This document shows, piece by piece, positions 1 through 40,049 of a stretch of DNA of 40,049 nt; the stretch's first letter is position 1; every line of letters starts with the position of its first letter. A program made the position numbers and the translations under genes. The notes below the pieces were generated by a model. That model had not been told where the DNA came from. It saw only the letters and a list, made by a program, of their open reading frames with translations, and did not search any database. This DNA is from a virus, in IMG/VR virus record IMGVR_UViG_3300027777_000068, positions 1 through 40,049 of that record, one strand, 5' to 3'.

Positions 1-105
1 TCACACATCATATCAAGGCACTTGAAAAATGCGGTTTACGATTATTTTAAAGGGTTGTTTCCTGATCTTGACATAAAAGAGGTTAATGGGGCTAATATTA
101 TATAG
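1..105 (+). CDS. C-terminal end of an unknown phage protein (5' end outside window)
   Basis: An open frame enters at base 1 and ends at the TAG at 103-105, giving 34 residues. The tail contains NAVYDYFKGLFPDLDIKEV, which resembles STVYDFFYGLLEKYG near the C-terminus of the protein at 458-1033, so this is probably a third copy of that family. The next gene starts 2 bases after the stop, so they are co-transcribed. No function can be assigned. Confidence 0.7.
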   Translation, partial: SHIISRHLKNAVYDYFKGLFPDLDIKEVNGANII

Positions 106-107
106 TT

Positions 108-135
108 ATGAAAATAATAATTACAGAATCACAAT
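108..135 (+). repeat. 28-nt exact direct repeat of the leader-coding 5' end, copy 1
   Basis: Bases 108-135 are identical to 458-485. Both begin at the ATG and encode the first nine residues, MKIIITESQ. The genes diverge directly afterwards, so the leader looks like a duplicated module. Confidence 0.9.
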
Positions 136-458
136 TAAAAACTATAACATTTCAAAATGCGGTTGATATGGCTTGGAAAGACATTGCTGATAACATAAAA
201 GAAGAAGATTATTATGATGAAGGTGGATATGGAGATAACTACGAAGCAATCACAAAAATTGATGTGGTAACGGCATACAAGACTGATAATGTTGTTGAGT
301 TAGGAATAATTATTTATATAGATACAATTTTTGACACATTTGATGTTGGTGACTATTTGTGGGACTTGAAATTAAATTTGGAAAACTATTTAGGGAAAAA
401 TAATTTCAAATTCAAATTACTTAATGTTATAAACGAAAATCCAAGAACAGATTGGTAA
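108..458 (+). CDS. Unknown protein with ITESQ leader
   Basis: This 116-residue acidic protein opens with MKIIITESQLKTIT, a leader shared with the next gene and, more loosely, with at least seven other proteins in the window. After the leader come an acidic stretch (KEEDYYDEGG) and a predicted alpha/beta body with a hydrophobic strand (ELGIIIYID). The stop overlaps the start of the next gene (TAATG), which implies translational coupling. The leader suggests a virion-associated protein. That is inference; the body matches no family I recognise. Confidence 0.75.
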   Translation: MKIIITESQLKTITFQNAVDMAWKDIADNIKEEDYYDEGGYGDNYEAITKIDVVTAYKTDNVVELGIIIYIDTIFDTFDVGDYLWDLKLNLENYLGKNNFKFKLLNVINENPRTDW

Positions 459-485
459 TGAAAATAATAATTACAGAATCACAAT
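458..485 (+). repeat. 28-nt exact direct repeat of the leader-coding 5' end, copy 2
   Basis: Identical to 108-135, covering the start codon and the leader codons. Confidence 0.9.
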
Positions 486-1033
486 ATAACAAACTGACCG
501 AAGATAACCTTCGAAAACTTTGCTATACGGTATGGAACAAACAAAAAAAGATGGGTGAAGAACCCCATCTTGATGATGTAATTTATGATATATCTGGAAT
601 TAGAAAAGAAAGTCGTGATGATTATGATAAAATAAGACCAATTTGGTATGAATATAACGGTGGATTTGATAACTTAGTTGAAAAACTTAAAGATGAAATT
701 GATACTAAGGAATATAAGTTAGTTGAACCTGAATTTAATTTAAAAACCAAAATAAAGGTTGTTCATCTTGATATTGCAGGAGAATTTGTTGAAATTATGG
801 TTGATGTTGACCCTCGTGGAACTATAGACTTTCATGGTTGGGATTCAGAAACCGAAGAAGAATATCAAGTTAACGACACAATTGAAGCCGCTTATTTAGA
901 GGCTCAAGGTAATTATGAGACTGGTGATTTAATGGGTATGATTAGAAGTACAGTATATGATTTCTTTTATGGTTTATTAGAAAAATACGGTATTCCAATT
1001 GATGTGGATATTGATTTACAAGAAATTTATTAA
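458..1033 (+). CDS. Unknown protein with ITESQ leader
   Basis: About 191 residues. The ATG at 458 overlaps the preceding TAA and gives MKIIITESQYNKLTE, matching the upstream gene; an in-frame TTG at 452 is less likely. The protein is acidic. Its C-terminal half (from about KTKIKVVHLDIAGEFVEI) looks alpha/beta and ends in a VYDFFYGLLEKYG segment also seen in the partial gene at base 1. The leader contains KLTE, a possible (L/I)-x-E cleavage site after residue 15. It is likely a virion-associated paralogue family; function unknown. Confidence 0.78.
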   Translation: MKIIITESQYNKLTEDNLRKLCYTVWNKQKKMGEEPHLDDVIYDISGIRKESRDDYDKIRPIWYEYNGGFDNLVEKLKDEIDTKEYKLVEPEFNLKTKIKVVHLDIAGEFVEIMVDVDPRGTIDFHGWDSETEEEYQVNDTIEAAYLEAQGNYETGDLMGMIRSTVYDFFYGLLEKYGIPIDVDIDLQEIY

Positions 1034-1045
1034 TACTTTTTAAAT

Positions 1046-1285
1046 ATGGGGCCAATAGAAAAAAAAATATTAGAATTATCAAAAACAGAAGGACTTTCTG
1101 AAGAAACAAAACTTACCTTAACTATGCTTAAAAATCAGGTTAGAGAAGATGAAAAAATAATTGTTAATGAAGCGTATCATAAAGGATTTTCTGATAAAGA
1201 AATGAATAAAAACCCTAGTTGGAATTACTTTGATCGTAGATATAAGTGTTACTTCTCAAATATAAAATTTGGTGAATTTAAATAA
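1046..1285 (+). CDS. Small unknown phage protein
   Basis: This 79-residue, highly charged, probably helical protein begins MGPIEKKILELSKTEG. It contains VNEAYHKGFSDKEMN followed by an aromatic tail (SWNYFDRRYKCYF). It lies 12 bases after the previous gene in the same orientation and just before a TAnnTTTG promoter. I do not recognise the family. Confidence 0.65.
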   Translation: MGPIEKKILELSKTEGLSEETKLTLTMLKNQVREDEKIIVNEAYHKGFSDKEMNKNPSWNYFDRRYKCYFSNIKFGEFK

Positions 1286-1291
1286 TTTTCG

Positions 1292-1299
1292 TATCTTTG
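1292..1299 (+). promoter_or_regulatory. Bacteroidetes-type -7 box TATCTTTG
   Basis: TATCTTTG fits TAnnTTTG and lies exactly 4 nt before the ATG at 1304. A TTTG at 1268-1271 is about 20 nt upstream, the right place for the -33 element. The transcript would be leaderless or nearly so. Confidence 0.7.
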
Positions 1300-1303
1300 T
1301 GAT

Positions 1304-1588
1304 ATGGAAGACTTAAATAAACTTGAATTACCCGAAATTAAAACTCTTTGCAAACAATATGATATTAGTGTTGTTGGTGATAAAAAATCTTTAATTAAAA
1401 AACTAAAATACTATTTGGATCCGGTTGTTGGAACTTTGAATAACCATACCGGCAGAAAGTTAAATAAAAACCAAAAAATTGTTGGTTGTAAGATTGAAGA
1501 GAAGGAAAAAATCAACGAAATTTTAAAACAAAAAGGTCAATTTTTATATTATTCAATTGATTATAACTATTATTTGGTGACAGAATAA
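1304..1588 (+). CDS. SAP-like domain protein
   Basis: 94 residues. The N-terminal 35 (LNKLELPEIKTLCKQYDISV then GDKKSLIKKL) fit the SAP helix-extension-helix pattern: a leucine-rich first helix, a short turn with a glycine, and a second helix ending KKL. SAP domains usually bind DNA or RNA. The rest (residues 50-94) is basic and then aromatic, without a known motif. The start is fixed by the promoter box 4 nt upstream. The fold is a motif-level guess; a nucleic-acid-binding role is inference. Confidence 0.6.
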   Translation: MEDLNKLELPEIKTLCKQYDISVVGDKKSLIKKLKYYLDPVVGTLNNHTGRKLNKNQKIVGCKIEEKEKINEILKQKGQFLYYSIDYNYYLVTE

Positions 1589-1598
1589 AACTTGTTGA

Positions 1599-1609
1599 TA
1601 TTTATAATA
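1599..1609 (+). promoter_or_regulatory. TATTTATAATA late-type promoter motif
   Basis: The core TATTTATAA lies 10 nt before the ATG at 1620. The same core precedes other leader-bearing genes, the amidase and some minus-strand genes in this window. Confidence 0.5.
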
Positions 1610-1619
1610 AAAAATTGTT

Positions 1620-1979
1620 ATGAAAAATAAATTAAATGAAGAATTGAAGGATATTAAATATCTTTTTGAATATCAAAGAGGGAGGGTTATTTCTGAACAA
1701 GAAGAATTTGAATCTGAAGATGTTGATTTTGAAGAGGTTGAAATTGATGAGGAATGGAACGAAGAAGAGGAAGAAGATTTTAATTATCTTAAAGACGAAA
1801 CTTTTGAAAACAGAGAAATTGAAACACCTGTTAGACCTGGAATTAAAACACCAACCAAACCAAAAAAACCGGGAACACCATATAGTCCTAAACCTGGACC
1901 TAAAAAAAATCCAAAAGCAAGAAAAGGGGATATGCCAACTTGGTTATCATTTGATGAACTTGGAATTAATTTGAAATAA
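1620..1979 (+). CDS. Acidic, Pro/Lys-tailed protein with leader and (I)-x-E site
   Basis: 119 residues. The N-terminus, MKNKLNEELKDIKYLFEYQR, is followed by VISEQ, the (L/I)-x-E-Q pattern seen at the end of several leaders here. Residues 28-65 are strongly acidic (runs of E and D). Residues 68-102 are Pro/Lys-rich (PGIKTPTKPKKPGTPYSP and similar), and a short hydrophobic tail ends in ELGINLK. It is followed immediately by a large probable structural protein. The composition suits a head-internal or scaffold-like protein, but that is inference. Confidence 0.7.
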   Translation: MKNKLNEELKDIKYLFEYQRGRVISEQEEFESEDVDFEEVEIDEEWNEEEEEDFNYLKDETFENREIETPVRPGIKTPTKPKKPGTPYSPKPGPKKNPKARKGDMPTWLSFDELGINLK

Positions 1980-1980
1980 T

Positions 1981-3231
1981 ATGAGAAATTTAAAACGAAG
2001 ACTTTATACTGAAGGAGTTACCAAAAAAGAATTATTAAGACTTATGGAAGATCCGATTGATTACGAAGGACCTGAAAGGATGGCCGGAGATGTCGAAAGA
2101 AAGATTACAGGAAAAGAAACCCCTTATAGTAATTTTCCTGCAATTCCAGAAATGGATAGAGACTTTATTGAGTTAATATCTTCTAAAAGATTCAAGGACT
2201 CAGTTGATAAAGTTAGAATGGCCATGGGAGATACAAGAACCATTCAAGGACAAAATGCTCTTGGGCAGTTGATGAATACTGTTGGTCAAGCGATGCAAAG
2301 ACTAATTATGATCCAATCTCAAAACAAAGAAGAACTTGAAGATCTTGCAGTTAAACTTGTTAAAGAAGAGTTAGGTATTCCTGATGGAGCGATGCAATTC
2401 GATGCTCAACTTGTGATGCAACCTATGGGTGCTGCTGAAGGAATGCAAAGTAATCCTGAAATGCCAAGTGAAGAAGAAGTTGAAGAACTTATGGGTGACA
2501 TCGAAAACTTTAACTTGGAAAGAGCAAAAAGAAGATTTATCAATTCATTAATTCAGGGAGCAGCGTTTAAAGGTGGTCACATGTATGTTATGGTTAGAGA
2601 TGAGATTAACGACATCAATCCACAACTTATGAACCTATATGCTGTTACTCAGTCTCTTATGGAACACGCATATTGGATATTTCCTGACATGGAAGGAATG
2701 GCCGGAGGTGGTGGTGGTCAAATGGGACAATCAGAAGTTGATGAAGAAACTGATCCACCAACAGTAAAAGCTAGGGCGGTTACATTCCCACTACTTGTTC
2801 ACGAGTTAGTTAAAGGTGTTTATGAAATATTTGGAACACACGGACTACCTGACGATCCAAGACAACAAGAAATGATTTTGAAGGCAGAAGACACACTTCC
2901 TAGCGAGATTTGGGATTCAAGACTTGGACCAGTATTTTGGGAAAAGTTTGTTTCGACATACCCAATTGAGTTATTCGAAGATGATATGAAACATATACAA
3001 CATTATTTGTTTATGCGATTTTCAGCATTAAGCGCTGAAGAGTTTATGAGAGTAGCAAAAATGATATTGAGTGGTGATCCAAAAGGAGAAAAATTCATTC
3101 AAGGAATGGTTAATGATATTGTAAAAGAACTTAAAGAACAAGACTACAAAGAAGCAATGGGTTATGACGATGAGGATGATGAAGATGATGATAATTTAAG
3201 TGGAATTGATTTTAGTGATTTAGGGTTATAA
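1981..3231 (+). CDS. Probable virion structural protein, unknown family
   Basis: 416 residues starting MRNLKRRLYTEGVTKKELLR, one base after the previous stop, so part of the same late-type transcript. It has LYTE and LLRLME sites near the N-terminus (possible prohead-protease sites). Next come a Met/Gln-rich helical centre (about 85-160), a Gly-rich linker (GMAGGGGGQMGQ near 240-251), a helical second half and a strongly acidic tail (DDEDDEDDDN). There is no enzyme motif. Size, position and composition suggest a virion or assembly protein. The assignment rests on context, not homology. Confidence 0.65.
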   Translation: MRNLKRRLYTEGVTKKELLRLMEDPIDYEGPERMAGDVERKITGKETPYSNFPAIPEMDRDFIELISSKRFKDSVDKVRMAMGDTRTIQGQNALGQLMNTVGQAMQRLIMIQSQNKEELEDLAVKLVKEELGIPDGAMQFDAQLVMQPMGAAEGMQSNPEMPSEEEVEELMGDIENFNLERAKRRFINSLIQGAAFKGGHMYVMVRDEINDINPQLMNLYAVTQSLMEHAYWIFPDMEGMAGGGGGQMGQSEVDEETDPPTVKARAVTFPLLVHELVKGVYEIFGTHGLPDDPRQQEMILKAEDTLPSEIWDSRLGPVFWEKFVSTYPIELFEDDMKHIQHYLFMRFSALSAEEFMRVAKMILSGDPKGEKFIQGMVNDIVKELKEQDYKEAMGYDDEDDEDDDNLSGIDFSDLGL

Positions 3232-3234
3232 TTT

Positions 3235-3263
3235 TTGACATATAGTCATAAAACTATTATACT
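3235..3263 (+). promoter_or_regulatory. sigma70-like promoter TTGACA-N17-TATACT
   Basis: TTGACA at 3235-3240 and TATACT at 3258-3263 are separated by exactly 17 bases. That is an almost perfect classical sigma70 promoter and unlike the TAnnTTTG boxes elsewhere here. It lies just upstream of the ATG at 3272, so the leader would be very short. Confidence 0.5.
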
Positions 3264-3271
3264 TGTTTTTT

Positions 3272-3568
3272 ATGAAGAATATTGATTGTGAAATATACAT
3301 CAAACAACTTATTACTTTTTTTGAGAATAACCCCAATGATTTAATTGAATTAATTGGTAAATCACAGAAGAAAGAATTTTTTGATAAATTAAAAGACAGG
3401 TGTGAAAAAAATTTGTTAAAAGGTCAAGACCACGTCATAACAAGACAACAGATGGTTGACATTGTGATCCAATTAAAAATGCCCGAGTTGATTGACAACG
3501 AAGCGTCGATTGAAAAAATTGAAGGTAGTGTTCAAAAAACAAATTGGGGTGATATCTATTTAAATTAA
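3272..3568 (+). CDS. Small unknown phage protein
   Basis: 98 residues from the ATG at 3272 (MKNIDCEIYIKQLITFF); an upstream in-frame TTG at 3263 falls inside the -10 box and is unlikely. The protein is charged and helical, with a central segment GQDHVITRQQMVDIVIQL that could be a helix-turn-helix-like pair, and a C-terminal strand WGDIYLN. It stands alone behind a sigma70-like promoter. Function unknown. Confidence 0.7.
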   Translation: MKNIDCEIYIKQLITFFENNPNDLIELIGKSQKKEFFDKLKDRCEKNLLKGQDHVITRQQMVDIVIQLKMPELIDNEASIEKIEGSVQKTNWGDIYLN

Positions 3569-3604
3569 TTTTTCAAAAAAGTTTTGTATTTATAAAAATT
3601 TGTA

Positions 3605-3612
3605 TATCTTTG
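3605..3612 (+). promoter_or_regulatory. Bacteroidetes-type -7 box TATCTTTG
   Basis: TATCTTTG lies 23 nt before the ATG at 3636. A TTTTG about 20 nt upstream could be the -33 element. It would drive the small basic protein and the DUF932-like gene, with a short untranslated leader. Confidence 0.65.
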
Positions 3613-3635
3613 TAATGTGATAAACGAGAAACGAA

Positions 3636-3752
3636 ATGAAAACAGTTGAACTTACTATGAAAGAAATATGGGTGGCAACCCGACCTTCAATTCAGAAGAG
3701 TAAGAAAGTGTATTCTCGAAAACAAAAACACAAAAACAAAGAAAATAATTAA
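3636..3752 (+). CDS. Small basic protein (38 residues)
   Basis: A short frame from the ATG at 3636 to the TAA at 3750-3752 encodes MKTVELTMKEIWVATRPSIQ followed by a very Lys-rich tail. It sits between a good promoter box and the DUF932-like gene, whose ATG is 2 nt after the stop; that spacing supports it being real. The lysine-rich tail suggests nucleic-acid contact, but nothing identifies a function. Confidence 0.6.
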   Translation: MKTVELTMKEIWVATRPSIQKSKKVYSRKQKHKNKENN

Positions 3753-3754
3753 AT

Positions 3755-4516
3755 ATGATATACACACCAGAATTAATCAAATCAATTGCACCGGCAGTAT
3801 TTGCCACATCCCCATCATTAAAAATGACAAACAAATATGAGTTTGTCCCAACACACGAGGTTATGGAAATGTTCGATCGTGAGGGTTGGCAACTTTCATC
3901 TGTAAAACAAACAGGTAAAGGAATTCATAACGTCCATGAATTAAAATATCGTAACGGACAACTACCCAAAGTTGGTGATACGGTTGTTGAAGCAATTATC
4001 CGTAACTCTCACGATGGATCGGCAACATTTTCTATGGCGGCTGGATTATTCAGACTTTGTTGTTCCAACGGACTCACAGTTCCCACGTCAGTCGCTGAAC
4101 GTTTTTCAATTCGTCACAATCACTTCTCTTTAGATGAGGTTAAAGGATTGGCTGAAGACTTCTCTAAAAAACTTCCAAAAATTGAGGCTTCGGTTTCTCG
4201 AATGATGGAAAAAGAAATGACCGAGAAAGAAAAACTTCGTCTAATTAAAAGAGCGGTTGAGATTCGATGGGCTTTGGGTAGTGCTCCTTCAGCACTTGAC
4301 ATTAACGACCTTCTAACACCATTTAGACCTGAAGATGAAGGAAGTGATCTTTGGACCGTATTTAACGTGATCCAAGAGAAAATGATGAGAGGTGGATTTT
4401 CTTATCAGACACCAAGAGGTCGAACAACTAAACTACGAGGAATTAAAAGTATTCAAGCGTCCAACCGATTAAACACTAAACTTTGGGAAGCCGCTGAGGA
4501 ATTAGTTTTGGTATAA
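3755..4516 (+). CDS. DUF932-like (phage/plasmid TIGR03299-type) protein
   Basis: 253 residues with the layout of the DUF932 family. An N-terminal segment contains PTHEVMEMFDREGWQLSSVK. Then come an ELKYRNG strand, the characteristic VEAIIRNSHDGSATFSMAAG core and RLCCSNGLTV. The C-terminal half is helical with Arg-rich segments (RGRTTKLRGIKSI). The family is common on phages and plasmids and has no established activity. Arginine codons here include many CGT/CGA, unlike the AGA-rich late genes nearby. A terminator follows at once, so with the 38-residue gene this forms a two-gene transcript. Confidence 0.75.
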   Translation: MIYTPELIKSIAPAVFATSPSLKMTNKYEFVPTHEVMEMFDREGWQLSSVKQTGKGIHNVHELKYRNGQLPKVGDTVVEAIIRNSHDGSATFSMAAGLFRLCCSNGLTVPTSVAERFSIRHNHFSLDEVKGLAEDFSKKLPKIEASVSRMMEKEMTEKEKLRLIKRAVEIRWALGSAPSALDINDLLTPFRPEDEGSDLWTVFNVIQEKMMRGGFSYQTPRGRTTKLRGIKSIQASNRLNTKLWEAAEELVLV

Positions 4517-4527
4517 CAAATAAAAAC

Positions 4528-4549
4528 GGGGGTCATTGACCCCCATTTT
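4528..4549 (+). terminator. Rho-independent terminator
   Basis: GGGGGTC, loop ATT, GACCCCC (4528-4544) is a 7-bp GC-rich stem followed by ATTTTA. It ends the DUF932-like transcript. Confidence 0.8.
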
Positions 4550-4554
4550 AGATT

Positions 4555-4893
4555 ATGGAACAATTTAAACACGAAGAATTATTTTATAAAAGTTTAAACG
4601 AAAAAACTGGTGAATTTTTTTCTATTATTGAACTTTCTGACGGACATGGATTAAGTACGGATCTGTTATTGGAAAAACCAAAATTCGAACTTTATTTTTC
4701 AAATTCAATTCAATATTCTAATTCAAAGGCATACAAAGATTCAATATTTGTGTTTGACGAAGACATTTACATATATTTATCTAAAAGTGAACCAAATATA
4801 ACTTCATTTTCTTGTAAAATTTATTATCCTATAAGAAAAAAGAAAGACGTGGATTTCTTTGTATTAAACTTAAAAAAAATAAAAGTAACATAA
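4555..4893 (+). CDS. Unknown 112-residue protein
   Basis: MEQFKHEELFYKSLNEKTGE is followed by a mostly beta-strand body (FELYFSNSIQYSNS, DIYIYLSKSE, CKIYYPIRKKKDVDFFVLN). It starts 6 nt after a terminator, so its promoter may overlap that region. The protein at 29417-29755 has a similar ending (NCYDVDYFVLQ) and may be distantly related. No known domain. Confidence 0.65.
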   Translation: MEQFKHEELFYKSLNEKTGEFFSIIELSDGHGLSTDLLLEKPKFELYFSNSIQYSNSKAYKDSIFVFDEDIYIYLSKSEPNITSFSCKIYYPIRKKKDVDFFVLNLKKIKVT

Positions 4894-4900
4894 TTGATCA

Positions 4901-5188
4901 ATGGATAAAATTGCGGTAGTTTTTACAATGAAAAGTTGTCCTCATTGTCACACATTCAAAAATATGTTGACAGAGGCCGAAATTGACTTTATAGATAGAG
5001 ATATTGAAGAGCATGAAGAAGAATATGATATGTTTGTTGAAGCAACAGGAAATGACTTTGTTCCTGCTTTTATGTTGATTGAAAATCCTGAAAGTGAAAC
5101 ACCTATAACTAATTTATATGCTCCAGATCGAGACTTTGAAGATGTTGATCAGGGATTAGAAATAATCAAAGAGTTTTACGAAAGATAA
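4901..5188 (+). CDS. Glutaredoxin-like thiol protein
   Basis: 95 residues. IAVVFTMKSCPHCHTFKNML carries the CPHC redox motif (C13 and C16) after the first beta strand. IDFIDRDIEEHEEEYDMFVE is followed by NDFVPAFMLIE, whose Val-Pro is the cis-proline of the thioredoxin fold. Phage glutaredoxins commonly supply electrons to ribonucleotide reductase, but no reductase gene is in this window. The acidic C-terminus is longer than in minimal glutaredoxins. It is followed by a bidirectional terminator. Confidence 0.85.
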   Translation: MDKIAVVFTMKSCPHCHTFKNMLTEAEIDFIDRDIEEHEEEYDMFVEATGNDFVPAFMLIENPESETPITNLYAPDRDFEDVDQGLEIIKEFYER

Positions 5189-5192
5189 ATAA

Positions 5193-5220
5193 AAAACCCC
5201 ATCTTTAAAGGTGGGGTTTT
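5193..5220 (+). terminator. Bidirectional rho-independent terminator
   Basis: AAAACCCCA and TGGGGTTTT form a 9-bp stem with flanking A and T runs. It works on both strands between the convergent glutaredoxin gene (+) and the gene at 5224-5919 (-). Confidence 0.85.
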
Positions 5221-5223
5221 CTT

Positions 5224-5919
5224 TTATACTAAAATTATATCTTTTAAACGATCCTGAACTAAAAAAGGTTTTTCTTTTGTTTGATCAAAGACATCGTGAA
5301 AAAATTCATAATCATCTAATTTTTCATTAAACAATTTTAGATCCATATCAAAAACATCTAAAATTAAACTTTCAATTTTTTGTTTTTTAATTTGTGAATT
5401 ACAAGAAACTTTAATTTTATAATCTTCGTTTTCGTTTTGTTCGGTTGTGTAATAGAAATAAACTTGTTCTGTGTTTATTAAAGAATACATATGGTTTAAA
5501 ATGTAGTGTGAATAGTAAAAGATTGATCTACCACATCCCAAACTATGTCCATAAGGAAATTCAGAGTTACAAGTTAGTTCAGAGATGGGTTCTTCTTCAA
5601 TAACATAAAGGTCTTTATGGACTGAAACCCACCTATTATTAAAATCAGGAATTTCTTGATCGTATTTAATAATATCAATAATGTTTAGGGTTTTTCTGTT
5701 GACTTCAGTTAACACATCATCAAACCAATTTGAAAACTCATTTTTTATTTCATTTAGATCCAAAACAATTTCACTTGTTGTTTGACCATTAACAACAATA
5801 AATGTTTCACAATCTGTTATTTGAATAATTGTGTTATCTTTTTTGTCGAATTTTGACAGGATGAAGTCTGCAAATAGATTTACAAAATACCGTCTTGTGT
5901 TTTTTTCTAATTTTCTCAT
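5224..5919 (-). CDS. Unknown 231-residue acidic protein
   Basis: It starts MRKLEKNTRRYFVNLFADFI and ends LKDIILV next to the shared terminator. Strand-rich and helix-rich parts alternate, and a Cys pair occurs in SLGCGRSIFYYS. The protein is similar in style to its upstream minus-strand neighbour (5969-7084). No leader or known domain is visible. Confidence 0.7.
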   Translation of the reverse strand: MRKLEKNTRRYFVNLFADFILSKFDKKDNTIIQITDCETFIVVNGQTTSEIVLDLNEIKNEFSNWFDDVLTEVNRKTLNIIDIIKYDQEIPDFNNRWVSVHKDLYVIEEEPISELTCNSEFPYGHSLGCGRSIFYYSHYILNHMYSLINTEQVYFYYTTEQNENEDYKIKVSCNSQIKKQKIESLILDVFDMDLKLFNEKLDDYEFFHDVFDQTKEKPFLVQDRLKDIILV

Positions 5920-5968
5920 ATTCTTGGTTTTTATAATGTATATGAGAATTAAATGAAACTATAAAGAG

Positions 5969-7084
5969 TTAAATATAATCTAAAAACATTTCGTTTATGT
6001 TTCTTTCTGTTCTGTCCCAATCAGGATAATCGGGGACTCTAATATCAATACATTCAACTTCATCATTATAAATCATACTATTTATAAGTGATGTATATCC
6101 ACCAAAATATTCTAAAAAAGAGTCAGAATATGTTCCACCTTTGTTATTTTCTAAAAATGTTTTTATAATTCCAATAAAATCTCTGATTTTAATATATTGG
6201 TCGTATTTAGTTTTTTCACCAACCTTTCTTGGAACCTCATCAATATGACCCTCGAAATATTCACTAAGACCATTATAAACAGATTCATAAACTTCATCTT
6301 CGTATGCTTGATTTTCAGAGTTGTAATAGATACTTCTTAACTCAGAACCCAAATCCTCTAAATCATTACTGAAAAGTTCGTTTGATGCGTCACTATCGTT
6401 TAATAGGTCGTTTAAATCTTCAGGTCTTATTCTAAAATAACCTTCAGTTTGTTGTATTTCAGACAAATGTTCAAAAAAGTCCGAATCATAATCCTCTAAT
6501 GATAATTCTTGATTTCCTATTTTTTTATAAATAACATCTTTAAGATGTGTAAAATTAGAATCATTTAAAACATCTATTGTATCGTATGGCATCATACTGG
6601 AATCAAAATACCAATCGTGACCTAAACCATCTTCACTTAAAATTAATTTTGCAACATGTCTGGGGTCACTATCACTTCTTCTACTACCACTACAAAAATA
6701 TTCACTTAACTCTTCTCTATCTCTTAAACTTAGATAAAAACCACCATTTCTAATTTCAACATCGGTAATTAAATTTTTGACTATATAATAAACTGTGTCT
6801 TCGTAGTTGTCTTCTAAACCTTTTAGAAGTAATATGTTTTTGAGTTCTTCAGGTGCATCATCATAACTAAGATTAGTTAAAATACCATTTTCATCTAAAA
6901 AGTCTATGATTTCATCATCCCATTTACGATAACCTATTTGACCTAAATCTAATTCATCTAAAAGACCGTATTTTTTAACAAACTTAAAAAAAGTAATAAG
7001 GTCGTTAAAATACGGCTCAATTTCATATTCAAATTCACCATCATTAAATAAATCAACTAATTGTCTTGCTCTTTCTAAACTCAT
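5969..7084 (-). CDS. Unknown 371-residue acidic protein
   Basis: MSLERARQLVDLFNDGEFEY begins a highly acidic protein rich in D, E, Y and S, mostly helical, with a central Arg/Ser patch (CSGSRRSDSDPRHVAKLIL). No catalytic motif is obvious. The start is supported by a TATTTATAC motif only 3 nt upstream on the minus strand, after a terminator, so this is the first gene of its own transcript with 5224-5919. The acidity resembles the virion-type proteins elsewhere in the window (7992-9197). Function unknown. Confidence 0.7.
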   Translation of the reverse strand: MSLERARQLVDLFNDGEFEYEIEPYFNDLITFFKFVKKYGLLDELDLGQIGYRKWDDEIIDFLDENGILTNLSYDDAPEELKNILLLKGLEDNYEDTVYYIVKNLITDVEIRNGGFYLSLRDREELSEYFCSGSRRSDSDPRHVAKLILSEDGLGHDWYFDSSMMPYDTIDVLNDSNFTHLKDVIYKKIGNQELSLEDYDSDFFEHLSEIQQTEGYFRIRPEDLNDLLNDSDASNELFSNDLEDLGSELRSIYYNSENQAYEDEVYESVYNGLSEYFEGHIDEVPRKVGEKTKYDQYIKIRDFIGIIKTFLENNKGGTYSDSFLEYFGGYTSLINSMIYNDEVECIDIRVPDYPDWDRTERNINEMFLDYI

Positions 7085-7087
7085 ATC

Positions 7088-7096
7088 GTATAAATA
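7088..7096 (-). promoter_or_regulatory. TATTTATAC late-type promoter motif
   Basis: On the minus strand TATTTATAC lies 3 nt before the ATG at 7084, directly downstream of a terminator. It matches the motif before leader-bearing genes. Confidence 0.45.
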
Positions 7097-7106
7097 TCAA
7101 ATAAAC

Positions 7107-7142
7107 AAAAAAAGGCGTTCTAAAACAGAACACCTTTTTTTC
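7107..7142 (-). terminator. Rho-independent terminator
   Basis: A GG-GTTCT / AGAAC-CC stem with loop AAAAC and one internal mismatch, flanked by runs of A and T. It ends the small Gln-rich gene (7158-7322) on the minus strand. Confidence 0.8.
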
Positions 7143-7157
7143 GATGATACACAAATA

Positions 7158-7322
7158 TTATCTTCTGTAATATTTGTTAATGATTTTTTTTACCGACTCT
7201 TGAACGTTTGAGTTATTTTGAGCGGTGTTTGAACCTTGTTGAGCTTGTTGAGTTTGCTGACCTTGTTGAGTCTGTTGTCCTTGTTGTGCTTGGTTTCCTT
7301 TATTTTTGCATCCACATGACAT
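7158..7322 (-). CDS. Small Cys/Gln-rich protein (MSCGCK type)
   Basis: A 54-residue frame begins MSCGCKNKGNQAQQGQQTQQ, continues with further Gln/Thr repeats, and ends SVKKIINKYYRR. The N-terminal CGC, a Q-rich low-complexity middle and a basic KKII..YY tail resemble small proteins I recall from other large phages, but with no function I know. The gene sits between the GIY-YIG gene and a terminator, which supports expression. Confidence 0.65.
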   Translation of the reverse strand: MSCGCKNKGNQAQQGQQTQQGQQTQQAQQGSNTAQNNSNVQESVKKIINKYYRR

Positions 7323-7338
7323 AGTTTCTAGTTTTTTA

Positions 7339-7926
7339 TTAGTTTATTAATTTAAAGTTATGTTTATAAATAGTCTTTCTAATTGACCCATTACAACCAT
7401 TATCCATTATTTTACCTCTTAATGCTGTTGAAAGTTTTTGTCTAACATTCTTTTCTGAACCTTTAGAGAAACCCTCATTTATTAAATATCTTGCCGCTTC
7501 GAATAAATTATCAAAAACATAAGATTTATTGTTAGATATTTCAGTTAAAACAAATTTTTCAAAATTACCATGTTTTTTTTGATTATATTTTGATAATCTT
7601 AATTTAACGTCGTCGTTGAATGTGTTTCTTCTAAACTCATTAACTTTTGCCAAATTATAACCAAAAATTGGATCATCCGTCTTATACATAGTAATATACT
7701 TATTTTCTAATAAAATTAAATCCTCAAAATTACATAATTCCAAAACTTCGAAAGTAAAGTTTTCTTCACCAAACTTATTATATGAATTTTGTAAATAATT
7801 ATTATCATGTATATTCTTACGTAACATCCAAAAATGTTTGTATTTTCTATTATCAACATTAACAGAACTACCGATATAAATTTTATTATCGTATTTATTT
7901 TCTATTTTGTAGATGCCGCAATTCAT
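7339..7926 (-). CDS. GIY-YIG family endonuclease (free-standing, SegB-like)
   Basis: 195 residues. GIYKIENKYDNKIYIGSS holds the GIY (4-6) and YIG (17-19) strands. VDNRKYKHFWML follows with the conserved Arg, then NYLQNSYNKFGEENFTFEVL and LLENKYI with the likely catalytic Glu. This is the 90-residue nuclease fold. The C-terminal half (about 115-195) looks like a DNA-binding module: SYVFDNLFEAARYLINEG fits a NUMOD1-type helix-turn-helix. Such enzymes are mobile homing endonucleases in phages. No intron or split gene is seen next to it, so it appears free-standing. Confidence 0.88.
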   Translation of the reverse strand: MNCGIYKIENKYDNKIYIGSSVNVDNRKYKHFWMLRKNIHDNNYLQNSYNKFGEENFTFEVLELCNFEDLILLENKYITMYKTDDPIFGYNLAKVNEFRRNTFNDDVKLRLSKYNQKKHGNFEKFVLTEISNNKSYVFDNLFEAARYLINEGFSKGSEKNVRQKLSTALRGKIMDNGCNGSIRKTIYKHNFKLIN

Positions 7927-7938
7927 AAAATGTTTTTA

Positions 7939-7947
7939 TTATAAATA
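7939..7947 (-). promoter_or_regulatory. TATTTATAA late-type promoter motif
   Basis: On the minus strand TATTTATAATAAAA starts 12 nt before the ATG of the GIY-YIG gene. Its sequence and spacing match the motifs before 1620 and 38863. Confidence 0.45.
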
Positions 7948-7979
7948 TTTTATAAAAATCAATTATTTTTATTTTGTTA

Positions 7980-7988
7980 TATTTATAA
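7980..7988 (+). promoter_or_regulatory. TATTTATAA late-type promoter motif
   Basis: TATATTTATAA lies 3 nt before the ATG at 7992. The short-spacing version of the motif also occurs at 16911 and 7088 (minus). Confidence 0.5.
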
Positions 7989-7991
7989 AGT

Positions 7992-9197
7992 ATGAGAGAC
8001 TTCATTAAAAATTTCTTATTAGAACAAGATGACAATCTTGTCACATTAACTCCTGAACAATATAAAGATGTATTAGAAGATGTTGGTGGAATTGCCGCAA
8101 GAGTTTCGAATATAAAACCTTACAGAGGTAAGGGTATTGTAATTAACGGTGATTTAGATCTTAGAAAATTTAAAACTGTTGGACCACTTACAGGTATTGT
8201 AAGAGTTATGGGAAGATTAGATATTTCTGGAACCAACGTCCCACATCTTGATGGTGTTACTGTTGATCGATACATTAGTGATTGGGGATCTACAATGCAT
8301 AAAATCAAACTAAAAAAACAAAGAGATTATAAAATTTCACAACTTGAAGGTTATAGAGAAGATGATGAATGGAATATTGAAAATAATGATGATGAATCTG
8401 AAAGAACTGAAGCGTTATATGAATTCTTAGTTGAAGAAGGTATTCCTGAAGAATATGAAGACGACGATGGAAATGAAATAGAAGAAGATAAATATTTTAT
8501 TTATCCAAATGGTACTGGAACTCAAGGTATTGGGAAACAATACGAATGGTTAGGTGGAGGAACTTTATCTCCAGACACATATGATGTTTATACTCAAGAT
8601 GAGTTAGATGCTGCGGCTAGAAGATATGTTGAAAATTCGGTTGATGACATGGGTTATGATGCATTTTCAAGTTGGGTATGGGATCAAGCGCTTAATAAAG
8701 GAGAGTGGCAAAGTTGGTTAGAAGATTTTTTTGAAGATATAGTTAGAGATGATCCTGAAAACTATGATATAGGACTTGAATTATCTACAAATCAACAACA
8801 TCAAGTTAATCAATTAACAAAAACTATAGAAAATCTAAATAATAGATTAGAAAAAGAGGAATTGTCTGACGAAGAATTCGAAAAAATTGAAGGAAAAATA
8901 GAAGGGTTAGAAGAGACAATAGAAGACATCAAAGAAGATCCACAAGGTGGTTATGATGAAAGTTCTATACAGAATGAAATTAATGATAGAGTTAGTGAAT
9001 ATATTGATGATATTGATGATTTTATTAAACATTACGGTTATGAACAAAATTTCATAATGGATTTTGTTGATTTAGATGAGGTTACGGATATTGTCGTAAA
9101 TAGTGATGGTTATGGTCATCTATTAAACTCTTATGATGGAGAAATGTTTGAAACACAGGTAAATGGTGATTGGTATTATGTAATGAGAGCGAGTTAG
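7992..9197 (+). CDS. Large acidic leader-bearing protein, probably virion-associated
   Basis: 401 residues. MRDFIKNFLLEQDDNLVTLT starts with an 11-residue peptide ending L-L-E-Q, closely like the T4 internal-protein targeting peptides in length and ending. Residues 50-90 (GIVINGDLDLRKF, GIVRVMGRLDISGTNVP) look like a short leucine-rich or beta-helix stretch. The middle is rich in D, E and Y. Residues about 260-312 form a coiled coil (NQLTKTIENLNNRLEKEELS). No catalytic motif is visible. A late-type motif sits 3 nt upstream. A packaged or structural role is inferred from the leader. Confidence 0.7.
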   Translation: MRDFIKNFLLEQDDNLVTLTPEQYKDVLEDVGGIAARVSNIKPYRGKGIVINGDLDLRKFKTVGPLTGIVRVMGRLDISGTNVPHLDGVTVDRYISDWGSTMHKIKLKKQRDYKISQLEGYREDDEWNIENNDDESERTEALYEFLVEEGIPEEYEDDDGNEIEEDKYFIYPNGTGTQGIGKQYEWLGGGTLSPDTYDVYTQDELDAAARRYVENSVDDMGYDAFSSWVWDQALNKGEWQSWLEDFFEDIVRDDPENYDIGLELSTNQQHQVNQLTKTIENLNNRLEKEELSDEEFEKIEGKIEGLEETIEDIKEDPQGGYDESSIQNEINDRVSEYIDDIDDFIKHYGYEQNFIMDFVDLDEVTDIVVNSDGYGHLLNSYDGEMFETQVNGDWYYVMRAS

Positions 9198-9240
9198 GTC
9201 TTTATTTGTTCATCTTTTTGTATTACTTTTTAACACAGAG

Positions 9241-10008
9241 ATGGCAAGAAGAAAAAAAATAGAGTTTTTATTAAATACCGATTGGATGTTTGAAAAGCCA
9301 ATTGATCGAGAATACAAAGAATACAAATTACTTTCATATTTTCAAAAGATGGGAGAAAAACTCGACAAGTTAGAGTTATATCCCGGTTTTATTGAATTAT
9401 CATTACATTTAATGAATGTTCAAGCATTGATGAAAGATCAAAAAATCCTTTATATCGATAAGAAATTAAATAGTATCGATGATGAAATTCTTGTTAGAGA
9501 TTTAAAAATCAAAGATATTCCCGCCATGTCAAATGAAGAAATTAAAGAATTCAAAGACATTCTTATGTATTCAGCACCAAGAATTATGGAATATTTTAAT
9601 ATTGCAAAATCTGTTTGGACGATTGTTTTTGATTCTTTGGATATGAAAATTAAAAAAAACAAGAAAAATTTATTACACCCAAAAGGATATTTTTATTATA
9701 TTAATAATGATAAAAAATATTATGTTTGGGAATATATGGTAAAAAAACAAACAAAATCTAATCCACAACAAATGACAAAAATTAATTTAATTTATTGTGA
9801 TTATTTAAACGATTTGACAATACCAAAAATAATATCTAATTTATCGACATTTGAAATTGAAGATAAAAAAATAAGCCCAATTTTTCATATGTCATCAACG
9901 GGAACATTTCCTGTGGAAGAAACACTTTTACCGATGTTTAAAAGAAGAATATCTGGTTATCTTTCACAAGAAAAAAGTTTTGAAAAGAACAACAACGAAT
10001 TGAAATGA
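9241..10008 (+). CDS. Unknown 255-residue protein
   Basis: MARRKKIEFLLNTDWMFEKP begins a Lys-rich, mixed alpha/beta protein. Notable segments are KDILMYSAPRIMEYFNIAKS and YVWEYMVKKQTKSNPQQMT. The end overlaps the next gene by 4 nt (ATGA), and that gene likewise overlaps the glutamine synthetase, so all three are translationally coupled. No known family. Its coupling to a metabolic gene is the only functional hint. Confidence 0.7.
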   Translation: MARRKKIEFLLNTDWMFEKPIDREYKEYKLLSYFQKMGEKLDKLELYPGFIELSLHLMNVQALMKDQKILYIDKKLNSIDDEILVRDLKIKDIPAMSNEEIKEFKDILMYSAPRIMEYFNIAKSVWTIVFDSLDMKIKKNKKNLLHPKGYFYYINNDKKYYVWEYMVKKQTKSNPQQMTKINLIYCDYLNDLTIPKIISNLSTFEIEDKKISPIFHMSSTGTFPVEETLLPMFKRRISGYLSQEKSFEKNNNELK

Positions 10009-10187
10009 GTTTTAGTAAAAGACTTTTAAAGAAAGAAAATATTTTAATGAATTTGGAAAATATAGTTCAATACCTAAACGCCGACGCAATAATTTGTAAT
10101 GACGAATTTTCAAAAAAGGTATATGATTTTTATAATCAAGGAAAAACAAAAGAAGAAATAATAAAATATATAACAGAAAATAAATGA
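10005..10187 (+). CDS. Small unknown protein coupled to glutamine synthetase
   Basis: 60 residues, basic at the N-terminus (MSFSKRLLKKENILMNLENI) and helical (YDFYNQGKTKEEIIKYITEN). It has ATGA overlaps on both sides. The C-terminal segment resembles the end helix of a small helix-turn-helix, but this is weak. Confidence 0.6.
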   Translation: MSFSKRLLKKENILMNLENIVQYLNADAIICNDEFSKKVYDFYNQGKTKEEIIKYITENK

Positions 10188-11281
10188 AAATTAAACTCGA
10201 ATACGTATGGTTAGACGGGTATGCACCTGAGCCAAACCTGAGAAGTAAAACTAAAATAGTTTATTACGACTCAATCAAAAATGCCTTTCTCGACGGAAAA
10301 TTTCCTATTTGGAATTTTGATGGATCTTCAACGAAACAAGCAAACACCGGAAATTCAGATTGTTTGTTAAAACCTGTGGCACATTATATTAAAGATATTC
10401 ATTCGACCATTTATGTTCTATGTGAGGTGTTAAATCCTGATGGAACGCCACATCAAACAAATACAAGATCTTTGATTGATAAAAATTATGATGATCTATG
10501 GTTAGGGTTTGAACAAGAATATTTTATTTACGATAGAAAAAATAAATGTGTTTTGGGTCACCATGAAAACAACTTAAAACCACAGGGTGAATATTATTGT
10601 GGTGTTGGTCATAATGTTGTTGGTCGTGAGTTTGTTGAAGAACATATGAATATGTGTTTGAGTTATGGTATTGATATAACAGGAATAAATGCCGAGGTTG
10701 CGTTAGGTCAATGGGAATATCAAGTATTATCTCAAGGTAAATTACAAGGTGGTGACGATCTTTGGATGACAAGATATTTCTTATTTAAGATTTCAGAGAA
10801 ATACAATTATGAAATCGAACTTAACCCAAAACCATTAAAACACGGAGAATGGAATGGATCGGGTCTTCACACAAACTTTTCAACAGATATGATGAGATAT
10901 TATGGAAATGAAAAGTATTTTATGGAACTATTCAACACACTCGAAACAAGACACAAAGATCATATTAAATCATACGGATCAAACAATCACTTACGACTAA
11001 CTGGTGAATATGAAACACAATCGATTGATAAGTTCAGTTGGGGTATATCAGATAGAGGAGCATCAATTCGTGTTCCACAGGACACCGCAAAAGAATGGAA
11101 AGGATATGTTGAAGATAGAAGACCAGGTTCAAATGCAGATCCATACAAAATCATTGGTGAGATAGTAAAATCTATAAAAATCACAGATGACAGATATAAT
11201 GTTGAAAATACTTCAAATGAAGATACGAATAAATCTCTGTGGACAGAAAATGAACCACATTTTTTTAGAATAAAAGAATAA
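10184..11281 (+). CDS. glnII: Glutamine synthetase, class II (eukaryotic-type)
   Basis: 365 residues, full length for class II enzymes, which make glutamine from glutamate, ammonia and ATP. Visible motifs are IWNFDGSST (43-51), the metal/glutamate site LGFEQEYFIYD (E110, E112), GEYYCGVGHN, INAEVALGQWEYQV (E171, E178), and the ATP/glutamate segment WNGSGLHTNFS (H229). Also present are NNHLRLTGEYET, FSWGISDRGASIRVP and the Arg-rich EDRRPGSNADPY. All key residues appear present, so it is probably active. It is coupled to small genes before (ATGA) and after (TAATG). Phage-encoded glutamine synthetases are uncommon. It probably raises glutamine for nucleotide synthesis, which is inference. Confidence 0.95.
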   Translation: MKIKLEYVWLDGYAPEPNLRSKTKIVYYDSIKNAFLDGKFPIWNFDGSSTKQANTGNSDCLLKPVAHYIKDIHSTIYVLCEVLNPDGTPHQTNTRSLIDKNYDDLWLGFEQEYFIYDRKNKCVLGHHENNLKPQGEYYCGVGHNVVGREFVEEHMNMCLSYGIDITGINAEVALGQWEYQVLSQGKLQGGDDLWMTRYFLFKISEKYNYEIELNPKPLKHGEWNGSGLHTNFSTDMMRYYGNEKYFMELFNTLETRHKDHIKSYGSNNHLRLTGEYETQSIDKFSWGISDRGASIRVPQDTAKEWKGYVEDRRPGSNADPYKIIGEIVKSIKITDDRYNVENTSNEDTNKSLWTENEPHFFRIKE

Positions 11282-11631
11282 TGGTTAATTTAAAAACATT
11301 GATTATTGGAATATTTTTTGGGTTTTTGGCTCAAATAATCACATTTTTTCAACTTCAAGGATCATTAAAATATGAATGGATTAAAAATCATTATTGGTTA
11401 ACGGTATTGATGGGTATTCCAATATCTATGTTGTTTATGTATTCAGTGAAGAATATGATAATTGCATACAATGGTCAAATGTGGCCGTCAAGGTTAATAG
11501 GGTTTAGTATTGGGGCGGTTGTTTTTACTTGGTTAAGTTGGTTGATTTTTAAAGAACCTTTAACATTAAAAACAATAGTTTGTTTGATTTTAGCAATAGG
11601 AATTTTAATAATACAATTATTTTGGAAATAA
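11281..11631 (+). CDS. Small integral membrane protein, EamA/DMT-like half
   Basis: 116 residues with four predicted membrane helices, about 6-26, 38-56, 70-90 and 96-114. The last pair (GFSIGAVVFTWLSWLIFKEP then LTLKTIVCLILAIGILIIQ) matches the C-terminal end of EamA/DMT transporter repeats. One such repeat is half a typical transporter, so it would need to dimerise, as small multidrug-resistance proteins do. The start overlaps the glutamine synthetase stop. The substrate is unknown; the coupling invites an amino-acid or ammonium link, but that is speculation. Confidence 0.7.
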   Translation: MVNLKTLIIGIFFGFLAQIITFFQLQGSLKYEWIKNHYWLTVLMGIPISMLFMYSVKNMIIAYNGQMWPSRLIGFSIGAVVFTWLSWLIFKEPLTLKTIVCLILAIGILIIQLFWK

Positions 11632-11633
11632 AA

Positions 11634-11870
11634 ATGGAAAATAAAGAACATGTAAATCACCCACAACATTATCAATTTGGTAATGATAGAACTTATGAGG
11701 TTATTAAAATAATTGAAGTTTATGATTTTGATTTTCATATCGGGAATTGCTTCAAATATATTAGTAGAGCCGGAAAAAAAGACCCCTCTAAGGAGCTTGA
11801 GGATTTGAAAAAGGCAAGATTTTATCTTGATAGAAAGATACAAAATTTAGAAGAAAATAATAGAAACTAA
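11634..11870 (+). CDS. DUF3310-family phage protein
   Basis: 78 residues from the ATG at 11634 (MENKEHVNHPQHYQFG). The family signature is clear: VNHPQHY, then EVIKIIE, the FHIGNCFKYISRAGKK core with the N-x-x-K-Y-I-x-R-x-G-x-K pattern, and ELEDLKKARFYLDR. DUF3310 proteins are very common in tailed phages and are often annotated as nucleotide-kinase-like without proof. It follows the membrane protein by 2 nt. Confidence 0.9.
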   Translation: MENKEHVNHPQHYQFGNDRTYEVIKIIEVYDFDFHIGNCFKYISRAGKKDPSKELEDLKKARFYLDRKIQNLEENNRN

Positions 11871-11947
11871 TTGATTTCAATTATTTTCTTCCCTTTAGTT
11901 AAATTATCTTTATCCCATAGAATATAAAGATAATCAATAAAAGTCAT
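11867..11947 (-). CDS. Possible 26-residue antisense microprotein
   Basis: On the minus strand ATG at 11945-11947 to TAG at 11867-11869 encodes MTFIDYLYILWDKDNLTKGK plus six residues. It overlaps the end of the DUF3310 gene by 4 nt. It could be a real small gene, but a chance frame cannot be excluded. The rest of this 120-nt gap holds only the promoter of the next gene. Confidence 0.3.
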   Translation of the reverse strand: MTFIDYLYILWDKDNLTKGKKIIEIN

Positions 11948-11951
11948 ACTT

Positions 11952-11959
11952 TATATTTG
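11952..11959 (+). promoter_or_regulatory. Bacteroidetes-type -7 box TATATTTG
   Basis: TATATTTG lies 32 nt before the ATG at 11992. Unlike most TAnnTTTG boxes here it would give an mRNA with a short untranslated leader. Confidence 0.5.
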
Positions 11960-11991
11960 ATTATTACTATAATAAATCATATCATTAGCAA

Positions 11992-12318
11992 ATGAATGAC
12001 AAATCAAACAAAAAATCGAGTCTAAACAAGGAAATTAATGTTTTTGGTGCCATAACCACAGCAAATGAATTAATGCGTGAAACACTTATCAACTTTACTT
12101 GGGGGTTTTTAGGAAACTCTATTGTTGTTTTTGTTTCAAAAGAAATGGATATGTTGGTTTTAATTAACTATATTCTTTATTACATATTGATTTCCTATAT
12201 TGTAAACAGGAAAAAATATGATACGGTATTGGGTAAGTTTATTGTATTACCGGGATCGGCGGCATTTGGAGCGTTTACAGGGTATAAATTGGCGCAACAA
12301 ATAATAAATATATTATGA
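11992..12318 (+). CDS. Small membrane protein
   Basis: 108 residues. A polar N-terminus (MNDKSNKKSSLNKEINVFGA) is followed by hydrophobic segments at about 35-47, 54-72 (MLVLINYILYYILISYIV) and 82-105 (a Gly/Ala-rich GSAAFGAFTGYKLAQQ end). This suggests two or three membrane helices. It overlaps the methyltransferase start by 4 nt (ATGA). The glycine-rich helix could be an oligomerising segment, but a holin role is not supported by more than that. Confidence 0.65.
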   Translation: MNDKSNKKSSLNKEINVFGAITTANELMRETLINFTWGFLGNSIVVFVSKEMDMLVLINYILYYILISYIVNRKKYDTVLGKFIVLPGSAAFGAFTGYKLAQQIINIL

Positions 12319-13193
12319 CAGAAAAAAGAAACATAGAAGAAGTATTACATAAAGTTATCAATGGGGATTGTATTGAAGTTATGAAGACATTACCTGAAGG
12401 GTCTGTAGATTTGGTGGTCACATCTCCTCCCTATGGCGTTGGTATTGCTTATGATGTTCATGAAGACGATGTTGAATTTGAAGAATACGTTGAGTTTGCC
12501 AAGTCTTGGTTGTCTGAAGTGTATAGATTATTAAAAGATGATGGACGAATTGCTCTAAACATCCCTTATGAAATTAACAGACAGAAAAAAGGTGGTCGTA
12601 TCTTTTTTGTATCAGAAATGTGGCAAATTATGAAAGAAATCGGTTTTGGTTTTTTTGGTATTGTTGATTTAGAAGAACAATCACCACATAGAAGTAAGAC
12701 AACAGCTTGGGGGTCTTGGATGAGTCCGAGTTCGCCATACATTTATAACCCAAAGGAGTGTGTTATTTTGGCTTATAAAAAACATCACATCAAAAAAGTT
12801 AAGGGTCAACCAGAATGGACGGGTGAATTAACCGAAATTGAAAATGAAGATGGAACAAAAAGAAACAAAATGATGTATGACGAAAGAGACAAAAAAGAAT
12901 TCATGGAACTTGTCTTTGGTCAATGGAATTATTTTGCTGACACCAAGTCTTTAACCAAGGCAACCTTTTCAATGGACATACCAACAAAAGCGATTAAAAT
13001 ATTGTCCTACAAAAACGATATAATTTTAGATCCATTCGCTGGTAGCGGGACTAGTTTAGTTGCTGCAGAAATCTTGGATCGTAAATGGATCGGAATTGAG
13101 TTATCACCAAATTATTGTGAAATTGCAAGGTCAAGAGTTCAACACTTTGTTGACGACAAAAAACAGGTTAAAATTGAACACGATTTAAATTAG
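12315..13193 (+). CDS. DNA methyltransferase (N4-cytosine / N6-adenine type, beta class)
   Basis: 292 residues. The order is NGDCIEVMKTLPEGSVDLVV, then the catalytic motif IV TSPPYGVG (SPPY 37-40), then the recognition region, then motif X/I DPFAGSGTSLVAAEI and WIGIELSPNY (about 245-275). This permuted beta-class order fits small amino-methyltransferases that act on double-stranded DNA. SPPY is most frequent in N4-cytosine enzymes but not exclusive to them. There is no cognate restriction gene nearby, so it probably protects phage DNA or marks it for regulation. It ends in a 9-bp convergent overlap with the DUF192 gene. Confidence 0.92.
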   Translation: MTEKRNIEEVLHKVINGDCIEVMKTLPEGSVDLVVTSPPYGVGIAYDVHEDDVEFEEYVEFAKSWLSEVYRLLKDDGRIALNIPYEINRQKKGGRIFFVSEMWQIMKEIGFGFFGIVDLEEQSPHRSKTTAWGSWMSPSSPYIYNPKECVILAYKKHHIKKVKGQPEWTGELTEIENEDGTKRNKMMYDERDKKEFMELVFGQWNYFADTKSLTKATFSMDIPTKAIKILSYKNDIILDPFAGSGTSLVAAEILDRKWIGIELSPNYCEIARSRVQHFVDDKKQVKIEHDLN

Positions 13194-13529
13194 TTCAACA
13201 AAATCACCTTCTTCTATTTTATATTTTTTACATTCACCACCTGGTAATTCAAGAATCATATCTCCATTACCAGTAAAGTGTTCGCAATCATCGGAAAAAC
13301 ATGGTTTACAATTATGGTGAATTTTTGTAATTACATTACCATCAATAAAGATAATATCTAAATGAACCAAACAATTTTTCATCCAAAATGAGTGAGGTTC
13401 ATTTTCCATAAAAAATAACATACCATTAAAAGATCTATCAAATTTTTTTCCCATCATACCTTTTTGGGTATCTTTTGAAGTTAATACTGTTTTAACATCA
13501 AAAAGGTTATTATTTATTTTAATCTTCAT
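13185..13529 (-). CDS. DUF192-family protein
   Basis: 114 residues from the ATG at 13529 (MKIKINNNLFDVKTVLTS). The family core is clear: GMMGKKFDRSFNGMLFFMEN, then HSFWMKNCLVHLDIIFIDG and ILELPGGECKKYKI. DUF192 is a small beta-barrel domain of unknown activity found in bacteria and some phages. The start chosen avoids an upstream extension through the NUDIX gene. It shares a 13-nt divergent promoter region with the NUDIX gene. Confidence 0.85.
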   Translation of the reverse strand: MKIKINNNLFDVKTVLTSKDTQKGMMGKKFDRSFNGMLFFMENEPHSFWMKNCLVHLDIIFIDGNVITKIHHNCKPCFSDDCEHFTGNGDMILELPGGECKKYKIEEGDFVELI

Positions 13530-13540
13530 ATTTATAAATA
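13529..13540. promoter_or_regulatory. Palindromic divergent promoter TATTTATAAATA
   Basis: TATTTATAAATA reads TATTTATAA on both strands. It is 2 nt from the DUF192 start (minus) and 2-5 nt from the NUDIX start (plus). One element seems to serve both genes. Confidence 0.45.
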
Positions 13541-13542
13541 CT

Positions 13543-13956
13543 ATGATTGAATTTAAAAAATGGGCGGGTATCATATTAAAACATAATGACGAAGTTTTAC
13601 TCTGTAAAAGAGCTCCCGATAAATCATTACCAAACATTTGGTCCATTCCTTCAGGAAAAATTGAAAGTGGTGAATCACCAGGGGCAGCAGCAATCAGGGA
13701 ATTTCACGAAGAAACAAATTTGGAATTAAAAAAAGAATTAGATTTCGTGGGGTTTATTAATAAGTATAAAAAAAATGGAACAAAAAAAGGACATATGTTT
13801 GTTTTTTTGTTTGAGTCAGATAGAAAACTTGAACCAGATTTAAAACAAGCAAAAGATGGTTGGGAACACACCTCTTGTAGATATTTCAAAAAAGACGAGA
13901 TTCCGACACAAAAGGGTAATGAAGAACTTTTAGAAATTTTGAATAAAATGTTTTAA
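13543..13956 (+). CDS. NUDIX hydrolase
   Basis: 137 residues. AGIILKHNDEVLLCKRAP forms the first strands. The NUDIX box runs 38-60: GKIESGESPGAAAIREFHEE then TNL, with all acidic metal ligands (REFHEE) present. The family cleaves nucleoside diphosphates linked to another moiety; substrates range from oxidised dNTPs to NADH and RNA caps and cannot be read from the sequence. VGFINKYKKNGTKKGHMFVF follows as in MutT-like members. It starts 3 nt after a palindromic promoter motif. Confidence 0.93.
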   Translation: MIEFKKWAGIILKHNDEVLLCKRAPDKSLPNIWSIPSGKIESGESPGAAAIREFHEETNLELKKELDFVGFINKYKKNGTKKGHMFVFLFESDRKLEPDLKQAKDGWEHTSCRYFKKDEIPTQKGNEELLEILNKMF

Positions 13957-13982
13957 TATTTTTTCTATTAAATATTTTTTAT

Positions 13983-13990
13983 TATATTTG
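13983..13990 (+). promoter_or_regulatory. Bacteroidetes-type -7 box TATATTTG
   Basis: TATATTTG lies 15 nt before the ATG at 14006. Confidence 0.6.
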
Positions 13991-14005
13991 TAGAAATAAA
14001 CAACT

Positions 14006-14281
14006 ATGATTAAAACGACATTCAACCACAAGATTACAATAATGAACGAAAAGTTCGGAAATCTATTAACCGAATCTTTTGTTGATCAAACGCAATTCAA
14101 AATATTTTTGAAGATGATTGATGGGGCTTTGAATCTTAACGAAGACCTTTCTTATTTTGACGGAAATACTTTTTTGGTTCACATTCCGCACAAGATTTTG
14201 AAAGATTCTGTAATTTTAACAAATGTTGTTGAGGTTACTTTAAATGAACAAATTAGAAATAAAATTGAAACTTTAGTTTAA
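14006..14281 (+). CDS. Unknown 91-residue protein
   Basis: MIKTTFNHKITIMNEKFGNL is followed by LTESFVDQTQFKIFLKMIDG. The LLTE could be an (L/I)-x-E leader end at residue 23, but the N-terminus otherwise differs from the leader family. The rest is beta-rich (NTFLVHIPHKIL, SVILTNVVEVTL). A lipoprotein gene follows after 1 nt, so the two are likely co-transcribed. Function unknown. Confidence 0.65.
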   Translation: MIKTTFNHKITIMNEKFGNLLTESFVDQTQFKIFLKMIDGALNLNEDLSYFDGNTFLVHIPHKILKDSVILTNVVEVTLNEQIRNKIETLV

Positions 14282-14282
14282 T

Positions 14283-14717
14283 ATGAAAAAAATAACATCT
14301 TTATTATTATTGATTTTGGTGATCACTTCTTGTGTAAAAGAAGAAATTAAACCTCAACAACCTTTAGGACCACAACCAATCATTACTGACACAACAAGTG
14401 TGGATTCAACAATAAGTTTGAAAAACACCACTTGGGTTATAACAAAAATATTGAATACAAGTTTCAATCAAGAAATGAGATCAGACACCCTTGTTTTTAT
14501 TTCAAATAATGTTTATTCTTTTAACGGAGTTCAATCGACATATAATTTTTACCCAAGTCAATCAAATTATACTTTGACTTTGAATAACACGCCTTGGGGA
14601 CATATTAGTGGAAAAATGTATGATTATAATTTAACTCAAGGTATTTTGGAAAATTCACAATTTGTAAATTACTTTACAAACCAAAATAGTGTTAAAATTT
14701 GGATGGAAAAACAATAG
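14283..14717 (+). CDS. Lipoprotein, lipocalin-like domain possible
   Basis: 144 residues. MKKITSLLLLILVITSCVKE is a signal peptide with a lipobox (V-I-T-S-C), so it would be lipid-anchored at Cys17. A Pro/Thr spacer is followed by KNTTWVITKI and beta strands ending VKIWMEKQ, a layout like small lipocalin-type lipoproteins of Bacteroidetes. A phage lipoprotein might alter the host envelope, for example superinfection exclusion, but that is inference. It is followed by a structured 3' region and a strong terminator. Confidence 0.8.
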   Translation: MKKITSLLLLILVITSCVKEEIKPQQPLGPQPIITDTTSVDSTISLKNTTWVITKILNTSFNQEMRSDTLVFISNNVYSFNGVQSTYNFYPSQSNYTLTLNNTPWGHISGKMYDYNLTQGILENSQFVNYFTNQNSVKIWMEKQ

Positions 14718-14720
14718 TTT

Positions 14721-14769
14721 CTTTGTTATCTATAAAACAAAGTGGTGGCTAGTAGACACATTCGGTGTC
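14721..14769 (+). other. Two hairpins in the lipoprotein 3' region
   Basis: CTTTGTT (14721-14727) pairs with AACAAAG (14736-14742). GACAC (14755-14759) pairs with GTGTC (14765-14769) around loop ATTCG. The segment is more GC-rich than its surroundings and lies just before a terminator, so it may be a stable 3' UTR or a small RNA. Confidence 0.4.
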
Positions 14770-14780
14770 GACCCAAAAAA

Positions 14781-14807
14781 AGGTGGAAGAAATTTCACCT
14801 TTTTTTA
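14781..14807 (+). terminator. Rho-independent terminator with GAAA tetraloop
   Basis: AGGTGGAA and TTTCACCT form an 8-bp stem (one G-T pair) closed by a GAAA tetraloop and followed by seven T. It separates the lipoprotein gene from the leader-bearing cluster. Confidence 0.9.
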
Positions 14808-14816
14808 TTTTCATAG

Positions 14817-14825
14817 TATTTATTA
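14817..14825 (+). promoter_or_regulatory. TATTTATTA late-type promoter motif
   Basis: TATTTATTATAAAA lies 14 nt before the ATG at 14840 and directly after the terminator. It is the likely promoter of the three-gene cluster 14840-16847. Confidence 0.45.
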
Positions 14826-14839
14826 TAAAATATCATATT

Positions 14840-15796
14840 ATGAGAAATAAATTTATTTTAACTGAAGAAGAATCTAAAAGGATTTTATCTCTTCATTCAA
14901 AAAAAATTCAAGAAGAAAGAGTACAGGGATCTAAAAATGTTATAAATGAAGCTGACCCAAGAATGAATGCTAAAAACGCAGTAGTTGGTGCGGCTTTAGC
15001 AACACCATTAATAGGACCATTGACTGCGATTAATCCGTTATTAGGACTTGCTGGTGTTGTTATAGGTGGTTGGTTAGGAGCCACTTATTCATCAGGAAAA
15101 GCTTTTGATAGAGTTAAAAATCTTTTAAAAGCTTGTAACACAAAAAAATCTAAAATAGGAAAAACAACGTTACCAACATCAAGAATAAAAGAAATTGCTG
15201 ATTCTTTAAATAAAGCAATTTCTGGTTTGGGAACAAACGAAGAATTGATTAAAGCTAACTTAGCTTCGATACCAACTTTTCCTGATTTATGTGCAGTAAA
15301 CTACACTTATTCAATTAGACAAAGTGAAACTTTATTTGATGCTATAGATGGTGATATTGATTCTGATAGTGAATGGAATGAATATGTTTGGAAACCAATT
15401 TATGGTTTAATTGAAAAAACAAAAACAGTTTCAGAAAACGAAGTTCTCAAAAATGCTAAAGCATGTGGTTATAACACTGTTGAAGAATATAAAAATGCAA
15501 AATGGAAATGTAATAAAAGTCAAAATAATAATCAAAAAGATGAGGAACTTTTAAAAACTGCAAAATCTTGTGGATGGAATAGTATTGAAGAATATAAAAA
15601 TTCAGGTTGGAAATGCAAAGTTCAAAAACAAAAAATTAGAAGAGGTGGTAGTAAAAGTGGATATACTTTTGATTTCAATACTATTATGAAAGAAATTGAT
15701 TCTAAATGTGTCTCTAAACAAACTCCAGAACCAACACCGACACCCGAAATAGACAGAACAATAACTAAAGATGTGTATCAAACATTAATCGCTTAA
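14840..15796 (+). CDS. Leader-bearing annexin-like protein with glycine-rich membrane segment
   Basis: 318 residues from the ATG at 14840; an upstream in-frame start at 14765 would run through the terminator. The leader MRNKFILTEEESKRILSLHS continues to VINEADP, with an (I)-x-E site at E37. Residues 47-82 are hydrophobic and Gly/Ala-rich (GPLTAINPLLGLAGVVIGG), suggesting membrane insertion. Residues 118-174 resemble an annexin repeat: LNKAISGLGTNEELIKANLA, then a Y-x-x-x-x-x-x-L-x-D-A-I end. Two copies of an LK-x-AK-x-CG-x-N-x-x-EEYKN-x-x-WKC motif lie at about 205-228 and 241-264. This profile fits a packaged, ejected or membrane-active virion protein; that role is inference. Confidence 0.78.
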   Translation: MRNKFILTEEESKRILSLHSKKIQEERVQGSKNVINEADPRMNAKNAVVGAALATPLIGPLTAINPLLGLAGVVIGGWLGATYSSGKAFDRVKNLLKACNTKKSKIGKTTLPTSRIKEIADSLNKAISGLGTNEELIKANLASIPTFPDLCAVNYTYSIRQSETLFDAIDGDIDSDSEWNEYVWKPIYGLIEKTKTVSENEVLKNAKACGYNTVEEYKNAKWKCNKSQNNNQKDEELLKTAKSCGWNSIEEYKNSGWKCKVQKQKIRRGGSKSGYTFDFNTIMKEIDSKCVSKQTPEPTPTPEIDRTITKDVYQTLIA

Positions 15797-15806
15797 AAAA
15801 ATAAAA

Positions 15807-16016
15807 ATGAGTAAAATTAAATTAACCGAAGACCAATATAGAAGATTAAAAGATAATTTAATCGAAAGTTCAATTTTAAATGAACAAACATCTGACCAAG
15901 TAATGCAAGTTCAAAAAAAATTAAATTCTTGCTTTAATGCAGGACTAACTGAAGATGGTATTGCTGGTGAAAACACAAAAAACGCAATTGAAAAATATAC
16001 TTCATATAGATTTTAA
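15807..16016 (+). CDS. Leader-bearing peptidoglycan-binding-like protein
   Basis: 69 residues. The leader MSKIKLTEDQYRRLKDNLIE ends SSILNEQ, an (L)-x-E-Q site at residue 26. The rest is almost exactly one PG_binding_1 helical unit: VMQVQKKLNSCFNAGLTEDG, then IAGENTKNAIEKY. Such domains anchor to cell-wall peptidoglycan. A tiny wall-binding domain with a packaging-type leader suggests a virion component that meets the wall during entry. It is 10 nt after the annexin-like gene. Confidence 0.8.
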   Translation: MSKIKLTEDQYRRLKDNLIESSILNEQTSDQVMQVQKKLNSCFNAGLTEDGIAGENTKNAIEKYTSYRF

Positions 16017-16031
16017 TAAATAAAATTAAAA

Positions 16032-16847
16032 ATGAAACGAAGACTTATAATAAGTGAGGAAGAAAAAAATAGAATATTAAATCTTCACGAAACAAGAAAA
16101 AATAAAGAGTGGAACTTAATAGGTGAACAAGTTACAGGAAACCCTGGAACACCCGTTGTTGGTGCAACTCCGCCCGCAACATCAGTTACAAACATACCTA
16201 TTCAAACAGCACCAACAAATACCCCAACAAATACCCCAACAAACACGACAACAACCCCAAAACCAAACTATGAAGATGGAGTATATAATAACGACAAAGA
16301 TTATGATTACAAAAAAGAAGGAGATAAATATTTTTTCAAATTGAAAACAAATCCTGTTAGCCCAAAGGTTAAAGCCTTAAAAAAACAAAATAAATATATA
16401 AATTGGACCGAAGCAACGGGTAACTCAAAAATAGCAATATCAAAACTTCCTTTTCTATCAACATTAACCGCTTTTAAAGGAGTTGGACCTGAAGTTGACG
16501 GTAGTGATGAAACTTTTGACGCACCAACCCAAACAGCACCAGTATCAACTACCCAAACAGCACCAGTACCAACTACCCAAACAGCACCAGTATCAACAAG
16601 CCAAACAACACCAGTATCAACTACCCAAACAACACCAACTACAAATAATACCGATCTTGCGGCAGACTTAAAAACCGCATCTCAAATCAGACAAGAATTC
16701 AGACAAGGTAAAAGAGACAAAAACAAAGCACAACGACAATACAACCAAATGGTCAATAAATATAATAAACTTAAAGATAAGATGAGTCCACAGGACAGCA
16801 CAGCTTATCTACAGGCGATTAACCAACTCAAACAACAACTGTCATAA
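16032..16847 (+). CDS. Leader-bearing Thr/Pro-rich repeat protein
   Basis: 271 residues. The leader MKRRLIISEEEKNRILNLHE leads to WNLIGEQ with an (I)-x-E-Q site at residue 32, very similar to the gene at 14840 (EE.K.RIL.LH). A low-complexity Thr/Pro region follows (about 48-75). Next is a folded segment around YFFKLKTNPVSPKVKALKKQ. Then come five copies of an 8-residue TQTAPVST unit (about 166-202). The tail is basic and helical (ADLKTASQIRQEFRQGKRDK). The Thr/Pro stretches look like flexible spacers. Probably a virion protein; exact role unknown. Confidence 0.75.
   Translation: MKRRLIISEEEKNRILNLHETRKNKEWNLIGEQVTGNPGTPVVGATPPATSVTNIPIQTAPTNTPTNTPTNTTTTPKPNYEDGVYNNDKDYDYKKEGDKYFFKLKTNPVSPKVKALKKQNKYINWTEATGNSKIAISKLPFLSTLTAFKGVGPEVDGSDETFDAPTQTAPVSTTQTAPVPTTQTAPVSTSQTTPVSTTQTTPTTNNTDLAADLKTASQIRQEFRQGKRDKNKAQRQYNQMVNKYNKLKDKMSPQDSTAYLQAINQLKQQLS
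16527..16640 (+). repeat. Tandem 24-nt coding repeats
   Basis: Four full copies and one partial copy of a 24-nt unit encode TQTAPVST with minor changes (V/P, A/T, T/S). There is no spacer between units, so it is a protein low-complexity repeat and not CRISPR-like. Confidence 0.9.
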
Positions 16848-16867
16848 TAATTTAAGACAAATGATTC

Positions 16868-16899
16868 AAACCTTTTACGTAGTTTAAGGTTTATGTTTT
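16868..16899 (+). terminator. Possible terminator
   Basis: AAACCTT (16868-16874) pairs with AAGGTTT (16886-16892), followed by ATG and a run of T. The stem is AT-rich, so it is weaker than the other terminators. Confidence 0.45.
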
Positions 16900-16910
16900 T
16901 TTATTTGTTA

Positions 16911-16919
16911 TATTTATTA
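16911..16919 (+). promoter_or_regulatory. TATTTATTA late-type promoter motif
   Basis: TATATTTATTAA ends 1-2 nt before the ATG at 16922, the same short spacing as at 7980. Confidence 0.45.
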
Positions 16920-16921
16920 AT

Positions 16922-18172
16922 ATGAGAAATATTATAATCACCAAAAGTCAATTAAGACTAATTACCGAAGCCTTGGGTGTTCCTGATTCTATTTTGGACG
17001 CAGCTGACATATTATATGATGTAGTTGAAAACAACATTAGATCAATAAACACCATTCAGGACGAATACAAATTTGATGGTGATCTTGATTTAGAATTAGG
17101 TGATAAGAAAAAAGTTAAAATTAATTCATATGAATTAACTATAAGTATTGAAGAGGTGGAAGATGAAGAAGGAGTTTTAGATATTATTTCTATGGGGATG
17201 GGAGGAAGATTTGGGTTTGATAGAAATGTTTATTTGAAACGAAATGAACCATCGAATAATTTGAATTTAAATATAACATTTGCGGTTGGAGAAAATTGGA
17301 AACCAGAAGAACTAATTCAAAAAATGGAAGAAGAAAGGGATGAACAAGTAGCATCTTTGGCACATGAATTAAAACATAAATACGATAAACAAGTTAATAT
17401 ATTTAGTAAAGTTGGACCTGACGCCAAATATCAAGCAACACAACAAAGAGGAACTTTTGCAATTCCTGTTATTGATAACGTCTTTTACAGGTATATGTAT
17501 TTTATTCATGGAATTGAAAATTTGGTTAGACCAACTGAAGTTGCATATTCTTTGAAAAGAAAAAAAATAACTAAATCACAATTCAAGGACTTTATTGAAA
17601 ATAACAGAGTTTATAAAGAATTATTAGAAATAAGAAATTTTACTTTTGAAGATTTTATTTCAAAACTAAAAGAACAAGAAGAAAGAATGGACAAACTTAT
17701 AGAACATATTGGTGAAGACCCTTCTGATATGACAATTAAAGAAAAAATTGACAAAGTTTTAGAAATTGTTTATATTGATTTAGTAAATAACAGACTGGAA
17801 ATGTTTTTTAGAATGACTGAACACGGAATGGATGATATGTTAAAATTTGGTGCTCAAATTGGGTTATTACCAAATGAATTACAAGGGGAAGTTGAAAAGT
17901 TGGGTAAAACCAATGAAGTTAGACAAAAATTTTTAAACCAAACTACTAAATACCAAAAAAACCCAACTAAATTTTTTGAAGATGAATTTGAAAAATTTAA
18001 TTATGTTGCAAATAAAATGATTAAAAAAATTGTCAAGTTATATGATATGGCTGAAGATGATAAAGAAATGACAGAATCAATACAGAATTGGGATCTTCAC
18101 CAACAAATTATGGAAAAAAAATATGGAAAAAGAAAAATCGAAACTAAAATTAAAAATTGGAATCTTAAATAA
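16922..18172 (+). CDS. Leader-bearing HELKH metallopeptidase-like protein
   Basis: 416 residues. The leader MRNIIITKSQLRLITEALGV has an (I)-x-E site at residue 16. A beta-rich domain follows, then the zinc-binding HExxH motif in VASLAHELKHKYDKQ (H148-E149-H152). A further Glu in VRPTEVAYSLKRK may be the third ligand. The second half is helical and highly charged (KLKEQEERMDKLIEHIGEDP). HExxH with upstream strands and an Ala before His is typical of zinc peptidases, but the motif alone is not proof. With the leader it could be a protease packaged in the head. Confidence 0.72.
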   Translation: MRNIIITKSQLRLITEALGVPDSILDAADILYDVVENNIRSINTIQDEYKFDGDLDLELGDKKKVKINSYELTISIEEVEDEEGVLDIISMGMGGRFGFDRNVYLKRNEPSNNLNLNITFAVGENWKPEELIQKMEEERDEQVASLAHELKHKYDKQVNIFSKVGPDAKYQATQQRGTFAIPVIDNVFYRYMYFIHGIENLVRPTEVAYSLKRKKITKSQFKDFIENNRVYKELLEIRNFTFEDFISKLKEQEERMDKLIEHIGEDPSDMTIKEKIDKVLEIVYIDLVNNRLEMFFRMTEHGMDDMLKFGAQIGLLPNELQGEVEKLGKTNEVRQKFLNQTTKYQKNPTKFFEDEFEKFNYVANKMIKKIVKLYDMAEDDKEMTESIQNWDLHQQIMEKKYGKRKIETKIKNWNLK

Positions 18173-18530
18173 ACTTTTGGTATTTATACCACTTTTATTA
18201 TTATCGTTTATTTTAACAAAACCAGAATACAAAGGACTGGCAACTTATTACGGACAACATTGGACGGGAAGATTAACAGCATCAGGAGAAAGATTTCACG
18301 CAGATAGTTTAACCGCCGCACACAAACACTTCAAGTTTGGAACAATACTAAAAGTTATTAACCATCATAATGATTCAATTTGTTATGTTAAGGTAAATGA
18401 TCGATTACCTAAATCGTCAAAAATGATGATTGATTTAAGTTATGGAACGGCCAAAAAACTTAATTTTCTAAAAAAAGGTGTTATAAATGTGACCCTTATT
18501 CCTGTCGATACTGTTAAAATTATTAAATAA
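18123..18530 (+). CDS. RlpA-like double-psi beta-barrel protein
   Basis: 135 residues. Residues 13-32 are a signal anchor (LNKLLVFIPLLLLSFIL). The domain is typical RlpA: KGLATYYGQHWTGRLTASGE, then LTAAHKHFKFGTILKVINH, then the catalytic-type VKVNDRLP with Asp, and MIDLSYGTAKKLNF. RlpA proteins are lytic transglycosylases acting on denuded peptidoglycan, with usual LTAAHxxLPFGT and NDRGP motifs; here NDRLP replaces NDRGP. The start overlaps the previous gene by 50 nt. It probably acts in the periplasm during lysis or entry. Confidence 0.85.
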   Translation: MEKEKSKLKLKIGILNKLLVFIPLLLLSFILTKPEYKGLATYYGQHWTGRLTASGERFHADSLTAAHKHFKFGTILKVINHHNDSICYVKVNDRLPKSSKMMIDLSYGTAKKLNFLKKGVINVTLIPVDTVKIIK

Positions 18531-18583
18531 TAAACAAAACATAGGTTTTGCTCAATAATATAATTTAATTATATCTTAATAAG

Positions 18584-18664
18584 TATTTATACGTATATAT
18601 TATTATAGTAACTCGACCGGCCCATGGCAGATGGGGGTTTCCAAAAAGGATTCTTCAAGTGAGT
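18584..18664 (+). promoter_or_regulatory. Late-type motif and GC-rich structured leader before the T9SS gene
   Basis: TATTTATAC at 18584-18592 resembles the late-type promoter core. From 18611 a GC-rich island contains ACTC (18611-18614) that can pair with GAGT (18661-18664), an inner CCCAT/ATGGG hairpin (18621-18635) and a TCC/GGA hairpin (18640-18650). This looks like a folded 5' UTR, perhaps a cis-acting RNA, but matches no riboswitch I can name. Nothing else is seen in the 165-nt gap. Confidence 0.4.
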
Positions 18665-18695
18665 ATAACAATTAATGCATTTTAATTTTATACAA

Positions 18696-21600
18696 ATGAA
18701 GAATTTATTATTATCAATTTTTGTTTTTTTTGCAAGTTTCGTCACTTTATCTCAATCTTGTACCCACACTATTAAACTTACCGATACTTTTGGTGATGGA
18801 TGGAATGGAGGTTATGTTTCTGTTTCTGTTGGTGGTGTTGTTGTTTTAAATAATATTACATTAGCAACTGGTTATGGTCCTGTAAATTATAATTTTACTG
18901 CAGCATCAGGTCAAACAATTCGAGTTTATAGAACAATAGCAGGAACTTATCCAAGTGAAATGAGGGTTCAAGTTGTGAATAATGTTGGAACAGTTTTACT
19001 TGCCACCGTACAACCTGTTGTTGGAACGGCAACTTCAGGAGGATATACTTGTATTGCTAATTGTGGGGTTGCATCTGCTGGATGTACAAACGTTTCATCA
19101 TATGGATCTGCTGTCGCACCGACAACACCAACTACGGTAACAATTTCAAGTTGTAATTTTCAAAATGAGTATTCAACCGTGTCAGGAATAATTGCAGGAA
19201 GAACTTATCAATTTGGATATAGTTTGGGTGGTTATATCACCGTTCATACAGGAACTTACAACGGACCAATAGTTGCTTATGGGACTGCACCCTTGAATTG
19301 GGCTTCAGCATATACAGGAACGGTTTTTGTTCATTACAATACAAACTCAGGATGTGGAACAGCATCTTCTTGTGGAACTTCAACTGTGAGTTGTGTTACT
19401 TGTTCTGCTCCTGCGGCACCTTCTAACGACCTTGTTTGTAATGCTACACCAATATCTTGTGGGCAACTAATTTCAGGAACAACTGTAAATGCTAATAACT
19501 CTGGAACAGGAGAAAATTCAACTTGTAGTGTAACTCAAACTCAACCTGGTGTATGGTATGTTATACCGGGAAATGGTCAAATAATGACAGCGTCATTATG
19601 TGCGACTGCTTGGGATAGTAAAATATCAGTTTTTAGTGGTCCGAATTGTTCTTCTTTAACTTGTGTGGGTGGAAATGATGATTCAGGTCCTGCGTGTGTT
19701 TCTACTTCAGCATCTTATAGTTGGACATCTGTTGTTGGTACTAATTATTATATTTTGGTTCACGGATATTCATCAACAAGTTCTTTTACAATTAATATGA
19801 GTTGTTATACACCACCACCATCTGCTCCAACATCTATAACGGCAACACAAAATACAATTTGTAATGGAACATCAACAACTTTAACTGCTAATGGAGCAAT
19901 TGGAACGGTATATTGGTATACAGGTGGATGTGGAACTACTTTTATTGGAACAGGAAATTCAATTACTGTAACACCTTCAACAACCACAACATATTTTGCA
20001 AGAAATTACAATTCAGGGTTATTTAGTTCAAGTTGTGCTTCGACCACTATAACAGTAAATCAAATACCGCAAGTTACAATAACTCCGACATCTAATGTTA
20101 TATGTAATGGGTCAAGCACTCAATTAAATTCTAATGTTAGTGGTTTATCTGTTCCTGGAAATTTAGTTGTGACAATATCCAGTGGTGGGTTTATGGATGA
20201 AACAAGTTGGGTATTATACAATAACTTAGGAACTATAATAGGTTCAGGTGGAAACTATGGGTTGGGAACAACAAACGTAATTCCAATTGGATCATCAGCA
20301 AATGGACCTTATACTTTTTCAATTGAAACTCAAGGAACTTTTAATGACAATACGGCAACTTTTACAATCACTTGTAATGGAACTACTATTTCAAGTGGAA
20401 GTTTAGGTGGGGGACAAACTTTTAATCAAGTTGTTTCATCTTGCACAACAACACCACCAATTACATATTCTTGGACTCCTTCGTTAGGACTATCTAGTAC
20501 AAGTTCAGCTAATCCAATAGCAACTCCTAATAATACTACGACCTATACCTTAACGGCAACGGCTAATGGTTGTTCAAATACGGCACAAGTTAATGTGACA
20601 GTGAACCCATTACCATCAGTAAGTGCCGGACCAAATCAAACTATATGTTCAGGTTCTTCGGTGGCTCTTTATGGATCAGGAGCAACAAGTTACACTTGGA
20701 ACAATGGTGTTACCAATGGAGTTTCTTTTTATCCTAATAATACACAAACTTATACGGTTACAGGAACAAACGCTAATGGTTGTTCTAACACATCAACCAC
20801 AACGGTTACAGTAATTTCAGCACCTGTGGCAAACGCAGGACCACCAGAAACAGGAAGCTCAACTTGTGGTATAAACCAAATTACTTTGGGTGCAAACGTT
20901 CCATCAGTTGGTCAGACTGGAACATGGAATGTTTTTAGTGGAGTTGGTGGAACTTTTTCTAACATTAATTCACCAACATCAACATTTACAGGAAATTATG
21001 GGTCAAGTTATATACTTCAGTGGAATGTAACTAATGGTCAATGTTCAACCTCCTATCAAAAATCGGTCACCTTCAATCAGCCAAATGATCTGTCATTGGG
21101 GGGTGCTATAGGTTCTAATGATTTTCTTTGGGGAGGTCTTACATCAACTGATTGGTCTACTTCAACCAATTGGTATCAAAAACAATCTGCGGGACATTTT
21201 GTTAGAATGTCAGGAAACGCTCAACCAACAAACTCAAATCAGGTATTTACATTAAATCAGGCAAATGGAGGTCTTTGTATAGGAAACGTTACACCTACAC
21301 TTAGCGTTAATGGAAATGCCTATGATGTTTTTATTAACCCTGGAATTACTTTGGACTTAAGCAATGATAGTCTTAATATAACTCATGATTTAATCAAAAA
21401 TGGTTCTTTAACGGCTTCGATAGGAACGGTGAATTTTATTGGAAATACAAACTCTACTATTGGTGGAAATGGTAATACTCAACTTTTTAACATGAAAGTA
21501 AATAAAAGTGGTGGTTCTAATCTTACACTCTCACAACCAATAACCGTTACTAATACTTTAACAATGGTTCAGGGAAATATTTTTACTTCTAATTCTAACC

Positions 21601-22736
21601 TTTTAACTTTGGGAACTACAAGCTCTCAATCTGGAACGCTTAACTACAACACCGGAACAATTGTTGGGCCTTTCAAAAGATATTATTCCTCAATTCCCAC
21701 AAGTGGAAATGACGGGTTCTTTCCTGTTGGGACTACATCTTACAACAGATATTCACAAATTAATTTTACTTCTACACCAGGATTAAATCAATCATTAACA
21801 ATTCAATATAAACTTGGAGCACCATTGGTTAACGGAACACCTCTTTATACAGGTTTACCTCAAGTCGTTAGTAATTCACTTATTCAAAATTATTCGGCAG
21901 ATGGATATTGGGAAGTGATTCCAAACAACGGGAATTATTCTTCAAGTATAAACTCAACACCATATAACATTACTCTTTTTGCAAATAATCTTAATGGTAT
22001 GACTACACCACAGATTTGTAGAATTATTAAGAGTCCAGGATCAACACACACAAGTTGGCAATCTTGTGGGACACATGTCCCAATTTTGGGAAATGCTAAC
22101 CCACAATCTTTTATTATCAACAGCACATCTTCGACTGGATTTAGTTGGTTCAATATTGGAACACCAAATTCTCAAGCGTTACCTGTGGAACTATTATCTT
22201 TTGATGGTTCTTGTAATGAAAACTTAATTACTTTAAATTGGAAAACGGCAACCGAACATAACTCTGACTATTTTGATGTTCTTAAATCAAGAGATGGTGA
22301 GAATTGGTCTAAACTGACCACTTTAAATTCAGTTGGTAATTCAAATCAAATGACAGATTATACGACAAAAGATGAAAACGCAATTGACGGAAATAACTAT
22401 TATAAACTTTTTCAATATGACATTGATGGTCAATATAAAGAGTATGGACCAATAAATGTTATTTGTGATGGAAATTCAAAAGGTTATTTTAGCATATTTC
22501 CAAATCCTAGTTCTGGTGATTTTCAGGTTGTGTTAAATAATAAAAATATGATTGGTAATGGAAAACTAATAATTAAAGATACAAAAGGATCTGAAATTCT
22601 TAATAAAGAAATTAATGTTATGACAGGAATTAATTTGTATGATATTTATGATTTAAATATACGACCAGGGGTATATTATGTTCAAATAACAAATAACAAT
22701 TTATCAACTCAAATAATTAAAGAAATTATCAAATAA
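18696..22736 (+). CDS. Large secreted multi-domain protein with T9SS C-terminal sorting domain
   Basis: 1346 residues from the ATG at 18696, which gives a clean signal peptide (MKNLLLSIFVFFASFVTLSQ); the upstream ATG at 18675 is less likely. The N-terminal domain has FGDGWNGGYVSVSVGG. It is followed by Cys-rich PPC-like domains (DLVCNATPISCGQLISG, VWYVIPGNGQ) and several Ig/PKD-like repeats with the Bacteroidetes NxTICxGSS pattern (NTICNGTSTTLTANG, NVICNGSSTQLNSN, QTICSGSSVALYGSG). The C-terminal about 90 residues form a T9SS type A sorting domain (GYFSIFPNPSSGDFQVVLNN ... GVYYVQITN). Such proteins are secreted across the outer membrane and attached to the cell surface of Bacteroidetes. On a phage it could be a captured host adhesin or a surface-altering factor. 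Confidence 0.9.
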   Translation: MKNLLLSIFVFFASFVTLSQSCTHTIKLTDTFGDGWNGGYVSVSVGGVVVLNNITLATGYGPVNYNFTAASGQTIRVYRTIAGTYPSEMRVQVVNNVGTVLLATVQPVVGTATSGGYTCIANCGVASAGCTNVSSYGSAVAPTTPTTVTISSCNFQNEYSTVSGIIAGRTYQFGYSLGGYITVHTGTYNGPIVAYGTAPLNWASAYTGTVFVHYNTNSGCGTASSCGTSTVSCVTCSAPAAPSNDLVCNATPISCGQLISGTTVNANNSGTGENSTCSVTQTQPGVWYVIPGNGQIMTASLCATAWDSKISVFSGPNCSSLTCVGGNDDSGPACVSTSASYSWTSVVGTNYYILVHGYSSTSSFTINMSCYTPPPSAPTSITATQNTICNGTSTTLTANGAIGTVYWYTGGCGTTFIGTGNSITVTPSTTTTYFARNYNSGLFSSSCASTTITVNQIPQVTITPTSNVICNGSSTQLNSNVSGLSVPGNLVVTISSGGFMDETSWVLYNNLGTIIGSGGNYGLGTTNVIPIGSSANGPYTFSIETQGTFNDNTATFTITCNGTTISSGSLGGGQTFNQVVSSCTTTPPITYSWTPSLGLSSTSSANPIATPNNTTTYTLTATANGCSNTAQVNVTVNPLPSVSAGPNQTICSGSSVALYGSGATSYTWNNGVTNGVSFYPNNTQTYTVTGTNANGCSNTSTTTVTVISAPVANAGPPETGSSTCGINQITLGANVPSVGQTGTWNVFSGVGGTFSNINSPTSTFTGNYGSSYILQWNVTNGQCSTSYQKSVTFNQPNDLSLGGAIGSNDFLWGGLTSTDWSTSTNWYQKQSAGHFVRMSGNAQPTNSNQVFTLNQANGGLCIGNVTPTLSVNGNAYDVFINPGITLDLSNDSLNITHDLIKNGSLTASIGTVNFIGNTNSTIGGNGNTQLFNMKVNKSGGSNLTLSQPITVTNTLTMVQGNIFTSNSNLLTLGTTSSQSGTLNYNTGTIVGPFKRYYSSIPTSGNDGFFPVGTTSYNRYSQINFTSTPGLNQSLTIQYKLGAPLVNGTPLYTGLPQVVSNSLIQNYSADGYWEVIPNNGNYSSSINSTPYNITLFANNLNGMTTPQICRIIKSPGSTHTSWQSCGTHVPILGNANPQSFIINSTSSTGFSWFNIGTPNSQALPVELLSFDGSCNENLITLNWKTATEHNSDYFDVLKSRDGENWSKLTTLNSVGNSNQMTDYTTKDENAIDGNNYYKLFQYDIDGQYKEYGPINVICDGNSKGYFSIFPNPSSGDFQVVLNNKNMIGNGKLIIKDTKGSEILNKEINVMTGINLYDIYDLNIRPGVYYVQITNNNLSTQIIKEIIK

Positions 22737-22742
22737 AAAAAC

Positions 22743-22940
22743 ATGGAAATAATCTTAATTTTATTTTTAATATGGGTTATGTATGTTTTTTTTAAGGACA
22801 TTTATAAGTTATTCATTAGTAATGTAAATTATGATAATTTTTTTTTGGTAAGTTTTTTTTTCGTTTTGGGTTATTTATTTTCCATTTTTCTTTGGTGGGT
22901 CAATAATATTCGAATATTATTTAATTCATATATTTTTTAA
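22743..22940 (+). CDS. Small two-helix membrane protein
   Basis: 65 residues with hydrophobic helices at about 2-24 (IILILFLIWVMYVFF) and 33-60 (NFFLVSFFFVLGYLFSIFLW). It is 6 nt after the T9SS gene. Phe-rich composition and two helices are seen in many phage membrane microproteins. Holin is one possibility among several. Confidence 0.6.
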   Translation: MEIILILFLIWVMYVFFKDIYKLFISNVNYDNFFLVSFFFVLGYLFSIFLWWVNNIRILFNSYIF

Positions 22941-22955
22941 TTCTAAATAATTTCT

Positions 22956-22963
22956 TATCTTTG
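22956..22963 (+). promoter_or_regulatory. Bacteroidetes-type -7 box TATCTTTG
   Basis: TATCTTTG lies exactly 4 nt before the GTG start at 22968. Confidence 0.7.
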
Positions 22964-22967
22964 TAAG

Positions 22968-23141
22968 GTGAAAAAACCCTGTAAAGAATGCCCACACTTC
23001 ATTCGTAATCGTCATAACGATACTATTGTTGATTTTGCTGAAAGAACCGGTAAGAAACACAATTGTCATATGACAGAAGGGGCTAAAGATTTATGGAATG
23101 TTAAGAATGAAAAGTTTGAATGTTATGGATCAAAAAAATAA
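22968..23141 (+). CDS. Small zinc-ribbon-like protein, GTG start
   Basis: 57 residues, too short for most callers and beginning with GTG: MKKPCKECPHFIRNRHNDTI, then KKHNCHMTEG, and a final FECYGSKK. Two Cys in CKEC and a later HNCH suggest a metal-binding fold. The promoter box 4 nt upstream fixes the start. It begins a coupled series of small genes with 4-17 nt overlaps through 24365. Confidence 0.7.
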   Translation: MKKPCKECPHFIRNRHNDTIVDFAERTGKKHNCHMTEGAKDLWNVKNEKFECYGSKK

Positions 23142-23328
23142 AAAGTTTAGATTACCAAGAAAAACTAAAAAAAGAATAGAAAAAGATTTTTATATCTATC
23201 CAAAAGATGATAAAAATTCTTATCTTGTGGCTTGGCCATCTAAATACGAGGAAGATTACGTTGCATATAAAAAAGGTTTATTAACAGGTTTAAAAGAAGA
23301 ATTAAGAAAAACATATAAAAATGGATAG
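23125..23328 (+). CDS. Small basic unknown protein
   Basis: 67 residues from the ATG at 23125 (MDQKNKKFRLPRKTKKRIEK), overlapping the previous gene by 17 nt. An upstream ATG at 23098 would extend the overlap and is less likely. The N-terminus is Lys/Arg-rich, then an alpha/beta body with YLVAWPSKYEEDYVAYKKGL. No family recognised. Confidence 0.65.
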   Translation: MDQKNKKFRLPRKTKKRIEKDFYIYPKDDKNSYLVAWPSKYEEDYVAYKKGLLTGLKEELRKTYKNG

Positions 23329-23542
23329 TAGAGAATTTATATACGGAGTTTGTGATAAGACGGGATCTTGTGATTCGTACTTTGGATTCTTCAAAAATGA
23401 AAAAGATGCCGAACACGAAGTTGAAGTTCAATCCAATAGACTCAAAGAGGATTTGGGTATGATGGAAATTGAGGTTAAAACGGATCGTGCAATATTTGGG
23501 GGTAAATTGGTAATAGTAATTCATAGATACGTATTAAGATGA
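23321..23542 (+). CDS. Small unknown protein
   Basis: 73 residues starting MDSREFIYGVCDKTGSCDSY. It has a Cys-x5-Cys in the first strand pair, then EKDAEHEVEVQSNRLKEDLG and a beta hairpin (AIFGGKLVIVIHRYVL). It overlaps both neighbours. Function unknown. Confidence 0.65.
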   Translation: MDSREFIYGVCDKTGSCDSYFGFFKNEKDAEHEVEVQSNRLKEDLGMMEIEVKTDRAIFGGKLVIVIHRYVLR

Positions 23543-23844
23543 AAACAAGAGAAACTAAATTTGGAACATATACAGAAATGGAAACAGAAACAAGTACAAA
23601 ATTAACTGGTGATAAAATCAAGGTATTTGTAGAAAGACTGAAAAAAATTGGAATTGAGGTTAAACTATCAGGAAACTTTCCCTGGATTTATATTACTGAA
23701 ATTTGTGGTAAAAAAGTAACTGAAACATTTGGGGGAAATTGGGGATTTACTTTGATATATCTACCTGTTAGAAATGATAGTCCTCCATCAGAATTTACAG
23801 ATATTACAGAAATTTTTAAACTAATTAGAAAATACGCAAAATGA
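23539..23844 (+). CDS. Unknown 101-residue protein
   Basis: MKTRETKFGTYTEMETETST is followed by KIKVFVERLKKIGIEVKLSG and NFPWIYITEICGKKVTETFG. The alpha/beta pattern is compact. The ends overlap the neighbouring genes by 4 nt each (ATGA). I do not recognise a family. Confidence 0.65.
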   Translation: MKTRETKFGTYTEMETETSTKLTGDKIKVFVERLKKIGIEVKLSGNFPWIYITEICGKKVTETFGGNWGFTLIYLPVRNDSPPSEFTDITEIFKLIRKYAK

Positions 23845-24365
23845 ATTTAGACAAATTAACAATGGACGAACTTATTTCATTAAGAAATGAAATTCAAGGA
23901 AAAATACATTCCTACACAGATGGGTATTTGTATATCTGTTCTGTTCGTCAGTTCGGTAGTGTATGGGAAGAAAAACCAAGTAGTTTATATTCTTTAAGAG
24001 AACTTTGTGATTCATATTACGGAGATAATGGTATTGTTGATGTTTATACCAACAATCCAAATTTAGAATTTCCTGAAATGGAGTTTCAAAATTATGGTGA
24101 CGTTATGTTTATTAAATCAGAAGATGATTACCGTGACTGGGTTAAATACAACAAAGAAAAAAACTTTATTGATGATGTAACGCAACGACTTGATGAGTGG
24201 GATGAGAAGAAAGATCTACCACTTAGGTATCGTCCTTATTTTGCACCAATTTGGACAAGAGAAGATGTTAATGAATGGGTTACAGAGTTTGAAAGTAAGA
24301 CATGGGATTTTACTGAACCAAGAAGTATGAAGGTAAAATATTCTGAAGAAGATGGTGAAGATTAA
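23841..24365 (+). CDS. Unknown 174-residue protein
   Basis: MNLDKLTMDELISLRNEIQG is a helical N-terminus. The body contains LYICSVRQFGSVWEEKPSSL, ELCDSYYGDNGIVDVYTNNP and an acidic tail (MKVKYSEEDGED). Many Arg codons are CGT, unlike the late genes. It is the last gene of the coupled run; a new promoter follows. Function unknown. Confidence 0.65.
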   Translation: MNLDKLTMDELISLRNEIQGKIHSYTDGYLYICSVRQFGSVWEEKPSSLYSLRELCDSYYGDNGIVDVYTNNPNLEFPEMEFQNYGDVMFIKSEDDYRDWVKYNKEKNFIDDVTQRLDEWDEKKDLPLRYRPYFAPIWTREDVNEWVTEFESKTWDFTEPRSMKVKYSEEDGED

Positions 24366-24377
24366 AAAAATAATTAA

Positions 24378-24385
24378 TATATTTG
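24378..24385 (+). promoter_or_regulatory. Bacteroidetes-type -7 box TATATTTG
   Basis: TATATTTG lies exactly 4 nt before the ATG at 24390. Confidence 0.7.
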
Positions 24386-24389
24386 TGAT

Positions 24390-24812
24390 ATGGAATTAGA
24401 AAAACAAAAATACAGAATCTATTTAGATGACGTTCGTACCCCGGTAGACCCAAGTTGGGTGGTTGTTCGTTCTTATGATGAATTTGTTAGTAAGATAAAT
24501 GAAATTGGTTTAGAGAATATTGAACTAATATCTTTAGACCACGACTTAGGTGATAGTGCAATGAAAGAATGGCATTACGGAGTCGTAAAAAACTACACAA
24601 TTAACTACGATAATATCACTGAAAAGACTGGTATGGATTGCACTAAATGGTTAGTTAATCAATGGTTAGATGGTAAACCTGTGGTTGAGGTTGTAGTCCA
24701 TTCTGCGAATGCTGTTGGTAGTGGTAATATGATGGGTTACATCAACAATTACCTACACTTAAATAGAATGGAACAAAATTGTATAAGAGTTAAAATTGAA
24801 CACACAGTATAA
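24390..24812 (+). CDS. cPPR-type receiver-like protein (predicted RNA-repair domain)
   Basis: 140 residues. YRIYLDDVRTPVDPSWVVVR carries the LDDxR motif, and LISLDHDLGD the second acidic motif. MDCTKWLVNQWLDGKPVVEV and VVVHSANAVGSGNMMGYINN complete a receiver-like fold. This matches the cyclic-phosphate processing receiver (cPPR) domain, which is predicted, not shown, to process 2',3'-cyclic phosphate ends of RNA. An Rnl5-like RNA ligase lies two genes downstream, which supports an RNA-repair reading. Confidence 0.75.
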   Translation: MELEKQKYRIYLDDVRTPVDPSWVVVRSYDEFVSKINEIGLENIELISLDHDLGDSAMKEWHYGVVKNYTINYDNITEKTGMDCTKWLVNQWLDGKPVVEVVVHSANAVGSGNMMGYINNYLHLNRMEQNCIRVKIEHTV

Positions 24813-24821
24813 AAAATAGTT

Positions 24822-25085
24822 ATGGAATTAGAAAAATTTGAACAAGCAAAAAAAATCAAAGAAGACCTTGATAGATTAGAAAGACAGAAGCGTAAATTAG
24901 AATCTGCGTTAGAATCTTGTTCTTTAAATGTGACGATTGAATTTAGTCCATCAAAAGCATTTTTAACAAGAAAAGATGAGGTTACAATTTACAACAGAGA
25001 AGTTATTAGAGAAATGATTTCTAAAGAACTTAAAAGGTTGAATGGTGAAATAGAATTAGTTAAAGAAGAATTTGAAAAAGTATAA
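24822..25085 (+). CDS. Small coiled-coil protein
   Basis: 87 residues: helix-strand-helix. KIKEDLDRLERQKRKLESAL and ISKELKRLNGEIELVKEEFE form a likely antiparallel coiled coil around a short beta hairpin (TIEFSPSKAFLTRKDEVTIY). It begins MELEK like the cPPR gene, with the same first 16 bases. It lies between the cPPR and ligase genes with spacers under 10 nt. Perhaps an adaptor; unknown. Confidence 0.65.
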   Translation: MELEKFEQAKKIKEDLDRLERQKRKLESALESCSLNVTIEFSPSKAFLTRKDEVTIYNREVIREMISKELKRLNGEIELVKEEFEKV

Positions 25086-25088
25086 AAA

Positions 25089-26210
25089 ATGGAAAATTTA
25101 AATAGTGTATGTTATGTTGGTTTAGTATGTGATATATTACCAATAGAAGGGGCTGATAACATAGAACTTGCAATGGTTGGTGGTTGGAATACGATAGTTA
25201 AAAAAGGTGAATATAAAGTAACTGATTTGGTTGTTGTTGCAACTACAGATGCAATAATACCATTGAAACTTTCTGACGCTATGGGTGTTACTAGTTATTT
25301 ACGAAAAGGACAACGAGTAAGAACTGTGAAACTTCGTGGGGTTTATTCTGAATGTTTAATAATACCAATAGGGTTTGTTCCTGAAAAATATAGGTATGAA
25401 GGTTCTGACTGCATGGAATTACTTGAGATATTTAAATACGAACCACCAGTTAAAACAATTCAATTAAGTGTTGGAGGTAGAAAATTCAAATATCACCAAA
25501 ATCCTAACTTCCATGTTTACTATAAGTTTCCAAATCAAAAGAATGTTCCTGATATGTTCAATGAGGACGACGATGTTGTTATAACTCGTAAACTTCACGG
25601 AACTAATGCACGTTACGGAATTGTAAAAAAGAAAAAACTATCATTGTGGGATCGTGTTAAAGTATTTTTTGGTTATGAATGGGAGGGATTTGAATTTGTT
25701 GTGGGTAGTCACAATGTAGAAAAAGGATCTGATTCTCAAGGATTTTATGATACAAATGTATGGGAAGAAATATCAAACAAATACAACATACGTCAAAAAT
25801 TATGGAATCACGTTAAAGACATTTATGAACCATTTGAATTGAATGGTGGTTTTATAATATATGGTGAAATATATGGTTATGGTATACAGAAAGGGTATGA
25901 TTATGGTTTAGATGAAATAAAGTTTTCTGGATTTGATATTGAAATTGATGGAGAATACCAACCTTATAATGAAGAATCTGTTCATTTTGAATTTTTAAAA
26001 TTACCACAAGTTGAATTGTTATACCGGGGTAAATGGAATAAAGAAGAACAAGACAAATACGTCTTCAATAACAACATAAAGGGAAGCAAAGTTCCACACG
26101 AAGGTATAGTTGTAAAATCTGTAACAGGTGATCGTAAAAAAGTGAGTAAAATGATAAATCCTGATTACTTGATAGCGAGTGAAAAACATAATTATGGTGA
26201 TTCACATTAA
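25089..26210 (+). CDS. RNA ligase, Rnl5 / DraRnl-like
   Basis: 373 residues. An N-terminal OB-like domain (about 5-115, with NIELAMVGGWNTIVKKGEYK) precedes the nucleotidyltransferase domain. Motif I is TRKLHGTNARYG with the lysine nucleophile at K168. YGEIYGYGIQ supplies motif III/IIIa, HEGIVVKS motif IV and KMINPDYL motif V. An OB domain ahead of a KxHGTN ligase core is the Deinococcus Rnl5 layout, which seals nicks with a 3'-OH RNA strand. It probably repairs host- or toxin-cut RNA, perhaps tRNA, with the nearby cPPR protein; that pairing is inference. Confidence 0.88.
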   Translation: MENLNSVCYVGLVCDILPIEGADNIELAMVGGWNTIVKKGEYKVTDLVVVATTDAIIPLKLSDAMGVTSYLRKGQRVRTVKLRGVYSECLIIPIGFVPEKYRYEGSDCMELLEIFKYEPPVKTIQLSVGGRKFKYHQNPNFHVYYKFPNQKNVPDMFNEDDDVVITRKLHGTNARYGIVKKKKLSLWDRVKVFFGYEWEGFEFVVGSHNVEKGSDSQGFYDTNVWEEISNKYNIRQKLWNHVKDIYEPFELNGGFIIYGEIYGYGIQKGYDYGLDEIKFSGFDIEIDGEYQPYNEESVHFEFLKLPQVELLYRGKWNKEEQDKYVFNNNIKGSKVPHEGIVVKSVTGDRKKVSKMINPDYLIASEKHNYGDSH

Positions 26211-26250
26211 CTTGATAAGATCAAATATTTTACTTAATATTATTAAAAAA

Positions 26251-26442
26251 ATGAAAGAAGAATTATTTGTTAGATTTGCCAACGAAAGCACCTATTATAG
26301 TAGAATAATGGTTGATATTTCTAAAATTGAAAATCCATTAATTTTTCCAAATGAAGTTTTTTTTAATGTTGATAACATTAGAGTTGCGATCAAAAGAGAA
26401 GATTGGGATCAATTACAAGAAAAAAACAAACAAGAAAAATAA
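26251..26442 (+). CDS. Small unknown protein
   Basis: 63 residues from the ATG at 26251 (MKEELFVRFANESTYYSRIM). An upstream start at 26179 would overlap the ligase gene. A beta-rich body (LIFPNEVFFNVDNIRVAIKR) and a Lys tail follow. The TAATG overlap couples it to the AAA ATPase. Confidence 0.6.
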   Translation: MKEELFVRFANESTYYSRIMVDISKIENPLIFPNEVFFNVDNIRVAIKREDWDQLQEKNKQEK

Positions 26443-27407
26443 TGGAAGATTTATTTAAAAAGATAAAAGAAAATTTAGATGACATTAAAATTACAAAAGA
26501 ATTTGATTTTAATGAAAACGATGAGACAAAACCAATAAGTAATTCACCAACTTGTTGGGGGACATTACAGGATGAGGAATTTGCTCCGGCATTTACATCA
26601 GTTCCCAAAGTACCCGCAGGGATCTACGAAATTGTTTATAATCGACAATTGAACCAACACACACTAAAAAAACAACCTTTCAAGACCGATGAATTATATC
26701 AATTACCTTCATACGAGATTACAGATATCTTGAAAGATATCCAAAATTTTTGGGATCGTAGAGACAAATATAAAGAATATAGTTTTGTTCATAAAAGAGG
26801 TATTTTAATGTATGGTGAGCCTGGATGTGGTAAGTCAGGTATAATTCAATTGATCTCTAAACAACTAATTGAAAATGACGGAATTATTATCAATATTAAA
26901 GATACGGAAGATGTTGATTTGTTTATGGATTTTATCACAACATTTAGAAAGATTGAACCAAATCGACCTTTGATTGTTTTATTGGAAGATATTGATTCAA
27001 TTGCGGGGGAAAATAGTTATTCAACAAGCAGATTGTTAAATATCTTGGATGGTGTAAAACAAATTGAGGATGTGGTGTATATTGCAACAACCAACTATCC
27101 TGAAAAACTACAGGATCGTATAACCAACAGACCATCTAGATTTGACAGAAGATATAAAGTTGAATTACCAAATGAAGATATTCGTGAAGCTTATATTCGT
27201 CATAAATTAAAGGATGAAGATCTTAAAGGTGTTGACGTTAAAGAATGGGTAAAAAGAACTGATGGAATGTCATTATCACACTTGAAAGAAGTTGTAATTT
27301 CAACTATTGTTATGGGTAAAGAATTTGAGGAAGTGATGGATAACCTTGAAGGATTAAAAAGAGCTCCGTCAATAAAAGGAACAGGAAAAATGGGATTTGG
27401 AAAATGA
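26442..27407 (+). CDS. AAA+ ATPase
   Basis: 321 residues from the ATG at 26442. An N-terminal region of about 115 residues with Cys-Trp (SPTCWGTLQDEEF) precedes the AAA domain. Walker A is GEPGCGKS (125-132), Walker B LIVLLEDIDS (177-186), sensor 1 ATTNYPEKL, and an Arg-finger type segment RPSRFDRRYKVELP follows. A lid with MSLSHLKEVVIS closes the domain. The core resembles Bcs1/FtsH-type classical AAA proteins, which unfold or remodel proteins. No protease domain is attached, so a partner or remodelling role is likely. It overlaps a lipoprotein gene (ATGA). Confidence 0.9.
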   Translation: MEDLFKKIKENLDDIKITKEFDFNENDETKPISNSPTCWGTLQDEEFAPAFTSVPKVPAGIYEIVYNRQLNQHTLKKQPFKTDELYQLPSYEITDILKDIQNFWDRRDKYKEYSFVHKRGILMYGEPGCGKSGIIQLISKQLIENDGIIINIKDTEDVDLFMDFITTFRKIEPNRPLIVLLEDIDSIAGENSYSTSRLLNILDGVKQIEDVVYIATTNYPEKLQDRITNRPSRFDRRYKVELPNEDIREAYIRHKLKDEDLKGVDVKEWVKRTDGMSLSHLKEVVISTIVMGKEFEEVMDNLEGLKRAPSIKGTGKMGFGK

Positions 27408-27583
27408 GAAAGTTTAGTTTAATAGTTGGGTTGTTACTCCTGACAAGTTGTAAAAGTTCAAAAAGTGGATGTGATGCGTATGGAAGCAACACTATGAAAA
27501 GTGACTCAATTAAGATTAAAGTCGAACATTGTCATATAGAAGAAGAAAACTATTGTTATTATTCTATTGACACAATTAGATAG
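27404..27583 (+). CDS. Small lipoprotein
   Basis: 59 residues: MRKFSLIVGLLLLTSCKSSK has a signal peptide and the lipobox L-T-S-C (Cys16). The short Ser/Cys-rich mature part ends with strands (IKIKVEHCHIEEENYCYYS). Four further Cys could form disulfides in the periplasm. ATGA overlap with the AAA gene supports expression. Small phage lipoproteins often block superinfection; not proven here. Confidence 0.72.
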   Translation: MRKFSLIVGLLLLTSCKSSKSGCDAYGSNTMKSDSIKIKVEHCHIEEENYCYYSIDTIR

Positions 27584-27609
27584 TTGATTGTTGTTATTCT
27601 ATTTAGATC

Positions 27610-27701
27610 TTCTAAGACACCCCATCTTAATTGATGGGCTTTAGGACCGTTATCCGTTAGGGTAACGATTTAAAGGGGGAATTCGCTACTCCCCCTTTTT
27701 T
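27610..27701 (+). ncRNA. Candidate structured small RNA ending in a terminator
   Basis: Three helices lie in about 90 nt without a gene. CCCATC (27621-27626) pairs with GATGGG (27633-27638), extended outward by TCTAA/TTAG-GA. An 8-bp stem CGTTATCC/GGGTAACG (27648-27667) has a GTTA loop. AAAGGGGGA/TCCCCCTTT (27672-27698) then runs into a T tract. The last is certainly a terminator. The two upstream helices suggest an RNA product or regulatory 3' UTR. No known family is recognised. Confidence 0.5.
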
Positions 27702-27717
27702 ATTTAATTCTTTTACT

Positions 27718-27725
27718 TATTTTTG
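27718..27725 (+). promoter_or_regulatory. Bacteroidetes-type -7 box TATTTTTG
   Basis: TATTTTTG fits TAnnTTTG and lies exactly 4 nt before the ATG at 27730. Confidence 0.65.
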
Positions 27726-27729
27726 TATT

Positions 27730-27810
27730 ATGTTAATTGAAGTCATATTGTTTATTATTTTAATCCTATGTATTGGAATATGTGGTAAACACAGAAAATT
27801 TTTAAAATGA
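27730..27810 (+). CDS. 26-residue membrane peptide
   Basis: MLIEVILFIILILCIGICGK plus a basic tail forms one membrane helix. The promoter box 4 nt upstream and the ATGA overlap with the next frame make it likely to be real despite its size. Confidence 0.6.
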   Translation: MLIEVILFIILILCIGICGKHRKFLK

Positions 27811-27890
27811 AAAGAAAAATTCAAAAGTTTCTTCTTTGGTGGTCGTTTAGATTCCCAAAGAAAAAAAGAAAATCAATTTGGGATTTATGA
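27807..27890 (+). CDS. 27-residue basic peptide
   Basis: MKRKIQKFLLWWSFRFPKKK and a short tail, strongly basic with a WW pair. It is coupled by ATGA overlaps on both sides, forming a chain of microgenes from 27730 to 28911. Possibly membrane-surface binding; unknown. Confidence 0.55.
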   Translation: MKRKIQKFLLWWSFRFPKKKRKSIWDL

Positions 27891-28198
27891 AAAACATAAA
27901 TCAAATATTCAAGACTAATAAAGCTTTAATGGATAATCCTGAAGTTCAAGAACTGATTGATTATTGTATTGAATTAGAAGGTCAAGTTGTCGAAAAGAAA
28001 ATAGATGATACTTATAGTAAAGAAGAGATTTATCTTCAGATTCTTAAAGACATTTATGGTAGTTGTGATAAAACCTTATTTGACGATCATTTGGCAGAAA
28101 GGTTCAAAGAAACTCCAAGAGTAGACTTTAAAAAGGCTGTGACGAATCTAAAAAAGTATATGGACACCATATCACAGATGTATAGAATAGATTTATGA
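27887..28198 (+). CDS. Unknown 103-residue helical protein
   Basis: From the ATG at 27887 (MKNINQIFKTNKALMDNPEV) with ATGA coupling on both ends. It is helical: VQELIDYCIELEGQVVEKKI, EEIYLQILKDIYGSCDKTLF and a final AVTNLKKYMDTISQMYRI. No known domain. Confidence 0.68.
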   Translation: MKNINQIFKTNKALMDNPEVQELIDYCIELEGQVVEKKIDDTYSKEEIYLQILKDIYGSCDKTLFDDHLAERFKETPRVDFKKAVTNLKKYMDTISQMYRIDL

Positions 28199-28509
28199 AA
28201 AAAATTGAATTAATAGAAAATTATTTTGGGAGTAATGTTGTAATCGACAATGAAAGTCTTTATACACATAAAGGTGACCAAAGAGATCCAAAAATTGTTG
28301 ATGATTTAAAAAAAGAAATTCTACATAAAATGTTTGAAATTTACACAAAATTTGACATGGATGAATGGCATACTATATTAGAAATAATGGTCTCAAACTT
28401 AGATGAATACGAATTTGATCACAATAATTCAAAAGGATCATTTTGTCGTTCATGTGATGATTATAATAAAAACTATATTTATATTAAAAAAGATGAAACA
28501 GAAAGTTAA
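28195..28509 (+). CDS. Unknown 104-residue protein
   Basis: MKKIELIENYFGSNVVIDNE is followed by helices (KEILHKMFEIYTKFDMDEWH) and a C-terminal FCRSCDDYNKNYIYIKKDE with a Cys pair. It overlaps the previous gene by 4 nt and the next by 17 nt. No family recognised. Confidence 0.65.
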   Translation: MKKIELIENYFGSNVVIDNESLYTHKGDQRDPKIVDDLKKEILHKMFEIYTKFDMDEWHTILEIMVSNLDEYEFDHNNSKGSFCRSCDDYNKNYIYIKKDETES

Positions 28510-28798
28510 ATTAATTATGGTTGACCAAAAACCATATATCGTGTCTTTGGACAATATAGAAATTGGTGATAAAGTAATTGTGACCGTAGGTGGTCTATAT
28601 CCATCAATTGTTGATTGTGAAAACGAAAACGTATTAAATTTGATAAATGGATCTAAATTATCATTAAACAAAGCGTTTAAAATTTTTATGGAACCAGAAC
28701 ACATAAAATTTCCACAAGAACAGATTGAAGAAATTCTTTCAAATGATGGTTTAATGGATGTTGAACTCGAAGAAGGCATTTACAAATATTCAATATGA
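28493..28798 (+). CDS. Unknown 101-residue beta-rich protein
   Basis: From the ATG at 28493 (MKQKVKLIMVDQKPYIVSLD); an alternative ATG at 28517 would avoid the 17-nt overlap. GDKVIVTVGGLYPSIVDCEN suggests a small beta barrel. KFPQEQIEEILSNDGLMDVE follows. It resembles small phage proteins of the 'PYIVS-GD-V' kind that I recall without function. Confidence 0.65.
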   Translation: MKQKVKLIMVDQKPYIVSLDNIEIGDKVIVTVGGLYPSIVDCENENVLNLINGSKLSLNKAFKIFMEPEHIKFPQEQIEEILSNDGLMDVELEEGIYKYSI

Positions 28799-28911
28799 TG
28801 TTGTTAGAACAATATATACAGTTGTTTACTATCTTCAGTGTTAGTATATGTATATTTGTGCATCTGTGTTATAGATATTACAAAAAAAATATTAGAAAAA
28901 AGAAAAAATAA
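28795..28911 (+). CDS. 38-residue membrane peptide
   Basis: MMLLEQYIQLFTIFSVSICI then FVHLCYRYY and a Lys-rich tail: one membrane helix with positive cytoplasmic tail. It overlaps the preceding stop by ATGA. It completes the chain of coupled microgenes. Confidence 0.55.
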   Translation: MMLLEQYIQLFTIFSVSICIFVHLCYRYYKKNIRKKKK

Positions 28912-28920
28912 TTTTTAAAT

Positions 28921-29184
28921 ATGGAAAATCCATCCAACGAAAATTATGATCAGGAGATCATTGATTTATTAAAAAAAGGAATAAGAATCAATTATATAAC
29001 ATTTTTATTAATCTTTTTTATTTTATTGGAAGTATTTCTTGGAGTTTATGGTTATGTAAAAACTAATAGTTTTTATGTGTGGTTTTTAGTTATTCTATGG
29101 ACGAATATGATTATAAATAATTTTAGAATTTCAAGAATTGATAGAAAAATCAAATTATTAAAAAGTTTGAAAGATAAAGAATAA
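28921..29184 (+). CDS. Two-helix membrane protein
   Basis: 87 residues. A polar N-terminus (MENPSNENYDQEIIDLLKKG) is followed by helices at about 25-45 and 50-70 (FYVWFLVILWTNMIINNF) and a basic tail. It resembles small phage inner-membrane proteins; no function. Confidence 0.65.
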   Translation: MENPSNENYDQEIIDLLKKGIRINYITFLLIFFILLEVFLGVYGYVKTNSFYVWFLVILWTNMIINNFRISRIDRKIKLLKSLKDKE

Positions 29185-29190
29185 TAAAAT

Positions 29191-29415
29191 ATGACAACAA
29201 CTTTGGATTTACACGGTATAAAACATGCCGAAGTTACAAGAGTTGTTGATCAATTTTTGTGGGAAGAGATGAAAAAAAGATCAAAAGAGGTCGAAATAAT
29301 AACAGGAATTAGTGATCAAATGAAAACTATTGTAATTGAAAATCTAAAAGATTATCAATTTTCTTATAATGAAGAATGGAACAATCCTGGAAAACTTATC
29401 GTTAAATTAATTTAA
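29191..29415 (+). CDS. Smr-domain protein
   Basis: 74 residues. TTTLDLHGIKHAEVTRVVDQ has the Smr LDLHG motif, and KEVEIITGISDQMKTIVIEN the I-x-T-G core; the end is KLIVKLI. It is a minimal Smr domain. Stand-alone Smr domains nick DNA or RNA, and in translation-quality control they cut mRNA at stalled ribosomes. The usual GxGxHS of the core is replaced by GISDQ here, so activity is uncertain. Confidence 0.78.
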   Translation: MTTTLDLHGIKHAEVTRVVDQFLWEEMKKRSKEVEIITGISDQMKTIVIENLKDYQFSYNEEWNNPGKLIVKLI

Positions 29416-29416
29416 A

Positions 29417-29755
29417 ATGAGAAAACCAAGAAAAAAAATCACGGCAGATGATTTGATAATTGAACAAGAAACAAAAGTTGTAATTCCCGAAACCAAAATT
29501 GAAAAAGTTGAAAAAATAGAAAAAGATTATACTTTTTTTGTTAGTGATGAAAAATTTTCAACAACTTGGGAACAACCAAATAACGAATGTAATAGAACAA
29601 CACTATATCAAACTTTAGAGATCAAAACTGAAAATTGTTATGACGTAGATTATTTTGTTTTACAAAGTAATCAATGGTTTTTTACTGATATAGATGATCT
29701 AATTTATATTTTATTGGACTTTAAAAAACGATATGAAAAAATGAAAACACCATAG
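29417..29755 (+). CDS. Unknown 112-residue protein
   Basis: MRKPRKKITADDLIIEQETK is a basic then acidic N-terminus with Lys/Glu repeats (IEKVEKIEKD). A folded part follows with CNRTTLYQTLEIKTENCYDV and DYFVLQSNQWFF. The C-terminal half is loosely like the gene at 4555-4893. Function unknown. Confidence 0.62.
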   Translation: MRKPRKKITADDLIIEQETKVVIPETKIEKVEKIEKDYTFFVSDEKFSTTWEQPNNECNRTTLYQTLEIKTENCYDVDYFVLQSNQWFFTDIDDLIYILLDFKKRYEKMKTP

Positions 29756-29778
29756 TTGTTTTTTTTAATTTAAATGTG

Positions 29779-29786
29779 TATCTTTA
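29779..29786 (+). promoter_or_regulatory. -7-like box TATCTTTA
   Basis: TATCTTTA (G to A variant of TAnnTTTG) lies exactly 4 nt before the ATG at 29791. Confidence 0.55.
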
Positions 29787-29790
29787 TTCT

Positions 29791-31548
29791 ATGTTAGAAG
29801 TAGAAGGTAAAACATTTCATAAGTTTATTGAAAAAAAGAATTACAGAGTCGAACTTTATAAAAACTTCTGTGATATTGATTCAAAACATAATAACAGTTA
29901 TGCGTCAGTTCATATCACAAAAAACAAAGAAAAGTTTTATACCGACACCCAACTATTTTCTGAGGATGATTTTGTTAAACATTATGGAAATCCTTGCGCT
30001 TCAGTATATAGAATTAGATATAGATTTTTTATTGAAGAAAGTGAAAATAAAATTTCTTTAAAGTATCAACTATACACAAAACAAAGAAGAGTTGGAGGTA
30101 AGTTTTTTGTTGAAAGAAAAACAACAGAATATTTTTCATTTAATTTCAAAACTAAATTGTTTTACTCAGGAACACTTATTACAAAGAAAAAACAAAAAAT
30201 GGGGGCTCGTATGAAAGTTAACCCAACTTATAATGCGATTCAAAGTTTCTTAAGAGGTGTTCATATTGATGAAAGCGTAAAACCTGAAAATCATTTTATT
30301 TTCTTTTTAGAAAAAATATGGGATAAAATGGGAATTGAAAACCCACAAAACTTTCAGTGGAATTCACCTGAATCATTTTATAGTTTAACATATTATTTGG
30401 TCAATGGAATTAAAATTCCAAACACATGGAAAAAATTCACCCACATGTTTCTTTCAAAGAAAGATCTAAGATTATCAAATATGAATTTGGTCGATACTGT
30501 GATGAAACAAATCAACATGAAAGGATCTAAAGTAAAACAAATTCTAAATGAATTAGAGTGGGTTGATTTTGATAGAATGTATATTGTTTATAATATCTTA
30601 GGTATTGACAGGTTTAATAAAATTGAAAACAAATATTTTGATGAATACTTTTCAAATTCATATCCTATACCTGTGGAGGATACTAAAATGGGAAGGTATT
30701 TTGAATGTTTCTATCGTCAAAATAATACTTACTTAAATAGTAGATTTTCAGTCCATCTAACACCAAAAGAAAAAGATAGAATTTTAAACATTATAACATA
30801 TTTTGATTATGATAGATATAGGACTTTATTGGATCATTTAGAAATGAAACGAGACTTAATTAATCTTGGTGAAAATGTAAAATTAAAGTTTGAAAATATA
30901 AGTAGTTTTAATTTAGAACACGAGGAGTTTAGTCGTCTTTTACAATCATACAGAAAAGGTGAAGTTGAAAGATTTTATGGTGATGTAGATATTTTAGAAA
31001 CACCAATCGAACACGAAGGTGAAACATATTACCCGGTACTTCTTCGTAAAACTACGGACTATGAAAAAGAATCTCAACACCAAAGAAATTGTGTTCGTGG
31101 GTATTCAGAAAGACCAGATTGTTTGATATTCTCAATTCGTAAAGGATCAAAAGATGGTGATGATAGAATCACTGTTGAATATCGATACAAAATAGATGAA
31201 ATATTGAATGTTCAAGAAAGAGCTAAGTTTAATGAAACACCATCGTTAGAGTTTTCACAAGTTGCCAAAATACAACTTGCAAACATCAATCTTATGTATA
31301 AACTTGGAACTTTGAAGTTACCAAAGTTGGTTAAAAAATATCGTAATGGTAGAACTATAGAACAAGAAGCGACATTCAAAAGTTTGGAACATGAAGGGAC
31401 TAGAGTAATTGCAATGACTCCTCATTGGGATGTTTCAACACCTGAACCACAAACTTGGCAAAATGAGATCTTAGATTTTCCACAATTGGAGCCACCAATG
31501 GATTATGAAAATGAAAATTATTTTAATATTTTGGATGAATTGCCATAA
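29791..31548 (+). CDS. PcfJ-like protein
   Basis: 585 residues from the ATG at 29791; an in-frame GTG at 29776 overlaps the promoter box. The first 400 residues are unrecognised. The C-terminal part has the PcfJ signature: ETPIEHEGETYYPVLL, then HQRNCVRGYSERPDCLIFSI with the N-C-V-R-G-Y motif, and RITVEYRYKID. PcfJ-like proteins are widespread on phages, plasmids and conjugative elements, with no proven activity. The promoter is private to this gene; a further box follows for the next gene. Confidence 0.8.
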   Translation: MLEVEGKTFHKFIEKKNYRVELYKNFCDIDSKHNNSYASVHITKNKEKFYTDTQLFSEDDFVKHYGNPCASVYRIRYRFFIEESENKISLKYQLYTKQRRVGGKFFVERKTTEYFSFNFKTKLFYSGTLITKKKQKMGARMKVNPTYNAIQSFLRGVHIDESVKPENHFIFFLEKIWDKMGIENPQNFQWNSPESFYSLTYYLVNGIKIPNTWKKFTHMFLSKKDLRLSNMNLVDTVMKQINMKGSKVKQILNELEWVDFDRMYIVYNILGIDRFNKIENKYFDEYFSNSYPIPVEDTKMGRYFECFYRQNNTYLNSRFSVHLTPKEKDRILNIITYFDYDRYRTLLDHLEMKRDLINLGENVKLKFENISSFNLEHEEFSRLLQSYRKGEVERFYGDVDILETPIEHEGETYYPVLLRKTTDYEKESQHQRNCVRGYSERPDCLIFSIRKGSKDGDDRITVEYRYKIDEILNVQERAKFNETPSLEFSQVAKIQLANINLMYKLGTLKLPKLVKKYRNGRTIEQEATFKSLEHEGTRVIAMTPHWDVSTPEPQTWQNEILDFPQLEPPMDYENENYFNILDELP

Positions 31549-31554
31549 AATTAT

Positions 31555-31562
31555 TATATTTG
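31555..31562 (+). promoter_or_regulatory. Bacteroidetes-type -7 box TATATTTG
   Basis: TATATTTG lies exactly 4 nt before the ATG at 31567. A TTTTGG about 20 nt upstream can serve as -33. Confidence 0.7.
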
Positions 31563-31566
31563 TAAA

Positions 31567-32148
31567 ATGAAGACGTATAAACAATTACCAGTACCAAAAG
31601 ATACTGCTTGGAGTAGAAATACCTTATACGGTAAATTACACTGGAGAATAAGATATGTTATTACAGGTGTGAAAAACATTTTTAAATGGATGCCAACTAT
31701 TTATCACGACAGAGATTGGGACGGAGATTTCATTTTAAAAATTTTACAAAAGAAAATAGAGTTTCAAAGAAAAGAACTTGTCAACGCTAACAGACATACG
31801 GCCATTGATAGAGATAATAGAGATATGACTTTGGCACTTAACTTACTTGAAAGAGTTAGAGAAGATTATTATAGGTTAGAGTGTACGGATTATTGGGACG
31901 ATGATATAAGTTTTGAGGATGTCCCAAATAAACCAAACTCAAAAAGTATTAAGATTGAAACAACTTCAGAAAGATTTGACGAATATCTAAATAAATATTC
32001 ATCTTCAGTTCGTGCAATTACTAAAGAACATGGTGTAATTGAAGATAAAAAAACTTTATGTTTAAGAGTATCTTACTATAATCATAATAAAGCAAATAAA
32101 CTTCTTTTTCGAGTTTTAGAAGAAAAATTAAGTTATTGGTGGGATTAA
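31567..32148 (+). CDS. Unknown 193-residue phage protein (WMPTIYHDRDWD motif)
   Basis: The motif KWMPTIYHDRDWDGDFILKI is highly distinctive and I recall it from other large phages, without a function. A helical section follows (KIEFQRKELVNANRHTAIDR then DMTLALNLLERVREDYYRL), and a C-terminal LCLRVSYYNHNKANKLLFRV. The N-terminus is basic. It is driven by its own promoter. Function unknown. Confidence 0.7.
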   Translation: MKTYKQLPVPKDTAWSRNTLYGKLHWRIRYVITGVKNIFKWMPTIYHDRDWDGDFILKILQKKIEFQRKELVNANRHTAIDRDNRDMTLALNLLERVREDYYRLECTDYWDDDISFEDVPNKPNSKSIKIETTSERFDEYLNKYSSSVRAITKEHGVIEDKKTLCLRVSYYNHNKANKLLFRVLEEKLSYWWD

Positions 32149-32167
32149 ACAAAAAAAACAAAAAAAT

Positions 32168-32347
32168 ATGAACGATAAAAGAATTATTCACGGACATTTG
32201 ATGAATGAACATCGAAGATTGGCAAATGAAATTGCTGACATTAAAGCTGAAAGTTACGAATTGAACGAAGAACAGAAAAGAAAAGTATCTGAGTTACAAC
32301 AACGACAATTGATTATTATGAAACAATTAGAAAATTTATTAAGATAA
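32168..32347 (+). CDS. Small coiled-coil protein
   Basis: 59 residues: MNDKRIIHGHLMNEHRRLAN and a long helix with ELNEEQKRKVSELQQRQLII. The ATG at 32168 is 19 nt after the previous stop, and the stop abuts the next ATG at 32348. Confidence 0.6.
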   Translation: MNDKRIIHGHLMNEHRRLANEIADIKAESYELNEEQKRKVSELQQRQLIIMKQLENLLR

Positions 32348-32569
32348 ATGGAAAATAGAAGCACACATTACGGAGATGTAAAAAATTGGATTGAAAAAGT
32401 TATTGACTCTTGTGAAAACAAAGAACAACTTATGACTACAAGAAAGTTAATTAAAAATTTTGACAAACAATTAAGAAATCGACATATTGATCGTTATTGG
32501 AATACATATTCATATGAATTAATAAAACCATTAGAATTTTATGTTGAAGAAAAAATTAAAAATATATGA
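32348..32569 (+). CDS. Small basic helical protein
   Basis: 73 residues: MENRSTHYGDVKNWIEKVID and RKLIKNFDKQLRNRHIDRYW. Arg/Lys-rich; it may bind nucleic acid. It is coupled to the next gene by a 4-nt overlap. Confidence 0.62.
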   Translation: MENRSTHYGDVKNWIEKVIDSCENKEQLMTTRKLIKNFDKQLRNRHIDRYWNTYSYELIKPLEFYVEEKIKNI

Positions 32570-32820
32570 CAGGAAAAATTTCTAAAAAGGACGATCAATG
32601 GATTATTGAGTATGATAATGGTTTTGATGTTAAAAATTATGTCTTATGTGAAGAAACATTAATTTGGATTAAAAAACATTCTTTGGATAATGTTTTAGAA
32701 AACACCAAAACCGTTGATTTTGATATTGTGGTAAAGGGAGAACATTGTCCGACCAAAGAAATGCTTATTAAAAATTACTGTGCTAAGATCCGACTAATTG
32801 ATTTCGATACTATTTATTAG
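32566..32820 (+). CDS. Small unknown protein
   Basis: 84 residues: MTGKISKKDDQWIIEYDNGF then EETLIWIKKHSLDNVLENTK and FDIVVKGEHCPTKEMLIKNY. It looks alpha/beta. No family known. Confidence 0.62.
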   Translation: MTGKISKKDDQWIIEYDNGFDVKNYVLCEETLIWIKKHSLDNVLENTKTVDFDIVVKGEHCPTKEMLIKNYCAKIRLIDFDTIY

Positions 32821-32835
32821 TAAAGAAACTTGGGG

Positions 32836-33273
32836 ATGATTGATTTAACAAACTACAAAATTAAAAAATATCAATACGAACTTTCCAGCGAAGAACTTGA
32901 GACCAAAGTTTGGGACAACATGTCTGAAGATGAAATTAAATGGGCGGTTAAAATAACTTTGGAAGGTATAAATGATACTGCAAACTTGACAGAACCAAAA
33001 GCGTGGGATTTATTCTTCTTAAATGAAGAGTTAGAAAATGAAATTGAAACAATATTAAAAAAATATGATGTTTCATTTGTTAAAGAAGATTTAACCGAAA
33101 ACCTTTTAACAAATCCAAATGAAGTATTCACCGATTATTTTATTGAAAGATTAGATGAATTTCTAAATGACAACTTAGATGTTGATAGTATTTTAGATAG
33201 AATACTTGAAGTTGGTATTGATAAATTAACTTCATTTGAAAAATATTTCTTAAATAACGACACCGAAAATTAA
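32836..33273 (+). CDS. Unknown 145-residue acidic protein
   Basis: From the ATG at 32836 (MIDLTNYKIKKYQYELSSEE). Very acidic and helical: WDNMSEDEIKWAVKITLEGI, ENEIETILKKYDVSFVKEDL and LDVDSILDRILEVGIDKLTS. It is the last gene before the paralogous repeat-carrying pair. Function unknown. Confidence 0.65.
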   Translation: MIDLTNYKIKKYQYELSSEELETKVWDNMSEDEIKWAVKITLEGINDTANLTEPKAWDLFFLNEELENEIETILKKYDVSFVKEDLTENLLTNPNEVFTDYFIERLDEFLNDNLDVDSILDRILEVGIDKLTSFEKYFLNNDTEN

Positions 33274-33309
33274 TTAAGTTTATTTATTGTCAATTCAAAA
33301 ATTAATTCA

Positions 33310-33317
33310 TATATTTT
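33310..33317 (+). promoter_or_regulatory. -7-like box TATATTTT
   Basis: TATATTTT is a one-base variant of TAnnTTTG, exactly 4 nt before the ATG at 33322. It would drive the gene that carries the first repeat array. Confidence 0.4.
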
Positions 33318-33321
33318 TTAT

Positions 33322-33768
33322 ATGAATAATCCATCAGGAAATAAATTAAAGAAACTTGTCTTTGGAATGTTTGACCAAATGGTTGAAAGTGCAGACAAGT
33401 ATGTAACAAAAGAAGGCTCAACTTGGCTGATATTCACAGAAGAAAAAAGATGGGTGGTTGAATTTACAAAGGATAAAACCTTATGGTTCAACTATAACCT
33501 ATTTCAAAGTGAGTTGTATCTAGTCAGTAAGGACTGCACTCAAGAAAGAGATTTGATCAAAAACTGGTTTGAATCAAGATTTTTGGGTATTAAACCTGTT
33601 GAAGACACCATTCAAAATGGGGTGAAACACACCTTGCCTTGGCAATATTGTTCGCATAGGTCAGTTGAAGACACCATTCAAAATGGGGTAAAGGACACCA
33701 AAAGCCTTCGTCGCATACATAATCGAAATGTTGAAGACACCATTCAAAATGGAGAAAAAATTAAATAA
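33322..33768 (+). CDS. Paralogue A: unknown 92-residue domain fused in frame to 36/30 repeats
   Basis: 148 residues. Residues 1-92 (MNNPSGNKLKKLVFGMFDQM, WVVEFTKDKTLWFNYNLFQS, RDLIKNWFESRFLGIKP) form an alpha/beta domain shared with the next gene. I do not recognise its family. From residue 93 the frame runs through a repeat array: VEDTIQNGVKHT, ten variable residues, VEDTIQNGVKDT, ten variable residues, VEDTIQNGEKIK, stop. Whether the tail is a functional peptide or an array that simply lacks stop codons is open. Repeat differences are mostly synonymous, which argues for some coding selection; the spacers contain CGT/CGC/CGA/AGG arginine codons rare in nearby genes, which argues against it. 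Confidence 0.65.
   Translation: MNNPSGNKLKKLVFGMFDQMVESADKYVTKEGSTWLIFTEEKRWVVEFTKDKTLWFNYNLFQSELYLVSKDCTQERDLIKNWFESRFLGIKPVEDTIQNGVKHTLPWQYCSHRSVEDTIQNGVKDTKSLRRIHNRNVEDTIQNGEKIK
33598..33752 (+). CRISPR. Mini array A: 36-nt repeats, two 30-nt spacers
   Basis: Repeat 1 is at 33598-33633, spacer 33634-33663, repeat 2 33664-33699, spacer 33700-33729, and truncated repeat 3 33730-33752 (23 nt). Both spacers are exactly 30 nt and unrelated. Repeats 1 and 2 differ at three bases. The repeat starts GTTGAAGACACC, has an inner hairpin CACCATT-CAA-AATGG with TG closing, and ends CACACC. No cas gene is visible. The array lies inside the 3' end of paralogue A. A coding-repeat explanation remains possible. 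Confidence 0.5.
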
Positions 33769-33769
33769 A

Positions 33770-34198
33770 ATGAAAAACCCAACAGGAAAAAAATTAGAAA
33801 AAATTATCTTTAAATTGTTTGACGATGCGAGTCAAGGGGTTGATAGATATAATCACAATGGCAGTCTATGGGCTATCTTCACCAATGAGACGAAATGGGT
33901 TTTTGAATTTACAAAGGACCAAACTCTATGGTATAACTATAGATTCTTCAATAATGAAATGGAACTAATCGGTAAGGACTGCACCGAAGAAAAAGATTTG
34001 ATTAAGAATTGGTTTGAATCAAGATTTTTGGGTATTAAACCTGTTGAAGATACCATTCAAAATGGGGTGAAACACACCTTCGGACATAAAATAGATTTTC
34101 ATGAAACGGTTGAAGATACCATTCAAAATGGGGTGAAACACACCGGTGGAATGTCCTTCAAACCTTATCAAACAGTTGAAGATACCATTCAAAATTAA
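33770..34198 (+). CDS. Paralogue B: unknown domain fused in frame to 36/30 repeats
   Basis: 142 residues from the ATG at 33770, 1 nt after gene A (an upstream start at 33728 lies inside array A and is unlikely). MKNPTGKKLEKIIFKLFDDA, WVFEFTKDQTLWYNYRFFNN and KDLIKNWFESRFLGIKP align along the whole length with paralogue A, so this is a tandem duplication. The tail is VEDTIQNGVKHT, ten residues, VEDTIQNGVKHT, ten residues, VEDTIQN, stop. The stop falls at the truncated last repeat, as in gene A. DNA identity with gene A rises sharply over the 33 nt just before the first repeat. Confidence 0.65.
   Translation: MKNPTGKKLEKIIFKLFDDASQGVDRYNHNGSLWAIFTNETKWVFEFTKDQTLWYNYRFFNNEMELIGKDCTEEKDLIKNWFESRFLGIKPVEDTIQNGVKHTFGHKIDFHETVEDTIQNGVKHTGGMSFKPYQTVEDTIQN
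34043..34195 (+). CRISPR. Mini array B: 36-nt repeats, two 30-nt spacers
   Basis: Repeat 1 is at 34043-34078, spacer 34079-34108, repeat 2 34109-34144, spacer 34145-34174, and truncated repeat 3 34175-34195 (21 nt). The two full repeats are identical and differ from array A repeat 1 only by C to T at position 9. The spacers are exactly 30 nt, unrelated to each other and to array A. Read on the minus strand, each spacer is followed 3' by a complete repeat and the truncated one is at the 5' edge. Geometry fits CRISPR type II-C or VI-B. No cas gene is seen. Confidence 0.5.
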
Positions 34199-34216
34199 TA
34201 ATAAAATACAGTAAAT

Positions 34217-34423
34217 ATGAGCGAAGATAGAATACCTTATTTAAGATCCGACATGGATGAGGAAGAACAAAAACTTTGGGATAATACTTTAATGGACGGA
34301 TTGGAAAATCTTAACAAAGAAGAATTAATTGACAAAGTCAGAAATTATTATAATACTTGTTATAATATTGATGGAAGACCACCATCCAAATTAGATTTTA
34401 ACGAATTTTTAAACACCTTATAA
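34217..34423 (+). CDS. Small acidic unknown protein
   Basis: 68 residues: MSEDRIPYLRSDMDEEEQKL then LENLNKEELIDKVRNYYNTC. Helical and acidic. The stop overlaps the next start (TAATG). Confidence 0.65.
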   Translation: MSEDRIPYLRSDMDEEEQKLWDNTLMDGLENLNKEELIDKVRNYYNTCYNIDGRPPSKLDFNEFLNTL

Positions 34424-34830
34424 TGTCAAAAGAAAACATACAACTTTTTGATTTGTCTTTAAACAAAGGAGATACCTGTTTAACATATGTTCTTAAAAGA
34501 CTTGGTCTTGAAGAAGACTTATGTAGTTATGAAACCTTACACGATCATTTTGATCAGTTTCAATTCTCAAGATATAAGAAAAAACTTTGTGTCGGTGATA
34601 TTTTATTGTGGGATAGAGATATAAAGTGGGAATGGATGCCATGGATAATAAAAGATAAAAACATCATTTGGAAAAACATTCCTCTTGGGGTTCATTTTGG
34701 AATAATGGAAGATGATGATCTTTTTTCTGATTGTACCAGACTAATAAAACCACCACATCCTAGTTTAAGAATTAGAAGATTAAATGAGGTTCATAAAAAT
34801 CCTGATTGGGTTTTAAAGTTAAGTAAATGA
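34423..34830 (+). CDS. Unknown protein, possible NlpC/P60-like fold
   Basis: 135 residues. The order KGDTCLTYVLKRLGL (Cys), VGDILLWDRDIKWEW, then LGVHFGIMEDDDLFSDCTR (His) resembles the Cys ... G-D-I-L ... H-x-G pattern of NlpC/P60 or CHAP-type papain-like folds. The Cys motif is D-T-C instead of D-C-S, so this is only a suggestion. If correct it would be a small cysteine peptidase or acyltransferase. It lies just before thymidylate synthase. Confidence 0.55.
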   Translation: MSKENIQLFDLSLNKGDTCLTYVLKRLGLEEDLCSYETLHDHFDQFQFSRYKKKLCVGDILLWDRDIKWEWMPWIIKDKNIIWKNIPLGVHFGIMEDDDLFSDCTRLIKPPHPSLRIRRLNEVHKNPDWVLKLSK

Positions 34831-34862
34831 ATAAAAACAAAAACATATAAAATAATTGACTA

Positions 34863-35963
34863 ATGAATAATTTAGACAAACAATACCAATCATTACTCCA
34901 AGACATTTTGGAGAATGGTGTAAAAAAAGAGACTAGAAATGGAGATACCATTTCAGTGTTCGTTAGACAGATTCGTCATAACATGCAAGATGGATTTCCA
35001 GTTCTTACAACAAAGAAAATGGCTTGGAAAACTATTGTGACCGAGTTGTTATGGTTTCTTCGCGGTGATACAAACATCAAGTTCCTTGTTGAAAATGGTT
35101 GTCATATTTGGGATGGTGATGCTTATAAGAACTACTTACATAAAGTTATACGTGACAAAGACATTGTACAATACTTAAAATCATATTCAAAAGATACAAA
35201 AGGAGTCCCTACTATTGAACTCTATTCAAAAGATGAGTTTATTGAGCGAATTAAAAATGATGATGAGTTTGCTGAGAAGTTTGGGGATTTGGGAAAAATT
35301 TATGGTAAGCAATGGAGAAAGTGGACAGGTTATGAGAATAATACAAAAGTAAACGGGGTTTATGACGAATATCAAATTGACCAAATTACAAACCTAATCA
35401 ACGACCTTAAAACAAATCCAGACTCAAGACGATTGATGGTTAATGCTTGGAATGTTGGAGAATTGGATTCAATGGTACTTCCACCTTGTCATTATGGATT
35501 TCAAGTTTATACAAGAGAGCTAAGTTTGAGTGAAAGAACACAATATAAAAAGAAAAGAGATGGTATTGCTCGCACTTTTGCACCATACACTCATCAAATG
35601 TTAGATGGTTCAAACATACCAACCAGAGCAATCTCTTTAATGTATAACTGCAGAAGCCAGGACGTACCATTGGGAACACCATTTAATTTGGCATCTTATG
35701 GGTTACTTCTAACAATATTGGCAAAGGAGGTTAATATGATTCCTAATGAGTTGATTTCAAATATGGGAGATTGTCACATTTATTTAAATCAGATTGATGG
35801 AGTTAAAGAACAATTAACAAGAGAACCATTTGAGTTACCAACTCTTAATCAATTTCCAACTTATGAAGGAACAAGACCATCAATAGAATCTTATGTTATT
35901 GGTGATTTCACACTTAAAAACTACCAATCACACCCGACTATTAAAATGCCACTTTCAAATTAA
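34863..35963 (+). CDS. thyA: Thymidylate synthase (ThyA type) with insertions
   Basis: 366 residues against about 264 for the E. coli enzyme. It makes dTMP from dUMP with methylene-tetrahydrofolate. All key motifs are present: FPVLTTKKMAWKTIVTELLW, GDTNIKFL, IYGKQWRKW, the Arg pair PDSRRLMVNAWN, catalytic Cys209 in LPPCHYGFQVY, then CRSQDVPLGTPFNLASYGLL and MGDCHIYLNQ. The extra length lies in two insertions, about 92-145 (between NYLH and LGKIYG) and about 217-255 (between VYTRE and RAISLMYN). Both fall outside the catalytic motifs. It supplies thymidine for phage DNA. Confidence 0.96.
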   Translation: MNNLDKQYQSLLQDILENGVKKETRNGDTISVFVRQIRHNMQDGFPVLTTKKMAWKTIVTELLWFLRGDTNIKFLVENGCHIWDGDAYKNYLHKVIRDKDIVQYLKSYSKDTKGVPTIELYSKDEFIERIKNDDEFAEKFGDLGKIYGKQWRKWTGYENNTKVNGVYDEYQIDQITNLINDLKTNPDSRRLMVNAWNVGELDSMVLPPCHYGFQVYTRELSLSERTQYKKKRDGIARTFAPYTHQMLDGSNIPTRAISLMYNCRSQDVPLGTPFNLASYGLLLTILAKEVNMIPNELISNMGDCHIYLNQIDGVKEQLTREPFELPTLNQFPTYEGTRPSIESYVIGDFTLKNYQSHPTIKMPLSN

Positions 35964-35965
35964 AA

Positions 35966-36091
35966 ATGAAAATTGATAAAATAAAACTTAACCACAATAA
36001 TCGAATGATTAGAATCGGTTTTGGAAAACACGATGGTAATTGGTTTTTTAGAATTGATTTTTGGTTTATCGGTTATAGATTTAAAAAATAA
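35966..36091 (+). CDS. Small unknown phage protein (GKHDGNWFFRIDFWF)
   Basis: 41 residues: MKIDKIKLNHNNRMIRIGFG then KHDGNWFFRIDFWFIGYRF. I recall similar GKHDG-WFFRID segments in small proteins of other phages. The ATG is 2 nt after the thymidylate synthase stop. Function unknown. Confidence 0.7.
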   Translation: MKIDKIKLNHNNRMIRIGFGKHDGNWFFRIDFWFIGYRFKK

Positions 36092-36095
36092 GATT

Positions 36096-36329
36096 ATGAA
36101 TAGAGACACATCGTGGGATGACCCACAATTATCAGACGGAGATTTCCCCTCAAATCAACCCAAGTTCAAAGTGGGTGATAAAGAGGTTAAAGTTAAAGGA
36201 TATAAATTTCCTTGCACAATCGTATCAGTATTTCAAACCGTAGAAGGAAATACCAGAGTTGTTGGTGAAATGAATGAATATGGACTTCTTCACATCTTTA
36301 ACGAAGATCAATTAGAAAACGCAAATTAA
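36096..36329 (+). CDS. Small unknown phage protein (KOW-like strand pattern)
   Basis: 77 residues from the ATG at 36096 (MNRDTSWDDPQLSDGDFPSN). FKVGDKEVKVKGYKFPCTIV, SVFQTVEGNTRVVGEMNEYG and LLHIFNEDQLE make a beta-rich fold typical of small phage proteins with a KOW/SH3-like pattern. I recall the 'VKGYKFP' motif in other phages. No function known. Confidence 0.72.
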   Translation: MNRDTSWDDPQLSDGDFPSNQPKFKVGDKEVKVKGYKFPCTIVSVFQTVEGNTRVVGEMNEYGLLHIFNEDQLENAN

Positions 36330-36330
36330 A

Positions 36331-36498
36331 ATGAAAAGATATAAAGTAGATAAAATATACATTTCGGAATTGGGATATTTAATGGTTAGATTATATGATA
36401 AAGAAAAAAAAGTTTGGACAACAATTAATTCTGGTGATTGGAAAAATTGTTTGAATCTAAACACAGATAAAATAAAAATAGAAGATATAGAGTATTAA
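36331..36498 (+). CDS. Small unknown protein
   Basis: 55 residues: MKRYKVDKIYISELGYLMVR, WTTINSGDWKNCLNLNTDKI. Beta-rich. It starts 1 nt after the previous stop and ends 1 nt before the next start, so the string of small genes is co-transcribed. Confidence 0.65.
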   Translation: MKRYKVDKIYISELGYLMVRLYDKEKKVWTTINSGDWKNCLNLNTDKIKIEDIEY

Positions 36499-36499
36499 A

Positions 36500-36757
36500 A
36501 TGGGACTAGTAAAAAAAGAAAATTATTATTATAAAAAAGATAAGAAAAAGTTTAAAAACGCAGATCATCAAAAAAATGAAAATTATGATGATTTTGTGTT
36601 AAGATCAGGTGAAATACACACCATAAAAAAACTGGTGCAAGCTGGATCATATAAAGTTGGAAAAAGTTTTCATGTTTACTTTGAGAAAAAACCAAATTCA
36701 ATTCATAGGTTCTTCACCAAACTATTTTTAGGTTGGAAATGGCAAGACCAAAAGTAA
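36500..36757 (+). CDS. Small basic unknown protein
   Basis: 85 residues, Lys/Tyr-rich N-terminus (MGLVKKENYYYKKDKKKFKN), then VLRSGEIHTIKKLVQAGSYK and a basic Phe-rich tail. It overlaps the next gene by 19 nt. No family known. Confidence 0.62.
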   Translation: MGLVKKENYYYKKDKKKFKNADHQKNENYDDFVLRSGEIHTIKKLVQAGSYKVGKSFHVYFEKKPNSIHRFFTKLFLGWKWQDQK

Positions 36758-36987
36758 AACGAATTCACGTTAATCAACACCATGTCAGATCCAACAAAAC
36801 AAAAGGGACTGATCTTCCTGTTATTACAATAAAAGAAGGAAAAACAAATACCTATTGTAATGAAATTGAGATCTTGGGACCTAGCAAGATCATATATGGT
36901 GGTGATGGAGTGGATGCTAAACCACTTTTAAGTTGTGGTGCAAGAGTTGTGATCGAAACAACAAGTGAGATAAACATAATATCGTAA
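36739..36987 (+). CDS. Small phage protein (MARPKVKRIHVNQHH family)
   Basis: 82 residues from the ATG at 36739. MARPKVKRIHVNQHHVRSNK, LPVITIKEGKTNTYCNEIEI, GPSKIIYGGDGVDAKPLLSC and CGARVVIETTSEI match a compact beta protein I recall in many phages without a function. The start at 36733 is a TTG and less likely. Confidence 0.72.
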   Translation: MARPKVKRIHVNQHHVRSNKTKGTDLPVITIKEGKTNTYCNEIEILGPSKIIYGGDGVDAKPLLSCGARVVIETTSEINIIS

Positions 36988-36994
36988 GATCAAG

Positions 36995-37003
36995 TATTTA
37001 TAA
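36995..37003 (+). promoter_or_regulatory. TATTTATAA late-type promoter motif
   Basis: TATTTATAATC lies 12 nt before the amidase ATG at 37016, the same spacing class as 1599 and 38841. An endolysin gene is expected to be late. Confidence 0.5.
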
Positions 37004-37015
37004 TCAAAAAAGACT

Positions 37016-37894
37016 ATGGAAATATTAAAATTAGGATCAAAAGGAGAAGACGTTAAAAAACTCCAAGAATATTTAGACTTAAAAGTCGACGGAGAATTCG
37101 GACCAATGACAGAAAGGGCGGTTAAAGATTTTCAAAGGAAACATATAATTTCAGTTGATGGTGTTGTTGGAAAAAAAACATGGGAAGCTATGGGATATGT
37201 TTCAACAGATTTATCTGAAAACAAAAACCAAGCAAAAGGTTTAGAAATTAAACAACACTTTTTACCTATTGGTGAATATAAAAGCCAAAAAACAAAAAAA
37301 GAATGGGTATTTCTTCATCACACAGCAGGTTGGGAAAATCCAATTAAAACAATTGATGCATGGGCAAACGATAAAAGAGGTCCAATTGCTACCGAATTTG
37401 TTTTAGGTGGTCAAAACATTAGAACATGTGATAAAACTTACGATGGAGTTATGGTTCAAGCATTTCCAACAGGACACTACGCATGGCATTTAGGAACAGG
37501 ATCAAATAAATTACATAGTTGTTCAGTAGGATTAGAAGTTTGTAATTTTGGTCAATTAAAAGACGGAAAAACTTATGTTGGAACGGTTGCTCATCAAGCA
37601 CAGATTGTAAAACTAGCAAAACCATTTCGAGGTCATCAATTTTGGCACAAATATTCTGACTTACAAATAACCGGAATTAAAGATTGGTTATTGTTTATTG
37701 CTGATCGTGATGATATCGACATTAGAAAAGGACTTGTTGAATTAATTCATAAAAAAGGTGCGGACGCTTTTGATCACTTTGATCTTTCACTGGTGGAAAA
37801 AACAAGAGGACTTTGGACACACACAAATGTCAGAAAAGATAAAGTGGATATGTTTCCACAACCAGAATTAATAGATATGTTATTAACTCTTTAA
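37016..37894 (+). CDS. Peptidoglycan-binding N-acetylmuramoyl-L-alanine amidase (endolysin-like)
   Basis: 292 residues. Residues 1-60 are a PG_binding_1 domain: LKLGSKGEDVKKLQEYLDLK, then DGEFGPMTERAVKDFQRKHI. Residues about 85-240 are an amidase_2-type zinc amidase: EWVFLHHTAGWENP (His ligands), QAFPTGHYAWHLGTGSN, SCSVGLEVCNFG and FRGHQFWHKYSDL. The C-terminus includes a segment with GLWTHTNVRKDKVDMFPQPE, typical of these enzymes. It cuts the amide bond between muramic acid and the stem peptide, for lysis or entry. No signal peptide is visible, so a holin or virion route is needed. Confidence 0.92.
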   Translation: MEILKLGSKGEDVKKLQEYLDLKVDGEFGPMTERAVKDFQRKHIISVDGVVGKKTWEAMGYVSTDLSENKNQAKGLEIKQHFLPIGEYKSQKTKKEWVFLHHTAGWENPIKTIDAWANDKRGPIATEFVLGGQNIRTCDKTYDGVMVQAFPTGHYAWHLGTGSNKLHSCSVGLEVCNFGQLKDGKTYVGTVAHQAQIVKLAKPFRGHQFWHKYSDLQITGIKDWLLFIADRDDIDIRKGLVELIHKKGADAFDHFDLSLVEKTRGLWTHTNVRKDKVDMFPQPELIDMLLTL

Positions 37895-37900
37895 AAAATT

Positions 37901-37928
37901 AAAACCCCTTCTTAAAAGTTGGGGTTTT
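37901..37928 (+). terminator. Rho-independent terminator
   Basis: AAAACCCC and GGGGTTTT enclose an inner CTT/AAG pairing, followed by six T. It ends the amidase transcript. Confidence 0.85.
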
Positions 37929-37955
37929 TTATTTGATATTTCTTTTAATTTTTAT

Positions 37956-37963
37956 TATATTTG
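37956..37963 (+). promoter_or_regulatory. Bacteroidetes-type -7 box TATATTTG
   Basis: TATATTTG lies 6 nt before the ATG at 37970. Confidence 0.65.
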
Positions 37964-37969
37964 TTGGGT

Positions 37970-38107
37970 ATGAAAAAAATTAAAATAGACCTAAAAAAAG
38001 TTATCAAGGTTAAACCAAAAACAATAAAAGAAGGCCCTGATGTCGGACCACTATTTGTAATGATTTTAGGATTTTTACTTGGAATGATTTTGATTTCAAT
38101 AATTTAA
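37970..38107 (+). CDS. 45-residue membrane peptide
   Basis: A basic N-terminus (MKKIKIDLKKVIKVKPKTIK) and a C-terminal membrane helix (GPLFVMILGFLLGMILISII). It has its own promoter and lies directly after the amidase terminator. A tail-anchored-like topology is likely. Position near the amidase might suggest a lysis accessory, but nothing more supports that. Confidence 0.6.
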   Translation: MKKIKIDLKKVIKVKPKTIKEGPDVGPLFVMILGFLLGMILISII

Positions 38108-38117
38108 AAAAAATAAT

Positions 38118-38125
38118 TAAATTTG
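38118..38125 (+). promoter_or_regulatory. Bacteroidetes-type -7 box TAAATTTG
   Basis: TAAATTTG fits TAnnTTTG and lies exactly 4 nt before the ATG at 38130. Confidence 0.65.
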
Positions 38126-38129
38126 TATT

Positions 38130-38822
38130 ATGATACTAACAATATTAAGCGACACTCACAACAAACACAAACACGTCACAGGTGATTTGAAGGGTGGTGA
38201 TATTTTGATTTGTGCAGGAGATATTTCTTCTATGGGATATGAGCATGAGATTCGTGAGTTTGCGAAGTGGTATAATAGTTTGGATAATTACACAACTAAA
38301 GTTTTTATTGCTGGAAATCACGATTGGGGATTTCAAAATAATGCTGAAAAAACTAAAGAGATTTTAGAAACATATAAAGACATTAAATACCTTGAAGATG
38401 AGTATTTGGGTATTATAGATGGTGGCGAACCTGAAATTAAAATTTGGGGTAGTCCTTGGCAACCTGAGTTTTATAATTGGGCGTTTAACTTACCTAAAGG
38501 TGGGTGGGAATTGGAACAAAAATGGAAAGATATTCCTGATGATACAGATATTTTAATTACTCACGGTCCAGCTTGGGGTATGTTAGATGATGTTGAAGGT
38601 CGTCGTGGACAACATTTGGGTTGTGAATTGCTTGCCGATCGAATTAAACAAATTAAACCAAAGATTCACATTTGCGGACATATTCATAGTGGATATGGTT
38701 ATTATTATGACGGACATACACATTACTTTAATGCGTCAGTATTGAATGAACGATACCTTTATTCTCAACTGCCTTGGCACATTGATTGGAATCCAATAAC
38801 AAATGAGGTTAGTTTTTTATAA
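38130..38822 (+). CDS. Calcineurin-like metallophosphoesterase
   Basis: 230 residues. The five motifs are ILSDTHNKH (D-x-H), LICAGDISSMG (GD), VFIAGNHDWGF (GNHD), LITHGPAWGMLDD (GH-like) and KIHICGHIHSGYGYY (GHxH). The metal ligands are all present. The layout is closest to the YfcE/MPPED-type single-domain enzymes, which cleave phosphodiesters or phosphomonoesters. A role in nucleotide or cyclic phosphate turnover is possible. It has its own leaderless-type promoter. Confidence 0.92.
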   Translation: MILTILSDTHNKHKHVTGDLKGGDILICAGDISSMGYEHEIREFAKWYNSLDNYTTKVFIAGNHDWGFQNNAEKTKEILETYKDIKYLEDEYLGIIDGGEPEIKIWGSPWQPEFYNWAFNLPKGGWELEQKWKDIPDDTDILITHGPAWGMLDDVEGRRGQHLGCELLADRIKQIKPKIHICGHIHSGYGYYYDGHTHYFNASVLNERYLYSQLPWHIDWNPITNEVSFL

Positions 38823-38840
38823 CTAATCTCATTTTTGATA

Positions 38841-38849
38841 TATTTATAA
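38841..38849 (+). promoter_or_regulatory. TATTTATAA late-type promoter motif
   Basis: TATATTTATAATAAAA lies 13 nt before the ATG at 38863. It is almost identical to the motif before 1620. Confidence 0.5.
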
Positions 38850-38862
38850 TAAAATATATATT

Positions 38863-39372
38863 ATGAGTAAATTAGATTTAACAGAAAAACTTAAAGAAGA
38901 GTTAAAAAGAAGAAATCTTTGGGAACAAGAAGATGATGACGATGATGACCAAAAAGAAAACGATGATACTGATGAAAATGAAGATCAAACTTCTTCAAGC
39001 CATAACGAAGATTTTTGTGAAATGGTTTGTCAATTATTACATTCACAAACACAAGTTCATATTTTCCATTTAGGAACAAATTCATATGCAGAACACAAAG
39101 CTCTTCAAAAATACTATGAAGGAATTGATGAGCTTGTTGATAGTTTAATTGAATCTTTTCAAGGAAAATACGGACTTTTAAAAAATTATAAGTCATATAA
39201 AAATCAAACTTATAAAAACAAAAATCAAGTTTTAAAATACTTTACAAGTTTATTAAACACAATAGAAGAAAAAAGAGATTGTTGTGAAGATACTTACATT
39301 CAAAATCAAATTGACGGAATTCAAGAATTGATCTATTCGACAATGTATAAGTTGAAGTTTTTAAAGAGGTAA
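38863..39372 (+). CDS. Leader-bearing Dps/ferritin-like protein (DUF5856-type)
   Basis: 169 residues. MSKLDLTEKLKEELKRRNLW ends with LWEQ, an (L)-x-E-Q site at residue 21. An acidic, Ser-rich linker (EDDDDDDQKENDDTDENEDQ) follows. Residues about 50-168 form a four-helix bundle: CQLLHSQTQVHIFHLGTNSY, AEHKALQKYYEGIDELVDSL, IESFQGKYG and the LKYFTSLLNTIEEKRDCCED helix. The H-x-x-H and A-E-H-K-A-L ... Y-Y-E pattern is Dps-like and fits the phage DUF5856 family. Its leader suggests a packaged ferritin-like protein. The 3' end overlaps the convergent gene by 12 nt. Confidence 0.75.
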   Translation: MSKLDLTEKLKEELKRRNLWEQEDDDDDDQKENDDTDENEDQTSSSHNEDFCEMVCQLLHSQTQVHIFHLGTNSYAEHKALQKYYEGIDELVDSLIESFQGKYGLLKNYKSYKNQTYKNKNQVLKYFTSLLNTIEEKRDCCEDTYIQNQIDGIQELIYSTMYKLKFLKR

Positions 39373-40049
39373 TCTTCCGTTATATAAAACAAGATAACCA
39401 TTTGAAAAGTCCAAATTTTCTAAATCAAATTCATATTCAATTTCATCAACTGTATAATCACCTGACCATTTTGCTATTCTAAAATAAGGCTGTATTAAGA
39501 CTCTAGTTTTATAGACTTTTTCATTTATCAATTCACCTTCATCAAAAATTAAGTCCAAATTATTTAGTGTGTAAACTGAAGAATTTACTTCATTAACTAA
39601 TAGTTCGTCAGTTTCTACTTCGCCTGAACCATTACAATCATTACATTCAAAATGACCATCACCACCACAACTATCACATGTATAAGAACCACGACCTTGG
39701 CAATCTTCACAAGTTACGTGACTATCTCCATTACAAGTTTCGCATCTTTGTCCATCTTCATCTTCACCTGAACCACCACAATCATCACAAGTAACAACTC
39801 CTTCACCATCACATTCTCTACAATCTTCTGTTCCTGATCCATCGCAATAGTCACAATCTTCTCTTCCGTGACCATAGCAATTTCCACAGTCTTCTAATTT
39901 ATAACCATCATTTTCAAATTCTGAAAAAAAATATCCTTTTAAATTTTCTAAAACATACTTTACTGATTTTGCAGCGTCACCATTTTTATTATAAAGATAA
40001 ATTGAAAAAATTAAGTATAGTTCTTCAGAACCATTTAATTTAGAAAGAT
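39361..40049 (-). CDS. Protein with eight DnaJ-like CxxCxGxG motifs (5' end outside window)
   Basis: The minus-strand frame is open from the window edge to the TAA at 39361-39363, about 229 residues; shorter starts such as the TTG near 39558 ignore the zinc-motif region. Residues about 55-140 carry eight CxxCxGx(G/S) motifs: CGNCYGHG, CDYCDGSG, CRECDGEG, CDDCGGSG, CETCNGDS, CEDCQGRG, CDSCGGDG and CNDCNGSG. DnaJ has four, so this would bind about four zinc ions. There is no J domain in view. The C-terminal 90 residues form an unrecognised domain (VLIQPYFRIAKWSGDYTVDE). It may act as a zinc-bearing scaffold; function unknown. Confidence 0.75.
   Translation of the reverse strand, partial: LSKLNGSEELYLIFSIYLYNKNGDAAKSVKYVLENLKGYFFSEFENDGYKLEDCGNCYGHGREDCDYCDGSGTEDCRECDGEGVVTCDDCGGSGEDEDGQRCETCNGDSHVTCEDCQGRGSYTCDSCGGDGHFECNDCNGSGEVETDELLVNEVNSSVYTLNNLDLIFDEGELINEKVYKTRVLIQPYFRIAKWSGDYTVDEIEYEFDLENLDFSNGYLVLYNGRLPL

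Follow-up and report, generated by a model that had tools for sequence, protein, structure and literature searches.

Why would a bacteriophage carry a long gene whose product bears the export signals of a Bacteroidota surface protein, and how might such a gene be controlled? The question is raised by the reading frame at 18696-22736 (+) of a viral DNA of 40,049 bp, a whole IMG/VR record that was analysed over its full length and is called the window here.

The surface protein gene and its phage setting

The gene order of the window is colinear from end to end with that of G006, a genome of 272,576 bases (272.6 kb) that carries genes for TerL, portal, major head protein, tail sheath, baseplate wedge and DNA polymerase. 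On this gene content G006 is a jumbo myovirus genome, and the relatives of its head protein include Flavobacterium phages. The colinearity spans both ends of G006 (34.4 kb in the window corresponds to 0.65 kb in G006, and 34.9 kb to 271.9 kb), a sign that G006 may be circularly permuted or close to complete; by alignment, the window is a fragment of a roughly 270-kb genome. Since the whole window is colinear with G006, gene order places the surface gene in a genuine phage genome, as the preliminary description had it. The statement that phage genes lie on both sides holds for their phage nature, which the colinearity and the phage-type accessory genes of the window (RNA ligase, thymidylate synthase, endolysin, homing endonuclease) indicate, but no capsid or terminase match was found within the 40,049-bp window. 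A tRNA scan of the window found none, and a Megablast search with its first 25 kb against INPHARED returned no match.

The gene is a single uninterrupted frame of 1346 amino acids, with full-length relatives at 73-77% identity; it is opened mechanically at 18675, whereas the signal peptide starts at 18696. That peptide, MKNLLLSIFVFFASFVTLSQ (18696-18752, +), is by inspection of the Bacteroidota Q-rule type (PMC5837995, PMC10653852), with a predicted cleavage at S19|Q20, and both residues are unchanged across eight relatives in the alignment. At the other end lies a predicted type A C-terminal sorting domain (CTD) of the type IX secretion system (T9SS), at 22494-22721 (+). TIGR04183 matches it with 23.4 bits against a cut-off of 23, while PF18962 (Por_Secre_tail) gives 20.1 bits in a single-protein scan, under its cut-off of 27, and 26.9 / 27.3 bits in a genome scan, about at the cut-off. 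The type A call is sound at the sequence level although this copy is borderline, because its relatives score up to 37 bits. Carrying both an N-terminal Sec signal and this domain, the protein classes as a T9SS type A cargo; export by the host T9SS is the straightforward reading, and surface export is well supported by the sequence. The signal peptide, the type A domain, the predicted route through the host's type IX machine and the rank of the gene as the longest in the window (the runner-up has 590 residues) had all been proposed earlier, and each holds up here. Neither SprB repeats nor a type B (CHU_C) CTD were found in the window protein by Pfam scan, so it does not class as a SprB-type gliding adhesin.

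Pfam recognises one Ig_7 domain in the window protein (PF19081, 35.4 bits; residues 375-455, 19818-20060, +). A predicted model of residues 1-470 (mean pLDDT 75) consists nearly entirely of strands, with four or more beta-sandwich domains in a row across residues 21-455. Alignment and model outline an N-terminal beta domain with a GDGWNG motif (18756-19055, +) and a second, Cys-rich beta domain (19071-19400, +) that is CUB-like by inspection, with CUB proteins among the Foldseek matches. They are followed by a domain of the PPC or collagen-binding type (residues 244-371, 19425-19808, +), modelled with Z 11.5 and an rmsd of 2.3 Å over 103 aligned residues to 3jqw_A. Residues 372-455, with the Ig_7 domain, resemble the Ig domain of the grappling hook protein GhpA (9flx_A; Z 11.6, rmsd 1.8 Å over 81 residues, 27% identity). 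The PPC/collagen-binding and Ig matches are of single predicted domain folds, from which no function follows. A phmmer search against PDB gave no match, and a BFVD fold search gave weak multi-domain matches only. The repeated Ig/PKD-like domains reported earlier survive as this series of modelled beta-sandwiches with one Ig_7 domain; no PKD domain was found by Pfam scan.

The gene is present in related phages: ten close relatives of it lie in virus contigs and have common neighbours. Upstream in most of them are a 416-aa zincin-like ORF, which in the window (16922-18172, +) has an HELKH motif and no Pfam family, and an RlpA-like ORF with an N-terminal membrane segment (18123-18530, +; TIGR00413 94.2 bits, cut-off 82.15). 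Contigs that extend far enough downstream have an AAA-type ORF and an RNA ligase there. All eight phages in the alignment share the first 460 residues of the protein and its last 185; the centre is variable at about residues 640-1160 (module at 20613-22175, +), and five of the eight have a much shorter segment in its place. By inspection the window protein appears to be a mosaic, because its last residues resemble L005 while its centre matches L002/L007. The nearest bacterial protein, L059, on the Flavobacteriia MAG contig JAPLEV010000019.1, has 64% identity over residues 5-470 and adjoins a RecJ-like gene, with neither leader nor phage synteny. It is the only close host copy and falls, with weak support, inside the phage branch of the tree, so that transfer may have gone either way. 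Host and phage copies are interleaved. The genome from which L059 comes (G011) has 45 CHU_C matches and therefore represents a T9SS-rich lineage making many cargos; on this evidence the lineage is a plausible host group, and the host of the phage is probably a freshwater, Flavobacteriales-like member of the Bacteroidota.

G006 encodes a second cargo, of 815 aa, with SprB repeats, a PKD domain and a CHU_C type B domain (45.4 bits). Of the two cargos, only this one (L036:4469-6916) combines SprB repeats with a type B domain. Searches recovered it from 43 virus contigs, among them records of 274-291 kb and 436 kb, and it also occurs in LR745206.1, a phage of 634 kb (48% over 98%). In the 436-kb record G318, three further ORFs with signal peptides come after a type A-like gene that bears the leader, and the last ORF of this cargo operon carries a type B domain (TIGR04131, 47 bits). 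The T9SS-cargo trait is therefore broader than a single gene.

A conserved leader RNA before the cargo gene

The 85 bases that precede the ATG (18611-18695, +; R1 match 100.4 bits) are kept in all relatives of the surface gene. Three pattern scans and a blastn match in LR745206.1 place this leader in about 45 virus contigs, and 28 distinct leaders were anchored for comparison. Wherever the start is readable, a signal-peptide gene follows, Q-rule-like in 28 of 28 cases. Most of these genes are relatives of the 1346-aa protein, and unrelated N-terminal regions stand behind the leader in L228, L230, L233, L246, L247, L249 and L250. NCBIfam recognises a CTD in some, not all, of the leader genes, and some end in a short variant, ...NxxGQEV...G...EIYxDGT...K, to which no known sorting family is assigned. 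Phage T9SS cargo can do without the leader, since three relatives of 274-291 kb (G315-G317) have a type A cargo without it. Rfam 15 gave no match to the window leader up to E 5, nothing over gathering scores in the window as a whole, and no match overlapping the diverged leaders. Nor did scans with an exact pattern or with strict filters find the leader in 299 genomes from the order of the nearest host or in 395 from its phylum, with phage records as the positive control; within the limits of these scans, we rejected a leader borrowed from the host. A phage-wide regulon was likewise rejected, because G006, like every virus record with a match, has a single copy.

Comparison of the leaders points to a defined architecture. 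A closing helix, P0, pairs CUC at 18612-18614 (+) with GAG at 18661-18663; the pairing is CUC/GAG in 30 leaders and UCC/GGA in L230, which amounts to two double changes. Within it, hairpin 1 (18615-18639, +; GACC-GG-CCCAU / AUGGG-GGUU) is paired in 31 of 31 sequences, with G-U to A-U changes, an invariance that is partly selected because hairpin 1 was part of the search pattern. No such constraint applied to hairpins 2 and 3 or, in later scans, to P0. Hairpin 2 (18640-18650, +) reads UCC...GGA here and UCU...AGA elsewhere, its third pair being C-G in 14 sequences and U-A in 11. Hairpin 3 (18663-18693, +), an A/U-rich stem, ends 2 nt before the ATG and folds in 12 of 13 diverged representatives, L249 being the exception; the representatives are related to one another. 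Pairing holds in 99.1% of the cells of the alignment, three pairs show double changes, and for four of five measures none of 500 shuffles was as high as observed.

The sequence of hairpin 3 is fully diverged while its pairing is retained. Because it cannot be aligned by sequence, it was tested by swapping arms between sequences: its own arms gave -79.8 kcal/mol against -32.0 +/- 7.0 for permuted arms (0/100000 permutations). RNAalifold on a MAFFT alignment returned hairpin 1 only, for the same reason. Folding of single sequences gives weak z-scores for the leader (-0.3 to -1.0), and the case for structure rests on comparison. A conserved upstream peptide (M-V/A/E-D-G-G-F...) was considered as an explanation of the leader and rejected, its frame being broken or ending early in many leaders. 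With compensatory changes in its helices, the leader reads as a structured cis-acting RNA; a riboswitch is a bare possibility, as no hint of a ligand was seen.

Just upstream lies the promoter-like GTATTTAT / GTATATATTATTA (18583-18605, +), to which a promoter role may be ascribed from motif enrichment. Octamers of the TATTTATA type are enriched before the starts of G006 (52 vs 9.0 and 43 vs 9.0 expected), mostly 12-25 nt upstream of them. As the same kind of motif stands about 10 nt ahead of most leaders, the mRNA probably begins at the leader. We lean slightly towards the view that the leader represents a new, phage-specific family of cis-regulatory RNA, so far seen in Bacteroidota jumbo phages alone and there only ahead of genes for exported cargo, mostly linked to the T9SS, and that it times or senses surface display, the cargo being exchangeable while the RNA stays.

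Proposed surface display during infection and competing explanations

The likeliest reading is that infected cells are made to display an adhesin encoded by the phage, whose expression the leader sets. On infection, transcription would probably start from the phage promoter about 10 nt before the leader, and the leader, with P0 around two hairpins and a third abutting the ATG, would determine how this one mRNA is translated or how stable it is. Host signal peptidase I would remove the Sec signal peptide at S|Q, and the CTD would be recognised by the host T9SS, so that the protein ends up at the cell surface, displayed or released. Its beta-sandwich domains, its domains of carbohydrate- or collagen-binding type and its Ig domains could act there as an adhesin-like coat. 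The benefit would most likely be a changed adsorption surface, that is superinfection exclusion, and next a changed cell-cell or surface adhesion. In F. columnare, phage resistance arises through gld/spr (T9SS, gliding) mutations (PMC9233685); T9SS-built surfaces therefore matter for adsorption, and an adhesin coat supplied by a phage could block later phages. For a virulent phage, surface display would pay only in an infection of sufficient length. Of the earlier suggestions for this gene, a superinfection block and an effect on adhesion or gliding are candidate roles, whereas lysogenic conversion finds no support, as no sign of a temperate lifestyle was found and the relatives are jumbo myoviruses. 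The whole sequence of events, from phage promoter and leader through T9SS export to an adhesin-like coat and changed adsorption, is to us the best explanation and a fairly probable one.

The main rival, which we regard as possible but rather doubtful, holds that the exported adhesin serves the attachment or aggregation of infected cells, and with it the spread of progeny, instead of phage exclusion. The resemblance of its folds to collagen-binding/PPC modules and to the grappling-hook adhesin of Aureispira speaks for this, as does the presence of SprB repeats, a gliding-adhesin feature, in the companion cargo. Shared folds in a predicted model do not show function, however, and the variable central module is compatible with either role.

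Two other proposals concern the leader. It could be a DNA element, a recombination or packaging site that keeps the cargo exchangeable, instead of an RNA device; the near invariance of hairpin 1 and the mosaic or unrelated cargo behind it would fit. We think this improbable, since only the coding strand retains the G-U pairs (28/31 at one position), the arms of hairpin 3 are wholly diverged yet paired next to the start codon, and a promoter-like motif stands about 10 nt upstream. The leader might instead be an attenuator or terminator-like stop between the RlpA-like and surface genes, hairpin 1 being G/C-rich and followed by GGGGGUUU. This is quite improbable, as a U-run is absent and the leader is constant while the upstream genes vary across phage lineages.

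There is, further, little chance that the product is a fibre or decoration protein of the virion that merely resembles secreted proteins. Ig-like domains are frequent in phage structural proteins, and distant virion and fibre proteins are among the Foldseek matches, but such a protein would hardly account for a signal peptide with an invariant S-Q and a T9SS CTD, and the gene lies at 13.7-17.7 kb in G006, away from the head and tail genes at about 80-195 kb. Finally, a misassembly or mis-binned host contig, a danger noted at the outset and suggested by the bacterial-T9SS-like protein and the recJ-bearing bacterial contig of L059, has next to no probability: it is excluded in practice by synteny along the 272.6-kb phage and by the recurrence of gene, leader and neighbours in contigs of many independent metagenomes.

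If the phage does direct the display of its own adhesin, then phages remodel the host surface through the host's secretion machine during infection, with a bearing on superinfection, on adhesion and on where some bacterial surface proteins come from. The leader RNA would offer a compact means of control that lends itself to testing, and could serve as a marker in searches for further genes of this kind.

Comparison with known systems

The core idea of a phage-encoded T9SS cargo is not new, because it has been published for Cryophage (Nat Commun 2020, PMC7468147), in which genes with type A sorting domains, variable between phage variants, led to the proposal that the host T9SS is hijacked. The preliminary description was silent on this precedent, as on the RNA leader and the second, type B cargo. 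The Cryophage genes share the type A sorting domains, but their cargos are an endoglucanase, a GH39 protein and a PA14 protein among flexible genes, whereas the protein here is multi-domain and adhesin-like, is conserved across a group of jumbo phages and is encoded behind a structured leader, with a type B companion. The crAss-BACON cluster 2 ORFs (Viruses 2019, PMC6949934) likewise have a T9SS sorting domain in phage ORFs; they differ in their BACON repeats and phage lineages, and no leader is reported in the parts consulted. Phages of Porphyromonas gingivalis (PMC10367356) encode proteins with Q-rule signal peptides that are suggested to alter the outer membrane, with no T9SS CTD reported.

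Among bacterial proteins, L059 shares the N-terminal architecture but belongs to a bacterial chromosome and lacks the leader. Aureispira GhpA shares the Ig-like fold, as a match of one domain only, and is a bacterial surface protein of several thousand residues (fragments numbered to 5009). Within open-access papers we found no report of a T9SS or SprB trait in jumbo phages. Two things are new here: the conservation of the trait among jumbo phages, with cargo of type A and of type B, and the structured leader. Single reports of phage T9SS cargo may thus be extended to a trait that is conserved in a group of very large phages of Bacteroidota, comprises two classes of cargo and is tied to a previously undescribed structured RNA.

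Leader RNA and type IX cargo in phages

The structured RNA directly ahead of the surface gene (window 18611-18695) shows covariation and is carried by about 45 virus contigs; no match to it was found in Rfam. A second gene for type IX secretion system (T9SS) cargo, encoding 815 aa with SprB repeats and a type B C-terminal domain, lies on the minus strand of G006, the 272,576-base jumbo myovirus genome colinear with the window (L036:4469-6916, G006 224469-226916), and is kept in 43 virus contigs. In two other large phages (L224:10534-17935 and L226:5617-10285), four signal-peptide ORFs stand in a row with the leader-bearing gene first, and the last ORF of the L224 run has a T9SS type B domain. 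The 634-kb phage (L252, LR745206.1 10000-48000) encodes several more signal-peptide proteins, of 832, 732 and 608 aa, which look like T9SS cargo.

Recurring elements and differences from G006

Unrelated window proteins (108-458, 14765-15796, 16032-16847 and 16922-18172) share an N-terminal tag like MKRRLIISEEEKNRILNLH, which is present in G006 too. Across the G006 genome, a TATTTATA-type motif is strongly enriched 12-25 nt upstream of gene starts and is a candidate phage promoter element. The window's GIY-YIG-type homing endonuclease gene (7339-7926, minus strand) has no counterpart at the matching place in G006. At window 33322-34198, overlapping ORFs of 148 and 156 aa each match a single 273-aa G006 gene (928-1749), and may represent either a split gene or a duplication.

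Metabolic and nucleotide genes

A glutamine synthetase GlnII-like gene (window 10184-11281; 332 bits, below the cut-off of 500) is kept in relatives and is a possible auxiliary metabolic gene. The thymidylate synthase (window 34863-35963) has 366 aa over a profile of 266 positions, which suggests an insertion of about 95 residues.
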